This document shows, one piece after another, positions 1 through 51,501 of a DNA stretch of 51,501 nucleotides. The stretch's first letter is position 1; each line of letters begins with the position of its first letter. The DNA lies in NCBI GenBank assembly GCA_029906985.1, contig JARYMT010000005.1, forward strand, positions 1-51,501, read 5' to 3'. The notes beneath the pieces are model-generated. The model ran no database searches, was not told where the DNA came from, and worked only from the letters and a program-made list of their open reading frames with translations. A program made the position numbers and the translations under genes. The stretch comes from Microgenomates group bacterium (lineage in GTDB: Bacteria > Patescibacteriota > Microgenomatia > UBA1406 > GWC2-37-13).

Positions 1-1068
1 AGGAAAACGTTGCCGAGCCGCCAAAATAGTGGCTTTTACCTCTTCGGGATGATGGCCGTAGTCATCAAATAAATATATCCCTTGGTAAAAAAAGACTTTT
101 TCAAATCTTCTTTTTGCGCCAAGAAAATTTTTTACTGCTTTTTTAATTTTTTCTAAAGAAAAACCCAATTGCCATAATTGAATAATTACCGCCGCCGCAT
201 TGCTAACATTTTGTTTACCAAAAAGAGAAATTTTAAATCGATCGGAAAAATCTTTTCCTTTGAGATCAAAAATTGTTCCATCGGCAATAGTTCGAACGCT
301 TTCTATAATAAAATCGGCTTCCTTTGAATATCCATAGCTAGTTTTTTTGCTGTTTTTTATGTTTAGAAAACACTGAAAAGAATATTGATTATCAATATTG
401 ATTATTAAAGGTAGGTTATTGAAAAAATTAGTAAATGTTTTTATTATCTGGTTTACATTACGATAAACATCTGGATGATCAAAATCGATATTAGTACAAA
501 TAATTCTCTTTGGTTTAAGATAATAGAATTTTGGCGTTTTGTCCCGTGGAGGATCAAGAGCATATTCATCTGCTTCAGCAATAAAAAAATCCCTTTTTTT
601 AAAATCGCCCCCAAAAAATTGATGAAAACTTGGCGCTCCTACCAAATAGCTTGGCTTCATTTGTAATTGAATTAAAGAGTAGGCTAGCCATGCAGCGGTT
701 GTTGTTTTGCCATGACTACCGCAAACAGCGATACGATTTTTAAACAAAGACATTATTTCGCCTAAAATCTCTGCCTGATGAACTACATTAATTTTTCTTT
801 TTAAAGCCTCCTTAACTTGTGGGTTCTCTTTCCCACCGTTGGCGGCTGAATATATCACTAAATCAGTATTTTTTGGTAAAAGTTTTTTTTGAAAATTTAA
901 AAAATAGGGCAGGTTGTTTTTTTTTAAAACCGGTTCGGTAATAAATTCTTCAGCGACATCGGATCCTGTCACATTTTTCCCCATTTTTTTTAAAATCAAA
1001 GCCATATTGGCCATGGCGACCCCTTTTATACCAACAATAAAAATATTTTTTGCTTGGGATAACATCAT
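1..1068 (-). CDS. murC: UDP-N-acetylmuramate ligase, MurC/Mpl-like (3' end outside window)
   Basis: Partial Mur ligase of which 356 codons are visible; the C-terminus lies left of base 1. It would add an amino acid or peptide to UDP-MurNAc in the cytoplasm. The N-terminus has a Rossmann start (IVGIKGVAMANMA), the ATP loop reads GSHGKTTT, and DDYGHHPEEV near the visible end is the C-domain motif of MurC and Mpl. The central stretch EADEY...DKTPKF followed by FDHPDVY is closer to Mpl (the murein-peptide recycling ligase) than to the usual MurC pattern, so the exact substrate is uncertain; murC is chosen because of the operon. Two ATGs are adjacent at the start and the outer one (1066-1068) is used. 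No Shine-Dalgarno is present. It is the last visible gene of the minus-strand dcw operon, 19 bases after pgeF. Confidence 0.85.
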   Translation of the reverse strand, partial: MMLSQAKNIFIVGIKGVAMANMALILKKMGKNVTGSDVAEEFITEPVLKKNNLPYFLNFQKKLLPKNTDLVIYSAANGGKENPQVKEALKRKINVVHQAEILGEIMSLFKNRIAVCGSHGKTTTAAWLAYSLIQLQMKPSYLVGAPSFHQFFGGDFKKRDFFIAEADEYALDPPRDKTPKFYYLKPKRIICTNIDFDHPDVYRNVNQIIKTFTNFFNNLPLIINIDNQYSFQCFLNIKNSKKTSYGYSKEADFIIESVRTIADGTIFDLKGKDFSDRFKISLFGKQNVSNAAAVIIQLWQLGFSLEKIKKAVKNFLGAKRRFEKVFFYQGIYLFDDYGHHPEEVKATILAARQRFP

Positions 1069-1087
1069 AGATAATTATATCAGGATT

Positions 1088-1870
1088 TTATCCGATTATT
1101 TCAATAAAACTAAACATTTCTCCGTATTTTTTTGATTTAATTTCACGACGATATGAAAAAAACATTTTTTTATTGCAAGCAGTACAAAAAGGGAAAAAAT
1201 CAATATTTCTTTTATCAATCCCATAATCAACTAAAAAAAGATAATTAAGTAATAAAAGATTTAAATAAATTTTTCCCCCTCGACTGGAAAAAATTTTATC
1301 GGCATAACCATTGTATTCGGATAAAAAAGTATAATACCGATCATAATCGATATTGTAACAACAAGAGCCAATCGCCGGTCCAAGAGCAATAATGATATTT
1401 TTTTTACTGGCTCCATGTTTAATCATTTCATCGATCATTTTTATCGGGAGTTTTTTTAAAGATCCCCGCCAACCTTGATGAGAAATACCAATTAAATTAG
1501 CGGTTTTATCAACAAAAATCATCGGAAGGCAATCAGCTGTTCTCACAGTAAGAACGCTTAACCGATCGCCTGTAATTACTCCGTCGGTATCTTCAATTTT
1601 TTTTAGAAGAAAGTTTAATTCATTGTCTTCAGCAAGGTTAGTCAAAAGATCGGCTGAACCAGTTTTGACATAATATTCAACATTAGCAGAATGTATTTGT
1701 CCTAAAGTAATTAATTTATTTAATTTAATTTTATGACGATTAAAGAAATTAAAAATATTGACAATATTCCTCGCATCGCCATTATGTCTTGTGGAAAAAC
1801 CGGAAAAAAAATATCCATCATTGATTTTTGTCGAATAATAGATTTTTAATTTATTATTAAAAATAATCAT
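1088..1870 (-). CDS. pgeF: Peptidoglycan editing factor / YfiH-YlmD (laccase-domain) family
   Basis: A 260-residue member of the Cu-oxidase_4 (YfiH/YlmD/FAMIN) family. The His-Cys-His active site is visible as H60 in QIHSANV, C114 in RTADCLP and H131 in SHQGWRG; TDGVIT and LGPAIGSCCY are further family signatures. Length is normal. In E. coli, YfiH (PgeF) corrects the mistake MurC makes when it adds L-Ser instead of L-Ala, while other members are purine nucleoside phosphorylases. Here the next gene downstream is the murC-like ligase, 19 bases away, which favours the peptidoglycan-editing role. That is inference from context. Seven bases separate it from nadE. Confidence 0.88.
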   Translation of the reverse strand: MIIFNNKLKIYYSTKINDGYFFSGFSTRHNGDARNIVNIFNFFNRHKIKLNKLITLGQIHSANVEYYVKTGSADLLTNLAEDNELNFLLKKIEDTDGVITGDRLSVLTVRTADCLPMIFVDKTANLIGISHQGWRGSLKKLPIKMIDEMIKHGASKKNIIIALGPAIGSCCYNIDYDRYYTFLSEYNGYADKIFSSRGGKIYLNLLLLNYLFLVDYGIDKRNIDFFPFCTACNKKMFFSYRREIKSKKYGEMFSFIEIIG

Positions 1871-1877
1871 ATTTTTA

Positions 1878-2654
1878 TTAAAAGTGATAAGGAACTAAGT
1901 GTTTAAATTGATTTTTTCGGCAGCGAGAAATAATTTTTTCTGCATTTTTAAATCCTTTTTGTAAAATTTTTCTTAATGATTGTTTTTTTTCAAAATATAA
2001 ATACATAACTTGATCGGCCTCCTGATAATTAAAACCCAATTCTTTTTCGTCGGTTTGGTTTGGCCAAAGACCAGCTGAAGGCTCTTTTTTTATAATTGAT
2101 TGGGGCACTTTTAAAAAATGGGCTAATTGATAAATCTGGGTTTTGTATAAATGACGAATGATTTCTAAATCTGAAGCTTGATCTCCATAACGAGTAAAAT
2201 AACCTAAAAGAAATTCTGATTTATTTTCTGTCCCGCAAACCAACGCTTGATTTTTTTTAGCTAAATCGAACAAAATAATCATTCGTATTCTCGCCATAAT
2301 ATTTCCCAATCGCAATTGGTCAATCTCTTGATTAGTCTTTAAATTGAGTTGCTTTTTAAAAAAATCACTGATAGGTTTAATTGTATATAGATGTCGATTT
2401 TTTGCCGGAATTTTTATTCGGTCTAGTAAATCTTCAATAATTTCATTTTCTTGGTTTGGTTGATAAGGCATTTGTAAAGTTAATATGTCGTCTGCCGGAA
2501 CAGTACGCCACAAAATAAATAACGATGTTGTTGAGTCTATTCCCCCAGACAGACCAATAATGATTTTTTTCATTTTTGTTTTTTTTATTATTTTCTTGAT
2601 AAATTGACTGATTTTTAAAAATTCTTTTTGGGGATCAATAATTAAATTTTCCAT
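1878..2654 (-). CDS. nadE: NH3-dependent NAD+ synthetase
   Basis: A 258-residue ammonia-dependent NAD synthetase that amidates nicotinic acid adenine dinucleotide to NAD+ with ATP. The N-type ATP pyrophosphatase loop is SGGIDS (residues 36-41). The segment ENKSEFLLGYFTRYGD and the later PSAGLWPNQTDEKELG are characteristic of the family. There is no glutaminase domain, so free ammonia is the expected nitrogen source. It lies 5 bases after nadD in the same operon, so the two last steps of NAD synthesis are encoded together inside a cell-wall gene cluster. Confidence 0.93.
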   Translation of the reverse strand: MENLIIDPQKEFLKISQFIKKIIKKTKMKKIIIGLSGGIDSTTSLFILWRTVPADDILTLQMPYQPNQENEIIEDLLDRIKIPAKNRHLYTIKPISDFFKKQLNLKTNQEIDQLRLGNIMARIRMIILFDLAKKNQALVCGTENKSEFLLGYFTRYGDQASDLEIIRHLYKTQIYQLAHFLKVPQSIIKKEPSAGLWPNQTDEKELGFNYQEADQVMYLYFEKKQSLRKILQKGFKNAEKIISRCRKNQFKHLVPYHF

Positions 2655-2659
2655 ATAAT

Positions 2660-3259
2660 TTATTGGTATAATTTTTTCTTTTTTATGTAAAATTCAACTT
2701 TTTCAGGGACAAAATATTTAATTTCCTGACCTTTTTTGATTCTTTCCCGAATCATACTTGAAGAAATATTGGAAACAATCATTTTTTGATTGAAAAAAGG
2801 AAGAAAATTAGTGTATGCTTTCTTACCAAAAAATTTTTTTAATTCGTCAATTATTTCTTTTGGTTTAATAATATCTCTAGGAAAAACAATAAAATTATAT
2901 TTTTTAACCAATTCTTGATAATTTCTCCATTTTTTAAATTCTTTTATCTGCTCTGAACCAATAATCCAGTAAAAATGATGTTGGGAGTATTTTTTAGAAA
3001 TTGTTTCAAGTGTATCAATCGTATAACTTATTTTACGACGCCGAATTTCAAAAAGAGAAACTTTAATGTTTTTGTTTTCAAGCATTTTAACCATTTTGAG
3101 TCGATCTTTTGCCGGAGCAAGTTTTTTACCCAAAGGGTGAATAAAACAAGGCATCAACCAAACTTCTTCGATACCATTAAAACCAATTATTTGTTCGGCT
3201 ACTAATAAGTGGCCAAAATGAGGTGGATTAAAGCTTCCTCCTAATATGGCAATTTTCAT
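2660..3259 (-). CDS. nadD: Nicotinate-nucleotide adenylyltransferase
   Basis: A 199-residue nucleotidyltransferase that adenylates nicotinate mononucleotide. The N-terminus has GGSFNPPHFGH (H14 and H17, the HxGH-class ATP site), and the C-terminal SSSMIRERIKKG is the second signature (ISSTxIR type). Length is normal for NadD. Its start codon overlaps the stop of murE by 4 bases, which implies translational coupling, and nadE follows at once. Confidence 0.93.
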   Translation of the reverse strand: MKIAILGGSFNPPHFGHLLVAEQIIGFNGIEEVWLMPCFIHPLGKKLAPAKDRLKMVKMLENKNIKVSLFEIRRRKISYTIDTLETISKKYSQHHFYWIIGSEQIKEFKKWRNYQELVKKYNFIVFPRDIIKPKEIIDELKKFFGKKAYTNFLPFFNQKMIVSNISSSMIRERIKKGQEIKYFVPEKVEFYIKKKKLYQ

Positions 3260-4464
3260 TTGGCTAAAATATTTTTAATGACTTTTATTTCATCCCAAGG
3301 ATATTCTTTTTTTCCTCGACAAAGACTTTTTTCATGGGCTTTGCCCGTACAAACAACAATATCGTTTTTTTTGGCTAAAGACAATGCTTTTTCAATTGCT
3401 TTTTTTCGATCAATAATGATAAAAAATGTTTTATCGATTAAATTTTGCCAATTATGGGCTTCTTTAAAACCCGCTTTAATCAAGCCTTGAGCAATTTGAC
3501 GGCTGATTAAATATGGATCTTCAGTCCGATAATCTTCTTCTGTCAGAATCACTAAATCAGCATATTTGGCGCTGGCTTGGCCCATTAATGGCCTTTTACT
3601 GGCGTCTCTTAATCCAGCCGAACCAAAAACATGAATAATTTTACCTTTATCGCAAAGAAAATTTTTTTTAATGACTTTGAGTGCCTTAGCGATAGCGTTT
3701 GGCGTATGAGCAAAATCAACAATTACCTTAAAAGAAGAGTCATAAACTAATTGTAATCTACCTATTGGCGCTGTAAAAGATTTAATTGCCGCTAAGATCT
3801 CTTTTTCTTTTATTCCAACCAAAATAGCCACTGAATAGGCAGCTAAAATATTTTCTTGATTAAAATCTCCTTTTAATTGAGTAATGATTTTTTTATTCCA
3901 AATAAAATCAGCTTTTTGCTTTGTACTGTAGGAATAAACTTTTTTATTTGATAAAAGCTTTTTTAATTTTTTATAAGATTGGTCATCTTTATTAATGATA
4001 GATATTTTTGATCTTAAAAGAAGTTTAGCTTTGGTTCTCAAATAGTTTTCATAATTTTTATGATAATCCAAGTGTTCATGAGTAATATTGGTAATGACTC
4101 CGATATAATAATTAATACCGAAATCTCGGTTCTGGTCTAAACCGTGGGAAGTAATCTCTAATACAAAATATTCATCACCATTGTCAACCGCTTGTCTTAA
4201 TAATCTCTGGATTTGAAAAGGATTGGGGGTGGTTGTATGCAAACCGGTGTCTATCTGTTGATCAGCAACTTTTGCTTCGACGGTGGAAATCATCGAAACT
4301 TTTTTTCCACTTGATTTTAAAAGATGATATATCAAATGGGTTGTCGTAGTTTTACCATCAGTCCCAGTCACCCCGATAACTTTTAATTTTTTTGCCGGCC
4401 AACGATAAAAAAAATTAGCTAAAATTGCCTGGAAAAGATGATAGATATTTTTTAACCCTTGCAT
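3256..4464 (-). CDS. murE: Short MurE-type Mur ligase (lacks the N-terminal UDP-binding domain)
   Basis: A 402-residue Mur ligase of the MurE type, expected to add the third stem-peptide residue to UDP-MurNAc-dipeptide. The ATP loop GVTGTDGKTTTT begins at residue 31, whereas in full-length MurE it lies near residue 110, so the usual N-terminal UDP-binding domain is missing. In its place is a short hydrophobic lead (residues 8-22). MurE features retained are TTTPNPFQIQ, EITSHGLDQ, ITHEHLDYH, the probable carbamylated-Lys region LRTKAKL, FAHTPNA and AHEKS. The substrate-selecting DNPR motif of DAP-adding enzymes is not present; the equivalent stretch reads EEDYRTEDP, so the residue added (DAP, Lys or other) cannot be read from sequence. 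It lies between ftsI and nadD. Confidence 0.9.
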   Translation of the reverse strand: MQGLKNIYHLFQAILANFFYRWPAKKLKVIGVTGTDGKTTTTHLIYHLLKSSGKKVSMISTVEAKVADQQIDTGLHTTTPNPFQIQRLLRQAVDNGDEYFVLEITSHGLDQNRDFGINYYIGVITNITHEHLDYHKNYENYLRTKAKLLLRSKISIINKDDQSYKKLKKLLSNKKVYSYSTKQKADFIWNKKIITQLKGDFNQENILAAYSVAILVGIKEKEILAAIKSFTAPIGRLQLVYDSSFKVIVDFAHTPNAIAKALKVIKKNFLCDKGKIIHVFGSAGLRDASKRPLMGQASAKYADLVILTEEDYRTEDPYLISRQIAQGLIKAGFKEAHNWQNLIDKTFFIIIDRKKAIEKALSLAKKNDIVVCTGKAHEKSLCRGKKEYPWDEIKVIKNILAK

Positions 4465-4490
4465 GTTTTTTTAAAATTAAACTAGGCTAT

Positions 4491-6149
4491 TTATTGCTCT
4501 GGTGCTATATTATAGTATATTAATAGTTCGTTGGCGATATCGAAAAAAATCGGTGCCGCTGTCTCTGATCCCCAAGGAGATGTCTGCGGTTCTTTAAGCA
4601 TAACTAAGGCAATAAATTTTGGATTTTCCGCCGGAGCAAAACCAATAAAAGAAGCGGTGGTTTTTGTTGGGTCATAATGACCTTGGATGGGAATCTGCGC
4701 CGTTCCCGTTTTTCCACCAATTTTATAACCAGGCGGCTTAATCCAACTGGTTTCCCCATTTTCAATTGTGGAAACTAACATCTTTATCAAGATTTGGGAA
4801 GTTTTTTCACTTAAAATTTTTCTTTCAATTTTTGGTTTGATAATTTGTTCTTTTCCATCCGATAAAAGATGGCTGACCAAATATGGCCTATAAAGATAAC
4901 CACCATTAATTACCGCCGCAAAAGCCCTTATCATTTGAATTGGAGTAACCGCAATCCCTTGACCAAAAGTCACTGTAGCAAAATCAATTGGGTACCAGTC
5001 TTTTTTGGGTTTTATAAAACCGGCCACCTCTCCTTGAAGATCAATCCCTGTCAATTGACCAAAACCAAATTTTTCCAAAGTCTCAAAAATTTTCTTCTCG
5101 CCTAATTTTTGTCCAATATATACCATTCCTACATTGGAAGATTTTTCTAATATTCTTGTCATTGAAATTTTCCCTTCATATTTATCATTCCAGGTTTTTA
5201 TTGAGCTGTCTCCAATTTTAATTGGCCCCTCTTCATCGTAAAAATCATCAGGTTCAACTACTTTGTTGTCAATTGCCGCCGCCATAATTATCGGTTTAAA
5301 AATTGATCCAGGTTCATAAAGATTGGAAATCGCCGGGTTTTTAAAAAATTCCTCATTGAAAAGATAATACTGATCTAAATCAAAATCTGGTAAACAAACT
5401 AAGCCTAAAATTGCCATCGAATAAGGATCGGCGACAATTATACAACCTTGTTTGGCTTGATAACGCTCTATTCCCGCTAATAATTTTTTTTTGATAATAT
5501 TTTGAACTGATTTATCGATGGTTAAGACCAAATCTCTTCCATCTTCTGGCTCGATTTTTTCTTGGGTGCCGACAAAAATCGGCCGATTATTCAAATCTCT
5601 TTCTGAATTTATCAAGCCAGGCAACCCTGACAAATCTTTATTATAAAAACCTTCAAGACCAAAGTAGCCGATATCCTCTCCTTTTTCATTTTTTCCGACA
5701 AATCCTAATAAATGGGCGGCTAGAGAGGCTTCTGGATAATATCTTTTTGATTGTTCTTCAAAACCAAGACCGGTAATTTTTTTATCAATAATCGACTCCT
5801 TTGTTTGGGGATTTATTCCTGATTTAATCACTACCCAGTCTTTTTTTTTGTCTAATTTAGCCTCAATAGATGCCGGATCAATATTAAATATCGAAGCTAA
5901 TGTTAAAGCGGTCGTTTTTTCATCATTAATTTTTTTTGGTTCGGCATACAAAAGATAAGCAATTTGATTACCAACCAAAGGCTGATTGTTTCTATCATAG
6001 ATTTTCCCCCTCTGGGGTAATATTTGTTTTGTTTTTAAATAATCATTGGGTGAAAAATGAGCGGTCAAAATTTGGATATAAAAGAGTTTAATCAAAATAA
6101 GAATAAAAATTATTGTGAAGAAAGCAAACAACAATTTGGTTTTAAACAT
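4491..6149 (-). CDS. ftsI: FtsI / class B penicillin-binding protein (division transpeptidase)
   Basis: A 552-residue class B PBP that cross-links septal peptidoglycan. One N-terminal membrane anchor spans about residues 6-27, followed by the PBP-dimer region starting at RGKIYDRNNQPL. The transpeptidase domain has all three motifs: S282-I-F-K285, S337-S-N339 and K480-T-G-T483. There are no PASTA repeats. The start ATG at 6147-6149 is 3 bases after the ftsL-like stop. Position between ftsL and murE is the classic dcw order and supports FtsI rather than an elongation PBP2. Confidence 0.95.
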   Translation of the reverse strand: MFKTKLLFAFFTIIFILILIKLFYIQILTAHFSPNDYLKTKQILPQRGKIYDRNNQPLVGNQIAYLLYAEPKKINDEKTTALTLASIFNIDPASIEAKLDKKKDWVVIKSGINPQTKESIIDKKITGLGFEEQSKRYYPEASLAAHLLGFVGKNEKGEDIGYFGLEGFYNKDLSGLPGLINSERDLNNRPIFVGTQEKIEPEDGRDLVLTIDKSVQNIIKKKLLAGIERYQAKQGCIIVADPYSMAILGLVCLPDFDLDQYYLFNEEFFKNPAISNLYEPGSIFKPIIMAAAIDNKVVEPDDFYDEEGPIKIGDSSIKTWNDKYEGKISMTRILEKSSNVGMVYIGQKLGEKKIFETLEKFGFGQLTGIDLQGEVAGFIKPKKDWYPIDFATVTFGQGIAVTPIQMIRAFAAVINGGYLYRPYLVSHLLSDGKEQIIKPKIERKILSEKTSQILIKMLVSTIENGETSWIKPPGYKIGGKTGTAQIPIQGHYDPTKTTASFIGFAPAENPKFIALVMLKEPQTSPWGSETAAPIFFDIANELLIYYNIAPEQ

Positions 6150-6152
6150 AGA

Positions 6153-6428
6153 TTAATGATTAAGAGCATATTTTATATTTTCTAAAAATAGTGGTTTAGC
6201 TTTAACAACAAAATTTAGTTCGGCTGCCATTGAAGCAGCATATTTTAAAGAACTAAGATCATAAACTTTTTTTTCTAATTCTTTATTTTCTAAAGAGTAT
6301 TTAGAAATTTCAGTTTCATAATAGTTGATTTCGTTGCTTAATTTTATTCCACAAACAAAAATGTATATATTGGCAATAAATAATACAAAAAAAAGCAACC
6401 AAATAAAATAGTGATATTTTTTTTTCAT
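6153..6428 (-). CDS. ftsL: FtsL-like division protein
   Basis: A 91-residue bitopic protein with a short basic N-tail (MKKKYH), a single membrane helix (about residues 8-27) and a heptad-like outer segment rich in E, K and L (about 32-62) that can form a coiled coil. FtsL proteins are too diverged to identify by motif. The call rests on size, topology and position between rsmH and ftsI, which is the standard place of ftsL. It would work with FtsI in the divisome. A DivIC-like protein is an alternative. Confidence 0.75.
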   Translation of the reverse strand: MKKKYHYFIWLLFFVLFIANIYIFVCGIKLSNEINYYETEISKYSLENKELEKKVYDLSSLKYAASMAAELNFVVKAKPLFLENIKYALNH

Positions 6429-6433
6429 TTTTT

Positions 6434-7267
6434 TTAATACTCAATAATTCTTAACTTCGCTGATCTTTCAAAATAATTTTTTGACTTTTCTGCGGCGAAA
6501 ATTTTCTTAATTAACTTTAAATTGTTTTCCATTATAAATTTCTTCACTATTCTATCCTCCAAAGAGTGAAAACTAATAATTGCAATCCGACCCTTTTTTT
6601 TCAAAATTTTTAGTGCTCCTGACAAACCTCTTTTTAAGTTAATCAAATCCTGATTGACAGCTATTCTTAAGGCCTGCATCACTCTTCGGTACGTTGATAA
6701 TTTTTGATTTCTCACCACTTGATTAATGATTTCTAATAATTGACCCACTTTTTCAATTTTTTTTAGACGACGGGCGAAAACAATAGCTTTAGCAATTGAC
6801 CGAGAATTGAGTTCTTCAGAATATTTCGCAATAATTTCATATAATTTATCCTCGGACAAACTATTAATTAGGTCGGCGGCAGTTAAACTTATACTTGAAT
6901 TTAGCCTCATATCTAATGGCTCGTCCTTTTTTTTAAAGGAAAAGCCCCGGCCAGATCGATTTATTTGCTCCATCGACAAACCTAAATCAAAAAGAACACC
7001 GTCTACCGGAAAAAAATGATTTTTTTTGGCAATCTCCTCAATTTCAGCAAAATTACCAACGACTAATTTATTATCTGTTAAACATTCTTTGTTGGTTAAA
7101 AGCCTGGTCACTTGCCAAGGATCTAAATCAATTCCTAAGACTTTTCCGCCTTGTTTAATTATTTCTTTAAAATGACCTCCCTCTCCCACAGTGGCATCAA
7201 TGTATAAACCGCCAGGCTTTATCTTTAATCCTTCAATAACTTCTTTTAAAAGTACCGGCGTATGCAT
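6434..7267 (-). CDS. rsmH: 16S rRNA m4C1402 methyltransferase RsmH (MraW)
   Basis: A 277-residue SAM-dependent methyltransferase acting on N4 of C1402 in 16S rRNA. Signatures are MHTPVLLKEV at the start, DATVGEGGH (SAM site), GIDLDPWQ, GVLFDLGLSMEQI, RGFSF, PLDMR and SFHSLEDRIVK. The ATG at 7265-7267 gives exactly the family's MxHxPVLL beginning. A longer reading from a TTG at 7298-7300 would run through an inverted repeat and is less likely. It is the second gene of the dcw operon after mraZ. Confidence 0.95.
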   Translation of the reverse strand: MHTPVLLKEVIEGLKIKPGGLYIDATVGEGGHFKEIIKQGGKVLGIDLDPWQVTRLLTNKECLTDNKLVVGNFAEIEEIAKKNHFFPVDGVLFDLGLSMEQINRSGRGFSFKKKDEPLDMRLNSSISLTAADLINSLSEDKLYEIIAKYSEELNSRSIAKAIVFARRLKKIEKVGQLLEIINQVVRNQKLSTYRRVMQALRIAVNQDLINLKRGLSGALKILKKKGRIAIISFHSLEDRIVKKFIMENNLKLIKKIFAAEKSKNYFERSAKLRIIEY

Positions 7268-7274
7268 ATTAAAT

Positions 7275-7300
7275 TTGAAGCTAAAATTTATTAGCTTCAA
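7275..7300 (-). promoter_or_regulatory. Perfect inverted repeat between mraZ and rsmH
   Basis: A perfect 10-bp inverted repeat (TTGAAGCTAA, 6-base loop, TTAGCTTCAA) ends 7 bases before the rsmH ATG. No T-run follows, so it does not look like a classic terminator. It could be an RNA hairpin that controls rsmH translation or mRNA processing, or a protein site. Confidence 0.5.
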
Positions 7301-7319
7301 AAATCAAAAAAACATGACT

Positions 7320-7715
7320 TTAAGCTCCTGATTGTTTAAGATATTTTTCCCATTTTTCCGGTGACCAAATTTCAAAATGATCACCAGTCCCAACAATGAT
7401 TGCCTTATCTTTCAATCCAGCATAAATTAAAAGATGTCTTGGAATGACAAATCTACCTTGTTCATCAATATCCAAATAAACCGTTGACGAAAAAAGAAAC
7501 CGCCTTTTATCAAGACCTTCTTTTTCTAACAGTGAAACTGATAATAAGCTTTTTGCTTTTTCTTCCCAATCTTCTTTATCATAACCACTCAAGCAAAAAT
7601 CAAAACCTTTTGTTAGAATAAAAGTATTGCCTTTTAAAAGTTCCCTAAGTTTTTTAGGCAAAACAATTCGGCCCGGAGCAGAAAAGGAAACTAAATATTC
7701 ACCAAAAAACACCAT
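7320..7715 (-). CDS. mraZ: Transcriptional regulator MraZ
   Basis: A 131-residue protein with two SpoVT/AbrB-type half-barrels: GEYLVSFSAPGRIVLPKKLRE in the N-half and TVYLDIDEQGRFVIPRHL in the C-half, each with the MraZ DxxGR/IP pattern (APGR in the first copy). MraZ forms rings that bind direct repeats at its own promoter and control the dcw operon. It is the first gene of the operon, and the start codon lies inside a four-copy TGGT repeat array. No Shine-Dalgarno is present, and the predicted transcript start is almost at the ATG. Confidence 0.93.
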   Translation of the reverse strand: MVFFGEYLVSFSAPGRIVLPKKLRELLKGNTFILTKGFDFCLSGYDKEDWEEKAKSLLSVSLLEKEGLDKRRFLFSSTVYLDIDEQGRFVIPRHLLIYAGLKDKAIIVGTGDHFEIWSPEKWEKYLKQSGA

Positions 7716-7734
7716 ATATTACCATTTAAAACCA
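7701..7734 (-). promoter_or_regulatory. MraZ box: four TGGT repeats at 10-bp period
   Basis: On the minus strand TGGT occurs with its first base at 7734, 7724, 7714 and 7704, an exact 10-bp spacing. The array covers the -10 region, the mraZ start codon (third copy) and the first codons. Known MraZ operators are short direct repeats of TGGG or related type at 10-bp period upstream of mraZ, so this is very probably the autoregulatory operator. Confidence 0.85.
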
Positions 7735-7752
7735 TTTTGTTCTATTTGTCAA
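7724..7752 (-). promoter_or_regulatory. dcw operon (mraZ) promoter
   Basis: A perfect -35 TTGACA (7752-7747) is followed by 17 bases and a -10-like TTAAAT (7729-7724). Start of transcription is expected near 7717, 1-3 bases before the mraZ ATG, so the mRNA would be leaderless or nearly so. The -35 overlaps the murJ start codon on the other strand. Confidence 0.65.
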
Positions 7753-9380
7753 TGGATAAATTTTTAATAAAAACTAAAAAACTGATGTTTTCTCAACAAG
7801 GAGGAATCTTTTCCTCTGCTCTAATTATGTCAATTATGATTATTGTCTCCCGTTTTTTTGGTTTTTTAAGATTGAGAGTCTTGTCTTCGTATTTTACAGC
7901 CAATGAATTAGATTTATATTTTGCTTCGTTTCGGATTCCAGATATCGTTTTTGAAATTTTAATTACCGGGGCTCTTACTTCAGCTTTTGTTCCAATTTAT
8001 ATTAAGTATCAAAATAATAAAAAAGATTTGTGGGTCAATATTTCTTCGATTATCAACTTATTAACCCTGATCCTTTTTATTTTTATTTTTATTATTTTTA
8101 TTTTTTTAGATAAACTAGTTTTTTTAATGACTCCCGGCTACTCAGCAGAAAAATCAGCCACTATTGTTTATTACTCAAGGATTTTGCTTTTAGGTCAATT
8201 GCCTTTTTTGGTAATTGGTAATTTTTTAACCGCCATGGGGCAAGCTAATAAAAGCTTCTTGATTACTTCTTTGGCGCCAATTATTTATAATTTGGCAGTG
8301 ATTTTTACAACAGTTTTATGGGCGGGAAAAATCCATCTTTTTGCCCCAATTTTAGGGATTGTTTTGGGAGCTTTTTTGTTTTTATTGATTCAGTTGCCTA
8401 TTCCGTTTATTTTTAATTTTCAATATCTTTTTATTATTCGGATTACCGAAGGATTAAAGCATTTTTTCCGGATGGTTATTCCAAGAGTTTTTACTGTTTT
8501 GACTTCTCAAGTCGATGCCACTATTGATTTAACTTTAACCACCTTAATCAGCAACGGCTCTTACACAATATTTTATTTAGCTCAACATCTGCAACTTTTA
8601 CCTATATCGGTAATTGGCATCTCTTTTGGTCAAGCTTCTCTTCCTTATTTATCAGAAATATACCAAAATAAAAAAATTGATCAGTTAAAAAACTTAATTA
8701 TTGACTCAATTTTAAATCTTTTCTTTTTAACAATTCCAATTGCCAGTTTTTTTATTTTTTCCCGAACTCCATTGGTCCGACTTTTTTTCGGTGGTCAAAA
8801 ATTTGATTGGCAAGCGACCGTGCTCACTGCCTATACTATTTCTTGTTTTGCTATATCGATTCCTTTCCACTCGATTTATTATTTTCTAACTCGTTGTTTT
8901 TATGCCCTTTTGGATAGTCGAACGCCTTTTTATATCAGTCTTATTTCAATCGCAATTAACACTTTTTTTAGTCTAATCTTTATTCTATTTTTTAAGCTAC
9001 CGGTATGGTCATTAGCCTTATCTTTTTCGATAGCGATTTCCTTTAGTGTTATTTCTTTGTTTTATATTCTTTCCCGGCGATTAATCAATCTTAATTTTTC
9101 TTTTTTGATAAAAGAAACTACAAAAATCGTTATAATTACCATCATTGCTTCTTTAATTAGTTATTTTTCTATTAAAATTCTTGACGGCCTGATTTTTGAT
9201 ACTTCCCGGACAATTAATGTTTTTTTTCTTTTATCAACTGTCGCCATAATTTATTTATTTGTTTATTTATTTTTAGCTTGGTTAATAAATATCAAAGAAC
9301 TTTATTTAATTAGTAAACTATTAATAAAGACAAAAGAATATAAAAATAAAATATTAGCCATTTATTCGACTTATGATTGA
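7752..9380 (+). CDS. murJ: Lipid II flippase MurJ (MviN)
   Basis: A 542-residue polytopic membrane protein of the MOP superfamily, with many hydrophobic segments consistent with about 14 helices. It moves lipid II to the outer face of the membrane. MurJ signatures are SRFFGFLRLRVLSSYF, DLYFASFRIPDIVFEILITGALTSAFVP split over helices 1-2, the helix with GQANKSF, and LFFGGQKFDW. ATG at 7752 is chosen over a TTG at 7737. It is divergent from mraZ with 36 bases between the two starts, and its stop overlaps the next gene by 8 bases. Confidence 0.93.
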   Translation: MDKFLIKTKKLMFSQQGGIFSSALIMSIMIIVSRFFGFLRLRVLSSYFTANELDLYFASFRIPDIVFEILITGALTSAFVPIYIKYQNNKKDLWVNISSIINLLTLILFIFIFIIFIFLDKLVFLMTPGYSAEKSATIVYYSRILLLGQLPFLVIGNFLTAMGQANKSFLITSLAPIIYNLAVIFTTVLWAGKIHLFAPILGIVLGAFLFLLIQLPIPFIFNFQYLFIIRITEGLKHFFRMVIPRVFTVLTSQVDATIDLTLTTLISNGSYTIFYLAQHLQLLPISVIGISFGQASLPYLSEIYQNKKIDQLKNLIIDSILNLFFLTIPIASFFIFSRTPLVRLFFGGQKFDWQATVLTAYTISCFAISIPFHSIYYFLTRCFYALLDSRTPFYISLISIAINTFFSLIFILFFKLPVWSLALSFSIAISFSVISLFYILSRRLINLNFSFLIKETTKIVIITIIASLISYFSIKILDGLIFDTSRTINVFFLLSTVAIIYLFVYLFLAWLINIKELYLISKLLIKTKEYKNKILAIYSTYD

Positions 9381-10632
9381 TAAAAACTCATCTCATATTG
9401 AAGCTATTAAAGCCATTCAAAAAAAACTTTTAGGAAAAAAATTACATTATCAAGAAATATATAACTTAATGGATGAAATCGCTAACCGGCGGTTAAGCGA
9501 TGTTTTAACCACTTATTTTGTTGCCGCTTCTTTTAAAGAAGGTTTTTCTATTGATGAACTTTACTATTTGACCAAAGCCATGGTAGAAACCGGTACACAA
9601 CTTCGATTTAAAGGAATTGTAGCAGACAAGCATTCAACCGGTGGCGTCGCCGGAACTCGAACAACAATGATTGTTGTTCCTATTGTCGCAGCCGCTGGTT
9701 TTAAAATCCCCAAAACTTCCTCCCGGGCAATTACTTCTCCAGCAGGGACCGCTGACGTGATGGAAGTGCTTGCTAAAGTAACTTTTACTCCTTTGGAAAT
9801 TGAAAAAATTGTTAATAAAATCGGCGGGTGCATTGTTTGGGGCGGACACTTAGGCATTGCTCCTGCTGATGATGTAATCATTCGGATCGAAGAACCTTTA
9901 TCTTTTGAATCATTTGACAAGATTATTATTTCGATTATGGCTAAAAAAGTGGCGGTCTCAACCAATCATCTTGTCCTAGATATTCCAGTGGGGAAAACGA
10001 TGAAAATTCGCCATTTTAGCGATGCAGAAAAAGTGGCTAATAAATTTGTTCTTCTTGGTAAAAAATTTGCCATGAAAATTGTCACCGATATTAATGAAAC
10101 TCTTGAACCAGCCGGTCAAGGTGTTGGCCCAGTTTTGGAAGCAAAAGATGTTCTTTCAGTTTTGGAACAAAAAAAAGATCGACCATTAAAACTTGAAGCC
10201 AAAGCTCTTAGACTGGCCGGTAAGCTTTTAGACATTTGTTTTGCCGATGCTAAAATTAAAAAAAATGGTGAAGACGAAGCAAGATTAATTTTGCAACAAG
10301 GGAAAGCTTTAAAAAAATTTCGGGAAATTATCAAAGCCCAAAAAGGGGATGACCAGATTTCTACAGAAAGTTTACTAATTAAATCTCACAAACTAGAAAT
10401 TAAATCAAAAACTTCTGGTAAAATTAAAGAAATTAATAATTTTAATCTAAATACAATTGCAAAGGTTTTGGGAGCTCCGGCCGATAAATTTGCCGGAGTG
10501 TATCTGGTAAAAAAACTTGATGAAAAAGTGGCGAAAAATGAGGAGTTGCTTTATTTTTATTCAAGTGATCGGTATCGTTTAAAAGAAGCGGAATTAACTT
10601 TTAAAAATTTTCCGATCTATGAAATCGAGTAA
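9373..10632 (+). CDS. AMP phosphorylase / thymidine phosphorylase family, short form
   Basis: A 419-residue nucleoside/nucleotide phosphorylase (DeoA family fold). The phosphate/sugar site reads KHSTGGVAGTRTT, followed by VPIVAAAGFKIPKTSS and RAITSPAGTADVMEVL. This matches archaeal-type AMP phosphorylases (AMP + Pi to adenine + ribose-1,5-bisphosphate) better than thymidine phosphorylases, which have GHTGGTLDKLE in that place. The N-terminal domain of about 80 residues found in archaeal AMP phosphorylases is absent; the C-terminal PYNP-like domain is present. Substrate is therefore uncertain between AMP/NMP and pyrimidine nucleosides. It overlaps murJ by 8 bases and mltG by 14. Confidence 0.85.
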   Translation: MIDKNSSHIEAIKAIQKKLLGKKLHYQEIYNLMDEIANRRLSDVLTTYFVAASFKEGFSIDELYYLTKAMVETGTQLRFKGIVADKHSTGGVAGTRTTMIVVPIVAAAGFKIPKTSSRAITSPAGTADVMEVLAKVTFTPLEIEKIVNKIGGCIVWGGHLGIAPADDVIIRIEEPLSFESFDKIIISIMAKKVAVSTNHLVLDIPVGKTMKIRHFSDAEKVANKFVLLGKKFAMKIVTDINETLEPAGQGVGPVLEAKDVLSVLEQKKDRPLKLEAKALRLAGKLLDICFADAKIKKNGEDEARLILQQGKALKKFREIIKAQKGDDQISTESLLIKSHKLEIKSKTSGKIKEINNFNLNTIAKVLGAPADKFAGVYLVKKLDEKVAKNEELLYFYSSDRYRLKEAELTFKNFPIYEIE

Positions 10633-11587
10633 AAAAATATCCTTATTTCTTTTTTTATTTTCTATCTTAGTTATCTTTGCTTTTTTGGTTTACAAAGAAG
10701 GAACCCTGCCTGTTAATAAGCAAGATCAAACCGCCAAAATTTTTGTTATAAAAAAAGGTGAAAGTTTAACTTCAATTGTCAATAATCTTTCCCGAGAAGG
10801 ATTAATTCGTAACAAAATTGTCTTTTACCTGATTGTGAAAAAAATGGGCATCGAAAAAAAAATTCAAGCAGGTGATTTTCGATTAAATCCGGCAATGAAC
10901 GCATATCAAATTGCCAAAATTTTGACTCATGGTACTTTAGATGTTTGGGTAACGATTATCGAAGGATTAAGAAAAGAAGAAATTGCCACAATCATAGCTA
11001 AAAATCTTGATTTGCCGGAATTGGAATTTGTTAAATTAGCACCGGAGGGGTACCTTTTTCCTGATACATATCTGATCCCAAAAACAGCGACAATTGAAGC
11101 AGTAATAAAAATTTTAACTAATAATTTTAATAAAAAATATCAACCATTAAGGGAAAAAGCCAAAGCCAAAGGCTTTACCGATGATGAAATTGTTACACTA
11201 GCTTCATTGGTTGAAAAAGAAGCAAAATATGAAAAAGATCGTCTGAAAGTCGCCTCAATAATTTTGAAAAGATTAAAAAATAATTGGCCGCTCCAAATTG
11301 ATGCGACGATCCAATATGCTCTTGGTTATCAAAGTGAGGAAAAAAGCTGGTGGAAGAAAAATTTAACTAAAGACGATTTAAAGATAGATTCACCTTACAA
11401 TACTTATACCCATACCGGTTTACCGCCGGGACCAATCTGTAATCCTGGTTTAGCTTCAATTAAAGCCGCTGTTAATGCCGACGAAAATACTCCATATTGG
11501 TATTATCTTTCTGATAAAAAAGGAGGGATGCATTACGCCGTCACTTTAGAAGAACATAACAAAAATATTGCTACTTATCTTCATTAA
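10619..11587 (+). CDS. mltG: Endolytic murein transglycosylase MltG
   Basis: A 322-residue YceG/MltG protein with one N-terminal membrane helix (about 7-25), a LysM-like part (about 40-105) and a catalytic domain. The catalytic Glu is E199 in LASLVEKEA. Other signatures are PEGYLFPDTY, DATIQYALG, DSPYNTY, GLPPGPICNPG and HYAVTLEEHN. It cuts nascent glycan strands in the outer leaflet and is thought to set strand length. The start overlaps the previous gene by 14 bases. It converges with ftsK, leaving only 7 bases and no visible terminator. Confidence 0.93.
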   Translation: MKSSKKISLFLFLFSILVIFAFLVYKEGTLPVNKQDQTAKIFVIKKGESLTSIVNNLSREGLIRNKIVFYLIVKKMGIEKKIQAGDFRLNPAMNAYQIAKILTHGTLDVWVTIIEGLRKEEIATIIAKNLDLPELEFVKLAPEGYLFPDTYLIPKTATIEAVIKILTNNFNKKYQPLREKAKAKGFTDDEIVTLASLVEKEAKYEKDRLKVASIILKRLKNNWPLQIDATIQYALGYQSEEKSWWKKNLTKDDLKIDSPYNTYTHTGLPPGPICNPGLASIKAAVNADENTPYWYYLSDKKGGMHYAVTLEEHNKNIATYLH

Positions 11588-11594
11588 TATATTT

Positions 11595-13748
11595 TTAAAA
11601 AGAATCTTTATCGGTTTGGTTGTTAACATTCTCATTATTTACTCTTTTTAAAATTTCTCTTGGTTTTGAACCAGAAGCAGGACCAACATATCCAGCCGCC
11701 TCTAATTGATCAAGAATTCTGGCCGCTCGAGAATAGCCAATACTTAATCTTCTTTGTAAGTAAGAAGCAGAGGCTTTATTATCGCGCATTATCACTGCCA
11801 AAGCTTCATCAAATAAAGGATCTTTTTCGCCACCGTCGATCATCGTTTCACCTTTGGTAAAACCGATAGCAACATCTTGTTCAGTAATTTCTTCGGTATA
11901 ATGAACTTCTGGCTGTTGCGTCCTTAAAAACTTTACCAATTGATTGACTTCTTTTTCGGTAATAAACGGTCCTTGAATTCGACGTGGTTTTGCCTGATCG
12001 GGGGGCAAATATAACATATCTCCTCTTCCTAAAAGTTTTTCCGCTCCCGGCATATCAATAATAACTCTAGAGTCAATCATCGATGCGACATTAAAAGCAA
12101 TCCGGGTGGGAATATTCGCCTTCATTAAACCAGTAATCACCTCAACTGAGGGCCTTTGAGTGGCTAAAACTAAATGGATACCAGTCGCCCGAGACATTTG
12201 AGCAATTCTGGTAATGAGTTCTTCTGCTTCCGCCGGGGCAAAAGTCATCAAAGCTGCCAATTCGTCGATGATAAATACAATATAAGGCATTTTTTCTACT
12301 CCAGGAGTTTCATTATAGCCGGCCAAATTTCTTACACCAACGCCGACAAATTGTTTATATCTTTTTTCCATTTCATTGACTGTCCATTTTAGAGCCGAAA
12401 TAATTTTTTTTGGTTCGACTACCACCGGTGTAAGTAAATGTGGAATGTCGTTATACAAAGTTAATTCCACTCTTTTTGGATCAACCAATATTAACCGTAA
12501 ATCATCTGGTCTAGTACGAAAAAGAAAAGTGCAAATCCAGGAATTTAAAAGGACAGATTTTCCTGCGCCAGTTTGGCCAGCAATAAGGACATGAGGCATT
12601 TTATCGATTGAGGCGGCGTGAGGATTGCCAGAAACATCCAAACCTAAAGGAACCAACAATGGGTCAGAATTTTTGGTAAAAATTGGGTCAGATAATAATC
12701 TTTTTAAAGTAACAATTTCTGCTTTAATATTTGGTATTTCGATACCAACTAAAGATTTGCCTGGTATTGGCGCTTCGATCCTGACTTGGCCGGTAGGAGC
12801 AGCTAAAGCTAAAGCTAAATCGTTGCTTAAGGCGGTAATTTTTGATAAACGTGTCCCTTTGACAATGTCTATAGCGTATTGGGTGACCGTTGGACCCTGA
12901 TTATATTCGACGACTTTAGCTCGGATTCCAAAACTGTCTAAGGTTTTTTCGATAATCGCCGCATTTTTATTGACATCTCCTCGATCAACTTTTTCTTGGG
13001 CATGATCGAAAAGCAAATTCAATGGTGGATAAACCCAGGTTGAAGAACTAGTTTTAGAAAAAGGTTTTATCAGAATTTCTTCATTGTCTAATTGCTTTAT
13101 TGCTGGGATGGTCGCCAATTTTGGTTTTTTTTCTTCCGGCTTGATATCGGCAATAAATTCTTTTTCTTCTTCTTTTTTAATCGTTAACTTTTTCTTTTCT
13201 CGGCTAAAGAAATTTCGAAAAACATACTGTTTGAAAAAATTAATTATCATTTTGAATACTCTTATAACAAAAAGGATAAAAACATCAATTGATGTATCCA
13301 AAAATAAAATTAAACCAACAATAAATACCACTAATAAAATTATGACCGCTCCAAGAAAACTAAAATCATAGCTTAAATTTTCAAAAATCAAATTCCCCCA
13401 CTGGCCTGATCGAAGTAGTCCTAAAAGAGATATAAAAATTAAAAGAATTCCTCCGCTGATATTAAATTTGACAAATTTTAATTTTTTTGTATTAAAAAAA
13501 TGACCTGATAAAAGCATAATTATCAAGGGAAAAAATATCGCCAAACCGCCAAAATAGCTAATCAAAGAATTGTTAATTACCGATAGAAAACGACCTTCAT
13601 TTGGCGAAGTGGAAATTAAATTAATAAATGAAAGCAAACAAATTACTCCCAACGCCAAAATAAAAAAACCCAAAATATTGGTGATAGTTCTTTTGTTTAT
13701 TTTAATTTTCAAAAAAGGTAAACGAAAAATTGTTTTTCTCCGGGGCAT
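11595..13748 (-). CDS. ftsK: DNA translocase FtsK/SpoIIIE
   Basis: A 717-residue septal DNA pump. About four membrane helices lie in residues 22-170, followed by a short charged linker (185-220), the alpha/beta motor and a winged-helix gamma domain. Walker A is GQTGAGKS (391-398) and Walker B is VFIIDEL (492-497). The gamma domain (about 640-705) has the ASYLQRRLSIGYSRAARILD pattern that reads polar KOPS-like sequences. The linker is much shorter than in E. coli, as in many small genomes. Start ATG at 13746-13748. Confidence 0.95.
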   Translation of the reverse strand: MPRRKTIFRLPFLKIKINKRTITNILGFFILALGVICLLSFINLISTSPNEGRFLSVINNSLISYFGGLAIFFPLIIMLLSGHFFNTKKLKFVKFNISGGILLIFISLLGLLRSGQWGNLIFENLSYDFSFLGAVIILLVVFIVGLILFLDTSIDVFILFVIRVFKMIINFFKQYVFRNFFSREKKKLTIKKEEEKEFIADIKPEEKKPKLATIPAIKQLDNEEILIKPFSKTSSSTWVYPPLNLLFDHAQEKVDRGDVNKNAAIIEKTLDSFGIRAKVVEYNQGPTVTQYAIDIVKGTRLSKITALSNDLALALAAPTGQVRIEAPIPGKSLVGIEIPNIKAEIVTLKRLLSDPIFTKNSDPLLVPLGLDVSGNPHAASIDKMPHVLIAGQTGAGKSVLLNSWICTFLFRTRPDDLRLILVDPKRVELTLYNDIPHLLTPVVVEPKKIISALKWTVNEMEKRYKQFVGVGVRNLAGYNETPGVEKMPYIVFIIDELAALMTFAPAEAEELITRIAQMSRATGIHLVLATQRPSVEVITGLMKANIPTRIAFNVASMIDSRVIIDMPGAEKLLGRGDMLYLPPDQAKPRRIQGPFITEKEVNQLVKFLRTQQPEVHYTEEITEQDVAIGFTKGETMIDGGEKDPLFDEALAVIMRDNKASASYLQRRLSIGYSRAARILDQLEAAGYVGPASGSKPREILKRVNNENVNNQTDKDSF

Positions 13749-13921
13749 ATATCAATCATTTTATTAAAATTAAATTACAAATTCAAATAAAGAAATTTTA
13801 TTAACACTTTACAGATTTAAAAATCAGCCGACTTTTTTTTAGACAAAATACCGTTTCAGCCGAGAAAATATATAAAAAATATCTTATAATATAATAATAA
13901 AAACTTATAAAGATAATATTT

Positions 13922-15508
13922 ATGACAGAAAGAGGAGACCGCTCAAAAGAAAAACAAAAGGGATTAACTCTTCCCGCCATTGTTTTGGCGGCTTTGCTTG
14001 GATTATCTTCAATTTTAGGAAAATCTCAATTATCACAAGCTCAAATCCCTCAACCGCCTCCAATTATTGAATTATTAGGCCAACGAGAAGATATAGGCAG
14101 TTTGGAAACCGGACCAATAACCCCAATTGGACCAGAAACTTTAAATAAAGATCAAAGTGGTAAAATAATTAGCGGCGAACTACCTTATAACCAAGGAATT
14201 AGTATTCAATTAATCAGGCCTGATGGCTTAAATGTAATACCTGAACAATCTTTTTTAATTACTAATGGTACTTATATAAACTCTTCTCCTCAGGTATTAA
14301 CCACCTCGGCCGGAGAAATTTGGGCAATTCATGATAAAGAGCCATCACAACCTGGTTTGCCCCCAACTTGTTTTAGTGTAATTAAATTTAATGCGGTTAA
14401 TCATTCTCTCATTTTAGAAGCTTCAACTGATTATTTTGAGCCAAATACCGGAGTAACTATCCGAGATCTTTCACATAATAATAAGATAATTGCTTTGGTT
14501 CATAAAGCTCCAGTTGGTAATATTAGTCAACCTTTTTTAGTGCATGTCGCTGATGATTTAAGTCTTAGTTTGACTTCCCTTCAACATCCGGAGACAGTTT
14601 ATCTACCAGGAAAAATTATTGTTTTTAAAGAAAATAAAGCGCTATTATTAGAATATCCCGGAAGCAACGCTGCTGTTTACGATATTACTACTGGCCAAAG
14701 ATTATCTTATTTGACTTTAGGAACCTTTGGAGGAAAATACGATGAAGGCTCCGATCCTATTTTAACTCCCGCAGGAAATATTATTTTTGTGGTGCAGCAA
14801 AAAAATAGCGGAAAAATTGGCTTTTTTGAACTTGCTTTCGAAGCAGGAGTCTTATCGATTAAAAATCAAATAATCCTTCCTGAAACTAACATCTATAATC
14901 CCAGAATTGTTCCTCTTGGTCAAAATACATATGGATTGTTTTATGCTTCTGATGCTAACCACGACGGCTGGGGGACGATTTATTTTCGGACTATTTATCA
15001 AAATAGTCAAGGTGTCTGGCAGTTGACCAGTACTCCGGTGGCGGTTACCCCGGAAATCTCATATTTTAACAACCGCTTCAGCTGCGCCACTTATGAAAAT
15101 GGAGTTGTTATTATTGTTTTTAATACTCAGATTAATAATCAGACTGTTTCCGTTGCTAGAGTAATAAAAATCACTGATTTGATGGCAACACCTACTCCAA
15201 CCGCCACCCCAACGCCAACATTTACCCCAACCCCCTCTTCAACACCAACTTTTTCTCCCACTGTCCCGCCAACTGCCACAGCAACACCAACATTTTCTCC
15301 CAGTCCAACAAAGACACCAACTATTTCCCCCACCCCAACCGAGACCACCCAAACCCCTACGCCAACTTTTACTACGACGCCCACACCAACTGTTTCTGCC
15401 ACTGCCACGGCAACAGAAACTATGTCTCCTACATCTACGCCAACGCCAACTAATTCACCCATTCCCTCCTTCAAACATCGAACTCTTTTTCCCGTAATTT
15501 TTAAGTAA
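13922..15508 (+). CDS. Secreted surface protein with Thr/Pro stalk and short C-terminal tail
   Basis: 528 residues, no family recognised with certainty. A basic N-tail is followed by a hydrophobic segment (about 18-33), a likely signal peptide or anchor ending near QAQ. Residues about 90-415 have repeated short strands, suggestive of a beta-propeller-like fold. Residues about 420-515 are almost pure T, P, S, A repeats, a typical extended, possibly glycosylated stalk. The protein ends in [10 protein letters not shown], a basic-aromatic-LPx-like tail directly after the stalk, resembling C-terminal tails after TP-rich linkers in some Chloroflexi secreted proteins. Role in attachment or as a surface fibre is inference. 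A TATAAT at 13885-13890 may be its -10. Confidence 0.75.
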
Positions 15509-15573
15509 TTAATATTTTTCTTTTATAATGATTCAGGCTTGAATAATAATATTTAATTGGTTATTCTTTTTTT

Positions 15574-18021
15574 ATGAAAAGATATCTATCTTTTTTATTG
15601 AAAATTATATTAATAGTTTTTTTCCTGCTGATTACTCCTTCGATAAAAACAGCTAAAGCGAAATTCAACAATATTACTTGTGAATTGTTATTAGATAAAA
15701 ATTCTCAAAGTGTGGCTTTTGATTCAACCGATTACAGTTACGAACCGAAAGTGGCCATTCCTATTACTAACAATTCATTAATTTGGTTTAACCCGAATTA
15801 CAAACCCTGGCCGGATATTAATGATTCTATTTATGGATATATTTATGTTATTGATAAATGGTATAGTCTTGGACTATTATCTCCTGATGCTTTTCCCGCT
15901 TTTCTTTCATATAATTTTTCTGAAGTTGGCAACTTTCGGGTAGCTTTTTATGCAAAAGATGTTAACAATAATGAGGAGTATTATTGTCCGGGCCAAGTTT
16001 TAGTTTACTTCGAAGAATATTACAATGCCGATTGGATTAATAAGGAACAAGTAGTCGCCTATCCGACAAATTTTAAAGACATCGATATTTCTTCTAATAA
16101 TTATCCTTTGATAGGCGGCGTAAAATTTTTAATTAATTTTACTAGAGAATCTGTTTATTCCTGCCTAAATTATGATCCTCTTTGTGGTTATTATCAATTT
16201 TTACCTGATGAAATTAAAAGAACTACTTCGCAAATTAATTATATTAAAACAGGTTTTGTATTGTCCTATGGCAATCAGAGTAAAATAGTTTTTCATCTCC
16301 AACCTGATAATCGGGTTGGTTGCAGTTCAGAATATTGTTATATCACTGCCAGCATCGGGAAAGATAATCTAATTTTATATACTCAACCTAACAATCTTCC
16401 TCCGGCAGGTCCTACCCCACCTCCACCAGGGACAAAAATTTTTGGTTATGTGAAGGATGAGATTAGTCAGAAAGGAGTTCCCGGCGCTTCAATACGAGTA
16501 GATAAAAAATTGACCGCCGATAGCCCATATCAATTCGGAGCCGGTACGGCTGTTACCGATAATCAAGGTTATTGGAACATAGTTTTCCCTAGCGATTTTA
16601 ATATTTATGAAGCAAGAATTATTGAAACTGCTAATAATGATACTTATTGCGAGGCTGACGGCCTAACCGATCCCTCTTTTCCAAGCGGTGCTGAAGCTTG
16701 GGTCGTCAATAGTAACCGAGTTGATTGGCGTCACTTACCTGAAAACGCTGGGCCGGTAACTTTTTTTGATCGTTGTAGCAACTTACCAACTCCTACCCCT
16801 ACTAATCCTCCGCCTTGTCCTTTGGCCCAATCACAAGAAAATGGTGTGGCTGAAACCGGTTTAACGAATCAATGGAATTATTATGTCCCCTTTGTTGCTC
16901 CTTTTGACGGATTAGTCAATAAAATTTCTGTAAAGGCGGGAAATTATGGTGGCGCTTGGCGAAGCATTACTTGCAAAGTGACTAATAATAATGGCTCTCA
17001 AGATATTTCTACCATAGTTAGCTCACCTGAGTTTAGAAGTGATAGTGGAGCCGATTGGCGAGACCTTAATTATTTGAATAATCCTTTTTCAATTAAAAAC
17101 GGCACTACTTATCGGCTTTACTGTAAAGGACCAGATAATTGGACTAGTTTATACTGGATTTGGGGTCCGCCTGATCAAATTAACGGCAAAACCTATCGAT
17201 TATATATTTGTGCCTTACCAACCGCAGCTCCGACACCAACCCAAGCTCCCTGGATTAAATTAAAGAATTCTTCTTTCCAAAGTAATAATAATTTACAAAA
17301 TCTTATACCTCTTGAGCTTAAATCTTTTGATCAAATCGATGATCGGCCACCTCTTTTACCATACTTTATCCGTGATGAAAGTGGTGTCGTAACTGTTAAA
17401 TCCTTAATTCTTAGTAATGGAACTTTTGTTTCTGAAAAAAAATGGTTGGCAGCAAATTATCCAAATATAAAATTAGAATTTAACAAGGCTGGTTTTTTAA
17501 ATTATATTAAATCACGCAAAGATTACACTTCTTTAGATAAAAAGTTACGTCGGATGTCTCTTCTATCTTCTTTTATTAAGGCTGATGGAATTTATTATTT
17601 ACCTGCCAATGATGACAATTCTCAATTTTATATCGATAATGATTCTGATTTACCAAATTATAATTTTGTTTTGATTGTCGACGGCACTGTTAACATTAAC
17701 TCTCCAGTTTTTAATGAAGGACCAGACAACAAAGCCAGAAAATCTCTAGCTATTTTGGTTGATTATATTAATTTTAATAATGATATCAATCGAGCCTTCG
17801 GAATTTTTGTTGCCGATCAGAAGTTTAATACTGGGATAAATTTAGATTTAGGCCTAAAAATAACCGGTAACCTCGCCACTTTGACATTAATTAATAACCG
17901 AAGCCAACTAACAAGCAATAACCAAAAACCTTCTTTTTTTGTTGTTGTTGACCCAAAACAATATCTTGATCTTTTACCTTATTTATCAATCGCAAAGTAC
18001 AATATCAAACAATTAAAGTGA
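15574..18021 (+). CDS. Large secreted multidomain protein
   Basis: 815 residues beginning with a clear signal peptide (about 1-28, ending near KAKA). Segments, in order: an unknown N-domain; a carboxypeptidase-regulatory-like or Ig-like domain (about 286-350: FGYVKDEISQKGVPGASI, then DNQGYW); a Pro/Thr linker; a domain about 410-550 with many W and Y residues, possibly jelly-roll; a second Pro/Thr linker near 552; and a C-terminal domain (about 570-815). The last part, ending FFVVVDPKQYLDLLPYLS, resembles terminal segments seen on large surface proteins of Microgenomates. No enzyme motif is seen. It follows the other surface protein by 65 bases, so the pair probably forms a surface module. 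Confidence 0.75.
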   Translation: MKRYLSFLLKIILIVFFLLITPSIKTAKAKFNNITCELLLDKNSQSVAFDSTDYSYEPKVAIPITNNSLIWFNPNYKPWPDINDSIYGYIYVIDKWYSLGLLSPDAFPAFLSYNFSEVGNFRVAFYAKDVNNNEEYYCPGQVLVYFEEYYNADWINKEQVVAYPTNFKDIDISSNNYPLIGGVKFLINFTRESVYSCLNYDPLCGYYQFLPDEIKRTTSQINYIKTGFVLSYGNQSKIVFHLQPDNRVGCSSEYCYITASIGKDNLILYTQPNNLPPAGPTPPPPGTKIFGYVKDEISQKGVPGASIRVDKKLTADSPYQFGAGTAVTDNQGYWNIVFPSDFNIYEARIIETANNDTYCEADGLTDPSFPSGAEAWVVNSNRVDWRHLPENAGPVTFFDRCSNLPTPTPTNPPPCPLAQSQENGVAETGLTNQWNYYVPFVAPFDGLVNKISVKAGNYGGAWRSITCKVTNNNGSQDISTIVSSPEFRSDSGADWRDLNYLNNPFSIKNGTTYRLYCKGPDNWTSLYWIWGPPDQINGKTYRLYICALPTAAPTPTQAPWIKLKNSSFQSNNNLQNLIPLELKSFDQIDDRPPLLPYFIRDESGVVTVKSLILSNGTFVSEKKWLAANYPNIKLEFNKAGFLNYIKSRKDYTSLDKKLRRMSLLSSFIKADGIYYLPANDDNSQFYIDNDSDLPNYNFVLIVDGTVNINSPVFNEGPDNKARKSLAILVDYINFNNDINRAFGIFVADQKFNTGINLDLGLKITGNLATLTLINNRSQLTSNNQKPSFFVVVDPKQYLDLLPYLSIAKYNIKQLK

Positions 18022-18303
18022 TGAATAATAAAAAATTCTCCAGTGATTTTAAAAAAATTAATTAATTTAAACTAATTTAAACAAAAAGAAACTTTTTTTT
18101 AATTTTTTTTGAAAAACCTTAAGTCATGCTTAACAAGTTTTTTAAATAATATTAAAACTTCGAGTGATTAGTTATCTTACTGTGGTCAAAAATTTTTTTG
18201 TTTTAATCTCTTATTTAAAAATTCAAAATTTCATCAGGATAAGATAAAAAGAAGATAATTTTTTTTATGTTTATTTGTTAGTTTATTGTGGTTTAAAAAT
18301 CGT
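18022..18303 (+). other. AT-rich intergenic stretch, nothing recognised
   Basis: About 280 bases between two convergent genes. It holds homopolymer-rich DNA and two loosely similar segments containing TGTGGT followed by AAAAAT (around 18181 and 18288). No gene, RNA or convincing terminator hairpin is visible. Confidence 0.4.
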
Positions 18304-20394
18304 TCAATTTCTTTTTAGAAGCTGGAGATTGATTCTCCCTTGGGTATCAACTTGAATTACTTTGACATTTACTTTTTGACCAATTTTTAAAACCTGATGG
18401 GGAGATTTAATAAAACCAGCTCCCATTTTTGATACATGAATCATCCCTTCTTTTCCAGGCAATATTTCAACAAAAGCACCAAAGGGTAAAATTCTTTTTA
18501 CCACTGCATTATTAAAAATTTCTCCCGGTTGGACGACTCGACTAATGCTTTCGATATATTTGGCCGCCTCCATAACCTTCTCTTTATCTAATCCGCTAAT
18601 AGAAACTTTACCATCATCGCCGACATTAATATCGGTATTAGTTTTGGCGATTAATGCCCGGATATTTTTCCCACCCGGGCCAATAATCTCGCCGATTTTG
18701 TCTGCTGGGGGAGTCAAAATTACAACTTTGGGAGCAAATCTAGAAATTTCTTTTCGAGGCTTTTCGATTACTTGTTTCATTTTATTTAAAATAAAATCTA
18801 TCGCTGTCCTTGCTTGTTTAAAAGTTTTTTTTATCATTTCTTCGGTTAACCCTTCATTTTTAACATCGAGTTGGATCGCTGTTAAACCATTTTCTGTCCC
18901 AGTAATTTTAAAATCCATTTCGCCAGAAAAATCCTCTATCCCCATAATATCTGTTAATATCAAATAGTCATTATCGCTTTTACTCATCAAACCCATGGCG
19001 ATTCCAGCCACCGGCGCTTTGATAGGAACTCCTGCATCCATTAAAGCCAGTGACGAACCGCAAGTTGATGCCATTGAGGTCGAGCCGTTTGAAGACAAAA
19101 CTTCAGAAACAACTCTAATTGTATAAGGAAAATCATCCTCGCTTGGTAGAACTGGTTCAATTGCTTTTTCTGCCAAAGCTCCATGACCAATCTCTCGTCG
19201 GGATGGCCAACCAATTCTTCCTACCTCTCCTACCGAATATGGCGGCATATAATAATGGTGAATATATCGCTTGGCTTCTTCTCCTTCTGGAGATTCAATT
19301 AGTTGTTCAAGGCTAGGAGCACCTAATGTAACAATGGAAAGAACTTGAGTGTCTCCTCGTTGGAAAATTGCCGAGCCGTGAGTCCGCGGCAAAACTCCAA
19401 CTTCAACTAATATTTCTCTAATTTCATCAGGGGCTCGTCCGTCTATCCTTTTTTTTGTCTTTAAAATTTTCTCTTTTATCATTTGTTTGGTCAAATAATC
19501 AATTGTTTTTGTGATGGCGCTTTTATCAAATTGATCTTTGTATTTCTCTAAAATTTCCGAAACAACCACTTCCAGAGCTTCACTATCTTCAAATTCTTTT
19601 TCGGCTTTTTGGAGAATTAAGTTGTCTAGGTGTTTTTTGTATTCGGTTTTGAGTATTTTTATTAACTTATCATCGTATAAACTTTTGTCTATCACTTCTT
19701 TTGGTAAACCAACTTTTTTTCTCATCTTTTCAATGAAGTTGATGATTTTTTCATTTTCTTTTTTAGCCACCTTAATCCCTTCTATGACTATTGCCTCTGG
19801 TAAAATCTCTGCCTCGCTTTCGATCATAAGCACTTTGTTTTTTGTCGAGGCAACAATCAAATCTAATGTAGAATATTTTTGATCATCTTCCGTTGGATTG
19901 ACCACATAGGTACCAGCATCTTCTGTTTTGATATATCCAATTCTTATTGCTCCTACTGGCCCCTGCCAAGGGATTGAGGAAAAATGAACTGCCGCCGAAG
20001 CGGTAATAGCAGAGAGAATATCAGGTGAATTAATTCCATCTATTGACAATAGAGTGACGATCACCTGAATTTCTCGGGTATAATTTTTTGGAAAAAGGGG
20101 TCTTAAAAAACGATCAATTAATCGGGCGTGCAAAACCGCTTCGTCTGAAGGCCGTCCTTCTCTTTTTACCCATCGCGAACCCTTAATTCTGCCACCAGCG
20201 TAAAGTTTCTCTACATATTCAACATGTAAAGGTAGGTAATCAATTTCTCTTTCTGCTCCAATATTGACCGTCACCAAAACACAGGTTTCCCCTAATTTTC
20301 CAAAAACTGACATATTAGAAGCTTTTGCCAATTTTCCAACCTGAAGGGTTAATTTTTGGCCATTAATATCAATTGATTCTTCAACGATTTTCAT
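18304..20394 (-). CDS. pnp: Polyribonucleotide nucleotidyltransferase (PNPase)
   Basis: A 696-residue phosphorolytic 3'-5' exoribonuclease: first RNase PH domain, helical linker, second RNase PH domain (DGRAPDEIR, GDTQVLSIVTLG, SEVLSSNGSTSMASTCG), KH domain (IGPGGKNIRALI) and S1 domain (VVKRILPFGAFVEILPGKEG). Length is normal. It follows rpsO on the same strand, 32 bases after it, which is the widely conserved rpsO-pnp arrangement. Confidence 0.97.
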   Translation of the reverse strand: MKIVEESIDINGQKLTLQVGKLAKASNMSVFGKLGETCVLVTVNIGAEREIDYLPLHVEYVEKLYAGGRIKGSRWVKREGRPSDEAVLHARLIDRFLRPLFPKNYTREIQVIVTLLSIDGINSPDILSAITASAAVHFSSIPWQGPVGAIRIGYIKTEDAGTYVVNPTEDDQKYSTLDLIVASTKNKVLMIESEAEILPEAIVIEGIKVAKKENEKIINFIEKMRKKVGLPKEVIDKSLYDDKLIKILKTEYKKHLDNLILQKAEKEFEDSEALEVVVSEILEKYKDQFDKSAITKTIDYLTKQMIKEKILKTKKRIDGRAPDEIREILVEVGVLPRTHGSAIFQRGDTQVLSIVTLGAPSLEQLIESPEGEEAKRYIHHYYMPPYSVGEVGRIGWPSRREIGHGALAEKAIEPVLPSEDDFPYTIRVVSEVLSSNGSTSMASTCGSSLALMDAGVPIKAPVAGIAMGLMSKSDNDYLILTDIMGIEDFSGEMDFKITGTENGLTAIQLDVKNEGLTEEMIKKTFKQARTAIDFILNKMKQVIEKPRKEISRFAPKVVILTPPADKIGEIIGPGGKNIRALIAKTNTDINVGDDGKVSISGLDKEKVMEAAKYIESISRVVQPGEIFNNAVVKRILPFGAFVEILPGKEGMIHVSKMGAGFIKSPHQVLKIGQKVNVKVIQVDTQGRINLQLLKRN

Positions 20395-20426
20395 TTTTTT
20401 GTATTTTTATAATATTTAAAAAGCAG

Positions 20427-20789
20427 TTATTTTTTTAAACCTAAACGGTTAATCAGACTTTTATATCTTTTTTCATCAATTTTTTGCAAATAGTTTAAAA
20501 TTCTTCTCCTTTTGGCAATTACTTTTAATAAACCTCTCCGGGAATGATTGTCTTTTTTATTTTTTTCCAAATGTTCGGTTAAACGATTAATTTTTTGAGT
20601 TAAGAGAGCCACCTGGACCTCGGGAGAGCCAGTATCTCCTTTTTTTTGAGCAAACCTTTCAATAATTTGTTGTTTATCTAAATTTTCTAAAGATTGGCTC
20701 TGCTCTTCAACTACTTTTGGTTTTTTTTGAACTTTTGCGGTATTTTTTTGAGTAGCGGTTTTTTTGACCGTTTTTTTAGTTTTCTTCAT
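20427..20789 (-). CDS. rpsO: 30S ribosomal protein S15 with Lys-rich N-terminal extension
   Basis: 120 residues against about 89 for standard S15. The core from about residue 36 is normal: [48 protein letters not shown]. The first 34 residues are a Lys/Thr/Gln-rich, probably disordered extension with no internal Met, so the extension cannot be removed by choosing another ATG. S15 binds 16S rRNA early in 30S assembly; the tail may make extra rRNA contacts. Confidence 0.96.
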
Positions 20790-20802
20790 AATACAAATTT
20801 AG

Positions 20803-20831
20803 ATTATAATTGATTAAGATTAGAGTTGCAA
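20803..20831 (-). promoter_or_regulatory. rpsO-pnp promoter
   Basis: TTGCAA (20831-20826), a 17-base spacer and a perfect TATAAT (20808-20803) point toward rpsO, whose ATG follows 13 bases after the -10. The transcript leader would be only a few bases long. Confidence 0.75.
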
Positions 20832-20844
20832 TAGTATTTAAAAA

Positions 20845-21129
20845 ATGAATCGATCCAAAATTTTATTATTTTTTATTCTTATTGTTGGTATTTTTATAAT
20901 AATTTTTTTTATTCCACCTAAAAATTTATTTATTATTTTTGTTTTGAATTTATTAATCTCTTTGTTTTCTGCCCTTATTTTATCATTTTTTTTAAACAAA
21001 AAAAATTGTTTATTAATAAGCTGTTTTGTTTTTTTATTTTTTACTCACAATATTTTTATTGGCTTTAATTGGTTAAATACCATTCTGCTGATTTGTTTTT
21101 TTATCGGAGTCGGCTATTTGATAAAATAA
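20845..21129 (+). CDS. Small hydrophobic membrane protein, unknown
   Basis: 94 residues, nearly all hydrophobic, with about three membrane helices (5-23, 27-50, and 55-92 as one or two). No motif recognised. The stop is only 4 bases before metG, and the stretch upstream contains TTGATT and TAGTAT spaced by 16 bases, so it probably leads the metG-PBP transcript. It is divergent from rpsO. Function unknown. Confidence 0.6.
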   Translation: MNRSKILLFFILIVGIFIIIFFIPPKNLFIIFVLNLLISLFSALILSFFLNKKNCLLISCFVFLFFTHNIFIGFNWLNTILLICFFIGVGYLIK

Positions 21130-21133
21130 TACC

Positions 21134-22549
21134 ATGGTAAAAAATTTTTACATTACCACTACTTTGCCTTACATCAATGACTCTCCTCATCTTGGTTTTG
21201 CCATGGAAATAGTTAGAGCTGATGCAGTGGCCCGATTTTACCGGTTATTGGGGTATCATGTTTTTTTTAATACCGGCACTGATGAACATGGCCTAAAAAT
21301 TTACCAATCTGCCTTAGCCAAAAAAAAGGACCCTCAAAAATTTTGTGATGAGCAAAGTAAAAAATTTAAAGCCTTAAAAACAATTTTAAATTTAAGCTTT
21401 AACCGATTCATTAGAACTACTGACAAAGAGCACATTAGGGCAGCTCAAGAATTTTGGCAGCGATGTTTTAAAAAGGGCGATATTTATAAAGCAAAATATA
21501 AAATAAAATACTGTGTTGGTTGTGAATTAGAAAAGACCGAATCAGAATTAGTCAATGATTATTGTCCGCTTCATCCTAATAAAAAAATAGAAATCATTGA
21601 AGAAGAAAATTATTTTTTTCGCTTTTCCAAATATCAAAAAGCTCTTTTAAATTTATACGAAACTAACAAGCTATTTATTATCCCTGATTTCCGCTTAAAA
21701 GAACTTAAAAGCTTTGTTGCTCAAGGTTTAAAAGATTTTAGCATTTCTCGTTTAAGGGAAAAGTTGCCCTGGGGAATTCCGGTGCCAAATGACGAAAGTC
21801 AAGTAATGTATGTTTGGTTTGATGCCTTGATTAATTATATTTCTACCCTTGGCTGGCCGGAGGACCAAAAAAAATTTAATCAATTTTGGCCGGGAATTCA
21901 AATCGCTGGAAAAGATAATTTAAGACAACAAGGAGCTATGTGGCAGGCAATGTTATTATCGGCCGGCTTACCTACTTCAAAAAAAATATTTGTTGAAGGA
22001 TTTATTACTTTTGAAGGAAAAAAAATGAGTAAAAGCTTAGGTAATTTTATTGATCCTTTCTCCTTAGTTAAAAAATTCGGGACCGATCCTGTCCGTTATT
22101 ACCTTTTAAGAGAAATTCCTCCTTTTAATGATGGTGATTTTTCAGAAAAGAGAATGAAGGAAATTTATACAGCAGAATTAGCCAATGAATTAGGTAATTT
22201 AATTATGAGAATTACCAAATTAGCTCAAATTGATAATTTGTTTTTAAATCAATCGCCTAAAATTAAAATCTCTGATGAAATAATTGATTTAATAAAATAT
22301 TTCCAATTTAATTTAATATTGGAATTTATCTGGAAAAAAATAAAAAAGCTCAATCAAAAAATTGACACTTTTTCACCTTGGAAAAAGAAACCGGTCGAAA
22401 GAAGAAACTTTTTATTAAAATCTTTAGAAGAAATCAATCAAATTGCCAAAGAACTTCTCCCTTTTTTACCAACGACGGCTCAAATAATTATTGATTCATC
22501 ACAGGGAAAAATTAAGAAAATTGAACCTCTTTTTCCTAAATTAAAATAA
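21134..22549 (+). CDS. metG: Methionyl-tRNA synthetase
   Basis: A 471-residue class I synthetase charging tRNA-Met. The HIGH motif is SPHLGFAME, GTDEHGLKI follows, and the KMSKS loop is GKKMSKSLGN. A small zinc-knuckle region is present (CVGC with a later CPLH). There is no C-terminal EMAP/tRNA-binding domain, so this is the short form common in reduced genomes. Start ATG at 21134. Confidence 0.96.
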   Translation: MVKNFYITTTLPYINDSPHLGFAMEIVRADAVARFYRLLGYHVFFNTGTDEHGLKIYQSALAKKKDPQKFCDEQSKKFKALKTILNLSFNRFIRTTDKEHIRAAQEFWQRCFKKGDIYKAKYKIKYCVGCELEKTESELVNDYCPLHPNKKIEIIEEENYFFRFSKYQKALLNLYETNKLFIIPDFRLKELKSFVAQGLKDFSISRLREKLPWGIPVPNDESQVMYVWFDALINYISTLGWPEDQKKFNQFWPGIQIAGKDNLRQQGAMWQAMLLSAGLPTSKKIFVEGFITFEGKKMSKSLGNFIDPFSLVKKFGTDPVRYYLLREIPPFNDGDFSEKRMKEIYTAELANELGNLIMRITKLAQIDNLFLNQSPKIKISDEIIDLIKYFQFNLILEFIWKKIKKLNQKIDTFSPWKKKPVERRNFLLKSLEEINQIAKELLPFLPTTAQIIIDSSQGKIKKIEPLFPKLK

Positions 22550-22554
22550 TTTTT

Positions 22555-24786
22555 ATGAATTTAAAATATCTTTATACAAAAATTAAAATTCAATTGAAAA
22601 AAAAGTCTTTTTTCCGTGGGGTGATAGGAGTGCTAATAATTTTGTTTATATTATTTATTTATTTTTATATATTATATCAACTGCCTTCTCCAGCCTCACT
22701 AAAAGGTTATAAGATTACTCCTTTGTCATCACACATTCTTGATCGAAATGGTAAAGTTTTATATGAATTTTATCGAGAACAAAATCGGACGCCGGTGAAA
22801 TTAAAAAATCTACCTGATTATGTAGCTAAAGCAACTATTGCTATCGAAGATAAGGACTTTTATCGTCATCAAGGAGTTTCTTTTATCGGCGGAATCGCCA
22901 GAGCGATCAAAGATACTTTTTTAAAAGGTAAACTCCAAGGTGGTTCAACAATTACTCAACAATTAGTCAAGACTTCTCTTCTTACCCCGGAAAGAACAAT
23001 TCGAAGAAAAATTAAAGAAATTGTTTTGGCTTTAATGACAGAAAAAATTTTTACAAAAAATGAAATTTTGGAAATGTATTTAAACCAAGTATCTTATGGG
23101 GGAGCTGCTTATGGAATCGAGGAAGCGGCAAAAAAATATTTTAATAAAAGTGCTAAGGATTTAACCTTAGATGAAGCAGCTTTATTAACCGGCCTACCTC
23201 AAGCTCCAAGCCTATATTCTCCATATAATAATCCCGAGGCCGCTCTAAACAGACGCAATGAAGTATTAAAGGCTTTATATAAAGAAAAAATGATAAGTAA
23301 AAAAGATTATGAGAATGCTATTGCTAAAAAATTAAATATTAATCCACCCAAAAACATTATCAAAGCACCTCACTTTGTTTTTTATATTAAACAACAATTG
23401 GAGCAAACCTATGGAGTAGAGACAGTTGAAGAAGGTGGTTTAAAAATTACGACTACTTTAGATTTAGATATTCAGGAACAAGCAGAAAAAATTTTAAAAG
23501 AAGAACTTGATAAAATTAAGAATTTGGATGTTTCTAATGGTGCAGTTCTTGTCACTCGCCCGCCAACTGGAGAAATTTTAGCCATGGTTGGCTCTTATGA
23601 TTATTTTGCTTCTCCTTCCGGAGCTTTTAATGTCACAACCGCTTTAAGACAACCCGGTTCGGCAATTAAACCTTTAAATTATGCCGTTGGAATTGAAAGA
23701 AAGATTGTGACTCCCGCTACCGTTTTTCTCGATATTCCAACCTGTTTTAACGCTGAAGGCCAACCAAAATCTTATTGTCCGGTCAATTATGATGGTAAAT
23801 TTCACGGTCCAGTCCAATTAAGATTTGCTTTGGGAAATTCCTTTAATATTCCCGCTGTCAAAATGTTAGCATATAATGGCGTAGAAAATTTTATTGCCTC
23901 TGCTTCTGCTTTTACAATTACCACATTCAAAGACCCAAAAAAATATGGTTTGTCCCTAACTTTGGGTGGCGGTGAGGTAAGAATGACAGAAATGGCTCAA
24001 GCTTTTTCCGCTTTTGCTAATCGAGGGGTTGCCCGCCCGCTTAATGGAATTTTAAAAGTGGAAGATAAAATGGGAAAAATTCTTTATCAATTTAAGGATT
24101 ATAATTTTGTTAAAGATGTCAAAAAACCAATCAATAGTCCAAGTTCTTTAGCGATCGTCGGTTCAAAAGCAATCTCACCAGAAACCGCTTTTATTATCTC
24201 CCATATTCTCTTGGATAATAATGCTCGGTCAGAGGCCTTTGGCCCTTCATCTTATTTAATTGTCCCCAATCATGCAGTTTCTGTTAAAACTGGAACCACC
24301 AATGATAAAAGGGATAATTGGACAATCGGTTTTACCCCAAATTTTCTGGTAGCCGTCTGGGTTGGCAATAATGACAATAAACCGATGAATCCTTGGTTGA
24401 CTTCCGGCGTCACTGGTGCCGCTCCTATTTGGAATAAAATTATCAGCTATGTATTAAAAAATCAACCTGATTTATGGCCGATAAAGCCAGATACAGTGGT
24501 CGGAAAACTTGTTTGTTGGGACACCGGTGGATTAGCCTCCAAAAATGAAACTGGTCAAGAAAATTGTCCTAGTCGATTTGAGTATTTTATAAAAGGAACA
24601 GAACCCCAACCAGCGGAAATAATCAAAGCAATCATTCCTGTCAACAAAGATACCGATAAAATGGCTAGACCGAATGATCCGAATATCGAAATGAGAGAAA
24701 AAACGATTATTAAGGACATGTTTTCTGTTTATTGCATTGATTGTAACCATGAAGGCGGTGACCCAATACAAATAATTAATTTATAA
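22555..24786 (+). CDS. Class A penicillin-binding protein (PBP1A-type)
   Basis: A 743-residue bifunctional murein synthase. One membrane helix lies at about residues 21-42. The GT51 glycosyltransferase domain has the catalytic Glu E98 in IEDKDFYRHQG, then GGSTITQQLVK and the ending EAALLTGLPQAPS. The transpeptidase domain has S369-A-I-K372, S-F-N and K578-T-G-T. The C-terminal about 100 residues contain four or more Cys and no known domain. It follows metG by 5 bases. Confidence 0.94.
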   Translation: MNLKYLYTKIKIQLKKKSFFRGVIGVLIILFILFIYFYILYQLPSPASLKGYKITPLSSHILDRNGKVLYEFYREQNRTPVKLKNLPDYVAKATIAIEDKDFYRHQGVSFIGGIARAIKDTFLKGKLQGGSTITQQLVKTSLLTPERTIRRKIKEIVLALMTEKIFTKNEILEMYLNQVSYGGAAYGIEEAAKKYFNKSAKDLTLDEAALLTGLPQAPSLYSPYNNPEAALNRRNEVLKALYKEKMISKKDYENAIAKKLNINPPKNIIKAPHFVFYIKQQLEQTYGVETVEEGGLKITTTLDLDIQEQAEKILKEELDKIKNLDVSNGAVLVTRPPTGEILAMVGSYDYFASPSGAFNVTTALRQPGSAIKPLNYAVGIERKIVTPATVFLDIPTCFNAEGQPKSYCPVNYDGKFHGPVQLRFALGNSFNIPAVKMLAYNGVENFIASASAFTITTFKDPKKYGLSLTLGGGEVRMTEMAQAFSAFANRGVARPLNGILKVEDKMGKILYQFKDYNFVKDVKKPINSPSSLAIVGSKAISPETAFIISHILLDNNARSEAFGPSSYLIVPNHAVSVKTGTTNDKRDNWTIGFTPNFLVAVWVGNNDNKPMNPWLTSGVTGAAPIWNKIISYVLKNQPDLWPIKPDTVVGKLVCWDTGGLASKNETGQENCPSRFEYFIKGTEPQPAEIIKAIIPVNKDTDKMARPNDPNIEMREKTIIKDMFSVYCIDCNHEGGDPIQIINL

Positions 24787-24822
24787 ATTTGATTAAATTT
24801 TATTTTTTATTTTTTTAAATAA

Positions 24823-25266
24823 ATGATTAGTCTAATTCAAAGAGTTGAAAAAGGAAGAGTTTATCTAGCCAATAAAGTTTTGTCAAAAATTGGTAAAGGT
24901 TACGTAATTTTAGTTGGCTTTTGTCAAGGTGATAATGAAGAAACTGTCAAAAAAATGGCAGAAAAAATTGCCAATCTGCGAATAATGGCTGATGAAAATG
25001 GAAAAATGAATTTAAATATTTCTCAAGCTAGCGGTGAAATTCTATTGGTTTCTCAATTTACCTTATGCGCTGATACATTGCAACGTCGACCTTCATTTAT
25101 CAAAGCTTTAAAAGAAGATGAAGCAGAAAAACTTTATGAATTGTTAATCAGACTTTTAACAGAAAGGAATATCCCGGTAAAAACCGGAAAGTTTGGACAT
25201 TATATGACGGTTGAGATAATCAATGACGAACCGGTAACAATAATTTTAGATAGTAAAGATTTTTAA
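24823..25266 (+). CDS. dtd: D-aminoacyl-tRNA deacylase with altered Gly-cisPro motif
   Basis: A 147-residue DTD, which clears D-amino acids (and Gly from tRNA-Ala) from mischarged tRNAs. The catalytic SQFTL motif is intact (77-81), as are the MNLN and RRPSF stretches. The second signature, normally N-x-G-P-V-T with an invariant Gly-cisPro dipeptide, reads N134-D-E136-P-V-T here. The codon is GAA, so this is not a reading ambiguity. It is either a lineage variation or a change of substrate selectivity. Confidence 0.93.
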   Translation: MISLIQRVEKGRVYLANKVLSKIGKGYVILVGFCQGDNEETVKKMAEKIANLRIMADENGKMNLNISQASGEILLVSQFTLCADTLQRRPSFIKALKEDEAEKLYELLIRLLTERNIPVKTGKFGHYMTVEIINDEPVTIILDSKDF

Positions 25267-25274
25267 ATGTCTGA

Positions 25275-25436
25275 TTTTACAATTTCCGCTGGCAATCACG
25301 ATTTTATGATCACATTATTGACAATGAAAAATCTCTCAATGAAATTCGCCAATATATTAAAAATAATCCTAAAATGGGTTCGACAATGAAAATCAGACAG
25401 CTGGCGGAAAAAATTAAAAAAATCAGCTATAATTAA
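25275..25436 (+). pseudogene. C-terminal fragment of a RAYT / IS200-like (Y1) transposase
   Basis: Reading from just after a TGA at 25272, the frame gives RWQSRFYDHIIDNEKSLNEI and then RQYIKNNPK, matching the end of REP-associated tyrosine transposases (WQ..FYDHIIRNE..L..I..YI..NP..W). No start or Y1 catalytic part lies upstream. The typical tail continues in another frame (FDNENQ, then TAGGKN and a stop), so there is also a frameshift. It is a dead remnant between dtd and trpS. RAYT enzymes mobilise palindromic repeats, and such repeats lie at the right end of the window. Confidence 0.75.
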
Positions 25437-25441
25437 AAAAT

Positions 25442-26419
25442 ATGAAAAAACGAGTTTTGTCTGGAATCAGGGCTACTGGCAGATTGCATCTTGGTAATTA
25501 TTTAGGTGCTGTTAAAGGAATGATCAAACTGCAAAATGATCCTTTATATGAGTGTTTTTATATGGTGGCTGATGCCCATACCATTACCACTCCTTTTAAT
25601 CCTAATGAGCTTAAACAAAATAGAATTGAAATTATTGTTGATTATTTAGCAGCCGGACTTGATCCACAAAAGGTAACTCTTTTTTTCCAATCTCAAGTAC
25701 CTCAACATTTTGAATTAGCTTATTATTTTTCTTCAGTTGTTTCAATTGCACGGATGCAACATCTTCCCACATATAAAGAAAAAGTCAAGCAATATCCCAA
25801 TGCTAACACAATGGCGCTTTTAAATTATCCGGTTTTAATGGCATCAGATATCCTTTTGTATAAAGCTGATTTTGTGCCTGTTGGCATTGATCAAGAACCA
25901 CATTTGGAAGTCGCCAGGGAAATTGCCAGAAAAATGAATCAAATTTATAAAACTTCTTTTCCAGAACCACAAAGATTTGCCACTCAAGGTGAATATATTC
26001 CTTCTTTAAAAGGTGAGGGTAAAATGAGTAAATCAGTTGAGGGTAGTTATATTAATTTAACTGACTCGCTTGATGAGATTAGAAAAAAAATCCGCTCAAT
26101 TCCAACTTCCACCGATGTTGGTGGTCCAATAATTGGTGGAATAAAAACTTTGTTTATTTTATCAGAAATATTTTTACCAAAAGATTTGTATCAAGAATTT
26201 AAAAACAAATATCGTGATAAAACTTTAAAATATGTCGAGTTAAAAGACGCTTTAGCCCAAGCAATTTATGATGAACTAAAACCTTTTCAAGAAAAACGTT
26301 CTCAAATTGCCTCTGATTTAGCTTATATTGAAAAAGTAATTTCAAATGGCGCCTATAAAGCCTCTGAAGTTGCCAATATTACTTTGAAAGAAGTTAAAGA
26401 AAAAATGGGGCTATTTTAA
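25442..26419 (+). CDS. trpS: Tryptophanyl-tRNA synthetase
   Basis: A 325-residue class I synthetase charging tRNA-Trp. The N-terminus has SGIRATGRLHLGNYLGA (HIGH equivalent HLGN), later MASDILLYKADFVPVG, and the KMSKS loop is GKMSKSVEG. Length is normal. It begins 5 bases after the transposase remnant and converges with the AlkD-like gene. Confidence 0.96.
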   Translation: MKKRVLSGIRATGRLHLGNYLGAVKGMIKLQNDPLYECFYMVADAHTITTPFNPNELKQNRIEIIVDYLAAGLDPQKVTLFFQSQVPQHFELAYYFSSVVSIARMQHLPTYKEKVKQYPNANTMALLNYPVLMASDILLYKADFVPVGIDQEPHLEVAREIARKMNQIYKTSFPEPQRFATQGEYIPSLKGEGKMSKSVEGSYINLTDSLDEIRKKIRSIPTSTDVGGPIIGGIKTLFILSEIFLPKDLYQEFKNKYRDKTLKYVELKDALAQAIYDELKPFQEKRSQIASDLAYIEKVISNGAYKASEVANITLKEVKEKMGLF

Positions 26420-26494
26420 ACTTTACCTAATTTTGCTAAATTTTGCCAAATAATTTTTTTCTGATTTAAATGATCTTAACTAGTTTTAATTGAT

Positions 26495-27199
26495 TTAACA
26501 ATTTAAATACTTCTTTCTCTTTTTCTTCTCAAACTTTTCAACGGCGTATTTTAACATTACTCTTGGCATTTTTTGGCAATTTTTTTCTAAAAATTTTTCC
26601 AACAACTTTTCCTCTCTTTTTCCCACCTCTCGCAACATCCAACCAACTGCTTTATGAATTAAATTATGCTTATCATTTAATAAAATTTCAGAAATTTTAA
26701 AAGTATCAGAAAACTGATTATGACGAATAAATTCAAATGTCGAAACAATAGCAATCCTCCTTTCCCAAAGATTTTTTGATTTTGCTAATTTGTATAAAAT
26801 ATCTCTTTTTTTATCTAGCAAAAAATTTCCCAAAATATATTCACAAGATAAGTCAACCAAATCCCAGTTATTAATATGACTGGTATTTTTCAAATAAAAA
26901 TCAACAAATTTCTTCTTTTCCTCTTTATCTGCTTTTTCATATTGAAGCCGCAAAATCATCAAGGCACAAAGCCGGTATTCATGAATTTTATCTTGAAGAA
27001 GTTTTTGTAAATCATCATAAGTTAATTTTTGAAGATGTTTTTTGGCAACTTCCCTAACCTGCGCAACATTTAAGCCTAAAAACTCATCTCCTTCTCCATA
27101 CTCGTTTTTTCCTGTTTTAAAAAATCTCTTAAAACCTTCAGCTTTTTTAGGATTGGATAATTTTTTCAAGTCATTTTTTAAAGAAAAAATTTTATTCAT
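26495..27199 (-). CDS. AlkD-like DNA alkylation repair protein (HEAT-like repeats)
   Basis: 234 residues from the ATG at 27199, all helical, of the DNA_alkylation_repair family, which removes bulky or charged alkylated bases without base flipping. Signatures include NWDLVDLS, LWERRIAIVSTFEFI and HKAVGWMLREVGKR near the C-terminus. A longer reading from 27232 would overlap the ABC gene more deeply; the ATG chosen overlaps it by 8 bases. Glycosylase activity is not proven for many family members. Confidence 0.85.
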   Translation of the reverse strand: MNKIFSLKNDLKKLSNPKKAEGFKRFFKTGKNEYGEGDEFLGLNVAQVREVAKKHLQKLTYDDLQKLLQDKIHEYRLCALMILRLQYEKADKEEKKKFVDFYLKNTSHINNWDLVDLSCEYILGNFLLDKKRDILYKLAKSKNLWERRIAIVSTFEFIRHNQFSDTFKISEILLNDKHNLIHKAVGWMLREVGKREEKLLEKFLEKNCQKMPRVMLKYAVEKFEKKKRKKYLNC

Positions 27200-28982
27200 A
27201 TCCTTTCTTTTGAATTTTAAAAAAGTTTGCATAAAGTTTATTGTTTTTAAAAAGTTGTTGATGAGTACCTGACTCTATTATCTCACCTTTATCAATAACA
27301 AAAATTTTATCTGCTTTTCGAACAGTTGAAAAACGATGGGAAATAAAAATTAAAGTTTTGTTTTTATAAACATTAATTAAATTTTCAAAAATTTTTTCTT
27401 CAGCTTCTGGATCAATATTTGATGTTGGCTCATCTAAAATCAATATTGGACTATTACGATAAAGAGCACGGGCAATGGCTACTTTTTGCCACTGACCAAC
27501 AGAGATTTCCTGACCGTCCTCAAACCATCGACCCAAAACTTGGTTTAATCCTTTAGGCAATTTTAACAATTCATCACCACTGGATTGTTTTAAAACGTCA
27601 ACCATAAAATCTTCATCCTTTTTATTTATGTCTCCTATTTTTATATTTTGAGCTAAAGTCAAGTAATATTTAGCAAAATCCTGAAACAAAACACCAATTT
27701 GCTTATACCAAAAATCAAGATTTATTTTTTTTAAATTAATTCCATCGATAAGAATTTCGCCTTTAATTGGATCATAAAATCTAAGTAAAAGTTTTATTAA
27801 AGTTGTTTTTCCAGCGCCATTATGACCAACCAAAGCAATATTTTCTCCAATATTAATAGTAAAATTTATATTGCGTAGTACTTGTTTATCACTATCAGGA
27901 TAATAAAAATCTACATTTTTAAACTCTATTTTCGAAAAAAATTTTTTTGTTAAAATCAAAGAACTACCATCATTAATTTTATTTTTAAGATCCATTAACC
28001 TAAAATAGTCATTAACAAATAAATCATTTTCATATATTGATCCAATATTAAGTAAAATATTGGAAATTTGACCAGAAAAAGTAAAAAGAGTATTTAAGAA
28101 AAAAGTAAAGTCACCAATTGAAAATTTTTTTAAAAAAATATCAAAAACAAAATTTTTTAATGCAAAATAAATGACAATTGGAATAAATGCTGAAGATAAT
28201 ATTGAATAAATGGTGTATTTCTTAATTGGTCTTGAATATTCATTGATTAGATTATTTTGAACATTTTTCATTTTATTCAAAAAATAACCCTTTAATTGAT
28301 AAATTTTTACTTCTGTTAATGTTTGAAAATTAGTAAAAATATAACGCAAATACCATAGTAAATTTGTATCTTTAGCATGAGATGAATATATGGACCAATA
28401 AGCATTGCCGTATTTAGCTCGTAAATAATAAAATGGAGCTGAAAATAAAGCTAATGCTAAAAAATAAAATAAATTAAATTTTAAAGCAATAAAAAAAGAC
28501 AAAATTAAAGCAGAAACATTATAAATAATATAACTTATAATTCTTAAATTATCATGAAGTCTCCAAGCATAAGTATCCTCAACTTTTGCAATTAGATTTC
28601 TTACCTGACCATTTTCTAAATTAGCAAAATCTAACTCGGCTAATTTTTCACAAAATTTACGAGTTAAAATATTTTGAAACTTTGATCGCAAAATATATTC
28701 AAGATAATAAGAATTGACAGTATAGTAAACAAAACGAGATATATATTCTGAAAAAAGATAACTGATTATAATTAAAAAAATTACTTGATTTATTCCATAG
28801 GTTAATCCAAAAAAAACTTGATCAATCATTGTTCGATATAAGTAATAAACCAAAAATAGAAAAATCACTCCTAAAAATGAGGTAAAATAATATAGAAAAA
28901 GAGACTTTTTTTCTTCTTTCCAAGCGATTCTTAAAAGTTTAAAATTAAGCTTTAGATGTTTTTTAAATTTATCCATATTCAT
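27192..28982 (-). CDS. ABC exporter (fused permease and ATPase)
   Basis: A 596-residue half-transporter with six membrane helices in residues about 20-330 and an ATPase domain after about 350. Walker A is GHNGAGKTT, the signature loop is ISVGQWQKVA instead of LSGGQ, Walker B is ILILDEPTS, and the H-loop is ISHRFS. It would act as a homodimer exporting a lipid, peptide or drug; the substrate cannot be read. The SVGQ signature may be lineage-typical and is close enough to be active. The gene overlaps the AlkD-like gene downstream. Confidence 0.9.
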   Translation of the reverse strand: MNMDKFKKHLKLNFKLLRIAWKEEKKSLFLYYFTSFLGVIFLFLVYYLYRTMIDQVFFGLTYGINQVIFLIIISYLFSEYISRFVYYTVNSYYLEYILRSKFQNILTRKFCEKLAELDFANLENGQVRNLIAKVEDTYAWRLHDNLRIISYIIYNVSALILSFFIALKFNLFYFLALALFSAPFYYLRAKYGNAYWSIYSSHAKDTNLLWYLRYIFTNFQTLTEVKIYQLKGYFLNKMKNVQNNLINEYSRPIKKYTIYSILSSAFIPIVIYFALKNFVFDIFLKKFSIGDFTFFLNTLFTFSGQISNILLNIGSIYENDLFVNDYFRLMDLKNKINDGSSLILTKKFFSKIEFKNVDFYYPDSDKQVLRNINFTINIGENIALVGHNGAGKTTLIKLLLRFYDPIKGEILIDGINLKKINLDFWYKQIGVLFQDFAKYYLTLAQNIKIGDINKKDEDFMVDVLKQSSGDELLKLPKGLNQVLGRWFEDGQEISVGQWQKVAIARALYRNSPILILDEPTSNIDPEAEEKIFENLINVYKNKTLIFISHRFSTVRKADKIFVIDKGEIIESGTHQQLFKNNKLYANFFKIQKKGYE

Positions 28983-29012
28983 ATTTTAACATTTCAAAAA
29001 ACTAAATTTCTC

Positions 29013-29041
29013 TTGATTTTCTAAAAAATAAAGTCTATTAT
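29013..29041 (+). promoter_or_regulatory. rarA promoter
   Basis: TTGATT (29013-29018), 17 bases, TATTAT (29036-29041), pointing at rarA, whose ATG is at 29078. Leader about 30 bases without a Shine-Dalgarno. Confidence 0.55.
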
Positions 29042-29077
29042 TTAAGTAAACGATTGTTCATTAATTTAAAAAAATAT

Positions 29078-30310
29078 ATGAATATTCCCCTTGCAGAAAA
29101 ACTTCGACCAAAAACATGGAATGAATTTGTTGGTCAAGATCATTTAGTTGGGAAAAATGGGGTTATTAGAAAAATGGTTGAAAAAGGCAAAATTGTCTCA
29201 ATGATTTTTTGGGGACCACCGGGTTGTGGAAAAACTACCCTAGCAAGATTAATTGCTAAATATATGAAGGCTGATTTTATACCTTTTTCAGCAGTAACAT
29301 CAGGCATCGCCGAAGTTAAAAAAATAATCGCAAAAGCAAAAGAACGTAGAGACATGCCATGGCATATCTCTACAAAACAAATCTTCACAAATCAAACCAT
29401 TATTTTTATTGATGAAATTCATCGTTTCAACAAAGCTCAACAAGATGCATTTTTACCCTATGTCGAAGACGGAACAATTACCTTAATTGGCGCAACAACT
29501 GAAAATCCCGGTTTTGAAGTGATTGCTCCTTTAGTTTCCCGTTGTCAAATATATGTTTTATATCAGTTAACCGATAAGGAGATAAAAAAAATTATTGATA
29601 AAGCAATTGAGTTTTATCCAAACCATCAATTTGAAAAAGACGCCATCAACCATATTATCAAATATTCCCATGGCGACGGAAGAACAGCCATCAACGCCAT
29701 AGAACTTGCCGCTTCTTTAAATAAAAAAGTTAATCTCAAAATTGCTGAAAAAGCTGTTCAACAAAAAGCAATTTTTTATGATAAAAAAGGCGACTGGCAC
29801 TATGATACAATTTCGGCTTTTATTAAATCTATGCGCGGTGATGATCCTGATGCCACTCTTCATTATTTAGCGAGAATGATTAAAGCTGGTGAAGATCCGG
29901 TTTTTATTGCCAGACGAATGGTGATTTTTGCTAGTGAGGATATTGGTAATGTCCAGCCGACTGCTTTGGTTTTGGCAACCTCTTGTATGCAAGCAGTTCA
30001 TATGATCGGCATGCCGGAAGCAACTTTAATTTTAGCTCAAACTGCTACCTACTTAGCTACAGCAAAAAAATCAATTGCTTCAACAGTTGGAATTCAACAA
30101 GCTTTGTCAGACATTGATGAAAAAAACATCGACCCTATTCCTCTTCACCTTCGTAATCCGGAAAATAAAGTGATGAAAAAATTAGGTTATGGCAAAAATC
30201 ATATCCGTTATCCTTGGTTGATTGAAAAAAAACTTGGAAAGAAAATTAAACAACAATATTTGCCCGACAATCTGAAAGGTAAAAAATATTATATCCCTGA
30301 TTGGCAATAA
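29078..30310 (+). CDS. rarA: Replication-associated recombination ATPase RarA (MgsA)
   Basis: A 410-residue AAA+ clamp-loader-like ATPase that acts at stalled replication forks. Signatures are [20 protein letters not shown], Walker [10 protein letters not shown], Walker [13 protein letters not shown], the sensor region [11 protein letters not shown] and the C-terminal [20 protein letters not shown] at 29078 is preferred to an upstream TTG at 29054 because the family begins MxxPLAxRLRP. Divergent from the ABC exporter. Confidence 0.95.
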
Positions 30311-30314
30311 TAAT

Positions 30315-30866
30315 TTATCCTTTTTCTATCTCCCAAAAATCAGACCCGAGAGCATCCCAAGGAAGTCTTCTTTCATCGGGATTTCTTTTATCATATATTT
30401 GATTTACAAAGTAGATTACTTCCCCGGGTTTTTTTGAGATATTAACTACTCCGTGGGCGACTCCTCGAGGAACATAAACTATTTTTGATACTCCATTACC
30501 CATCACGATCTTCATCTTTAGATCTTTAGTTTTTGATTTTTCTCTTAAATCCCACAATCCCAAAATCATATGAGCTTCAGGTGGGACATACCAAATATCT
30601 TCTTGATTGAAATGCAAGTGCCAGGCTTTAATTGCTCCCGGAATAATTTTTGACCGGTTTATTTGCTTCAACTGAAATTTCGGAAAATAATTAAAAAAGC
30701 CTTTTTCATCTAATCTTATAAGGTCTTCAAAAGTACCATCTTCAGAGCTATAAACCTTAATTTCAATAATTTTTACATCTTGGATTAAAATTGAGGGTTG
30801 ATAGTTTTGGACATAAACATCTTTTTGGATTTTTTTTAACAAATCATTCTGGGTTAGTGGTTTCAT
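30315..30866 (-). CDS. dTDP-4-dehydrorhamnose 3,5-epimerase-like cupin
   Basis: 183 residues from the ATG at 30866 (a TTG 30 bases upstream is less likely). The cupin core has IKAWHLHFNQEDIWYVP, LGLWDLREKS, VPRGVAHGVVN and DKRNPDERRLPWDA, which resemble RmlC-type sugar epimerases and related WxcM-like proteins. No other rhamnose gene lies in the window, so the sugar nucleotide is unknown. It is next to the surface glycan cluster and could supply it, though on the opposite strand. Confidence 0.75.
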   Translation of the reverse strand: MKPLTQNDLLKKIQKDVYVQNYQPSILIQDVKIIEIKVYSSEDGTFEDLIRLDEKGFFNYFPKFQLKQINRSKIIPGAIKAWHLHFNQEDIWYVPPEAHMILGLWDLREKSKTKDLKMKIVMGNGVSKIVYVPRGVAHGVVNISKKPGEVIYFVNQIYDKRNPDERRLPWDALGSDFWEIEKG

Positions 30867-30921
30867 ATTTGTTTTTATTAAATTTATAATTAGCAAAATA
30901 ATATTAATATTAAAAAACCTG

Positions 30922-30993
30922 TGCCAGCAAGAGGACTCGAACCTCTGACCACCCGCTTATGAAACGGACGCTCTACCGCTGAGCTATGCTGGC
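30922..30993 (-). tRNA. tRNA-Met (anticodon CAT)
   Basis: A 72-base cloverleaf. The acceptor stem GCCAGCA/TGCTGGC is fully paired with discriminator A, the D-arm is GCTC/GAGC, the anticodon loop is TTCATAA and the T-arm is AGAGG TTCGAGT CCTCT. CCA is not encoded. The G1-C72 pair and the anticodon stem without three G-C pairs argue against the initiator. Elongator Met is most likely; tRNA-Ile with a lysidine-modified CAT anticodon is the alternative. Confidence 0.93.
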
Positions 30994-31026
30994 AAAAAAT
31001 TAGTTAGAGATTGGAAACAACCAGTC

Positions 31027-31035
31027 TGATATAAT
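31027..31035 (+). promoter_or_regulatory. Extended -10 promoter of the glycan cluster
   Basis: TGATATAAT (31027-31035), a perfect extended -10, lies 16 bases before the GT2 start codon. No good -35 is seen, as expected for extended -10 promoters. Confidence 0.6.
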
Positions 31036-31051
31036 TATACAATAAATTGAT

Positions 31052-31948
31052 ATGTCAAAGCCGTTTCTTTCAATTATTATCGTTTCATATAATACCAAAA
31101 AATTAACCTTAGCTTGTTTGGCTTCAATTTACCGATCACTTAAAAATTCTTCTTTAAATTACGAAATTATTGTCGTTGACAATAATTCTCAAGACGGAAC
31201 AATAAACGAGCTTAAAAAATTTAAAAAAAATCAATCTAATTTAAAATTAATTATTAATGAAGATAATTTAGGTTTTGCTAAAGCCAATAATTTAGCAGTT
31301 AAAGAGGCTCTAGGTGAGTATCTTTTATTTTTGAATTCAGATATTATAGTATTAAATCGGGCTATCGAAAAATTGTTTAATTTTTATAAACAAAATTATC
31401 CTTCGTTCAATTTTTTAGGTGGTAAATTATTGAACAAAGATTTAAGTGATCAGCCTTCAGCCGCTTTTTTTTATACATTACCTGTCATTTTTTTAGCCCT
31501 TTTTTTGAAGGGAGATTATTGGGGATTAACTCGGTTTTCACCAAATAAAGCCAAGCAAGTTGATTGGGTTTCTGGAGCTTGTTTGCTTACAAATAAAAAT
31601 GATTTTAATAAAATTAATGGATTTGACGAAAATATTTTTATGTACATGGATGAGGTTGATTTATTATACCGGGCCAAAAAGGCTGGATTAATTACTTATT
31701 ATTACCCAGAAGCAAAGTTTATTCATTATGGTTCTGCCTCAAGCAAAGGCCGAACTTATCCGATTATTCAAGTTTTTCGCGGTTTATTATTTTTTTATAG
31801 AAAACATTATTCAAAAACAAGCTTATTTATCCTTAAGTTTATGTTAAAATTAAAATCTATAATTGCTATTAGACTCGGGAAAATAACAAATAATAATTAT
31901 TTAGTTGAAACCTATGAAAAAGCTTACCAAATGGTTAAATTGGCTTGA
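31052..31948 (+). CDS. Family 2 glycosyltransferase (rhamnosyltransferase-like)
   Basis: A 298-residue GT-A enzyme. The N-terminus SIIIVSYNTKKLTLACLASI and VVDNNSQDGT form the nucleotide-sugar site; LFLNSDI holds the DxD-like metal site; WVSGACLLTNKNDF and FDENIFMYMDEVDLLYRAK are typical of the rhamnosyltransferase-like subgroup. It would transfer a sugar to a lipid-linked glycan at the inner face of the membrane. First gene of the glycan cluster. Confidence 0.88.
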   Translation: MSKPFLSIIIVSYNTKKLTLACLASIYRSLKNSSLNYEIIVVDNNSQDGTINELKKFKKNQSNLKLIINEDNLGFAKANNLAVKEALGEYLLFLNSDIIVLNRAIEKLFNFYKQNYPSFNFLGGKLLNKDLSDQPSAAFFYTLPVIFLALFLKGDYWGLTRFSPNKAKQVDWVSGACLLTNKNDFNKINGFDENIFMYMDEVDLLYRAKKAGLITYYYPEAKFIHYGSASSKGRTYPIIQVFRGLLFFYRKHYSKTSLFILKFMLKLKSIIAIRLGKITNNNYLVETYEKAYQMVKLA

Positions 31949-33452
31949 TAAAAATATCATAAAAATTTTGGCAACTGGATTGATATTTTTAATTCCTCTT
32001 TATCCTAAATTACCCTTAAAAATGGTTAACTTTACTTATGTAGCTATACGGATTGAAGATATTTATATCGCTTTTTGTGGGATTGTTTTTCTTATCCAAT
32101 TTTTTCGAAAAAAAATAATAATCAACAAAAAATATTTTTTGATGTTTGTTTCTTTTTGGATAGCGGTATTTATTTCATTAATTTATGGGATATATGTCCA
32201 AAAAAATTTAGTCTATCATCAACTTAGTTTCTTGCATGCTTTGCGCCGTGTTGAATATATGAGTGTTTTTTTCCTTGCTTTTGCTTCTTTAAAAGAAAGA
32301 AAAGATATTTTTTACTATTTAAATATTATTATTGTTGTTCTTTTTTTGGTTAGCATCTATGGCATTGGGCAAAAATTTTTAGGTTGGCCGGCAGTCCAAA
32401 CAATGAATCCAGAATATGCCAAAGGATATCTTTTAGTTCTGGATGCTAACGCAAGAATCTCTTCTACTTTTGCCGGACACTATGATCTAGCAGCTTATTT
32501 AGTTTTTTTAATGCCTATCACTTTGGGATTATATATCGGCCTAAGCAAAAAAATATATTTTTTTGCCTTTTTTTTGGCTCTAAGCAATTTGGTATTGACA
32601 GCCTCTCGCGCTTCTTATATTTCATATTTAATTACTATTATCTTTTTTTTAATTTATCTGAGAAAACCAAGGCTTTTAATTATTGTTTTAATCTTAACCG
32701 TTGGTTTAACTTTGCTATCGAATAATTTAACCAAAAGAATTAGCCGCACTTTTCAGCAAAAAAATATTTTCATTAATTCTCAAACTGGTGAAACTACTAT
32801 CCCTAGAATAATTACCCCTGATGATTTACCGGTGGGAAACTTTGTTCCAATTCAATCAATTGGACAAAAACTAAACACCTTGCCTATCGATAAAGCCAAT
32901 CTTTCGGCAAGTGATATTGCCATGCTAAAAAGAACTCTTGGTGAGCAAATTAAAGAAGATTTAAAAAAATCAGGTAAACAATTGAACCTAGAAGAAATAA
33001 ACGCCCTAATCGAAGCTAATATTAAAAATATTCAAGTAGTAAACACTATTATTCCTGATATTTCTTTTGCTACCAGGCTTCAAGTTGAATGGCCAAGAGC
33101 AATAAAAGCTTTTTTAAAAAACCCCTTTTTAGGTACCGGGCCTGGTTCTCTTACCGAAGCTAGCGATAATGATTATCTGCGCTGGTTGGGTGAATTTGGG
33201 TTAATGGGTACATCAATATTTGTTTTTATAATTTTCTCGATTATTAAAGAAATTTATCAGGCCGCCAAAAAAAATGATATGACAAGAAAAGCAATTTTTT
33301 TTGGATTTATTTTTGGTGTCTTTGCTTTATTAATCAATGCTACTTATATTGATGTTTTTGAAGCCTCTAAAGTTGCTTATACTTTTTGGTTTACCGCAGG
33401 AATATTTATTGCCGATAGCCAATTAAAAAATATTTTAAAAAAAACAAGTTAA
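31914..33452 (+). CDS. O-antigen ligase / polymerase family membrane protein
   Basis: 512 residues with about ten to twelve membrane helices and one large outer loop (about residues 270-400), the layout of Wzy/WaaL-type enzymes. The motif after the loop, FLKNPFLGTGPGS followed by NDYLRWLGEFGLMG, is characteristic of the O-antigen ligase domain. It would polymerise or transfer surface glycan on the outer side. ATG at 31914 is chosen over a TTG at 31905. It overlaps the GT2 gene by 35 bases. Confidence 0.83.
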   Translation: MKKLTKWLNWLDKNIIKILATGLIFLIPLYPKLPLKMVNFTYVAIRIEDIYIAFCGIVFLIQFFRKKIIINKKYFLMFVSFWIAVFISLIYGIYVQKNLVYHQLSFLHALRRVEYMSVFFLAFASLKERKDIFYYLNIIIVVLFLVSIYGIGQKFLGWPAVQTMNPEYAKGYLLVLDANARISSTFAGHYDLAAYLVFLMPITLGLYIGLSKKIYFFAFFLALSNLVLTASRASYISYLITIIFFLIYLRKPRLLIIVLILTVGLTLLSNNLTKRISRTFQQKNIFINSQTGETTIPRIITPDDLPVGNFVPIQSIGQKLNTLPIDKANLSASDIAMLKRTLGEQIKEDLKKSGKQLNLEEINALIEANIKNIQVVNTIIPDISFATRLQVEWPRAIKAFLKNPFLGTGPGSLTEASDNDYLRWLGEFGLMGTSIFVFIIFSIIKEIYQAAKKNDMTRKAIFFGFIFGVFALLINATYIDVFEASKVAYTFWFTAGIFIADSQLKNILKKTS

Positions 33453-33459
33453 CTTTGAT

Positions 33460-34902
33460 ATGAAAAAAAAAGATTATCTTATTCTTTTTTTTATTTTGAT
33501 CGTTGCTTTTACAATGCGACTCTATAAAATTGATAATCCTTTAGCCGATTTTCACTCTTGGCGACAAGCAGATACCGCAGCTGTAGCGAGAAATTTTATT
33601 TGTTATGGTTTTGATTTATTACACCCCCGGTTTGATGATTTATCTTCTATTCAATCAGGTAAAGAAAATCCTTTGGGTTATCGTTTTGTTGAATTTCCTC
33701 TTTATAATGCTCTTTTTGCTTTATTATACAGATATTTACCCGTTTTTACTCTAGAGGTCTATGGTCGATTGACGACAATTTTCTTTTCACTTTTAATTAT
33801 TATTCTCATTTATTATTTTGCCTTAAAAGAGGCTAGTCGATTGACTGCGGTATTAGCGGCAATAATTTATGCAGTTTTTCCTTTTTTTGTCTTTTTCTCC
33901 CGAGTGGTCTTACCAGAAACAACAGCGACTGCTTTAGTTTTTCTTTCAATTTTTTTTACTTATTTAGCCTTTTCAAAGTCAACCGATTTTAAGCAAAAAT
34001 TATTTTTTTTAATGTCATTGGTTTGTTTCAGCTTATCTCTTCTGATTAAACCAACAACTATTTTTTATGGCTTAGTTCATGGATATTTATTTTTAAAAAA
34101 TAAGGGTTGGGGAATTTTCAAAAAAAAATATTTTTATTTGTTTTTTATATTAGCCTGTTTACCGTTGATTTATTGGCGTTATTATATTCAAGCTTTCCCA
34201 GAAGGAATTCCAGCTAACGATTGGTTGATTAATTATGTTAATACTCCAGATGGTTTGAAAAAAATTTTTTTTCGGCCAGCCTTTTTCCGTTGGATTTTTT
34301 TTGAAAGAATCAATATCATTATTTTTGGTGGGTATCTCACTGGTTTTTTTTTATTGGGGGTTTTTCAAAAAACAAAAAAGTATTTCCTTCATATGATATT
34401 AGTTGCTGCCTTAATCTACCTTTTTATTTTTCAGGGAGGAAATGTCCAACATGAATATTATCAGACTTTAATCTTGCCACCATTAGCAATTTTTACTGGT
34501 TTGGGTATAAATTTTATTTTTAAAAATTCAAAGTTTTTTCTACCCAAGTTTTTCACCATTTTATTAACAATTGTTTTGTTTCTTTTGTCTTGGTATTTTA
34601 GTTATTATAAAGTAAGAGATTATTATCAATATTCTGTTGAATTACCACAAATTGCCAACATCGTCAATAATTTAACTCAACCTGAAGATAAAATAATTAC
34701 TGACCGTTTGGGCGATACTACTTTGCTTTATTTAATGGATAGAAAAGGCGCTCCAGCAATATATAAAGAATTGCCTGATTTAAAAAATCTCGGTTATAAA
34801 TATTTAGTCACTCTAAATCAAGAAACAATTGAGTCAATAAAACAAAAAAAAATTTATCCGGTAATATTCGAAAATGAAAAATTTGCTTTGTTTAAATTAT
34901 GA
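33460..34902 (+). CDS. GT-C membrane glycosyltransferase (PMT/ArnT-like)
   Basis: 480 residues with about ten or more membrane helices. The first outer loop contains DNPLADFHSWRQADTA, the acidic motif of polyprenyl-phosphate-sugar-dependent GT-C enzymes (GT39/GT83 type), and YGRLTTIFFS lies before helix 3. It would take a sugar from a polyprenyl-phosphate donor and attach it to a glycan or protein outside the membrane. The protein ends four bases into the next gene. Confidence 0.82.
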   Translation: MKKKDYLILFFILIVAFTMRLYKIDNPLADFHSWRQADTAAVARNFICYGFDLLHPRFDDLSSIQSGKENPLGYRFVEFPLYNALFALLYRYLPVFTLEVYGRLTTIFFSLLIIILIYYFALKEASRLTAVLAAIIYAVFPFFVFFSRVVLPETTATALVFLSIFFTYLAFSKSTDFKQKLFFLMSLVCFSLSLLIKPTTIFYGLVHGYLFLKNKGWGIFKKKYFYLFFILACLPLIYWRYYIQAFPEGIPANDWLINYVNTPDGLKKIFFRPAFFRWIFFERINIIIFGGYLTGFFLLGVFQKTKKYFLHMILVAALIYLFIFQGGNVQHEYYQTLILPPLAIFTGLGINFIFKNSKFFLPKFFTILLTIVLFLLSWYFSYYKVRDYYQYSVELPQIANIVNNLTQPEDKIITDRLGDTTLLYLMDRKGAPAIYKELPDLKNLGYKYLVTLNQETIESIKQKKIYPVIFENEKFALFKL

Positions 34903-36101
34903 AAATTTTGATGTTAACACCCTATTTGCCTTATCCACCGGCTTCGGGAGGGCAAATTAGAACTTTAAATCTGCTTAAGTATTTAAATCAAAATAATGAA
35001 ATTACTTTAGTTGCTCTATATAAAAACGATCAAGAAAAAAAATACCTTTCTCATTTGAAGCTTTATTGTAAATCTGTTTTTTTATGTAAAAGACCATCTA
35101 ATCCCTGGCATTTAAAAATTATTTTTAAATCAATTTTTTCCCGAAAGCCGTTTTTAGTTATTCGTAATTATTCAAATGAAGCCAGACAAATTTTAGAAAA
35201 GCTAATTAACGAGCAAAATTTTGATGTCATTCATGCAGAAACATTTTATATTATGCCTCATATCCCTAAAACTAATATTCCGATCCTTTTGGTAGAACAA
35301 ACTATTGAGTTTAAAGTTTACCAACATTTCGTCGACTCTTTGCCATTCATTTTTAAAGTAATATTTTCTTTAGATATCTTAAAATTAAAATTTTGGGAGC
35401 GTTATTATTGGAAAAAGGCCTCTTTGGTCGGCACTGTTTCTGAGGTTGATAAAAAAATAATTAAAGAGCTTGAACCAGAAATAGATCCGGTCATTATTCC
35501 CAACGGCGCCGGCGATGAAATGTTTAAAAAAAGATTAACACCAAAAAAAACAATTCCCTTTAAAATACTTTTTCAAGGAAATTTCGCCTGGCTGCAGAAT
35601 ACTGAAGCGGCTAATTTTTTGATTAATAAAGTTTATCCTGTTTTAAAAAAAACCTACCCTAATATTTCAGTGATAATTGCTGGTCAAAGCGCTAAAAATA
35701 AAATTAAAAAAACCAATTATCCGGAGATAAAAATTATTGATATTAAACCAGACGATATAAAATTAGTAAAAAAAATTTATCAACAAAGCGGGTTGTTTGT
35801 CGCCCCAATATTTGGTCCTGGAGGAACTAGACTAAAAATTTTAGCCGCTATGGCTTCAGGTTTACCAGTCGTCGCTACAAAAACTGGGCTCGAGGGATTG
35901 GCCGTTAAAGATAATAAACATGTTGTAATAGCTAATACTCCAGAGGAATTCGCTGAAAAAATAAAACTAATTTTTTCCAACAAAAAATTTTATGAGGAAA
36001 TTAGAAGAAACGCTTATCAATTAGTTAAAAAAATTTATAATTGGCAAAAAATTTCTGGAAAATTAGAAGCTGTTTACAAAAAAATAAAAAGATCATTATG
36101 A
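34899..36101 (+). CDS. Family 4 glycosyltransferase (GT-B), first of three
   Basis: A 400-residue GT-B enzyme. The N-domain begins ILMLTPYLPYPPASGGQIRT (acceptor side), and the C-domain has FQGNFAWLQN and the donor-binding region FGPGGTRLKILAAMASGLPVVAT with GLEGL. Start overlaps the previous stop (ATGA) and its stop overlaps the next start, so the cluster is translated in a coupled way. Confidence 0.9.
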   Translation: MKILMLTPYLPYPPASGGQIRTLNLLKYLNQNNEITLVALYKNDQEKKYLSHLKLYCKSVFLCKRPSNPWHLKIIFKSIFSRKPFLVIRNYSNEARQILEKLINEQNFDVIHAETFYIMPHIPKTNIPILLVEQTIEFKVYQHFVDSLPFIFKVIFSLDILKLKFWERYYWKKASLVGTVSEVDKKIIKELEPEIDPVIIPNGAGDEMFKKRLTPKKTIPFKILFQGNFAWLQNTEAANFLINKVYPVLKKTYPNISVIIAGQSAKNKIKKTNYPEIKIIDIKPDDIKLVKKIYQQSGLFVAPIFGPGGTRLKILAAMASGLPVVATKTGLEGLAVKDNKHVVIANTPEEFAEKIKLIFSNKKFYEEIRRNAYQLVKKIYNWQKISGKLEAVYKKIKRSL

Positions 36102-37216
36102 AAATTGGCCTCGATATTTCACAAATAGTTTATCAAGGAACTGGTGTTGGTAGGTTTACTGCTGGTTTAACTGAGGCAATTTTAAATTTTGATAAAAAAA
36201 ATCAGTGGTTTTTCTTTTTTTCTGGCTTTCGACAAAAGCTCAACTACAAATTAAAACAAAAAATTCTTGAGAGAAATTATTTATTGATAGAAAGACCTGT
36301 TCCCCCAAAATTATTATCATTATTGTGGAATAATTTACATAGCGGTTTTACTAGTTCTTTATTGAATCTTAAACTTTTAAATCAACTCGATTGGTTTATC
36401 ACTTCAGATTGGACCGAACCTTTATTAAAAATAAAAAAAGCAACAATTGTCCATGATCTTGCCTTTTTACGTTATCCAACAACTGTTCTAAAAAAAATTA
36501 AAGAAACACAAAAAAAAAGATTATCTTGGGTAAAAAAAGAGTCAAAAATAATTTTTGCTGATTCCCAGTCAACAAAAGATGATTTAATTAATCTTTTAAA
36601 CTTTGAGAAGGAAAAAATTGTCGTCAATTACCCAGGTGTTAATGTCAATAAGCCCACTAAGGAAGAAATAAAAAAAACTTTATTAAAATATAAATTATTT
36701 GGGCCCTTTATTTTAACAGTTGGTAAGCTTGAGCCCCGAAAAAATCTCCGGCGTCTGATTGAAGCCTACGAAAAGTCTTTAATTGATGATATTAAACTTG
36801 TCATTGTCGGTCCACAAGGATGGGAAAATTTTCCACAACTAGCAATAAAAAAACAAGAAAATATTAAATTTTTAGGTTATGTTTCTGATAACGATTTGTT
36901 TGCCCTTTATTCTTCCTGTTTGTTTTTTATTTATCCGTCTATTTGGGAAGGTTTTGGTTATCCAATAATTGAGGCAATGAAATTAGGAGCCACGGTTGTC
37001 ACTTCTAATCATTCATCTTTAAAAGAAATTTCCGGTGATGCCGCTTTTTTCTTTGACCCTTTTAATATCGATTCGATACAAAAATCTATTCAAATAGTAG
37101 CCCATTATCAAGATTTAAGAAACGATCTTAAGAAAAAAGGCCAAAAACAAGCTAGTCAATATACTTGGAAAAAATATTACAATAGATTAATTTCGGTTTT
37201 ATTATTTTATAAATAA
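36098..37216 (+). CDS. Family 4 glycosyltransferase, second of three
   Basis: A 372-residue GT-B enzyme. N-domain start IGLDISQIVYQGTGVGRF, middle VHDLAFLRYP and ADSQSTKDDL, C-domain VGKLEPRKNLRRLIEAY and the donor E-x7-E region PSIWEGFGYPIIEAMKLG. The ATG at 36098 overlaps the previous stop as ATGA; an upstream reading inside the previous gene is rejected. Confidence 0.9.
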   Translation: MKIGLDISQIVYQGTGVGRFTAGLTEAILNFDKKNQWFFFFSGFRQKLNYKLKQKILERNYLLIERPVPPKLLSLLWNNLHSGFTSSLLNLKLLNQLDWFITSDWTEPLLKIKKATIVHDLAFLRYPTTVLKKIKETQKKRLSWVKKESKIIFADSQSTKDDLINLLNFEKEKIVVNYPGVNVNKPTKEEIKKTLLKYKLFGPFILTVGKLEPRKNLRRLIEAYEKSLIDDIKLVIVGPQGWENFPQLAIKKQENIKFLGYVSDNDLFALYSSCLFFIYPSIWEGFGYPIIEAMKLGATVVTSNHSSLKEISGDAAFFFDPFNIDSIQKSIQIVAHYQDLRNDLKKKGQKQASQYTWKKYYNRLISVLLFYK

Positions 37217-37229
37217 TTTTTTTCTTACA

Positions 37230-38330
37230 ATGATTATTGGTGTCGATGGCAACGAGGCTAATGTAGAAAATAAAGTAGGTGTCTCGGTATACTCGTTAAA
37301 ACTACTCCAATATTTTCATAAAAAAAGCAACCAAAGTTGTCGTTTTGTTATTTTTTTAAAAAAACCGCCTTTACCAGAGCTACCCAAACCAAATCCTTTT
37401 TTTAAATATAAAGTTGTGGCAGGTAATTTTTTTTGGTCACGATTTTTTTTACCTTTAGCTTTATATAAAAACAGGTTTTCTTCTCAAAAAATCGATGTCT
37501 TCTTTTCACCGGCTCATTATACACCACGTTTTTCTCCTGTCCCTTTAATAGTAACGATTCATGATCTTTCCTATTTTTATTATCCTGAAGAATTTTTAAA
37601 AAAAGATCTTTATAAATTAGTCAATTGGACAAAAAGATCGATCGAAAGAGCAAAAAAAATCATTGCTGTTTCTCAAACCACCAAACGTGATTTAATGAAA
37701 TTCTATCATCTCCCCGAAGAAAAAATAGCAGTTATTTATAATGGTTACGAAAGACAAATAAAAAAAACTAAAGAAATTAAACGGTGGTCTCTAAAAAAAA
37801 ATAAATTTATTTTATTCGTCGGGACAATTCAACCAAGAAAAAATCTTTTGATTTTGATTAAAGCTTTTATCGATTTTAATAAATTAAATCCGGAATTTAA
37901 ACTTATTATTACTGGCAAAAAAGGCTGGCTTTATAAAACAATATTTGAAGAAATTAAAAAAAATGATCTGGATAAAAAAATAATTTTGACCGGTTATTTA
38001 CCAACCGAAGAAGTAAATTGGTTATACCAAAATGCTTTGTTTTTTGTTCATCCTTCTCTTTATGAGGGTTTTGGTATTCCAGTTTTGGAAGCAATGAGTT
38101 TTGATTGTCCGGTGCTTTGTTCGTCGGCGGCTAGCTTGCCAGAGATTGTTGGCGAAGCTGGTATATTTTTTGACCCGAAAAACAAGGAGGATCTCTTAAA
38201 AAAAATGTTGATCTTAGCAAAAGATTTTCAATTACGACAAGAGCTGATTCAAAAAGGAAAAAAAAGAATAAAGTTTTTTTCTTGGGAAAAAACCGGTGAA
38301 CAAACATTAAATTTATTAAAAACATTATGA
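37230..38330 (+). CDS. Family 4 glycosyltransferase, third of three
   Basis: A 366-residue GT-B enzyme closely similar in layout to its neighbour: VDGNEANVENKVGVSVY at the start, HDLSYFYYPE, VSQTTKRDL, VGTIQPRKNLLILIKAF and HPSLYEGFGIPVLEAMSF at the donor site. The two genes probably arose by duplication. It overlaps the FemX-like gene by 4 bases. Confidence 0.9.
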   Translation: MIIGVDGNEANVENKVGVSVYSLKLLQYFHKKSNQSCRFVIFLKKPPLPELPKPNPFFKYKVVAGNFFWSRFFLPLALYKNRFSSQKIDVFFSPAHYTPRFSPVPLIVTIHDLSYFYYPEEFLKKDLYKLVNWTKRSIERAKKIIAVSQTTKRDLMKFYHLPEEKIAVIYNGYERQIKKTKEIKRWSLKKNKFILFVGTIQPRKNLLILIKAFIDFNKLNPEFKLIITGKKGWLYKTIFEEIKKNDLDKKIILTGYLPTEEVNWLYQNALFFVHPSLYEGFGIPVLEAMSFDCPVLCSSAASLPEIVGEAGIFFDPKNKEDLLKKMLILAKDFQLRQELIQKGKKRIKFFSWEKTGEQTLNLLKTL

Positions 38331-39337
38331 TAAAAATCATTGAGGAGAATTTTTCTCTTTTAAAGTTTAATCAAAAAGCTCAACATCCTCTTCAATCCTG
38401 GCAATGGGGGGAAGTAAGAAAAAAAATGGGGATAGAAATTTTAAGAATAGGAGAATTTGATAAAGAATCTTTAAAAAATGTTTTTACTATAAGCTTTCAT
38501 AAAATACCTTTTGTTCCTTTGAAAATTGGCTATCTGCCAAGAAGTGTTTTGCCAAGTGTAGAAACTCTTAATTTTTTATTTAAATATGGAAAAAGAAATA
38601 ATTCAATTTTTATAAAAATTGAACCATATGAAGAAAAATCAAATCCGGCCGTTCGCGAACGGTGGGGAGAAATTAAAAATTCTAAATTTAAAATTGTTAA
38701 TTCTCCTCATCCTTTATTCCCTAATTGGACACAGATTTTAGATCTTACAAAATCCGAAGAAGAACTTTTAAAAAAAATGCATCATAAAACCCGCTACAAT
38801 ATTCGTTTGGCTCAAAAAAAAGGAGTGACCGTCAAAAATCTCTCTAATGATGAAGGTTTTAAAATTTTTTCAAGACTTTATTTTGATACTTGTAAAAGAC
38901 AAAATTATCACGGCCATAACTTTAAATACCATCAAACTGTTTGGAATAATTTAAAGAATGAAATTGCTCATATTCTAATTGCTTTTTATAACAATGAACC
39001 GCTATCTGTATATCAAATATGGATATTTAAAAAAACAGCCTATTATGTTTACGGCGGTTCATCAGAAAAATATCGAAATTTAATGGGAGCCAATCTTCTG
39101 ATGTGGGAAGCAATTAGGTTTTCTAAAAATATGGGGGCCAAAAAATTTGATATGTGGGGTTCTTTACCACCAAACTATAATTTTAATCATCCTTGGGCCG
39201 GTTTTACAAGATTTAAACAGGGTTACGGAACAAATTTTATAGAAACTATTGGTAGTTATGATTTGATTATCAATCCTTTTTTTTATTCTATTTATAATCT
39301 TATATTTAAAGTCAGGCAATTTTTTTTAAGAATGTAG
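38327..39337 (+). CDS. FemABX-like aminoacyltransferase
   Basis: 336 residues with two GNAT-like halves, as in FemX and FmhB proteins that add amino acids from aminoacyl-tRNA to the peptidoglycan stem peptide. Signatures are [55 protein letters not shown], the second-half [21 protein letters not shown] split over two strands, and FKQGYGTN near the end. Residues about 105-127 form an insertion encoded in part by a GC-rich palindrome. It overlaps the end of lon by 26 bases on the opposite strand. Confidence 0.88.
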
Positions 39338-41693
39338 GAATCGCCACCTTCAAAACTTCATCCATATGTTTAACGAATACAAATCGCAAATCTTTTAAAA
39401 CATATTTGGGAATATCTTCTAAATCTTTTTTATTATCGGCTGGTAATATCACGGTCTTTATCCCTGCTCGATGGGCAGCAATAATTTTCTCTTTTACTCC
39501 TCCGATTTCCAAAACTCTTCCTCGTAAAGTGATTTCTCCCGTCATTCCAACCTCTCTTCTTACTGGTTTTTTTGTTAGGGCAGAAACCATCGCTGTCGTA
39601 ATCGCTATCCCTGCCGATGGCCCATCTTTTGGAACCGCTCCTTCCGGGACATGGACATGGATATCTAAATTATTAAAAAAGTTTGTTTTCAAACCAAAAA
39701 TCTGCCACCGAGATCGAATGTAAGAAAGAGCTGCTTGACAAGACTCTTTCATTACATCGCCTAAATGACCAGTTAAAGTCAGGTGCCCTTTTCCTGGCAT
39801 GACGGCTACTTCGATAAATAAAATATCTCCACCAGCTTGAGTCCAAGCTAATCCAGTCACGATACCAATTTTATCTTTTTCTTCGATTATTTGAGCCGAA
39901 TAAATATAAGGACCAAGATATTTTGGTACATCTGAAACTCCAATTGTTTTTGATTTGTTTTTGTTTTCAATAATTTCTCTAGCAATTTTTCTAAATAAAG
40001 TCGCTATCTGTCTTTCTAATTCCCTCACCCCAGCTTCTCGGGTATATCGACGGATGATTATTTTTAAAGCTTCATCAGTAATCCGAGCTTCGTTTGGTGA
40101 TAGGCTGTGGGCTAATAATTGTTTTTTAATTAAATAATTTTTAGCAATATTAAATTTTTCATCTTCGGTATAACCTGGAAAACGAATTACTTCTAATCTA
40201 TCCAAAAGGGCATCGGGAATGGTATCCAAAATATTGGCGGTTGTGATAAAGAATACATTCGATAAATCAAAATTAACTTCAAGATAATGATCGGAAAACG
40301 CATGATTTTGTTCGGGATCAAGCGCTTCAAGAAGAGCAGCTGAAGGATCGCCGCGATAATCCCGACCAACTTTATCAATTTCATCTAACATAAAAACCGG
40401 ATTATTAGTACCGGCTTGTTTTATACCTTGGATAATTCTCCCCGGTAGAGCGCCAACATAAGTTCGGCGATGACCTCGAATTTCCGCTTCATCACGAATA
40501 CCACCCAAAGAGATTTTAATGAATTTTCTATTTAAAGCGCGGGCGATTGATTTGCCAATTGAGGTTTTTCCGACTCCGGGAGGACCGACAAAACATAAAA
40601 TAGTTGGCTGGTATTCTTTTTTTTGATTGGGTTTTTTTTCTTGATTTTTTTCTTTCCTTTTTCTTAATTCCATTACCGCCAAATATTCTAAAATTCTTTC
40701 TTTAATTTTTTTTAAACCAAAATGATCTTCATTAAGAATTTTTTCTGCCTGTTTAATATCAACATTGTTAGGAGAAGAGACAGACCAAGGAAGATCAGTC
40801 AACCAATCAAGATAAGTTTTTATATAAGAGGCTTCGGGATTAAATTGGGACATTTTTGAAAGTCTTTTTAATTCCTTTAAAGCCTTTTCTTCTACATCTT
40901 TTGGCATCTTTGCTTTCTTAATTTTATTAGTCATTTCTTTAATTTCTCTATCTTCACCGCCTCCCAATTCTTCTTCGATTGTTTTCATTTTTTCTTTCAA
41001 AAAAGTTTCCTTCATCCCTTGCTCAAACTTTTTTTGGGTTTTAGCAGAAATATTTTGCTCTATTTCCAAAATTTTTACTTCCCGATTAATGTATTCGACT
41101 TCTTTCATTAATCTTTTTTTAAGATTTGTTTCTTCTAAAAGCTTTTGTTTTTCACTTTCTTTCAAATCGAGAACCATAGCAATTTGATAGGAAAAGTTTT
41201 GAGGAGAAACTATATTAAGGATGTTCATTAAAAAAACAAAGTCAACTGCTTTTCCAAGATTAATCGCTTTTTTGATTTGCATGGAAATATGTTTTACCAT
41301 TGCTTCCACTTCTTCATCACTACTAATCTCATCAACAATTTTTTCAACCTTAACTTCAAAGAAGGGCGATTCTTTAATAAACTCGGTAACCCTTACTTTT
41401 TCTAAACCTTTGATTAAGGCATTTATTTCTCCTTTTTCTCCAATAACAGTTTTTTCTATTAAGGCTAAAACCCCTATTTGATAAAGGTCTTCTTTGCGGG
41501 GATCATTAATTGAAGGATTTTTTTGCATTAAAATAACAATTTTTTTATCCCTATTTAACGCCTCATTTATGGCGGTAATGCTTTTTTGACGCCCAAAAAC
41601 CAACAGGTTCTCTGTAAAAGGAAAAATCATTCCTTCTCGAACCGGCACTACTGGAATAATAGATTGTTCTGATGATCCTAATAAAAAAACCAT
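39312..41693 (-). CDS. lon: ATP-dependent protease Lon
   Basis: A 793-residue LonA protease: N-terminal substrate domain ([13 protein letters not shown] near the start), coiled region, AAA+ module (Walker [10 protein letters not shown], Walker [10 protein letters not shown]) and a serine-lysine peptidase with the catalytic Ser in PKDGPSAG and Lys in [13 protein letters not shown] at 41691-41693 is chosen; a TTG 39 bases upstream would place coding sequence inside the promoter. The promoter carries a CIRCE-like inverted repeat. The 3' end overlaps femX. Confidence 0.97.
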
Positions 41694-41698
41694 ATATT

Positions 41699-41732
41699 TT
41701 AGCAGTTTATCATAATATCTGCTAATTGTCAA
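41699..41732 (-). promoter_or_regulatory. lon promoter with CIRCE-like operator
   Basis: TTGACA (41732-41727), 17 bases, TAAACT (41709-41704). Between and over these lies an inverted repeat TTAGCAG-N13-CTGCTAA at 41725-41699. Its total of 27 bases and its outer six bases on each side equal those of CIRCE (TTAGCACTC-N9-GAGTGCTAA), the HrcA operator. The inner three bases on each side differ. It ends 5 bases before the ATG, so the transcript is nearly leaderless. Confidence 0.6.
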
Positions 41733-41789
41733 CTAATAAATTAATTTAATTGTTAAGATAATACAAAATAATAATCTTGTATAAATAAT

Positions 41790-42644
41790 TTAAATAAAAT
41801 TTTTAAAAATTGCTTCAAAATTATTAAACCGTGGTCTTGAAATCAAGGTTTGTCCGCTTTCAAGTTGTTTTAATTGTTGATGATAAGCCAGCTCTTCGGA
41901 TTGATAAATTATTCCTAAAGGAAATTTTTCTTCTAATATTGACGAGGCTATCATTAAAGCTTGTTGTTTATTTTTTGGATTATGATTTTTGTCTAATTTA
42001 AAAATTCTTTCTTTATAATATTGATAAGTATTTACTTTATTAAAACTCACACAAGGTTGAAGTACATTAACTAATGAAAATCCTTGATGCTGAATCGCTT
42101 TTTTAATTATCTCAATCATTTGAATTGTTTCTCCTGCAAATACTTGGCTAACAAAAGTGGCTCCTGAAATAATGGCTAAAGAAAGCGGGTCTAAAGGAAC
42201 TTCAATGATGCCAGCCGGCGTTGATTTAGATTGGAATCCTTTTTGGGCAGTTGGAGCAACTTGACCTGTAGTCAGACCATAAACACGGTTATCATGAACA
42301 ATTACTGTAATATCATGATTGCCTCGACAGGCATGGATAAAATGATTGCCTCCTTCACCATAACAATCACCATCTCCAACAATCGCCAAAACCCTTAGGT
42401 TGTGGTTGGCTAATTTAATACCAATGGCGTTTGGAATAGCCCGGCCATGAAGAGAATGAATGGCATAGGCATTTAGAAAATCATTCATATTTCCCGAACA
42501 ACCAATTCCAAAAACTGCCACGATCGAGGATGGACTAAAATTTAATTGAGTTAAGGCGGTTTTGATAGCGACACCAATCGCCCAGTTCCCACATCCAGGA
42601 CACCAAGTAGGCGGGTAACCATTAAAATCGTTTATTGATACCAT
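41790..42644 (-). CDS. 2-oxoacid:ferredoxin oxidoreductase, beta subunit
   Basis: A 284-residue TPP-binding subunit. Cluster-ligand cysteines are visible as C15 and C18 in WCPGCGN, C49 in GIGCSGN and one in LQPCVSF near residue 200. The TPP-Mg motif is VGDGDCYGEGGNH, with VYGLTTGQ as a second signature. Together with the alpha subunit it oxidises pyruvate, 2-oxoglutarate or a related oxoacid to acyl-CoA and CO2 and reduces ferredoxin. Which oxoacid is used cannot be read. It is 31 bases downstream of the alpha gene. Confidence 0.93.
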   Translation of the reverse strand: MVSINDFNGYPPTWCPGCGNWAIGVAIKTALTQLNFSPSSIVAVFGIGCSGNMNDFLNAYAIHSLHGRAIPNAIGIKLANHNLRVLAIVGDGDCYGEGGNHFIHACRGNHDITVIVHDNRVYGLTTGQVAPTAQKGFQSKSTPAGIIEVPLDPLSLAIISGATFVSQVFAGETIQMIEIIKKAIQHQGFSLVNVLQPCVSFNKVNTYQYYKERIFKLDKNHNPKNKQQALMIASSILEEKFPLGIIYQSEELAYHQQLKQLESGQTLISRPRFNNFEAIFKNFI

Positions 42645-42675
42645 ATTTAATTACTTTAAATTATAAAATTATATA

Positions 42676-44439
42676 TTACAAACTATTAATAATCTCTTCC
42701 GGGGTGATTTGTCTTCCATCATATTTCAATATCTTTTCTTTAATTTCTATTCCAATTTCCTGCATCAATAATTTTCCTAATTGACCCCAAGAATTATTTT
42801 CTACTAAAACATATTTTTTATTAGTTAAAAATAGATGATTAATTTTCTCCTTGGCTAACGGATAAAGATGATTAAAATGAATAAAGGCAGTTGACTTAGA
42901 CGACTTAGCTAAAATTTTTTGCGCCTCAATTACCGCTCCTTTTGTTGATCCCCAAGAAACAAAAATTATTTCTGCTTTTGCTAGGTCTCCATAAACTTTA
43001 GGAATTTGAAAGTGATTTTTTAAATATGTAATAATTTTTCTATTTCTTTTGTTCACTTGCTCTCTCCTTTGATCACCTTCTTCGGTGGTGTGACCATTTT
43101 CTAAATGTTCATAAGAATTGGCTTGATAGTAATAACCTTCTTCTCCTGGCAACAACCTCAAAGAAATACCGTCTTCAGTAATTTGATATCTCAAAAAATT
43201 CTGAAATTGACTATTTTGGTTTAAATTATAAAATTTCTTGGGTAAGTTAGAATTTTTTAGGTCTTCTAACTTAATGGTTTTTCCCCGATCAACTGAATAA
43301 TTTGCAATAAATTTATTAATAAAATCCAGGCTTACACTGAAATGAGATTCAGAAAGGTGCATGTCAGACATAATAATTACCGGTGTTTGATAAATATCAG
43401 CAAGATTATAAGCTTTAGCAGTTAATTCAATCATCTCTTCAGCATCTCCGGGAGCAAGAACAATTTTGGGAAATTCACCATGACCGGCATTAATGGCAAA
43501 CAATAAATCGCCTTGTTCTGTCCAAGTTGGCATTCCCGTCGCTGGTCCAGGTCTTTGGGACAAAAATATCACTAAAGGAGTTTCCGTAATCCCAGCTAAA
43601 GCAATTGCTTCAACCATCAAAGCAAATCCTCCTCCAGACGTACCAACAGCGCTTCTTGCGCCAGCAAAAGAAGAACCAATAGCTGTATTGATGACACTAA
43701 TTTCATCTTCAGCGTGGCGGACAATCATCCCTGTTTTTTCTTGCCAAGAAGCTAAGGTAGCCAAGACAGAAGAAGCAGGCGTCATTGGATAAGCAACATA
43801 CATTCGACAATCAGCAATAACAGAAGCTAAAGAAAAAGCATCGTTGCCTGATAAAACTAATTGATCTTCTTTTTTTATTTTTTTTAAAATTGGTTTAATT
43901 TGATTTGGATAATTTTTGATGATGTGTTGGTAACCATCGAAGGCAAATTTTTTATTAAAATCAATTATTTTTTCCCCTTTATTTTTAAATTGTTCTTCAA
44001 TAATTTTTTCTAAAATTTCAAAATCACCACCCAAAAGAGCCAAACTCGCTCCTAGGGCAATAGTATTTTTCATGACCGTCGGACCTTGATTCTTTTTGAT
44101 TATCTTATTATAAGGAACGCTTATCTTTTGAAAATTGCCTTCCGCCTGAAAATCTTCTTCATCATAAATAACTAGACTCGATGTTTGAAGTCTTTTTTGA
44201 TGTTTTTTTAGTGTATCAAGATTAAGACACACCAAACAATCAATAAAAGGAGCCGGAGCTTTGACATCTTCATCAGAAATTCTAACTTCGTAAGCATTGT
44301 GTCCGCCTCTAATTAATGAAGGGTATTCGATAAAATCAAAAATCTTATAACCTAAGCGGCTGGCAATTTTGGAAAAAACTAATCCGGTGGTCATTATTCC
44401 AAATCCAGCCTCGCCGCCAATTTTCCAAGTAAAAGTCAT
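42676..44439 (-). CDS. 2-oxoacid:ferredoxin oxidoreductase, fused gamma-alpha subunit
   Basis: 587 residues. The N-terminal gamma domain (about 1-185) begins WKIGGEAGFGI and has EYPSLIRGGHNAYEV; the alpha domain (about 190-585) has AYPMTPASSVL, EDEISVINTAIGSSFAGA and TSGGGFALM, then LSQRPGPATGMPTWTEQGDL. This is the KorA-type fusion. ATG at 44439 is used instead of a TTG at 44445. No delta-type two-cluster ferredoxin subunit is encoded; the small ferredoxin upstream is the likely partner. Confidence 0.93.
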   Translation of the reverse strand: MTFTWKIGGEAGFGIMTTGLVFSKIASRLGYKIFDFIEYPSLIRGGHNAYEVRISDEDVKAPAPFIDCLVCLNLDTLKKHQKRLQTSSLVIYDEEDFQAEGNFQKISVPYNKIIKKNQGPTVMKNTIALGASLALLGGDFEILEKIIEEQFKNKGEKIIDFNKKFAFDGYQHIIKNYPNQIKPILKKIKKEDQLVLSGNDAFSLASVIADCRMYVAYPMTPASSVLATLASWQEKTGMIVRHAEDEISVINTAIGSSFAGARSAVGTSGGGFALMVEAIALAGITETPLVIFLSQRPGPATGMPTWTEQGDLLFAINAGHGEFPKIVLAPGDAEEMIELTAKAYNLADIYQTPVIIMSDMHLSESHFSVSLDFINKFIANYSVDRGKTIKLEDLKNSNLPKKFYNLNQNSQFQNFLRYQITEDGISLRLLPGEEGYYYQANSYEHLENGHTTEEGDQRREQVNKRNRKIITYLKNHFQIPKVYGDLAKAEIIFVSWGSTKGAVIEAQKILAKSSKSTAFIHFNHLYPLAKEKINHLFLTNKKYVLVENNSWGQLGKLLMQEIGIEIKEKILKYDGRQITPEEIINSL

Positions 44440-44468
44440 ATTCAAATTTAATCAATCTAATTTTTAAA

Positions 44469-44744
44469 TTATTTGGGAAAAATTCGGTTGCCTTTTTCAT
44501 CTTCGATAAAAATTGCCGCTACCGGACAAGCTTTGGCCGCTTCAATAATGGTTTCAATCATTTCTTTATCGGCAGTTTCTAGAATTACCGCCTTTCCCTC
44601 TTTGTCCAATTGAAAAGTTTTGGGAGCAACAGCAATACAAGTGGCTGCACCAATACATAGGTTGCGGTCAACCCAGACTTTATAATTTTGAACCTTTACC
44701 GGACCGGAGGGATTTTTTTGATCTTTCGGTTTAAAATCATTCAT
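44469..44744 (-). CDS. Single-cluster ferredoxin with three Cys ligands (3Fe-4S type)
   Basis: 91 residues. The cluster motif reads C30-I-G-A33-A-T-C36 and ends with C73-P; the second Cys of the usual CxxCxxC is Ala. Three ligands fit a [3Fe-4S] cluster, as in ferredoxins that serve some cytochromes P450, or a [4Fe-4S] cluster with a non-Cys ligand. APKTFQLDKEGKA and the PVAAI core are typical for monocluster ferredoxins. It is first in the oxidoreductase operon, 29 bases before the alpha subunit, so it is the likely electron acceptor. Confidence 0.88.
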   Translation of the reverse strand: MNDFKPKDQKNPSGPVKVQNYKVWVDRNLCIGAATCIAVAPKTFQLDKEGKAVILETADKEMIETIIEAAKACPVAAIFIEDEKGNRIFPK

Positions 44745-44824
44745 AAAATAAAAATAATAAATTAATAATAATTTGCATATTTTATACTAACTTTTTTTTT
44801 TATTTTTCGCAAGCCCGATATTAT

Positions 44825-45343
44825 TTAAATTGCTCGTCTTTGACTTTGAAGGTAATCTTGGTAACGTTTCTTAATCGTTTTTTTTCCTAATTCAATCCGT
44901 TTATGTGTTTTTTGTAATTCTTCGGGAATTGGTTTTTTATTTCGAATTAAATATTGATATATGGCTTCGTTTAAAGCGTCGATCGCCAAAACAGAGCAAT
45001 GGACCTTAATTGGAGGAAGTCCTTTCAAAATATTAATAATGTCGTTTTTACTGATTTTAAGAGCCTCCTCTATTGTTTTTCCTTTTACCAAGTCTGTGAT
45101 AACTGAACTAGTGGCAATCGCCGCCGCGCAACCGTAAGTTTTAAATTTAATATCATCGATAATTTCCTTAACCAAACCTTTTTTGAGAGGAATTTTTTTC
45201 ACTTTGATATAAAGAGACATCAAGTCGCCACAAATTAAATTACCCGCCTCTCCAATACCATCAGGATTTTTAATCATCCCATAATTATGAGGATGACGAA
45301 AATGTTTTAAGGTCTGTTTTGTGTAAAAAGTATTATTTTTCAT
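44825..45343 (-). CDS. iscU: Fe-S cluster scaffold IscU/NifU-like
   Basis: 172 residues. The three ligand cysteines and the conserved Asp are present: C38 and D40 in ICGD, C72 in YGCAAAIATSS, and H115-C116 in KVHCSVLAIDAL. It receives sulfur from IscS and builds [2Fe-2S]/[4Fe-4S] clusters. A basic C-terminal helix of about 35 residues extends past the normal IscU end. ATG at 45343 is chosen over a TTG at 45349. It overlaps the iscS end by 11 bases. Confidence 0.93.
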   Translation of the reverse strand: MKNNTFYTKQTLKHFRHPHNYGMIKNPDGIGEAGNLICGDLMSLYIKVKKIPLKKGLVKEIIDDIKFKTYGCAAAIATSSVITDLVKGKTIEEALKISKNDIINILKGLPPIKVHCSVLAIDALNEAIYQYLIRNKKPIPEELQKTHKRIELGKKTIKKRYQDYLQSQRRAI

Positions 45344-46499
45344 AAGCAACCGGTGAAATCGTTCTTAATTTTTTAACGACGATTTTTAAAATTTTTAATG
45401 TTTTAATTAATTCTTCTTTTGTGGTCCAGCGACCAAGGCTTATTCTTAAAGAACCATGAGCATCTTCTGCCATTAATCCAATCGCCGTCAAAACATGACT
45501 TGGTTCTAAATTTCTTGAGGAACAAGCTGATCCAGAAGAAACTGCGATGCCTTGAAAATCTAACTCCATGGTTAACGATTCTCCTTCGACGCCCGAAAAA
45601 GTAATATTTATATTGTTACAAAGCCTTTGTTTTCGATGACCATTTAAATGCGTACCAGGAATTTCTGTTAAAATTTTATTAATTAAAAAATCTCTTAATT
45701 TAATCATTCTTAAGTTCTCTTTTTTTCCTTCGCTTTGAAGAATTTCTACCGCCTTGCCCATACCAACAATAGCTGGCACATTTAAGGTAGATGATCTTAA
45801 ATTTTTTTCATGACCACCCCCATGAATAATGGGTTCAATTTTTGCTTGATGATTAATGTATAATATTGCCGCTCCTTTTGGTCCATATATTTTATGAGAT
45901 GAGGCGGTCAAAAGATCAATTTTCATTTTGACTACATCAATTGGTATTTTTCCAAAACTTTGAGAAGCATCGGTATGAAAATAAACTTTATTTTTTTGGC
46001 AAATTTCACCAATTTTAGCTATATCTTGAACTGTGCCAATTTCATTATTTCCATGAATTACAGAAACTAATAAAGTATTTTTTTTGATTGAATTTTTTAA
46101 ATGCTCTAAATCAATCAACCCAGATTTGTCAACTTTTAACCATGTAATTTCAAATCCTTGTTTTTCTAACCAACGGGCGCTTGCGATGACGCAGTCATGT
46201 TCGACAGGAGAGATAATTAAATGATTTTTATGTTCTGATTTATGGGCAAAGGCAGTCCCCTTAATAGCTAAATTATTGCTTTCAGTCGCCGATGAAGTAA
46301 AAATAATTTCTTCCGGATCAGCGCCAATAAATTTAGCGATTTTTTCCCGAGCTTTTTCGACGGCTTTAGCGGCTTGTCTTCCTTGCCAGTGAAGAGACAT
46401 TGTGTTGCCAAATTTTTGGCTGAAATAGGGACGCATTGCTTTAAATACCCGGGGATCAACTGGCGTTGTCGCTGCATAATCTAAATAAATTTTTTTCAT
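45333..46499 (-). CDS. iscS: Cysteine desulfurase IscS/NifS
   Basis: A 388-residue PLP enzyme delivering sulfur from cysteine. The PLP lysine is K203 in SSHKIYGPKG; the catalytic Cys is C326 in SSGSACSSRN, the short-loop arrangement of group I enzymes. LDYAATTP and FTSSATESNN are the N-terminal signatures. The start overlaps the regulator gene as ATGA. Confidence 0.96.
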   Translation of the reverse strand: MKKIYLDYAATTPVDPRVFKAMRPYFSQKFGNTMSLHWQGRQAAKAVEKAREKIAKFIGADPEEIIFTSSATESNNLAIKGTAFAHKSEHKNHLIISPVEHDCVIASARWLEKQGFEITWLKVDKSGLIDLEHLKNSIKKNTLLVSVIHGNNEIGTVQDIAKIGEICQKNKVYFHTDASQSFGKIPIDVVKMKIDLLTASSHKIYGPKGAAILYINHQAKIEPIIHGGGHEKNLRSSTLNVPAIVGMGKAVEILQSEGKKENLRMIKLRDFLINKILTEIPGTHLNGHRKQRLCNNINITFSGVEGESLTMELDFQGIAVSSGSACSSRNLEPSHVLTAIGLMAEDAHGSLRISLGRWTTKEELIKTLKILKIVVKKLRTISPVAYEK

Positions 46500-46885
46500 A
46501 ATAATTCTATTAATTTAATTTTTTTTAATTGATTAATGATAAGTCGATTAAATTTTTTATTAAAACTTTTATGATGACAAAATTTATCGTATCGACATCT
46601 TTTTTCATCCTGACAACTACAAAAAATAATCTCTTGTCTAAAATTTTTTAAATATTCATACAGAGTGGTTTTTTTAATTTTTTTCCCCAAATAATAACCG
46701 CCATATTTTCCTTCTTGGCTTATCAATAAACCGGTTTTTACCAATTTTGAGGCAATTCGTGCTAAAAATCTTTTCGGTAGACCAGTTTTTTCTACTAAAT
46801 TTGACAGGTTTGTTTTGGACCCTTTTCTATAAATATAAGAAAGAAATAATAAACCATATTCCATTTCTTTAGAAAGAACTAACAT
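46496..46885 (-). CDS. Rrf2 family Fe-S-sensing regulator (IscR-like)
   Basis: 129 residues with an N-terminal winged helix (LSKEMEYGLLFLSYI, GLPKRFLARIASKLVKTGLL, GKYGGYYL) and a cysteine region C89, C91, C97, C103. C91-x5-C97-x5-C103 has exactly the spacing of the three Cys ligands in E. coli IscR (92, 98, 104), with H104/H105 close to the fourth ligand. It probably binds a [2Fe-2S] cluster and controls this isc operon, of which it is the first gene. No operator could be assigned with confidence in the 108 bases upstream. Confidence 0.9.
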   Translation of the reverse strand: MLVLSKEMEYGLLFLSYIYRKGSKTNLSNLVEKTGLPKRFLARIASKLVKTGLLISQEGKYGGYYLGKKIKKTTLYEYLKNFRQEIIFCSCQDEKRCRYDKFCHHKSFNKKFNRLIINQLKKIKLIELL

Positions 46886-46993
46886 AGGATTATAAAATTT
46901 ATTGCTTTAAATTAAAATTTAAATTTATACTTAATTAGTAATAGTTAAATAAATTTATTCTAACAAACTCAATTTTAAAGATCAATCTCAATT

Positions 46994-48019
46994 TTAAAAA
47001 TTAAAATTAAGACGAGGAATTCGATCAAGAGAGTCGATATTTCTTACCCATTTATTTTGCAAAACCTTATAATAAGCTGCCACTCCAATCATCGCCGCAT
47101 TATCTCCTGTTAAATTTTTATTTGGTGGAAAAAGAATTTTTCCTTGATGTTTTTTAATCATTCTTTTCATTAATGTTTTTAGACGAAGGTTGGCACTAAC
47201 GCCACCAACAACCAACAAATGATTGATTTTTGTTAAATTAATTGCCTTTTCAGTTTTTTTAATTAAAGTGTCAAAAACCGCTTCCTGAAATGAACTGGCA
47301 AGCAACTTGATATTCAAAAGCTTATCGGCTTGATTAATTTTTTTTAAAAAATAATAAAAAGAGGTTTTTAAACCAGAAAAAGAAAAATTCAAATTATTTG
47401 ATTGAAGCATTGGTCGAGGAAAACGATAAAAATCTTTGTTATCAACCTGTTGCGATAATCTCTCAATCACCGGCCCACCTGGATAACCCAAACCTAAAAG
47501 TTTAGCGGCTTTATCTAAGGCTTCTCCGGCCGCATCATCAACCGTCTCTCCCAAAACCTGATATTGTAAGTGGTCTTTAAAAATTAATAAACTCGTGTGT
47601 CCGCCGGAAGCAATTAAAACTAAATAAGGAAAATCAAAATCTATGTTTGGATTCCCTTTTGAATTTTGAACGAATGGTGAATAAATATGACCTTCCAAAT
47701 GATTTACAGCGACTAGCTTTTTATCATATTTTTTTGCCAATTCTTTTGCTTTTTTAATTCCTACTTCAAGAGCTACCGCCAATCCTGGTCCTTGGGTAAC
47801 GGCAATATAATCAATGTCTTTTTTTTTAGCTTTTTTAATAACCTCATCAATAACCTTATCAATTTTTTTCTCATGAGCTCTTTTGGCTAAAGAGGGAACA
47901 ACTCCTCCCCATTTTTTATGGATTAGAATTTGAGAATAAATTACATTACTAATAACTCGTCTTCCTTCGGTAAGGGCGGCGGCGGTCTCATCACAAGAAG
48001 TATCAATGGCTAAAATCAT
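46994..48019 (-). CDS. tsaD: tRNA t6A synthesis protein TsaD
   Basis: A 341-residue Kae1/Qri7-family protein with ASKHA fold that transfers the threonylcarbamoyl group to A37 of ANN-decoding tRNAs. Signatures are IDTSCDETAAAL, YIAVTQGPGLAVAL, the metal site NHLEGHIYSP, LIASGGHTSL, GETVDDAAGEALDK and VVGGVSANLRLK. It lies 5 bases downstream of the tsaC-tsaE fusion. No TsaB is encoded in the window. Confidence 0.97.
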   Translation of the reverse strand: MILAIDTSCDETAAALTEGRRVISNVIYSQILIHKKWGGVVPSLAKRAHEKKIDKVIDEVIKKAKKKDIDYIAVTQGPGLAVALEVGIKKAKELAKKYDKKLVAVNHLEGHIYSPFVQNSKGNPNIDFDFPYLVLIASGGHTSLLIFKDHLQYQVLGETVDDAAGEALDKAAKLLGLGYPGGPVIERLSQQVDNKDFYRFPRPMLQSNNLNFSFSGLKTSFYYFLKKINQADKLLNIKLLASSFQEAVFDTLIKKTEKAINLTKINHLLVVGGVSANLRLKTLMKRMIKKHQGKILFPPNKNLTGDNAAMIGVAAYYKVLQNKWVRNIDSLDRIPRLNFNF

Positions 48020-48024
48020 TTAAT

Positions 48025-49098
48025 TTAAATTTTATTTTTAATGATTAATTGTCTTTTATTTTTATTAATATAGTCGATTTTTATATAAATTGTTTTTGCT
48101 TTCTTTTTAATTAAGTTTGCAATCTCGCCGGTTTTTTCTCCCCATTCAAAAATAAGAAGATTGCCGGGTTGAAAATATTGATCCAGTTTAAGTGATTGAA
48201 ATTCTTCTTTTTTAATGAGATTAAAAAGATCAACATGAATTAATTTTTTAATTCCCATCTGTTTTACTAAATATTCATAAAAAACAACAAAACTTGGGGA
48301 AATAATATTTTTAATTAAAAGAGCCTCGCCTATTCCTTTGACAAAAGTTGTTTTTCCGCTACCCAATTCGCCTTCAAGGATAAAAACTAGGGCTTTTTTT
48401 TTAGCTTCCGATACTACTTTCTTTAAAATTTCTTTAGCCAAATTTTTGGTTTGTTGGGGTGATTGGCTAAAATATTTGTTTCCTTGGTCAATTTTTTTTC
48501 CTCCCTGCCTTAGAATCTTTATTTCCGGTTCAGTTAAATCAACTACCGTAGATGGTTTATTACGCGGTAATTTCCCTGCGTCTACGATTAAATCAATTAA
48601 TTTAATTTTTTTTAAACTTAATGATCTGATAAAAGATTTAATTGAATAATGGGGTGACTGACTAGATAAATTGGCTGAAGTCGCCGTCAATGGCTTTTTG
48701 TAATATTTGACTAAATCAATAATTAGTTTATAATCAGGTATTCTTATTCCCAAAGTGCCATCTTCTGCCTCTAATAATTTTGAAACCTGATGTTTGGATT
48801 TTAAAATAAAAGTAAAGGGCCCTGGTAAAAGGTTTTTTAAAAGTCTCAATTGATAAGAATTAACTTTGGTATAATCATTTAACATCTGAAAATCGGATAA
48901 AAAAACAGAAATCGCTTTTCCTGGCGGCCTTTCTTTAAAACTTATTAATTTTTTAACCGCTTCCTCATTGGTAGCATCGACTAACAAACCATAAACCGTG
49001 TCCGAAGGAAAAACCACTAATCCTCCTTTATCCAGGTGTCCTTTTACTAAAGAAAGAAGCTCTTTTAAGCTAAGTTTTTTTGGATTAATAATTTTCAT
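48025..49098 (-). CDS. TsaC-TsaE fusion protein (t6A synthesis)
   Basis: 357 residues joining two normally separate proteins. Residues 1-200 are the YrdC/Sua5 domain of TsaC, which makes threonylcarbamoyl-AMP: SDTVYGL, KERPPGKAISVF, LPGPFTFIL, TATSANLS and KPSTVVDL. Residues about 212-357 are TsaE (YjeE), the ATPase that recycles the TsaB-TsaD complex: Walker A GELGSGKT (243-250), SPSF (normally SPTF), HVDLFNL and LLIFEWGEK. The Sua5 C-terminal domain is replaced by TsaE. The frame is continuous with no sign of error. Confidence 0.94.
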   Translation of the reverse strand: MKIINPKKLSLKELLSLVKGHLDKGGLVVFPSDTVYGLLVDATNEEAVKKLISFKERPPGKAISVFLSDFQMLNDYTKVNSYQLRLLKNLLPGPFTFILKSKHQVSKLLEAEDGTLGIRIPDYKLIIDLVKYYKKPLTATSANLSSQSPHYSIKSFIRSLSLKKIKLIDLIVDAGKLPRNKPSTVVDLTEPEIKILRQGGKKIDQGNKYFSQSPQQTKNLAKEILKKVVSEAKKKALVFILEGELGSGKTTFVKGIGEALLIKNIISPSFVVFYEYLVKQMGIKKLIHVDLFNLIKKEEFQSLKLDQYFQPGNLLIFEWGEKTGEIANLIKKKAKTIYIKIDYINKNKRQLIIKNKI

Positions 49099-49162
49099 TT
49101 TGAAAAATTCAAACCGAATTGCTTTACTAACTTTAAATTGTTCATAATTTTAACAAAAATTT

Positions 49163-49170
49163 GATAAAAT
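49163..49170 (+). promoter_or_regulatory. Extended -10 promoter of the ftsH-like gene
   Basis: TGATAAAAT (49162-49170) forms an extended -10 only 6 bases before the ATG at 49177, which implies a leaderless transcript. Confidence 0.5.
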
Positions 49171-49176
49171 TTAATT

Positions 49177-50985
49177 ATGGTCAATAAAAATCTTCGCCCT
49201 AATAAAAAAAATAATCATCAAAAGAATTTTAAACTAGGCTTTAATATTAATATCCAAAAACTGTTTATTTCTCTTTTTATTTTTTTGTTTTTAATAGTTT
49301 TTATTAATTCACTTTCATCAGAGATTAAAAAAGCTGTTCCAGAAAAACCAATTACTTCGGTTATCAACGAAATTAAAGAAAATAAAGTTAATAAAATTGA
49401 AGTTTTTGACAATAAAATTTTAGTGTATTATAAAAATGATAGTCTTGCCATAAGCTATAAAGAGCCATCAGACAGCTTTTTTCAGATATTAAAGGAATCG
49501 GGAATTAGTCCAGACCAAGTCAATATCCATATTCAAAATACCCAAGGATCAAGTAATTTAATCAATATTCTTAGCAATGTCATCCCAACTATTTTAATGA
49601 TCGCTTTTTTTGTTTTTCTTTTCCGTCAAGCTAAAGGGGCACAAGACTCTGTTTTTTCTTTTGGTCAAGCACGGGTAAAGCGATTCAGTAAAGACATGCC
49701 TAAAGTAAGTTTTAACGATGTTGCTGGCGTTGAGGAAGCAAAAAAAGAACTAGAAGAAGTGGTTGATTTTTTAAAACATCCAGAAAAATACAAAAAGCTT
49801 GGCGCCAGGACCCCAAAAGGGGTTCTTTTGGTTGGTCCCTCTGGTTGCGGTAAAACTCTTCTGGCTAAAGCTGTTGCCGGCGAAGCCAATGTCCCCTTTT
49901 TTTCTATTGCTGGTTCGGAGTTTATGGAAATGTTGGTGGGGATTGGCGCTGCTAGAGTCCGTGATCTTTTTTCCAATGCTAAAAAAAATGCCCCGTCAAT
50001 TATTTTTGTTGATGAGATTGACGCTATTGGCCGGGCTAGATCTATCGGTATCATGCCTTCACATGATGAACGAGAACAAACTTTAAATCAAATTTTAGTA
50101 GAAATGGATGGTTTTAGTCCCAATGAACAAGTAGTAGTCATTGCCGCTACCAATCGAGGCGATCTTTTGGATCCGGCTCTTCTTAGACCGGGAAGATTTG
50201 ACCGCCGAATTGTTGTTGATTACCCAGATGTCGAAGGAAGAAAAGCAATTATTAAAATTCATTCTCGCGGTAAACCTATTGCTCCAGATGTTCAATGGGA
50301 TAAAGTGGCAAAAAGAACAGTTGGTTTTTCTGGAGCTGATCTAGAAAATATGCTTAATGAAGCAGCTATTTTGGCGGCTCGATTAGGTAAGAGTCAAATT
50401 GATATGGAAGACATCGAAGAAGCCGCCACCAAAGTAAAACTTGGTCCAGAAAAAAAACGCCTTCAATCGGATTTTGATAAAAAAATCACTGCTTACCATG
50501 AAGCTGGCCATGCGATTGTCAGTCATTTTTTACCCCATACAGATCCGGTTCATCGAATTTCAATTGTTTCTCGAGGAATGGCTCTAGGTTTTACATTAAT
50601 TCCTCCAGCCAAAGATAAGCTTCATGAAAAAGCCTGGAAAATCGTCGAACCAATTTTTTATCAATCACTGAGAAACACTCTCGAAAAATGTGAAGCCTAC
50701 CTTCAAAAAGGTGAAAAAACCGTTTCAATTCATTTAGAAGAGATTATTCCAGCTGCTTATCATGGGCGAATTGATACTCTTTTTGTTGCTATTGGGATTG
50801 AAAAATGGGGTCGTTATAATCCAGATGATGATCAAATTATTATTCATGAAAAAAATGAACCAGGGGATACTGATTTACTCGATTTTTGTGCGAATCAAGT
50901 TTTAAGGCAAAGTGGAACAGTCTTTGCCCTGAAAAATGACACTATACCAGGAAAATCAGTAATAGCAGCTATTTTTCGATATTAA
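49177..50985 (+). CDS. FtsH-BaeRF chimera: FtsH AAA+ protease truncated after HEAGH, fused to a release-factor-like C-terminal domain
   Basis: 602 residues. Residues 1-480 are FtsH-like: two membrane helices (about 28-46 and 130-149), AAA+ domain with Walker A GPSGCGKT (220-227), Walker B IIFVDEID, the second region of homology [13 protein letters not shown], and the zinc site HEAGH (H441, E442, H445). Leu253 stands where E. coli FtsH has the pore-loop Phe. After [12 protein letters not shown] the FtsH match stops, so the third zinc ligand and the peptidase helical domain (GGRAAEE onward) are missing. Residues 482-602 instead match the C-terminal domain of BaeRF proteins (bacterial relatives of eRF1/Pelota): [49 protein letters not shown] and the terminal AAIFRY. 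The frame is continuous. It is probably protease-dead. A true fusion, an in-frame deletion between neighbours, or an assembly join are all possible. Confidence 0.85.
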
Positions 50986-51108
50986 TTAAATTATTTTTAA
51001 AAAATATCTGTAGTCACCTTTTTTTATTCCTAAGACGACAGATTGCAATATCTTCAATTATGAATATCTACAAATTTAATTGCTCATTCTATCCCGAAAA
51101 TAAATGAG

Positions 51109-51184
51109 TTCCCCTCCACGGAGGGGAATGAATTCAGCAATTCCCCTCCGTTGAGGGGTACCGCTATCGCGACGGGGAGGGTGT
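51109..51184. repeat. Two CCCCTCC-type inverted repeats
   Basis: TTCCCCTCC, AC, GGAGGGGAA at 51109-51128 is a perfect 9-bp inverted repeat. A related unit begins TTCCCCTCC at 51141 and runs through GAGGGGTACCGC to GGGGAGGGTGT near 51184. They look like two members of one dispersed family. Confidence 0.7.
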
Positions 51185-51193
51185 CTTTAATCC

Positions 51194-51237
51194 GTCATCC
51201 TGAGCCCTCGAATTTTGAGGGCGTGAGGATCTCATCT
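51194..51237. repeat. GTCATCCT/GTGAGGAT hairpin element, copy 1
   Basis: Outer arms ATCCT and AGGAT, inner stem GCCCTC/GAGGGC with loop GAATTTT, ending CTCATCT. Confidence 0.8.
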
Positions 51238-51249
51238 GACGCCACCGGC

Positions 51250-51289
51250 GTCATCCTGAGCGGCGCTTTCCCGCGTGAGGATCTCATCT
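51250..51289. repeat. GTCATCCT/GTGAGGAT hairpin element, copy 2
   Basis: Same outer arms as copy 1 but inner stem GCGG/CCGC with loop CGCTTTC; ends CTCATCT. Confidence 0.8.
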
Positions 51290-51301
51290 AACATAATCAG
51301 T

Positions 51302-51345
51302 GTCATCCTAAAGCTTCATTTTTTGAAGCCGTGAGGATCTCATCT
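51302..51345. repeat. GTCATCCT/GTGAGGAT hairpin element, copy 3
   Basis: Same outer arms but inner stem GCTTCA/TGAAGC with a T-rich loop; ends CTCATCT. Confidence 0.8.
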
Positions 51346-51368
51346 TTTCATTTTTAAAATATACTCAA

Positions 51369-51407
51369 TGAGATTGCCACGTCGCATAGGACGCTCCTCG
51401 CAATGAC
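51369..51407. repeat. ATTGCCAC...GCAATGACG dispersed palindromic element
   Basis: ATTGC (51373-51377) pairs with GCAAT (51400-51404), with GTC/GAC inside. The pattern GTCATTGCGAGGAGCG...GTGGCAATCT (seen here on the minus strand) is a dispersed element known from many bacterial genomes. Confidence 0.7.
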
Positions 51408-51501
51408 GGTGTAGGGGGAAAAAATTCAAATCCACCTAACCCCTTTTTAAAAGGGATATTGATCAGTATATATTTTCATTGTTATCTCATGCCAAGTAAG
51501 C

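Follow-up and report, generated by a model that had tools for sequence, protein, structure and literature searches.

A putative MraZ operator spanning the promoter, start codon and first codons of mraZ in an order of Microgenomates bacteria

Introduction

The start of mraZ in a tiny uncultured Roizmanbacteria-like Microgenomates bacterium raises the question how the same bases can appear to be both a repressor site and protein code. In the window, the 51.5-kb stretch of DNA that was analysed as a whole, a series of short direct repeats runs from the promoter of mraZ into its coding sequence. The named close relatives of the source organism are Candidatus Roizmanbacteria and other Microgenomates/Patescibacteria. 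A functional MraZ site at this position would add MraZ division control to the few regulators known from this uncultured lineage, and would be a rare clear case of a repressor site dictating both codon choice and the position of a start codon.

Materials and Methods

mraZ is detected in 78 of the 83 genomes of the same order. The comparison comprises 77 distinct loci of this order, 72 contributed by the remaining families of the class and 30 by the rest of the phylum, together with 30 loci from Clostridia, 29 from Bacteroidota and that of Escherichia coli K-12. All comparison loci derive from a protein family search in which the listed best matches are favoured, and their sampling is non-random. 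One uniform start-codon rule was applied to every locus.

Results and Discussion

Architecture of the mraZ start region

Read on the minus strand, the promoter region of mraZ (7695–7755) has the sequence TTGACA-AATAGAACAAAATGGTT-TTAAAT-GGTAATAT-ATGGTGTTTTTTGGTGAATAT, or, in spacing form, TTGACA-N17-TTAAAT-N8-ATGGTGTTTTTTGGTGAA (Table 1). On this strand the four TGGT copies to which the first-pass annotation had drawn attention are correct, with exact 10-bp spacing and first bases at 7734, 7724, 7714 and 7704. The array begins in the promoter spacer, takes in the mraZ ATG (7715) and reaches codons 4–5, covering roughly −20 to +14. The overlap that had been claimed with the −10 element, the ATG and the first codons is borne out by the sequence as well as by the columns conserved across the order. 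mraZ heads the dcw cluster and lies immediately 3′ of the array, as expected for an operator made of MraZ boxes. Both MraZ (AbrB-like) domains of its product pass the curated cut-off of PF02381, and the genes that follow downstream are rsmH, a weak DivIC/FtsL-like ORF, a penicillin-binding transpeptidase and a Mur ligase.

The arrangement TTGACA-17-TTAAAT-8-ATG has the −10 element ending within the 6–8 nt of the start codon that mark a leaderless promoter. From the position of the −10 element, transcription is predicted to start at 7715–7717, and the predicted mraZ leader is only 0–2 nt long. A TTGACN-to-ATG distance of 31 nt is shared by 64 of the 77 order loci, and 11 more have 32 nt. A near-leaderless promoter, as had been suggested earlier, is the predicted geometry (−35, 17 bp, −10, 8 nt, ATG) with a spacing that is fixed across the order loci. 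With the relatives as guide, the ATG at 7715 is the correct start of mraZ, since all 77 relatives keep it, even the 13 whose second codon specifies Leu or Phe. The GTG at 7712 was considered as the true start and is ruled out, as these 13 relatives retain the ATG.

A Shine-Dalgarno core (GGAG, GAGG, AGGA or GGGG) is found at −17 to −4 in none of the 39 window ORFs that encode 100 aa or more (0/39). The 16S rRNA (L259) nevertheless retains an intact anti-Shine-Dalgarno end (GGATCACCTCC). Translation initiation seems to rely on signals other than Shine-Dalgarno.

Table 1. Coordinates of the mraZ promoter elements, the putative MraZ boxes and the surrounding genes in the window.
Feature	Position	Strand	Evidence
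−35 element TTGACA, mraZ promoter	7747..7752	−	sequence; 75/77 order loci with TTGAC 31 or 32 nt ahead of the ATG
−10 element TTAAAT	7724..7729	−	17 bp after TTGACA, 8 nt before ATG; TWWAAT columns conserved at −14 to −9
Putative MraZ box 1, TGGT, T at −19, in promoter spacer	7731..7734	−	TGG in 65/77 order loci
Putative MraZ box 2, TGGT, T at −9, shares last T of −10	7721..7724	−	TGG in 65/77
Putative MraZ box 3, TGGT, start codon and codon 2 (ATGGTG)	7711..7714	−	ATGG in 64/77
Putative MraZ box 4, TGGT, Phe4-Gly5 codons (TTTGGT)	7701..7704	−	TGG in 65/77
mraZ start codon ATG, within array	7713..7715	−	ATG in 77/77 order loci
mraZ CDS, 131 aa, protein begins MVFFGEYLVSFSAPGR	7320..7715	−	PF02381, two domains, E=6e-27
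rsmH (mraW), next dcw gene	6434..7300	−	PF01795, E=4e-75
murJ, divergent neighbour	7752..9380	+	PF03023, E=1e-65

Conservation and rarity of the array

In the order, TGG is present at −19, −9, +1 and +11 of the mraZ start in 65, 65, 64 and 65 of the 77 loci, respectively (∼84% each; because the order loci are related, such raw percentages overstate independence, and the tree-based codon comparison below addresses this kinship). The TGG cores, the −35 and the −10 elements stand out by column conservation, and the spacer columns are mostly variable. The distances between TGG cores peak at 10, 20 and 30 (179, 118 and 66 counts), with 0–10 counts at the remaining lags. Such direct repeats of a TGG core with 10-bp spacing at the mraZ promoter are characteristic of MraZ boxes and, judged by these columns and distances, the array is not a chance pattern. 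The first-pass annotation had staked its case on the 10-bp TGGT periodicity not being absent from close relatives; the alignment of related genomes clearly retains it. The unbroken register is reduced to only two TGG cores in 22 of the 77 order loci and to one core in 2.

The array is also unique within its genome. In the window, the pattern TGGTN6TGGTN6TGGT matches at this site only, where two overlapping registers account for the four copies, and shuffling gives a chance expectation of 0.01 matches for the three-copy pattern. The same two registers are the only exact three-copy matches in the whole 953-kb genome, in which additional MraZ sites with at most one mismatch show no excess (8, versus 8 for a reversed control pattern). 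A 57-nt sequence model of the module, searched against 80 genomes of the order, gives one strong match each, at mraZ, and secondary matches in any genome have E-values of at least 0.0016. A wider regulon with the same architecture is rejected on these two grounds, and regulation through this architecture looks local, since the one strong site per genome is always that of mraZ. Five genomes of the order (G003, G009, G281, G302 and G308) are without a detected mraZ, and in the four of these that were covered by the operator-model search there is no strong operator match either.

Nucleotide-level constraint in the first codons of mraZ

Two boxes of the array coincide with codons. Codon 5 (Gly) is GGT in 65 of the 77 order loci, compared with 27% GGT in the long ORFs of those loci. 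Codon 2, where it encodes Val, is GTG in 48 of 57 aligned cases, compared with 16% in those ORFs. On the mraZ gene tree, codon 5 has undergone 5 third-position (synonymous) changes versus 25–37 at other Gly codons, and Val-2 has undergone 6 versus 33–35 at other Val codons; the controls are the other conserved Gly and Val codons of mraZ itself, which share one tree. As measured by these rates, the coding half of the array is under nucleotide-level constraint and is part of the putative site. In addition, GGT occupies the Gly codon in 62 of the 64 loci that kept ATGG, versus 3 of the 13 loci in which codon 2 no longer begins with G. The latter association is suggestive, since the loss corresponds to two or three events on the tree, and the codon rates are the stronger evidence.

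These rates bear on the reading that the operator consists of boxes 1 and 2 only, in some genomes with one more at −30, and that the ATG and the Phe-Gly codons merely happen to place a TGG in register at boxes 3 and 4. FxGE is a conserved MraZ motif, some members of the class that start with GTG have GTGTTTTTTGGTGAA without an array covering it, and loci of the MLFLGEY type manage with upstream boxes alone. Protein constraint, however, cannot explain why only codon 5 of the four Gly codons is nearly fixed as GGT, and codon 2 is GTG, the rarest Val codon, whereas the other Gly and Val codons of mraZ vary freely. An operator confined to boxes 1 and 2 is therefore quite improbable. Box 4 may nonetheless have an older origin: as the codons GTG TTT TTT GGT GAA are present in the class members L102, L183 and L190, with GTG as the start and no array across it, this box is possibly older coding sequence that was brought into register, and not created by selection.

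The constraint on codons 2 and 5 might also stem from translation of a leaderless mRNA, through weak structure or a second GTG start, rather than from protein binding. The predicted leader of 0–2 nt, the missing Shine-Dalgarno motif before 39 genes of the window and the use of GTG as start codon in L102, L183 and L190 agree with this idea. A preference for A+T, however, would yield GTT or GTA and GGA instead of GTG and GGT, and the constrained bases keep precisely to the 10-bp lattice set by the upstream boxes, which makes translation a very improbable source of the constraint.

Relation of the array to murJ

The position of the array 18–50 bases upstream of the murJ ATG was annotated correctly, with this ATG at 7752; its first base is also the first base of the mraZ TTGACA (7752–7747). 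murJ is divergent in 60 of the 73 order loci with enough upstream sequence. The mraZ–murJ distance ranges from 36 to several hundred nt among order loci, and 36 bp separate the two start codons here, so that any murJ promoter in the window must overlap the array. The frequent divergence and the short distance in the window favour a shared operator through which MraZ would coordinate division and lipid II flipping, and such a function is compatible with the main explanation given below. It is nevertheless unlikely: in families f2 and f3 of the order the array persists without an adjacent divergent murJ, the distance varies, many relatives have a TATAAT near murJ that lies outside the array, and murJ is not found upstream of mraZ in the loci from elsewhere in the class or phylum. 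For the first three of these reasons the earlier proposal that MraZ affects murJ is left unsupported, and the array, being kept where murJ is absent, is to be regarded as a feature of mraZ. Some interference between mraZ and murJ is likely in this particular window, given that the start codons are so close and that the murJ ATG overlaps the mraZ −35 element. The TATAAT of murJ in order loci often lies just ∼6–12 nt before the ATG, and near-leaderless promoters may for that reason be common in this lineage.

Position and core of the boxes outside the order

Arrays of at least three exactly spaced TGG cores that reach the start codon or the coding sequence are present in 49 of the 77 order loci and in 2 of the 72 loci from the rest of the class. 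They are found in none of the loci from the phylum outside the class (0/30), from Clostridia (0/30) or from Bacteroidota (0/29; 0/89 altogether). Outside the order the boxes are mostly AGTGG, lie upstream of the gene and are often followed by a Shine-Dalgarno motif. This usual upstream-only placement does not apply here, as two of the four boxes overlap the start codon or the coding sequence, order-wide. Four copies had been pointed out as unusual, but at least four are present in 18 of the 72 sister loci of the class, and four-copy arrays of sister families lie entirely upstream of the gene; what is unusual is their position relative to the start codon. Later structural work on MraZ reportedly describes a four-box operator, and PDB entries named MraZ are 9QLR, 9QLG, 9R4J, 9SX6 and 9SZ7.

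The second unusual feature of the array, in the window and in the order, is its ATGG instead of GTGG core. In the upstream boxes of the order, TGG is preceded by A in 79% and by G in 2%, so that the GTGG(G) core seen in E. coli, Clostridia and Bacteroidota is not what is found. Other phyla, like Patescibacteria beyond the class, have G at this position in 93–97%, and the sister families of the class are mixed (52% G, 43% A). The ATGG core is a divergence of the box core and not the loss of a defining feature. The change from GTGG to ATGG falls in the same group as a change in the protein. The N-terminal motif D-x-K-G-R is nearly invariant in MraZ of other phyla, whereas residues 12–16 are S/T-x-x-G-R in the main variants of the order and SAPGR in the window protein (P0001), of which the second domain retains the Asp (DEQGR) of the DxxxR motif expected in both MraZ domains. 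A direct tie between the base before TGG and the residue that replaces the N-terminal Asp was considered and rejected; it holds between groups but fails within the class.

The phase of the array relative to the promoter is shared more widely. Taken modulo 10, the first box follows TTGACN by 2–3 nt in every one of the 73 scorable order loci and in 30 of the 31 scorable loci of the class. Sister Microgenomates families (e.g., L090, L100 and L174) likewise have TGG boxes with 10-bp spacing, in three to five copies and in phase with TTGACA. Unlike in the window, their ATG is most often found 54–61 nt after TTGACA (31 nt here), their array in most cases stops 12–17 nt before the start, and their cores are a mixture of AGTGG and AATGG. 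Family f95 (L178 and L193) is an independent case in which the start codon and N-terminal codons lie inside a box array. It appears to have taken another route, the box repeats being translated ahead of the usual start (MVKSGELLLGQ and MVKNGEKLIGQ).

Proposed mechanism

The array very probably represents an autoregulatory operator of mraZ into which the start codon moved when the 5′ leader was lost. The start codon would be the element that moved, since the geometry from promoter to array resembles that of the sister families and the phase is kept. Loss of the leader would have put the start codon within an otherwise conventional MraZ array, in which the ATG plus the initial base of codon 2 would now make up box 3 (ATGG), with box 4 supplied by the Phe-Gly codons. 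MraZ, an oligomeric AbrB-type protein, could then contact all four direct repeats along a single helical face, over the region from about −20 to +14. With promoter spacer, −10 element, transcription start and first codons occluded by bound MraZ, RNA polymerase would be excluded. mraZ and the genes behind it would remain silenced until MraZ is diluted. Tight autorepression, as was envisaged in the first-pass annotation, is plausible for such an arrangement.

Taken together, the site is a putative operator and, as a well-supported assignment, a lineage-specific variant of the known MraZ system. From comparing sequences we infer binding and repression, a leaderless transcript and the direction in which the site evolved, as well as recognition of ATGG by this MraZ, because its box differs from the GTGG of other phyla. 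We consider the chances even for a broader proposal, in which leader loss in the order, and separately in f95, made an operator box a start codon, with ∼50 bp serving as promoter, operator, start codon and N-terminal code, and in which the shift from GTGG to ATGG occurred together with that of the MraZ DxKGR motif. The GTGG-to-ATGG change, the S/T in place of D and the sublineages without boxes 3 and 4 would provide natural variants for studying how MraZ reads DNA.

Comparison with known MraZ systems

In Mycoplasma genitalium MraZ represses the division cluster (PMC8475190). The MraZ-bound site of Mollicutes (Fisunov et al. 2016, via PMC5282649 and PMC8475190) likewise consists of direct repeats with a 10-bp period at the dcw promoter. 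It differs in having, in these papers, three repeats, AAAGTGK, with an AAAGTG core. MraZ of E. coli is an established repressor of its own operon (Eraso et al. 2014, via PMC8475190). Its boxes are direct repeats of a TGGG core with 10-bp spacing before mraZ, and act in autoregulation of the dcw cluster, as is proposed here. Unlike the array of the window, E. coli has three clear boxes with a GTGGG core, all of which lie in the 5′ leader between the −10 element and the Shine-Dalgarno motif, the last one 23 nt before the ATG. The helical phase in E. coli K-12 is nevertheless the same: its first TGG follows TTGACA by 32 nt compared with 12 nt here, that is, two turns further downstream. With the phase relative to the −35 element common to the order, its sister families and also E. 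coli, repression by MraZ may follow a geometric rule.
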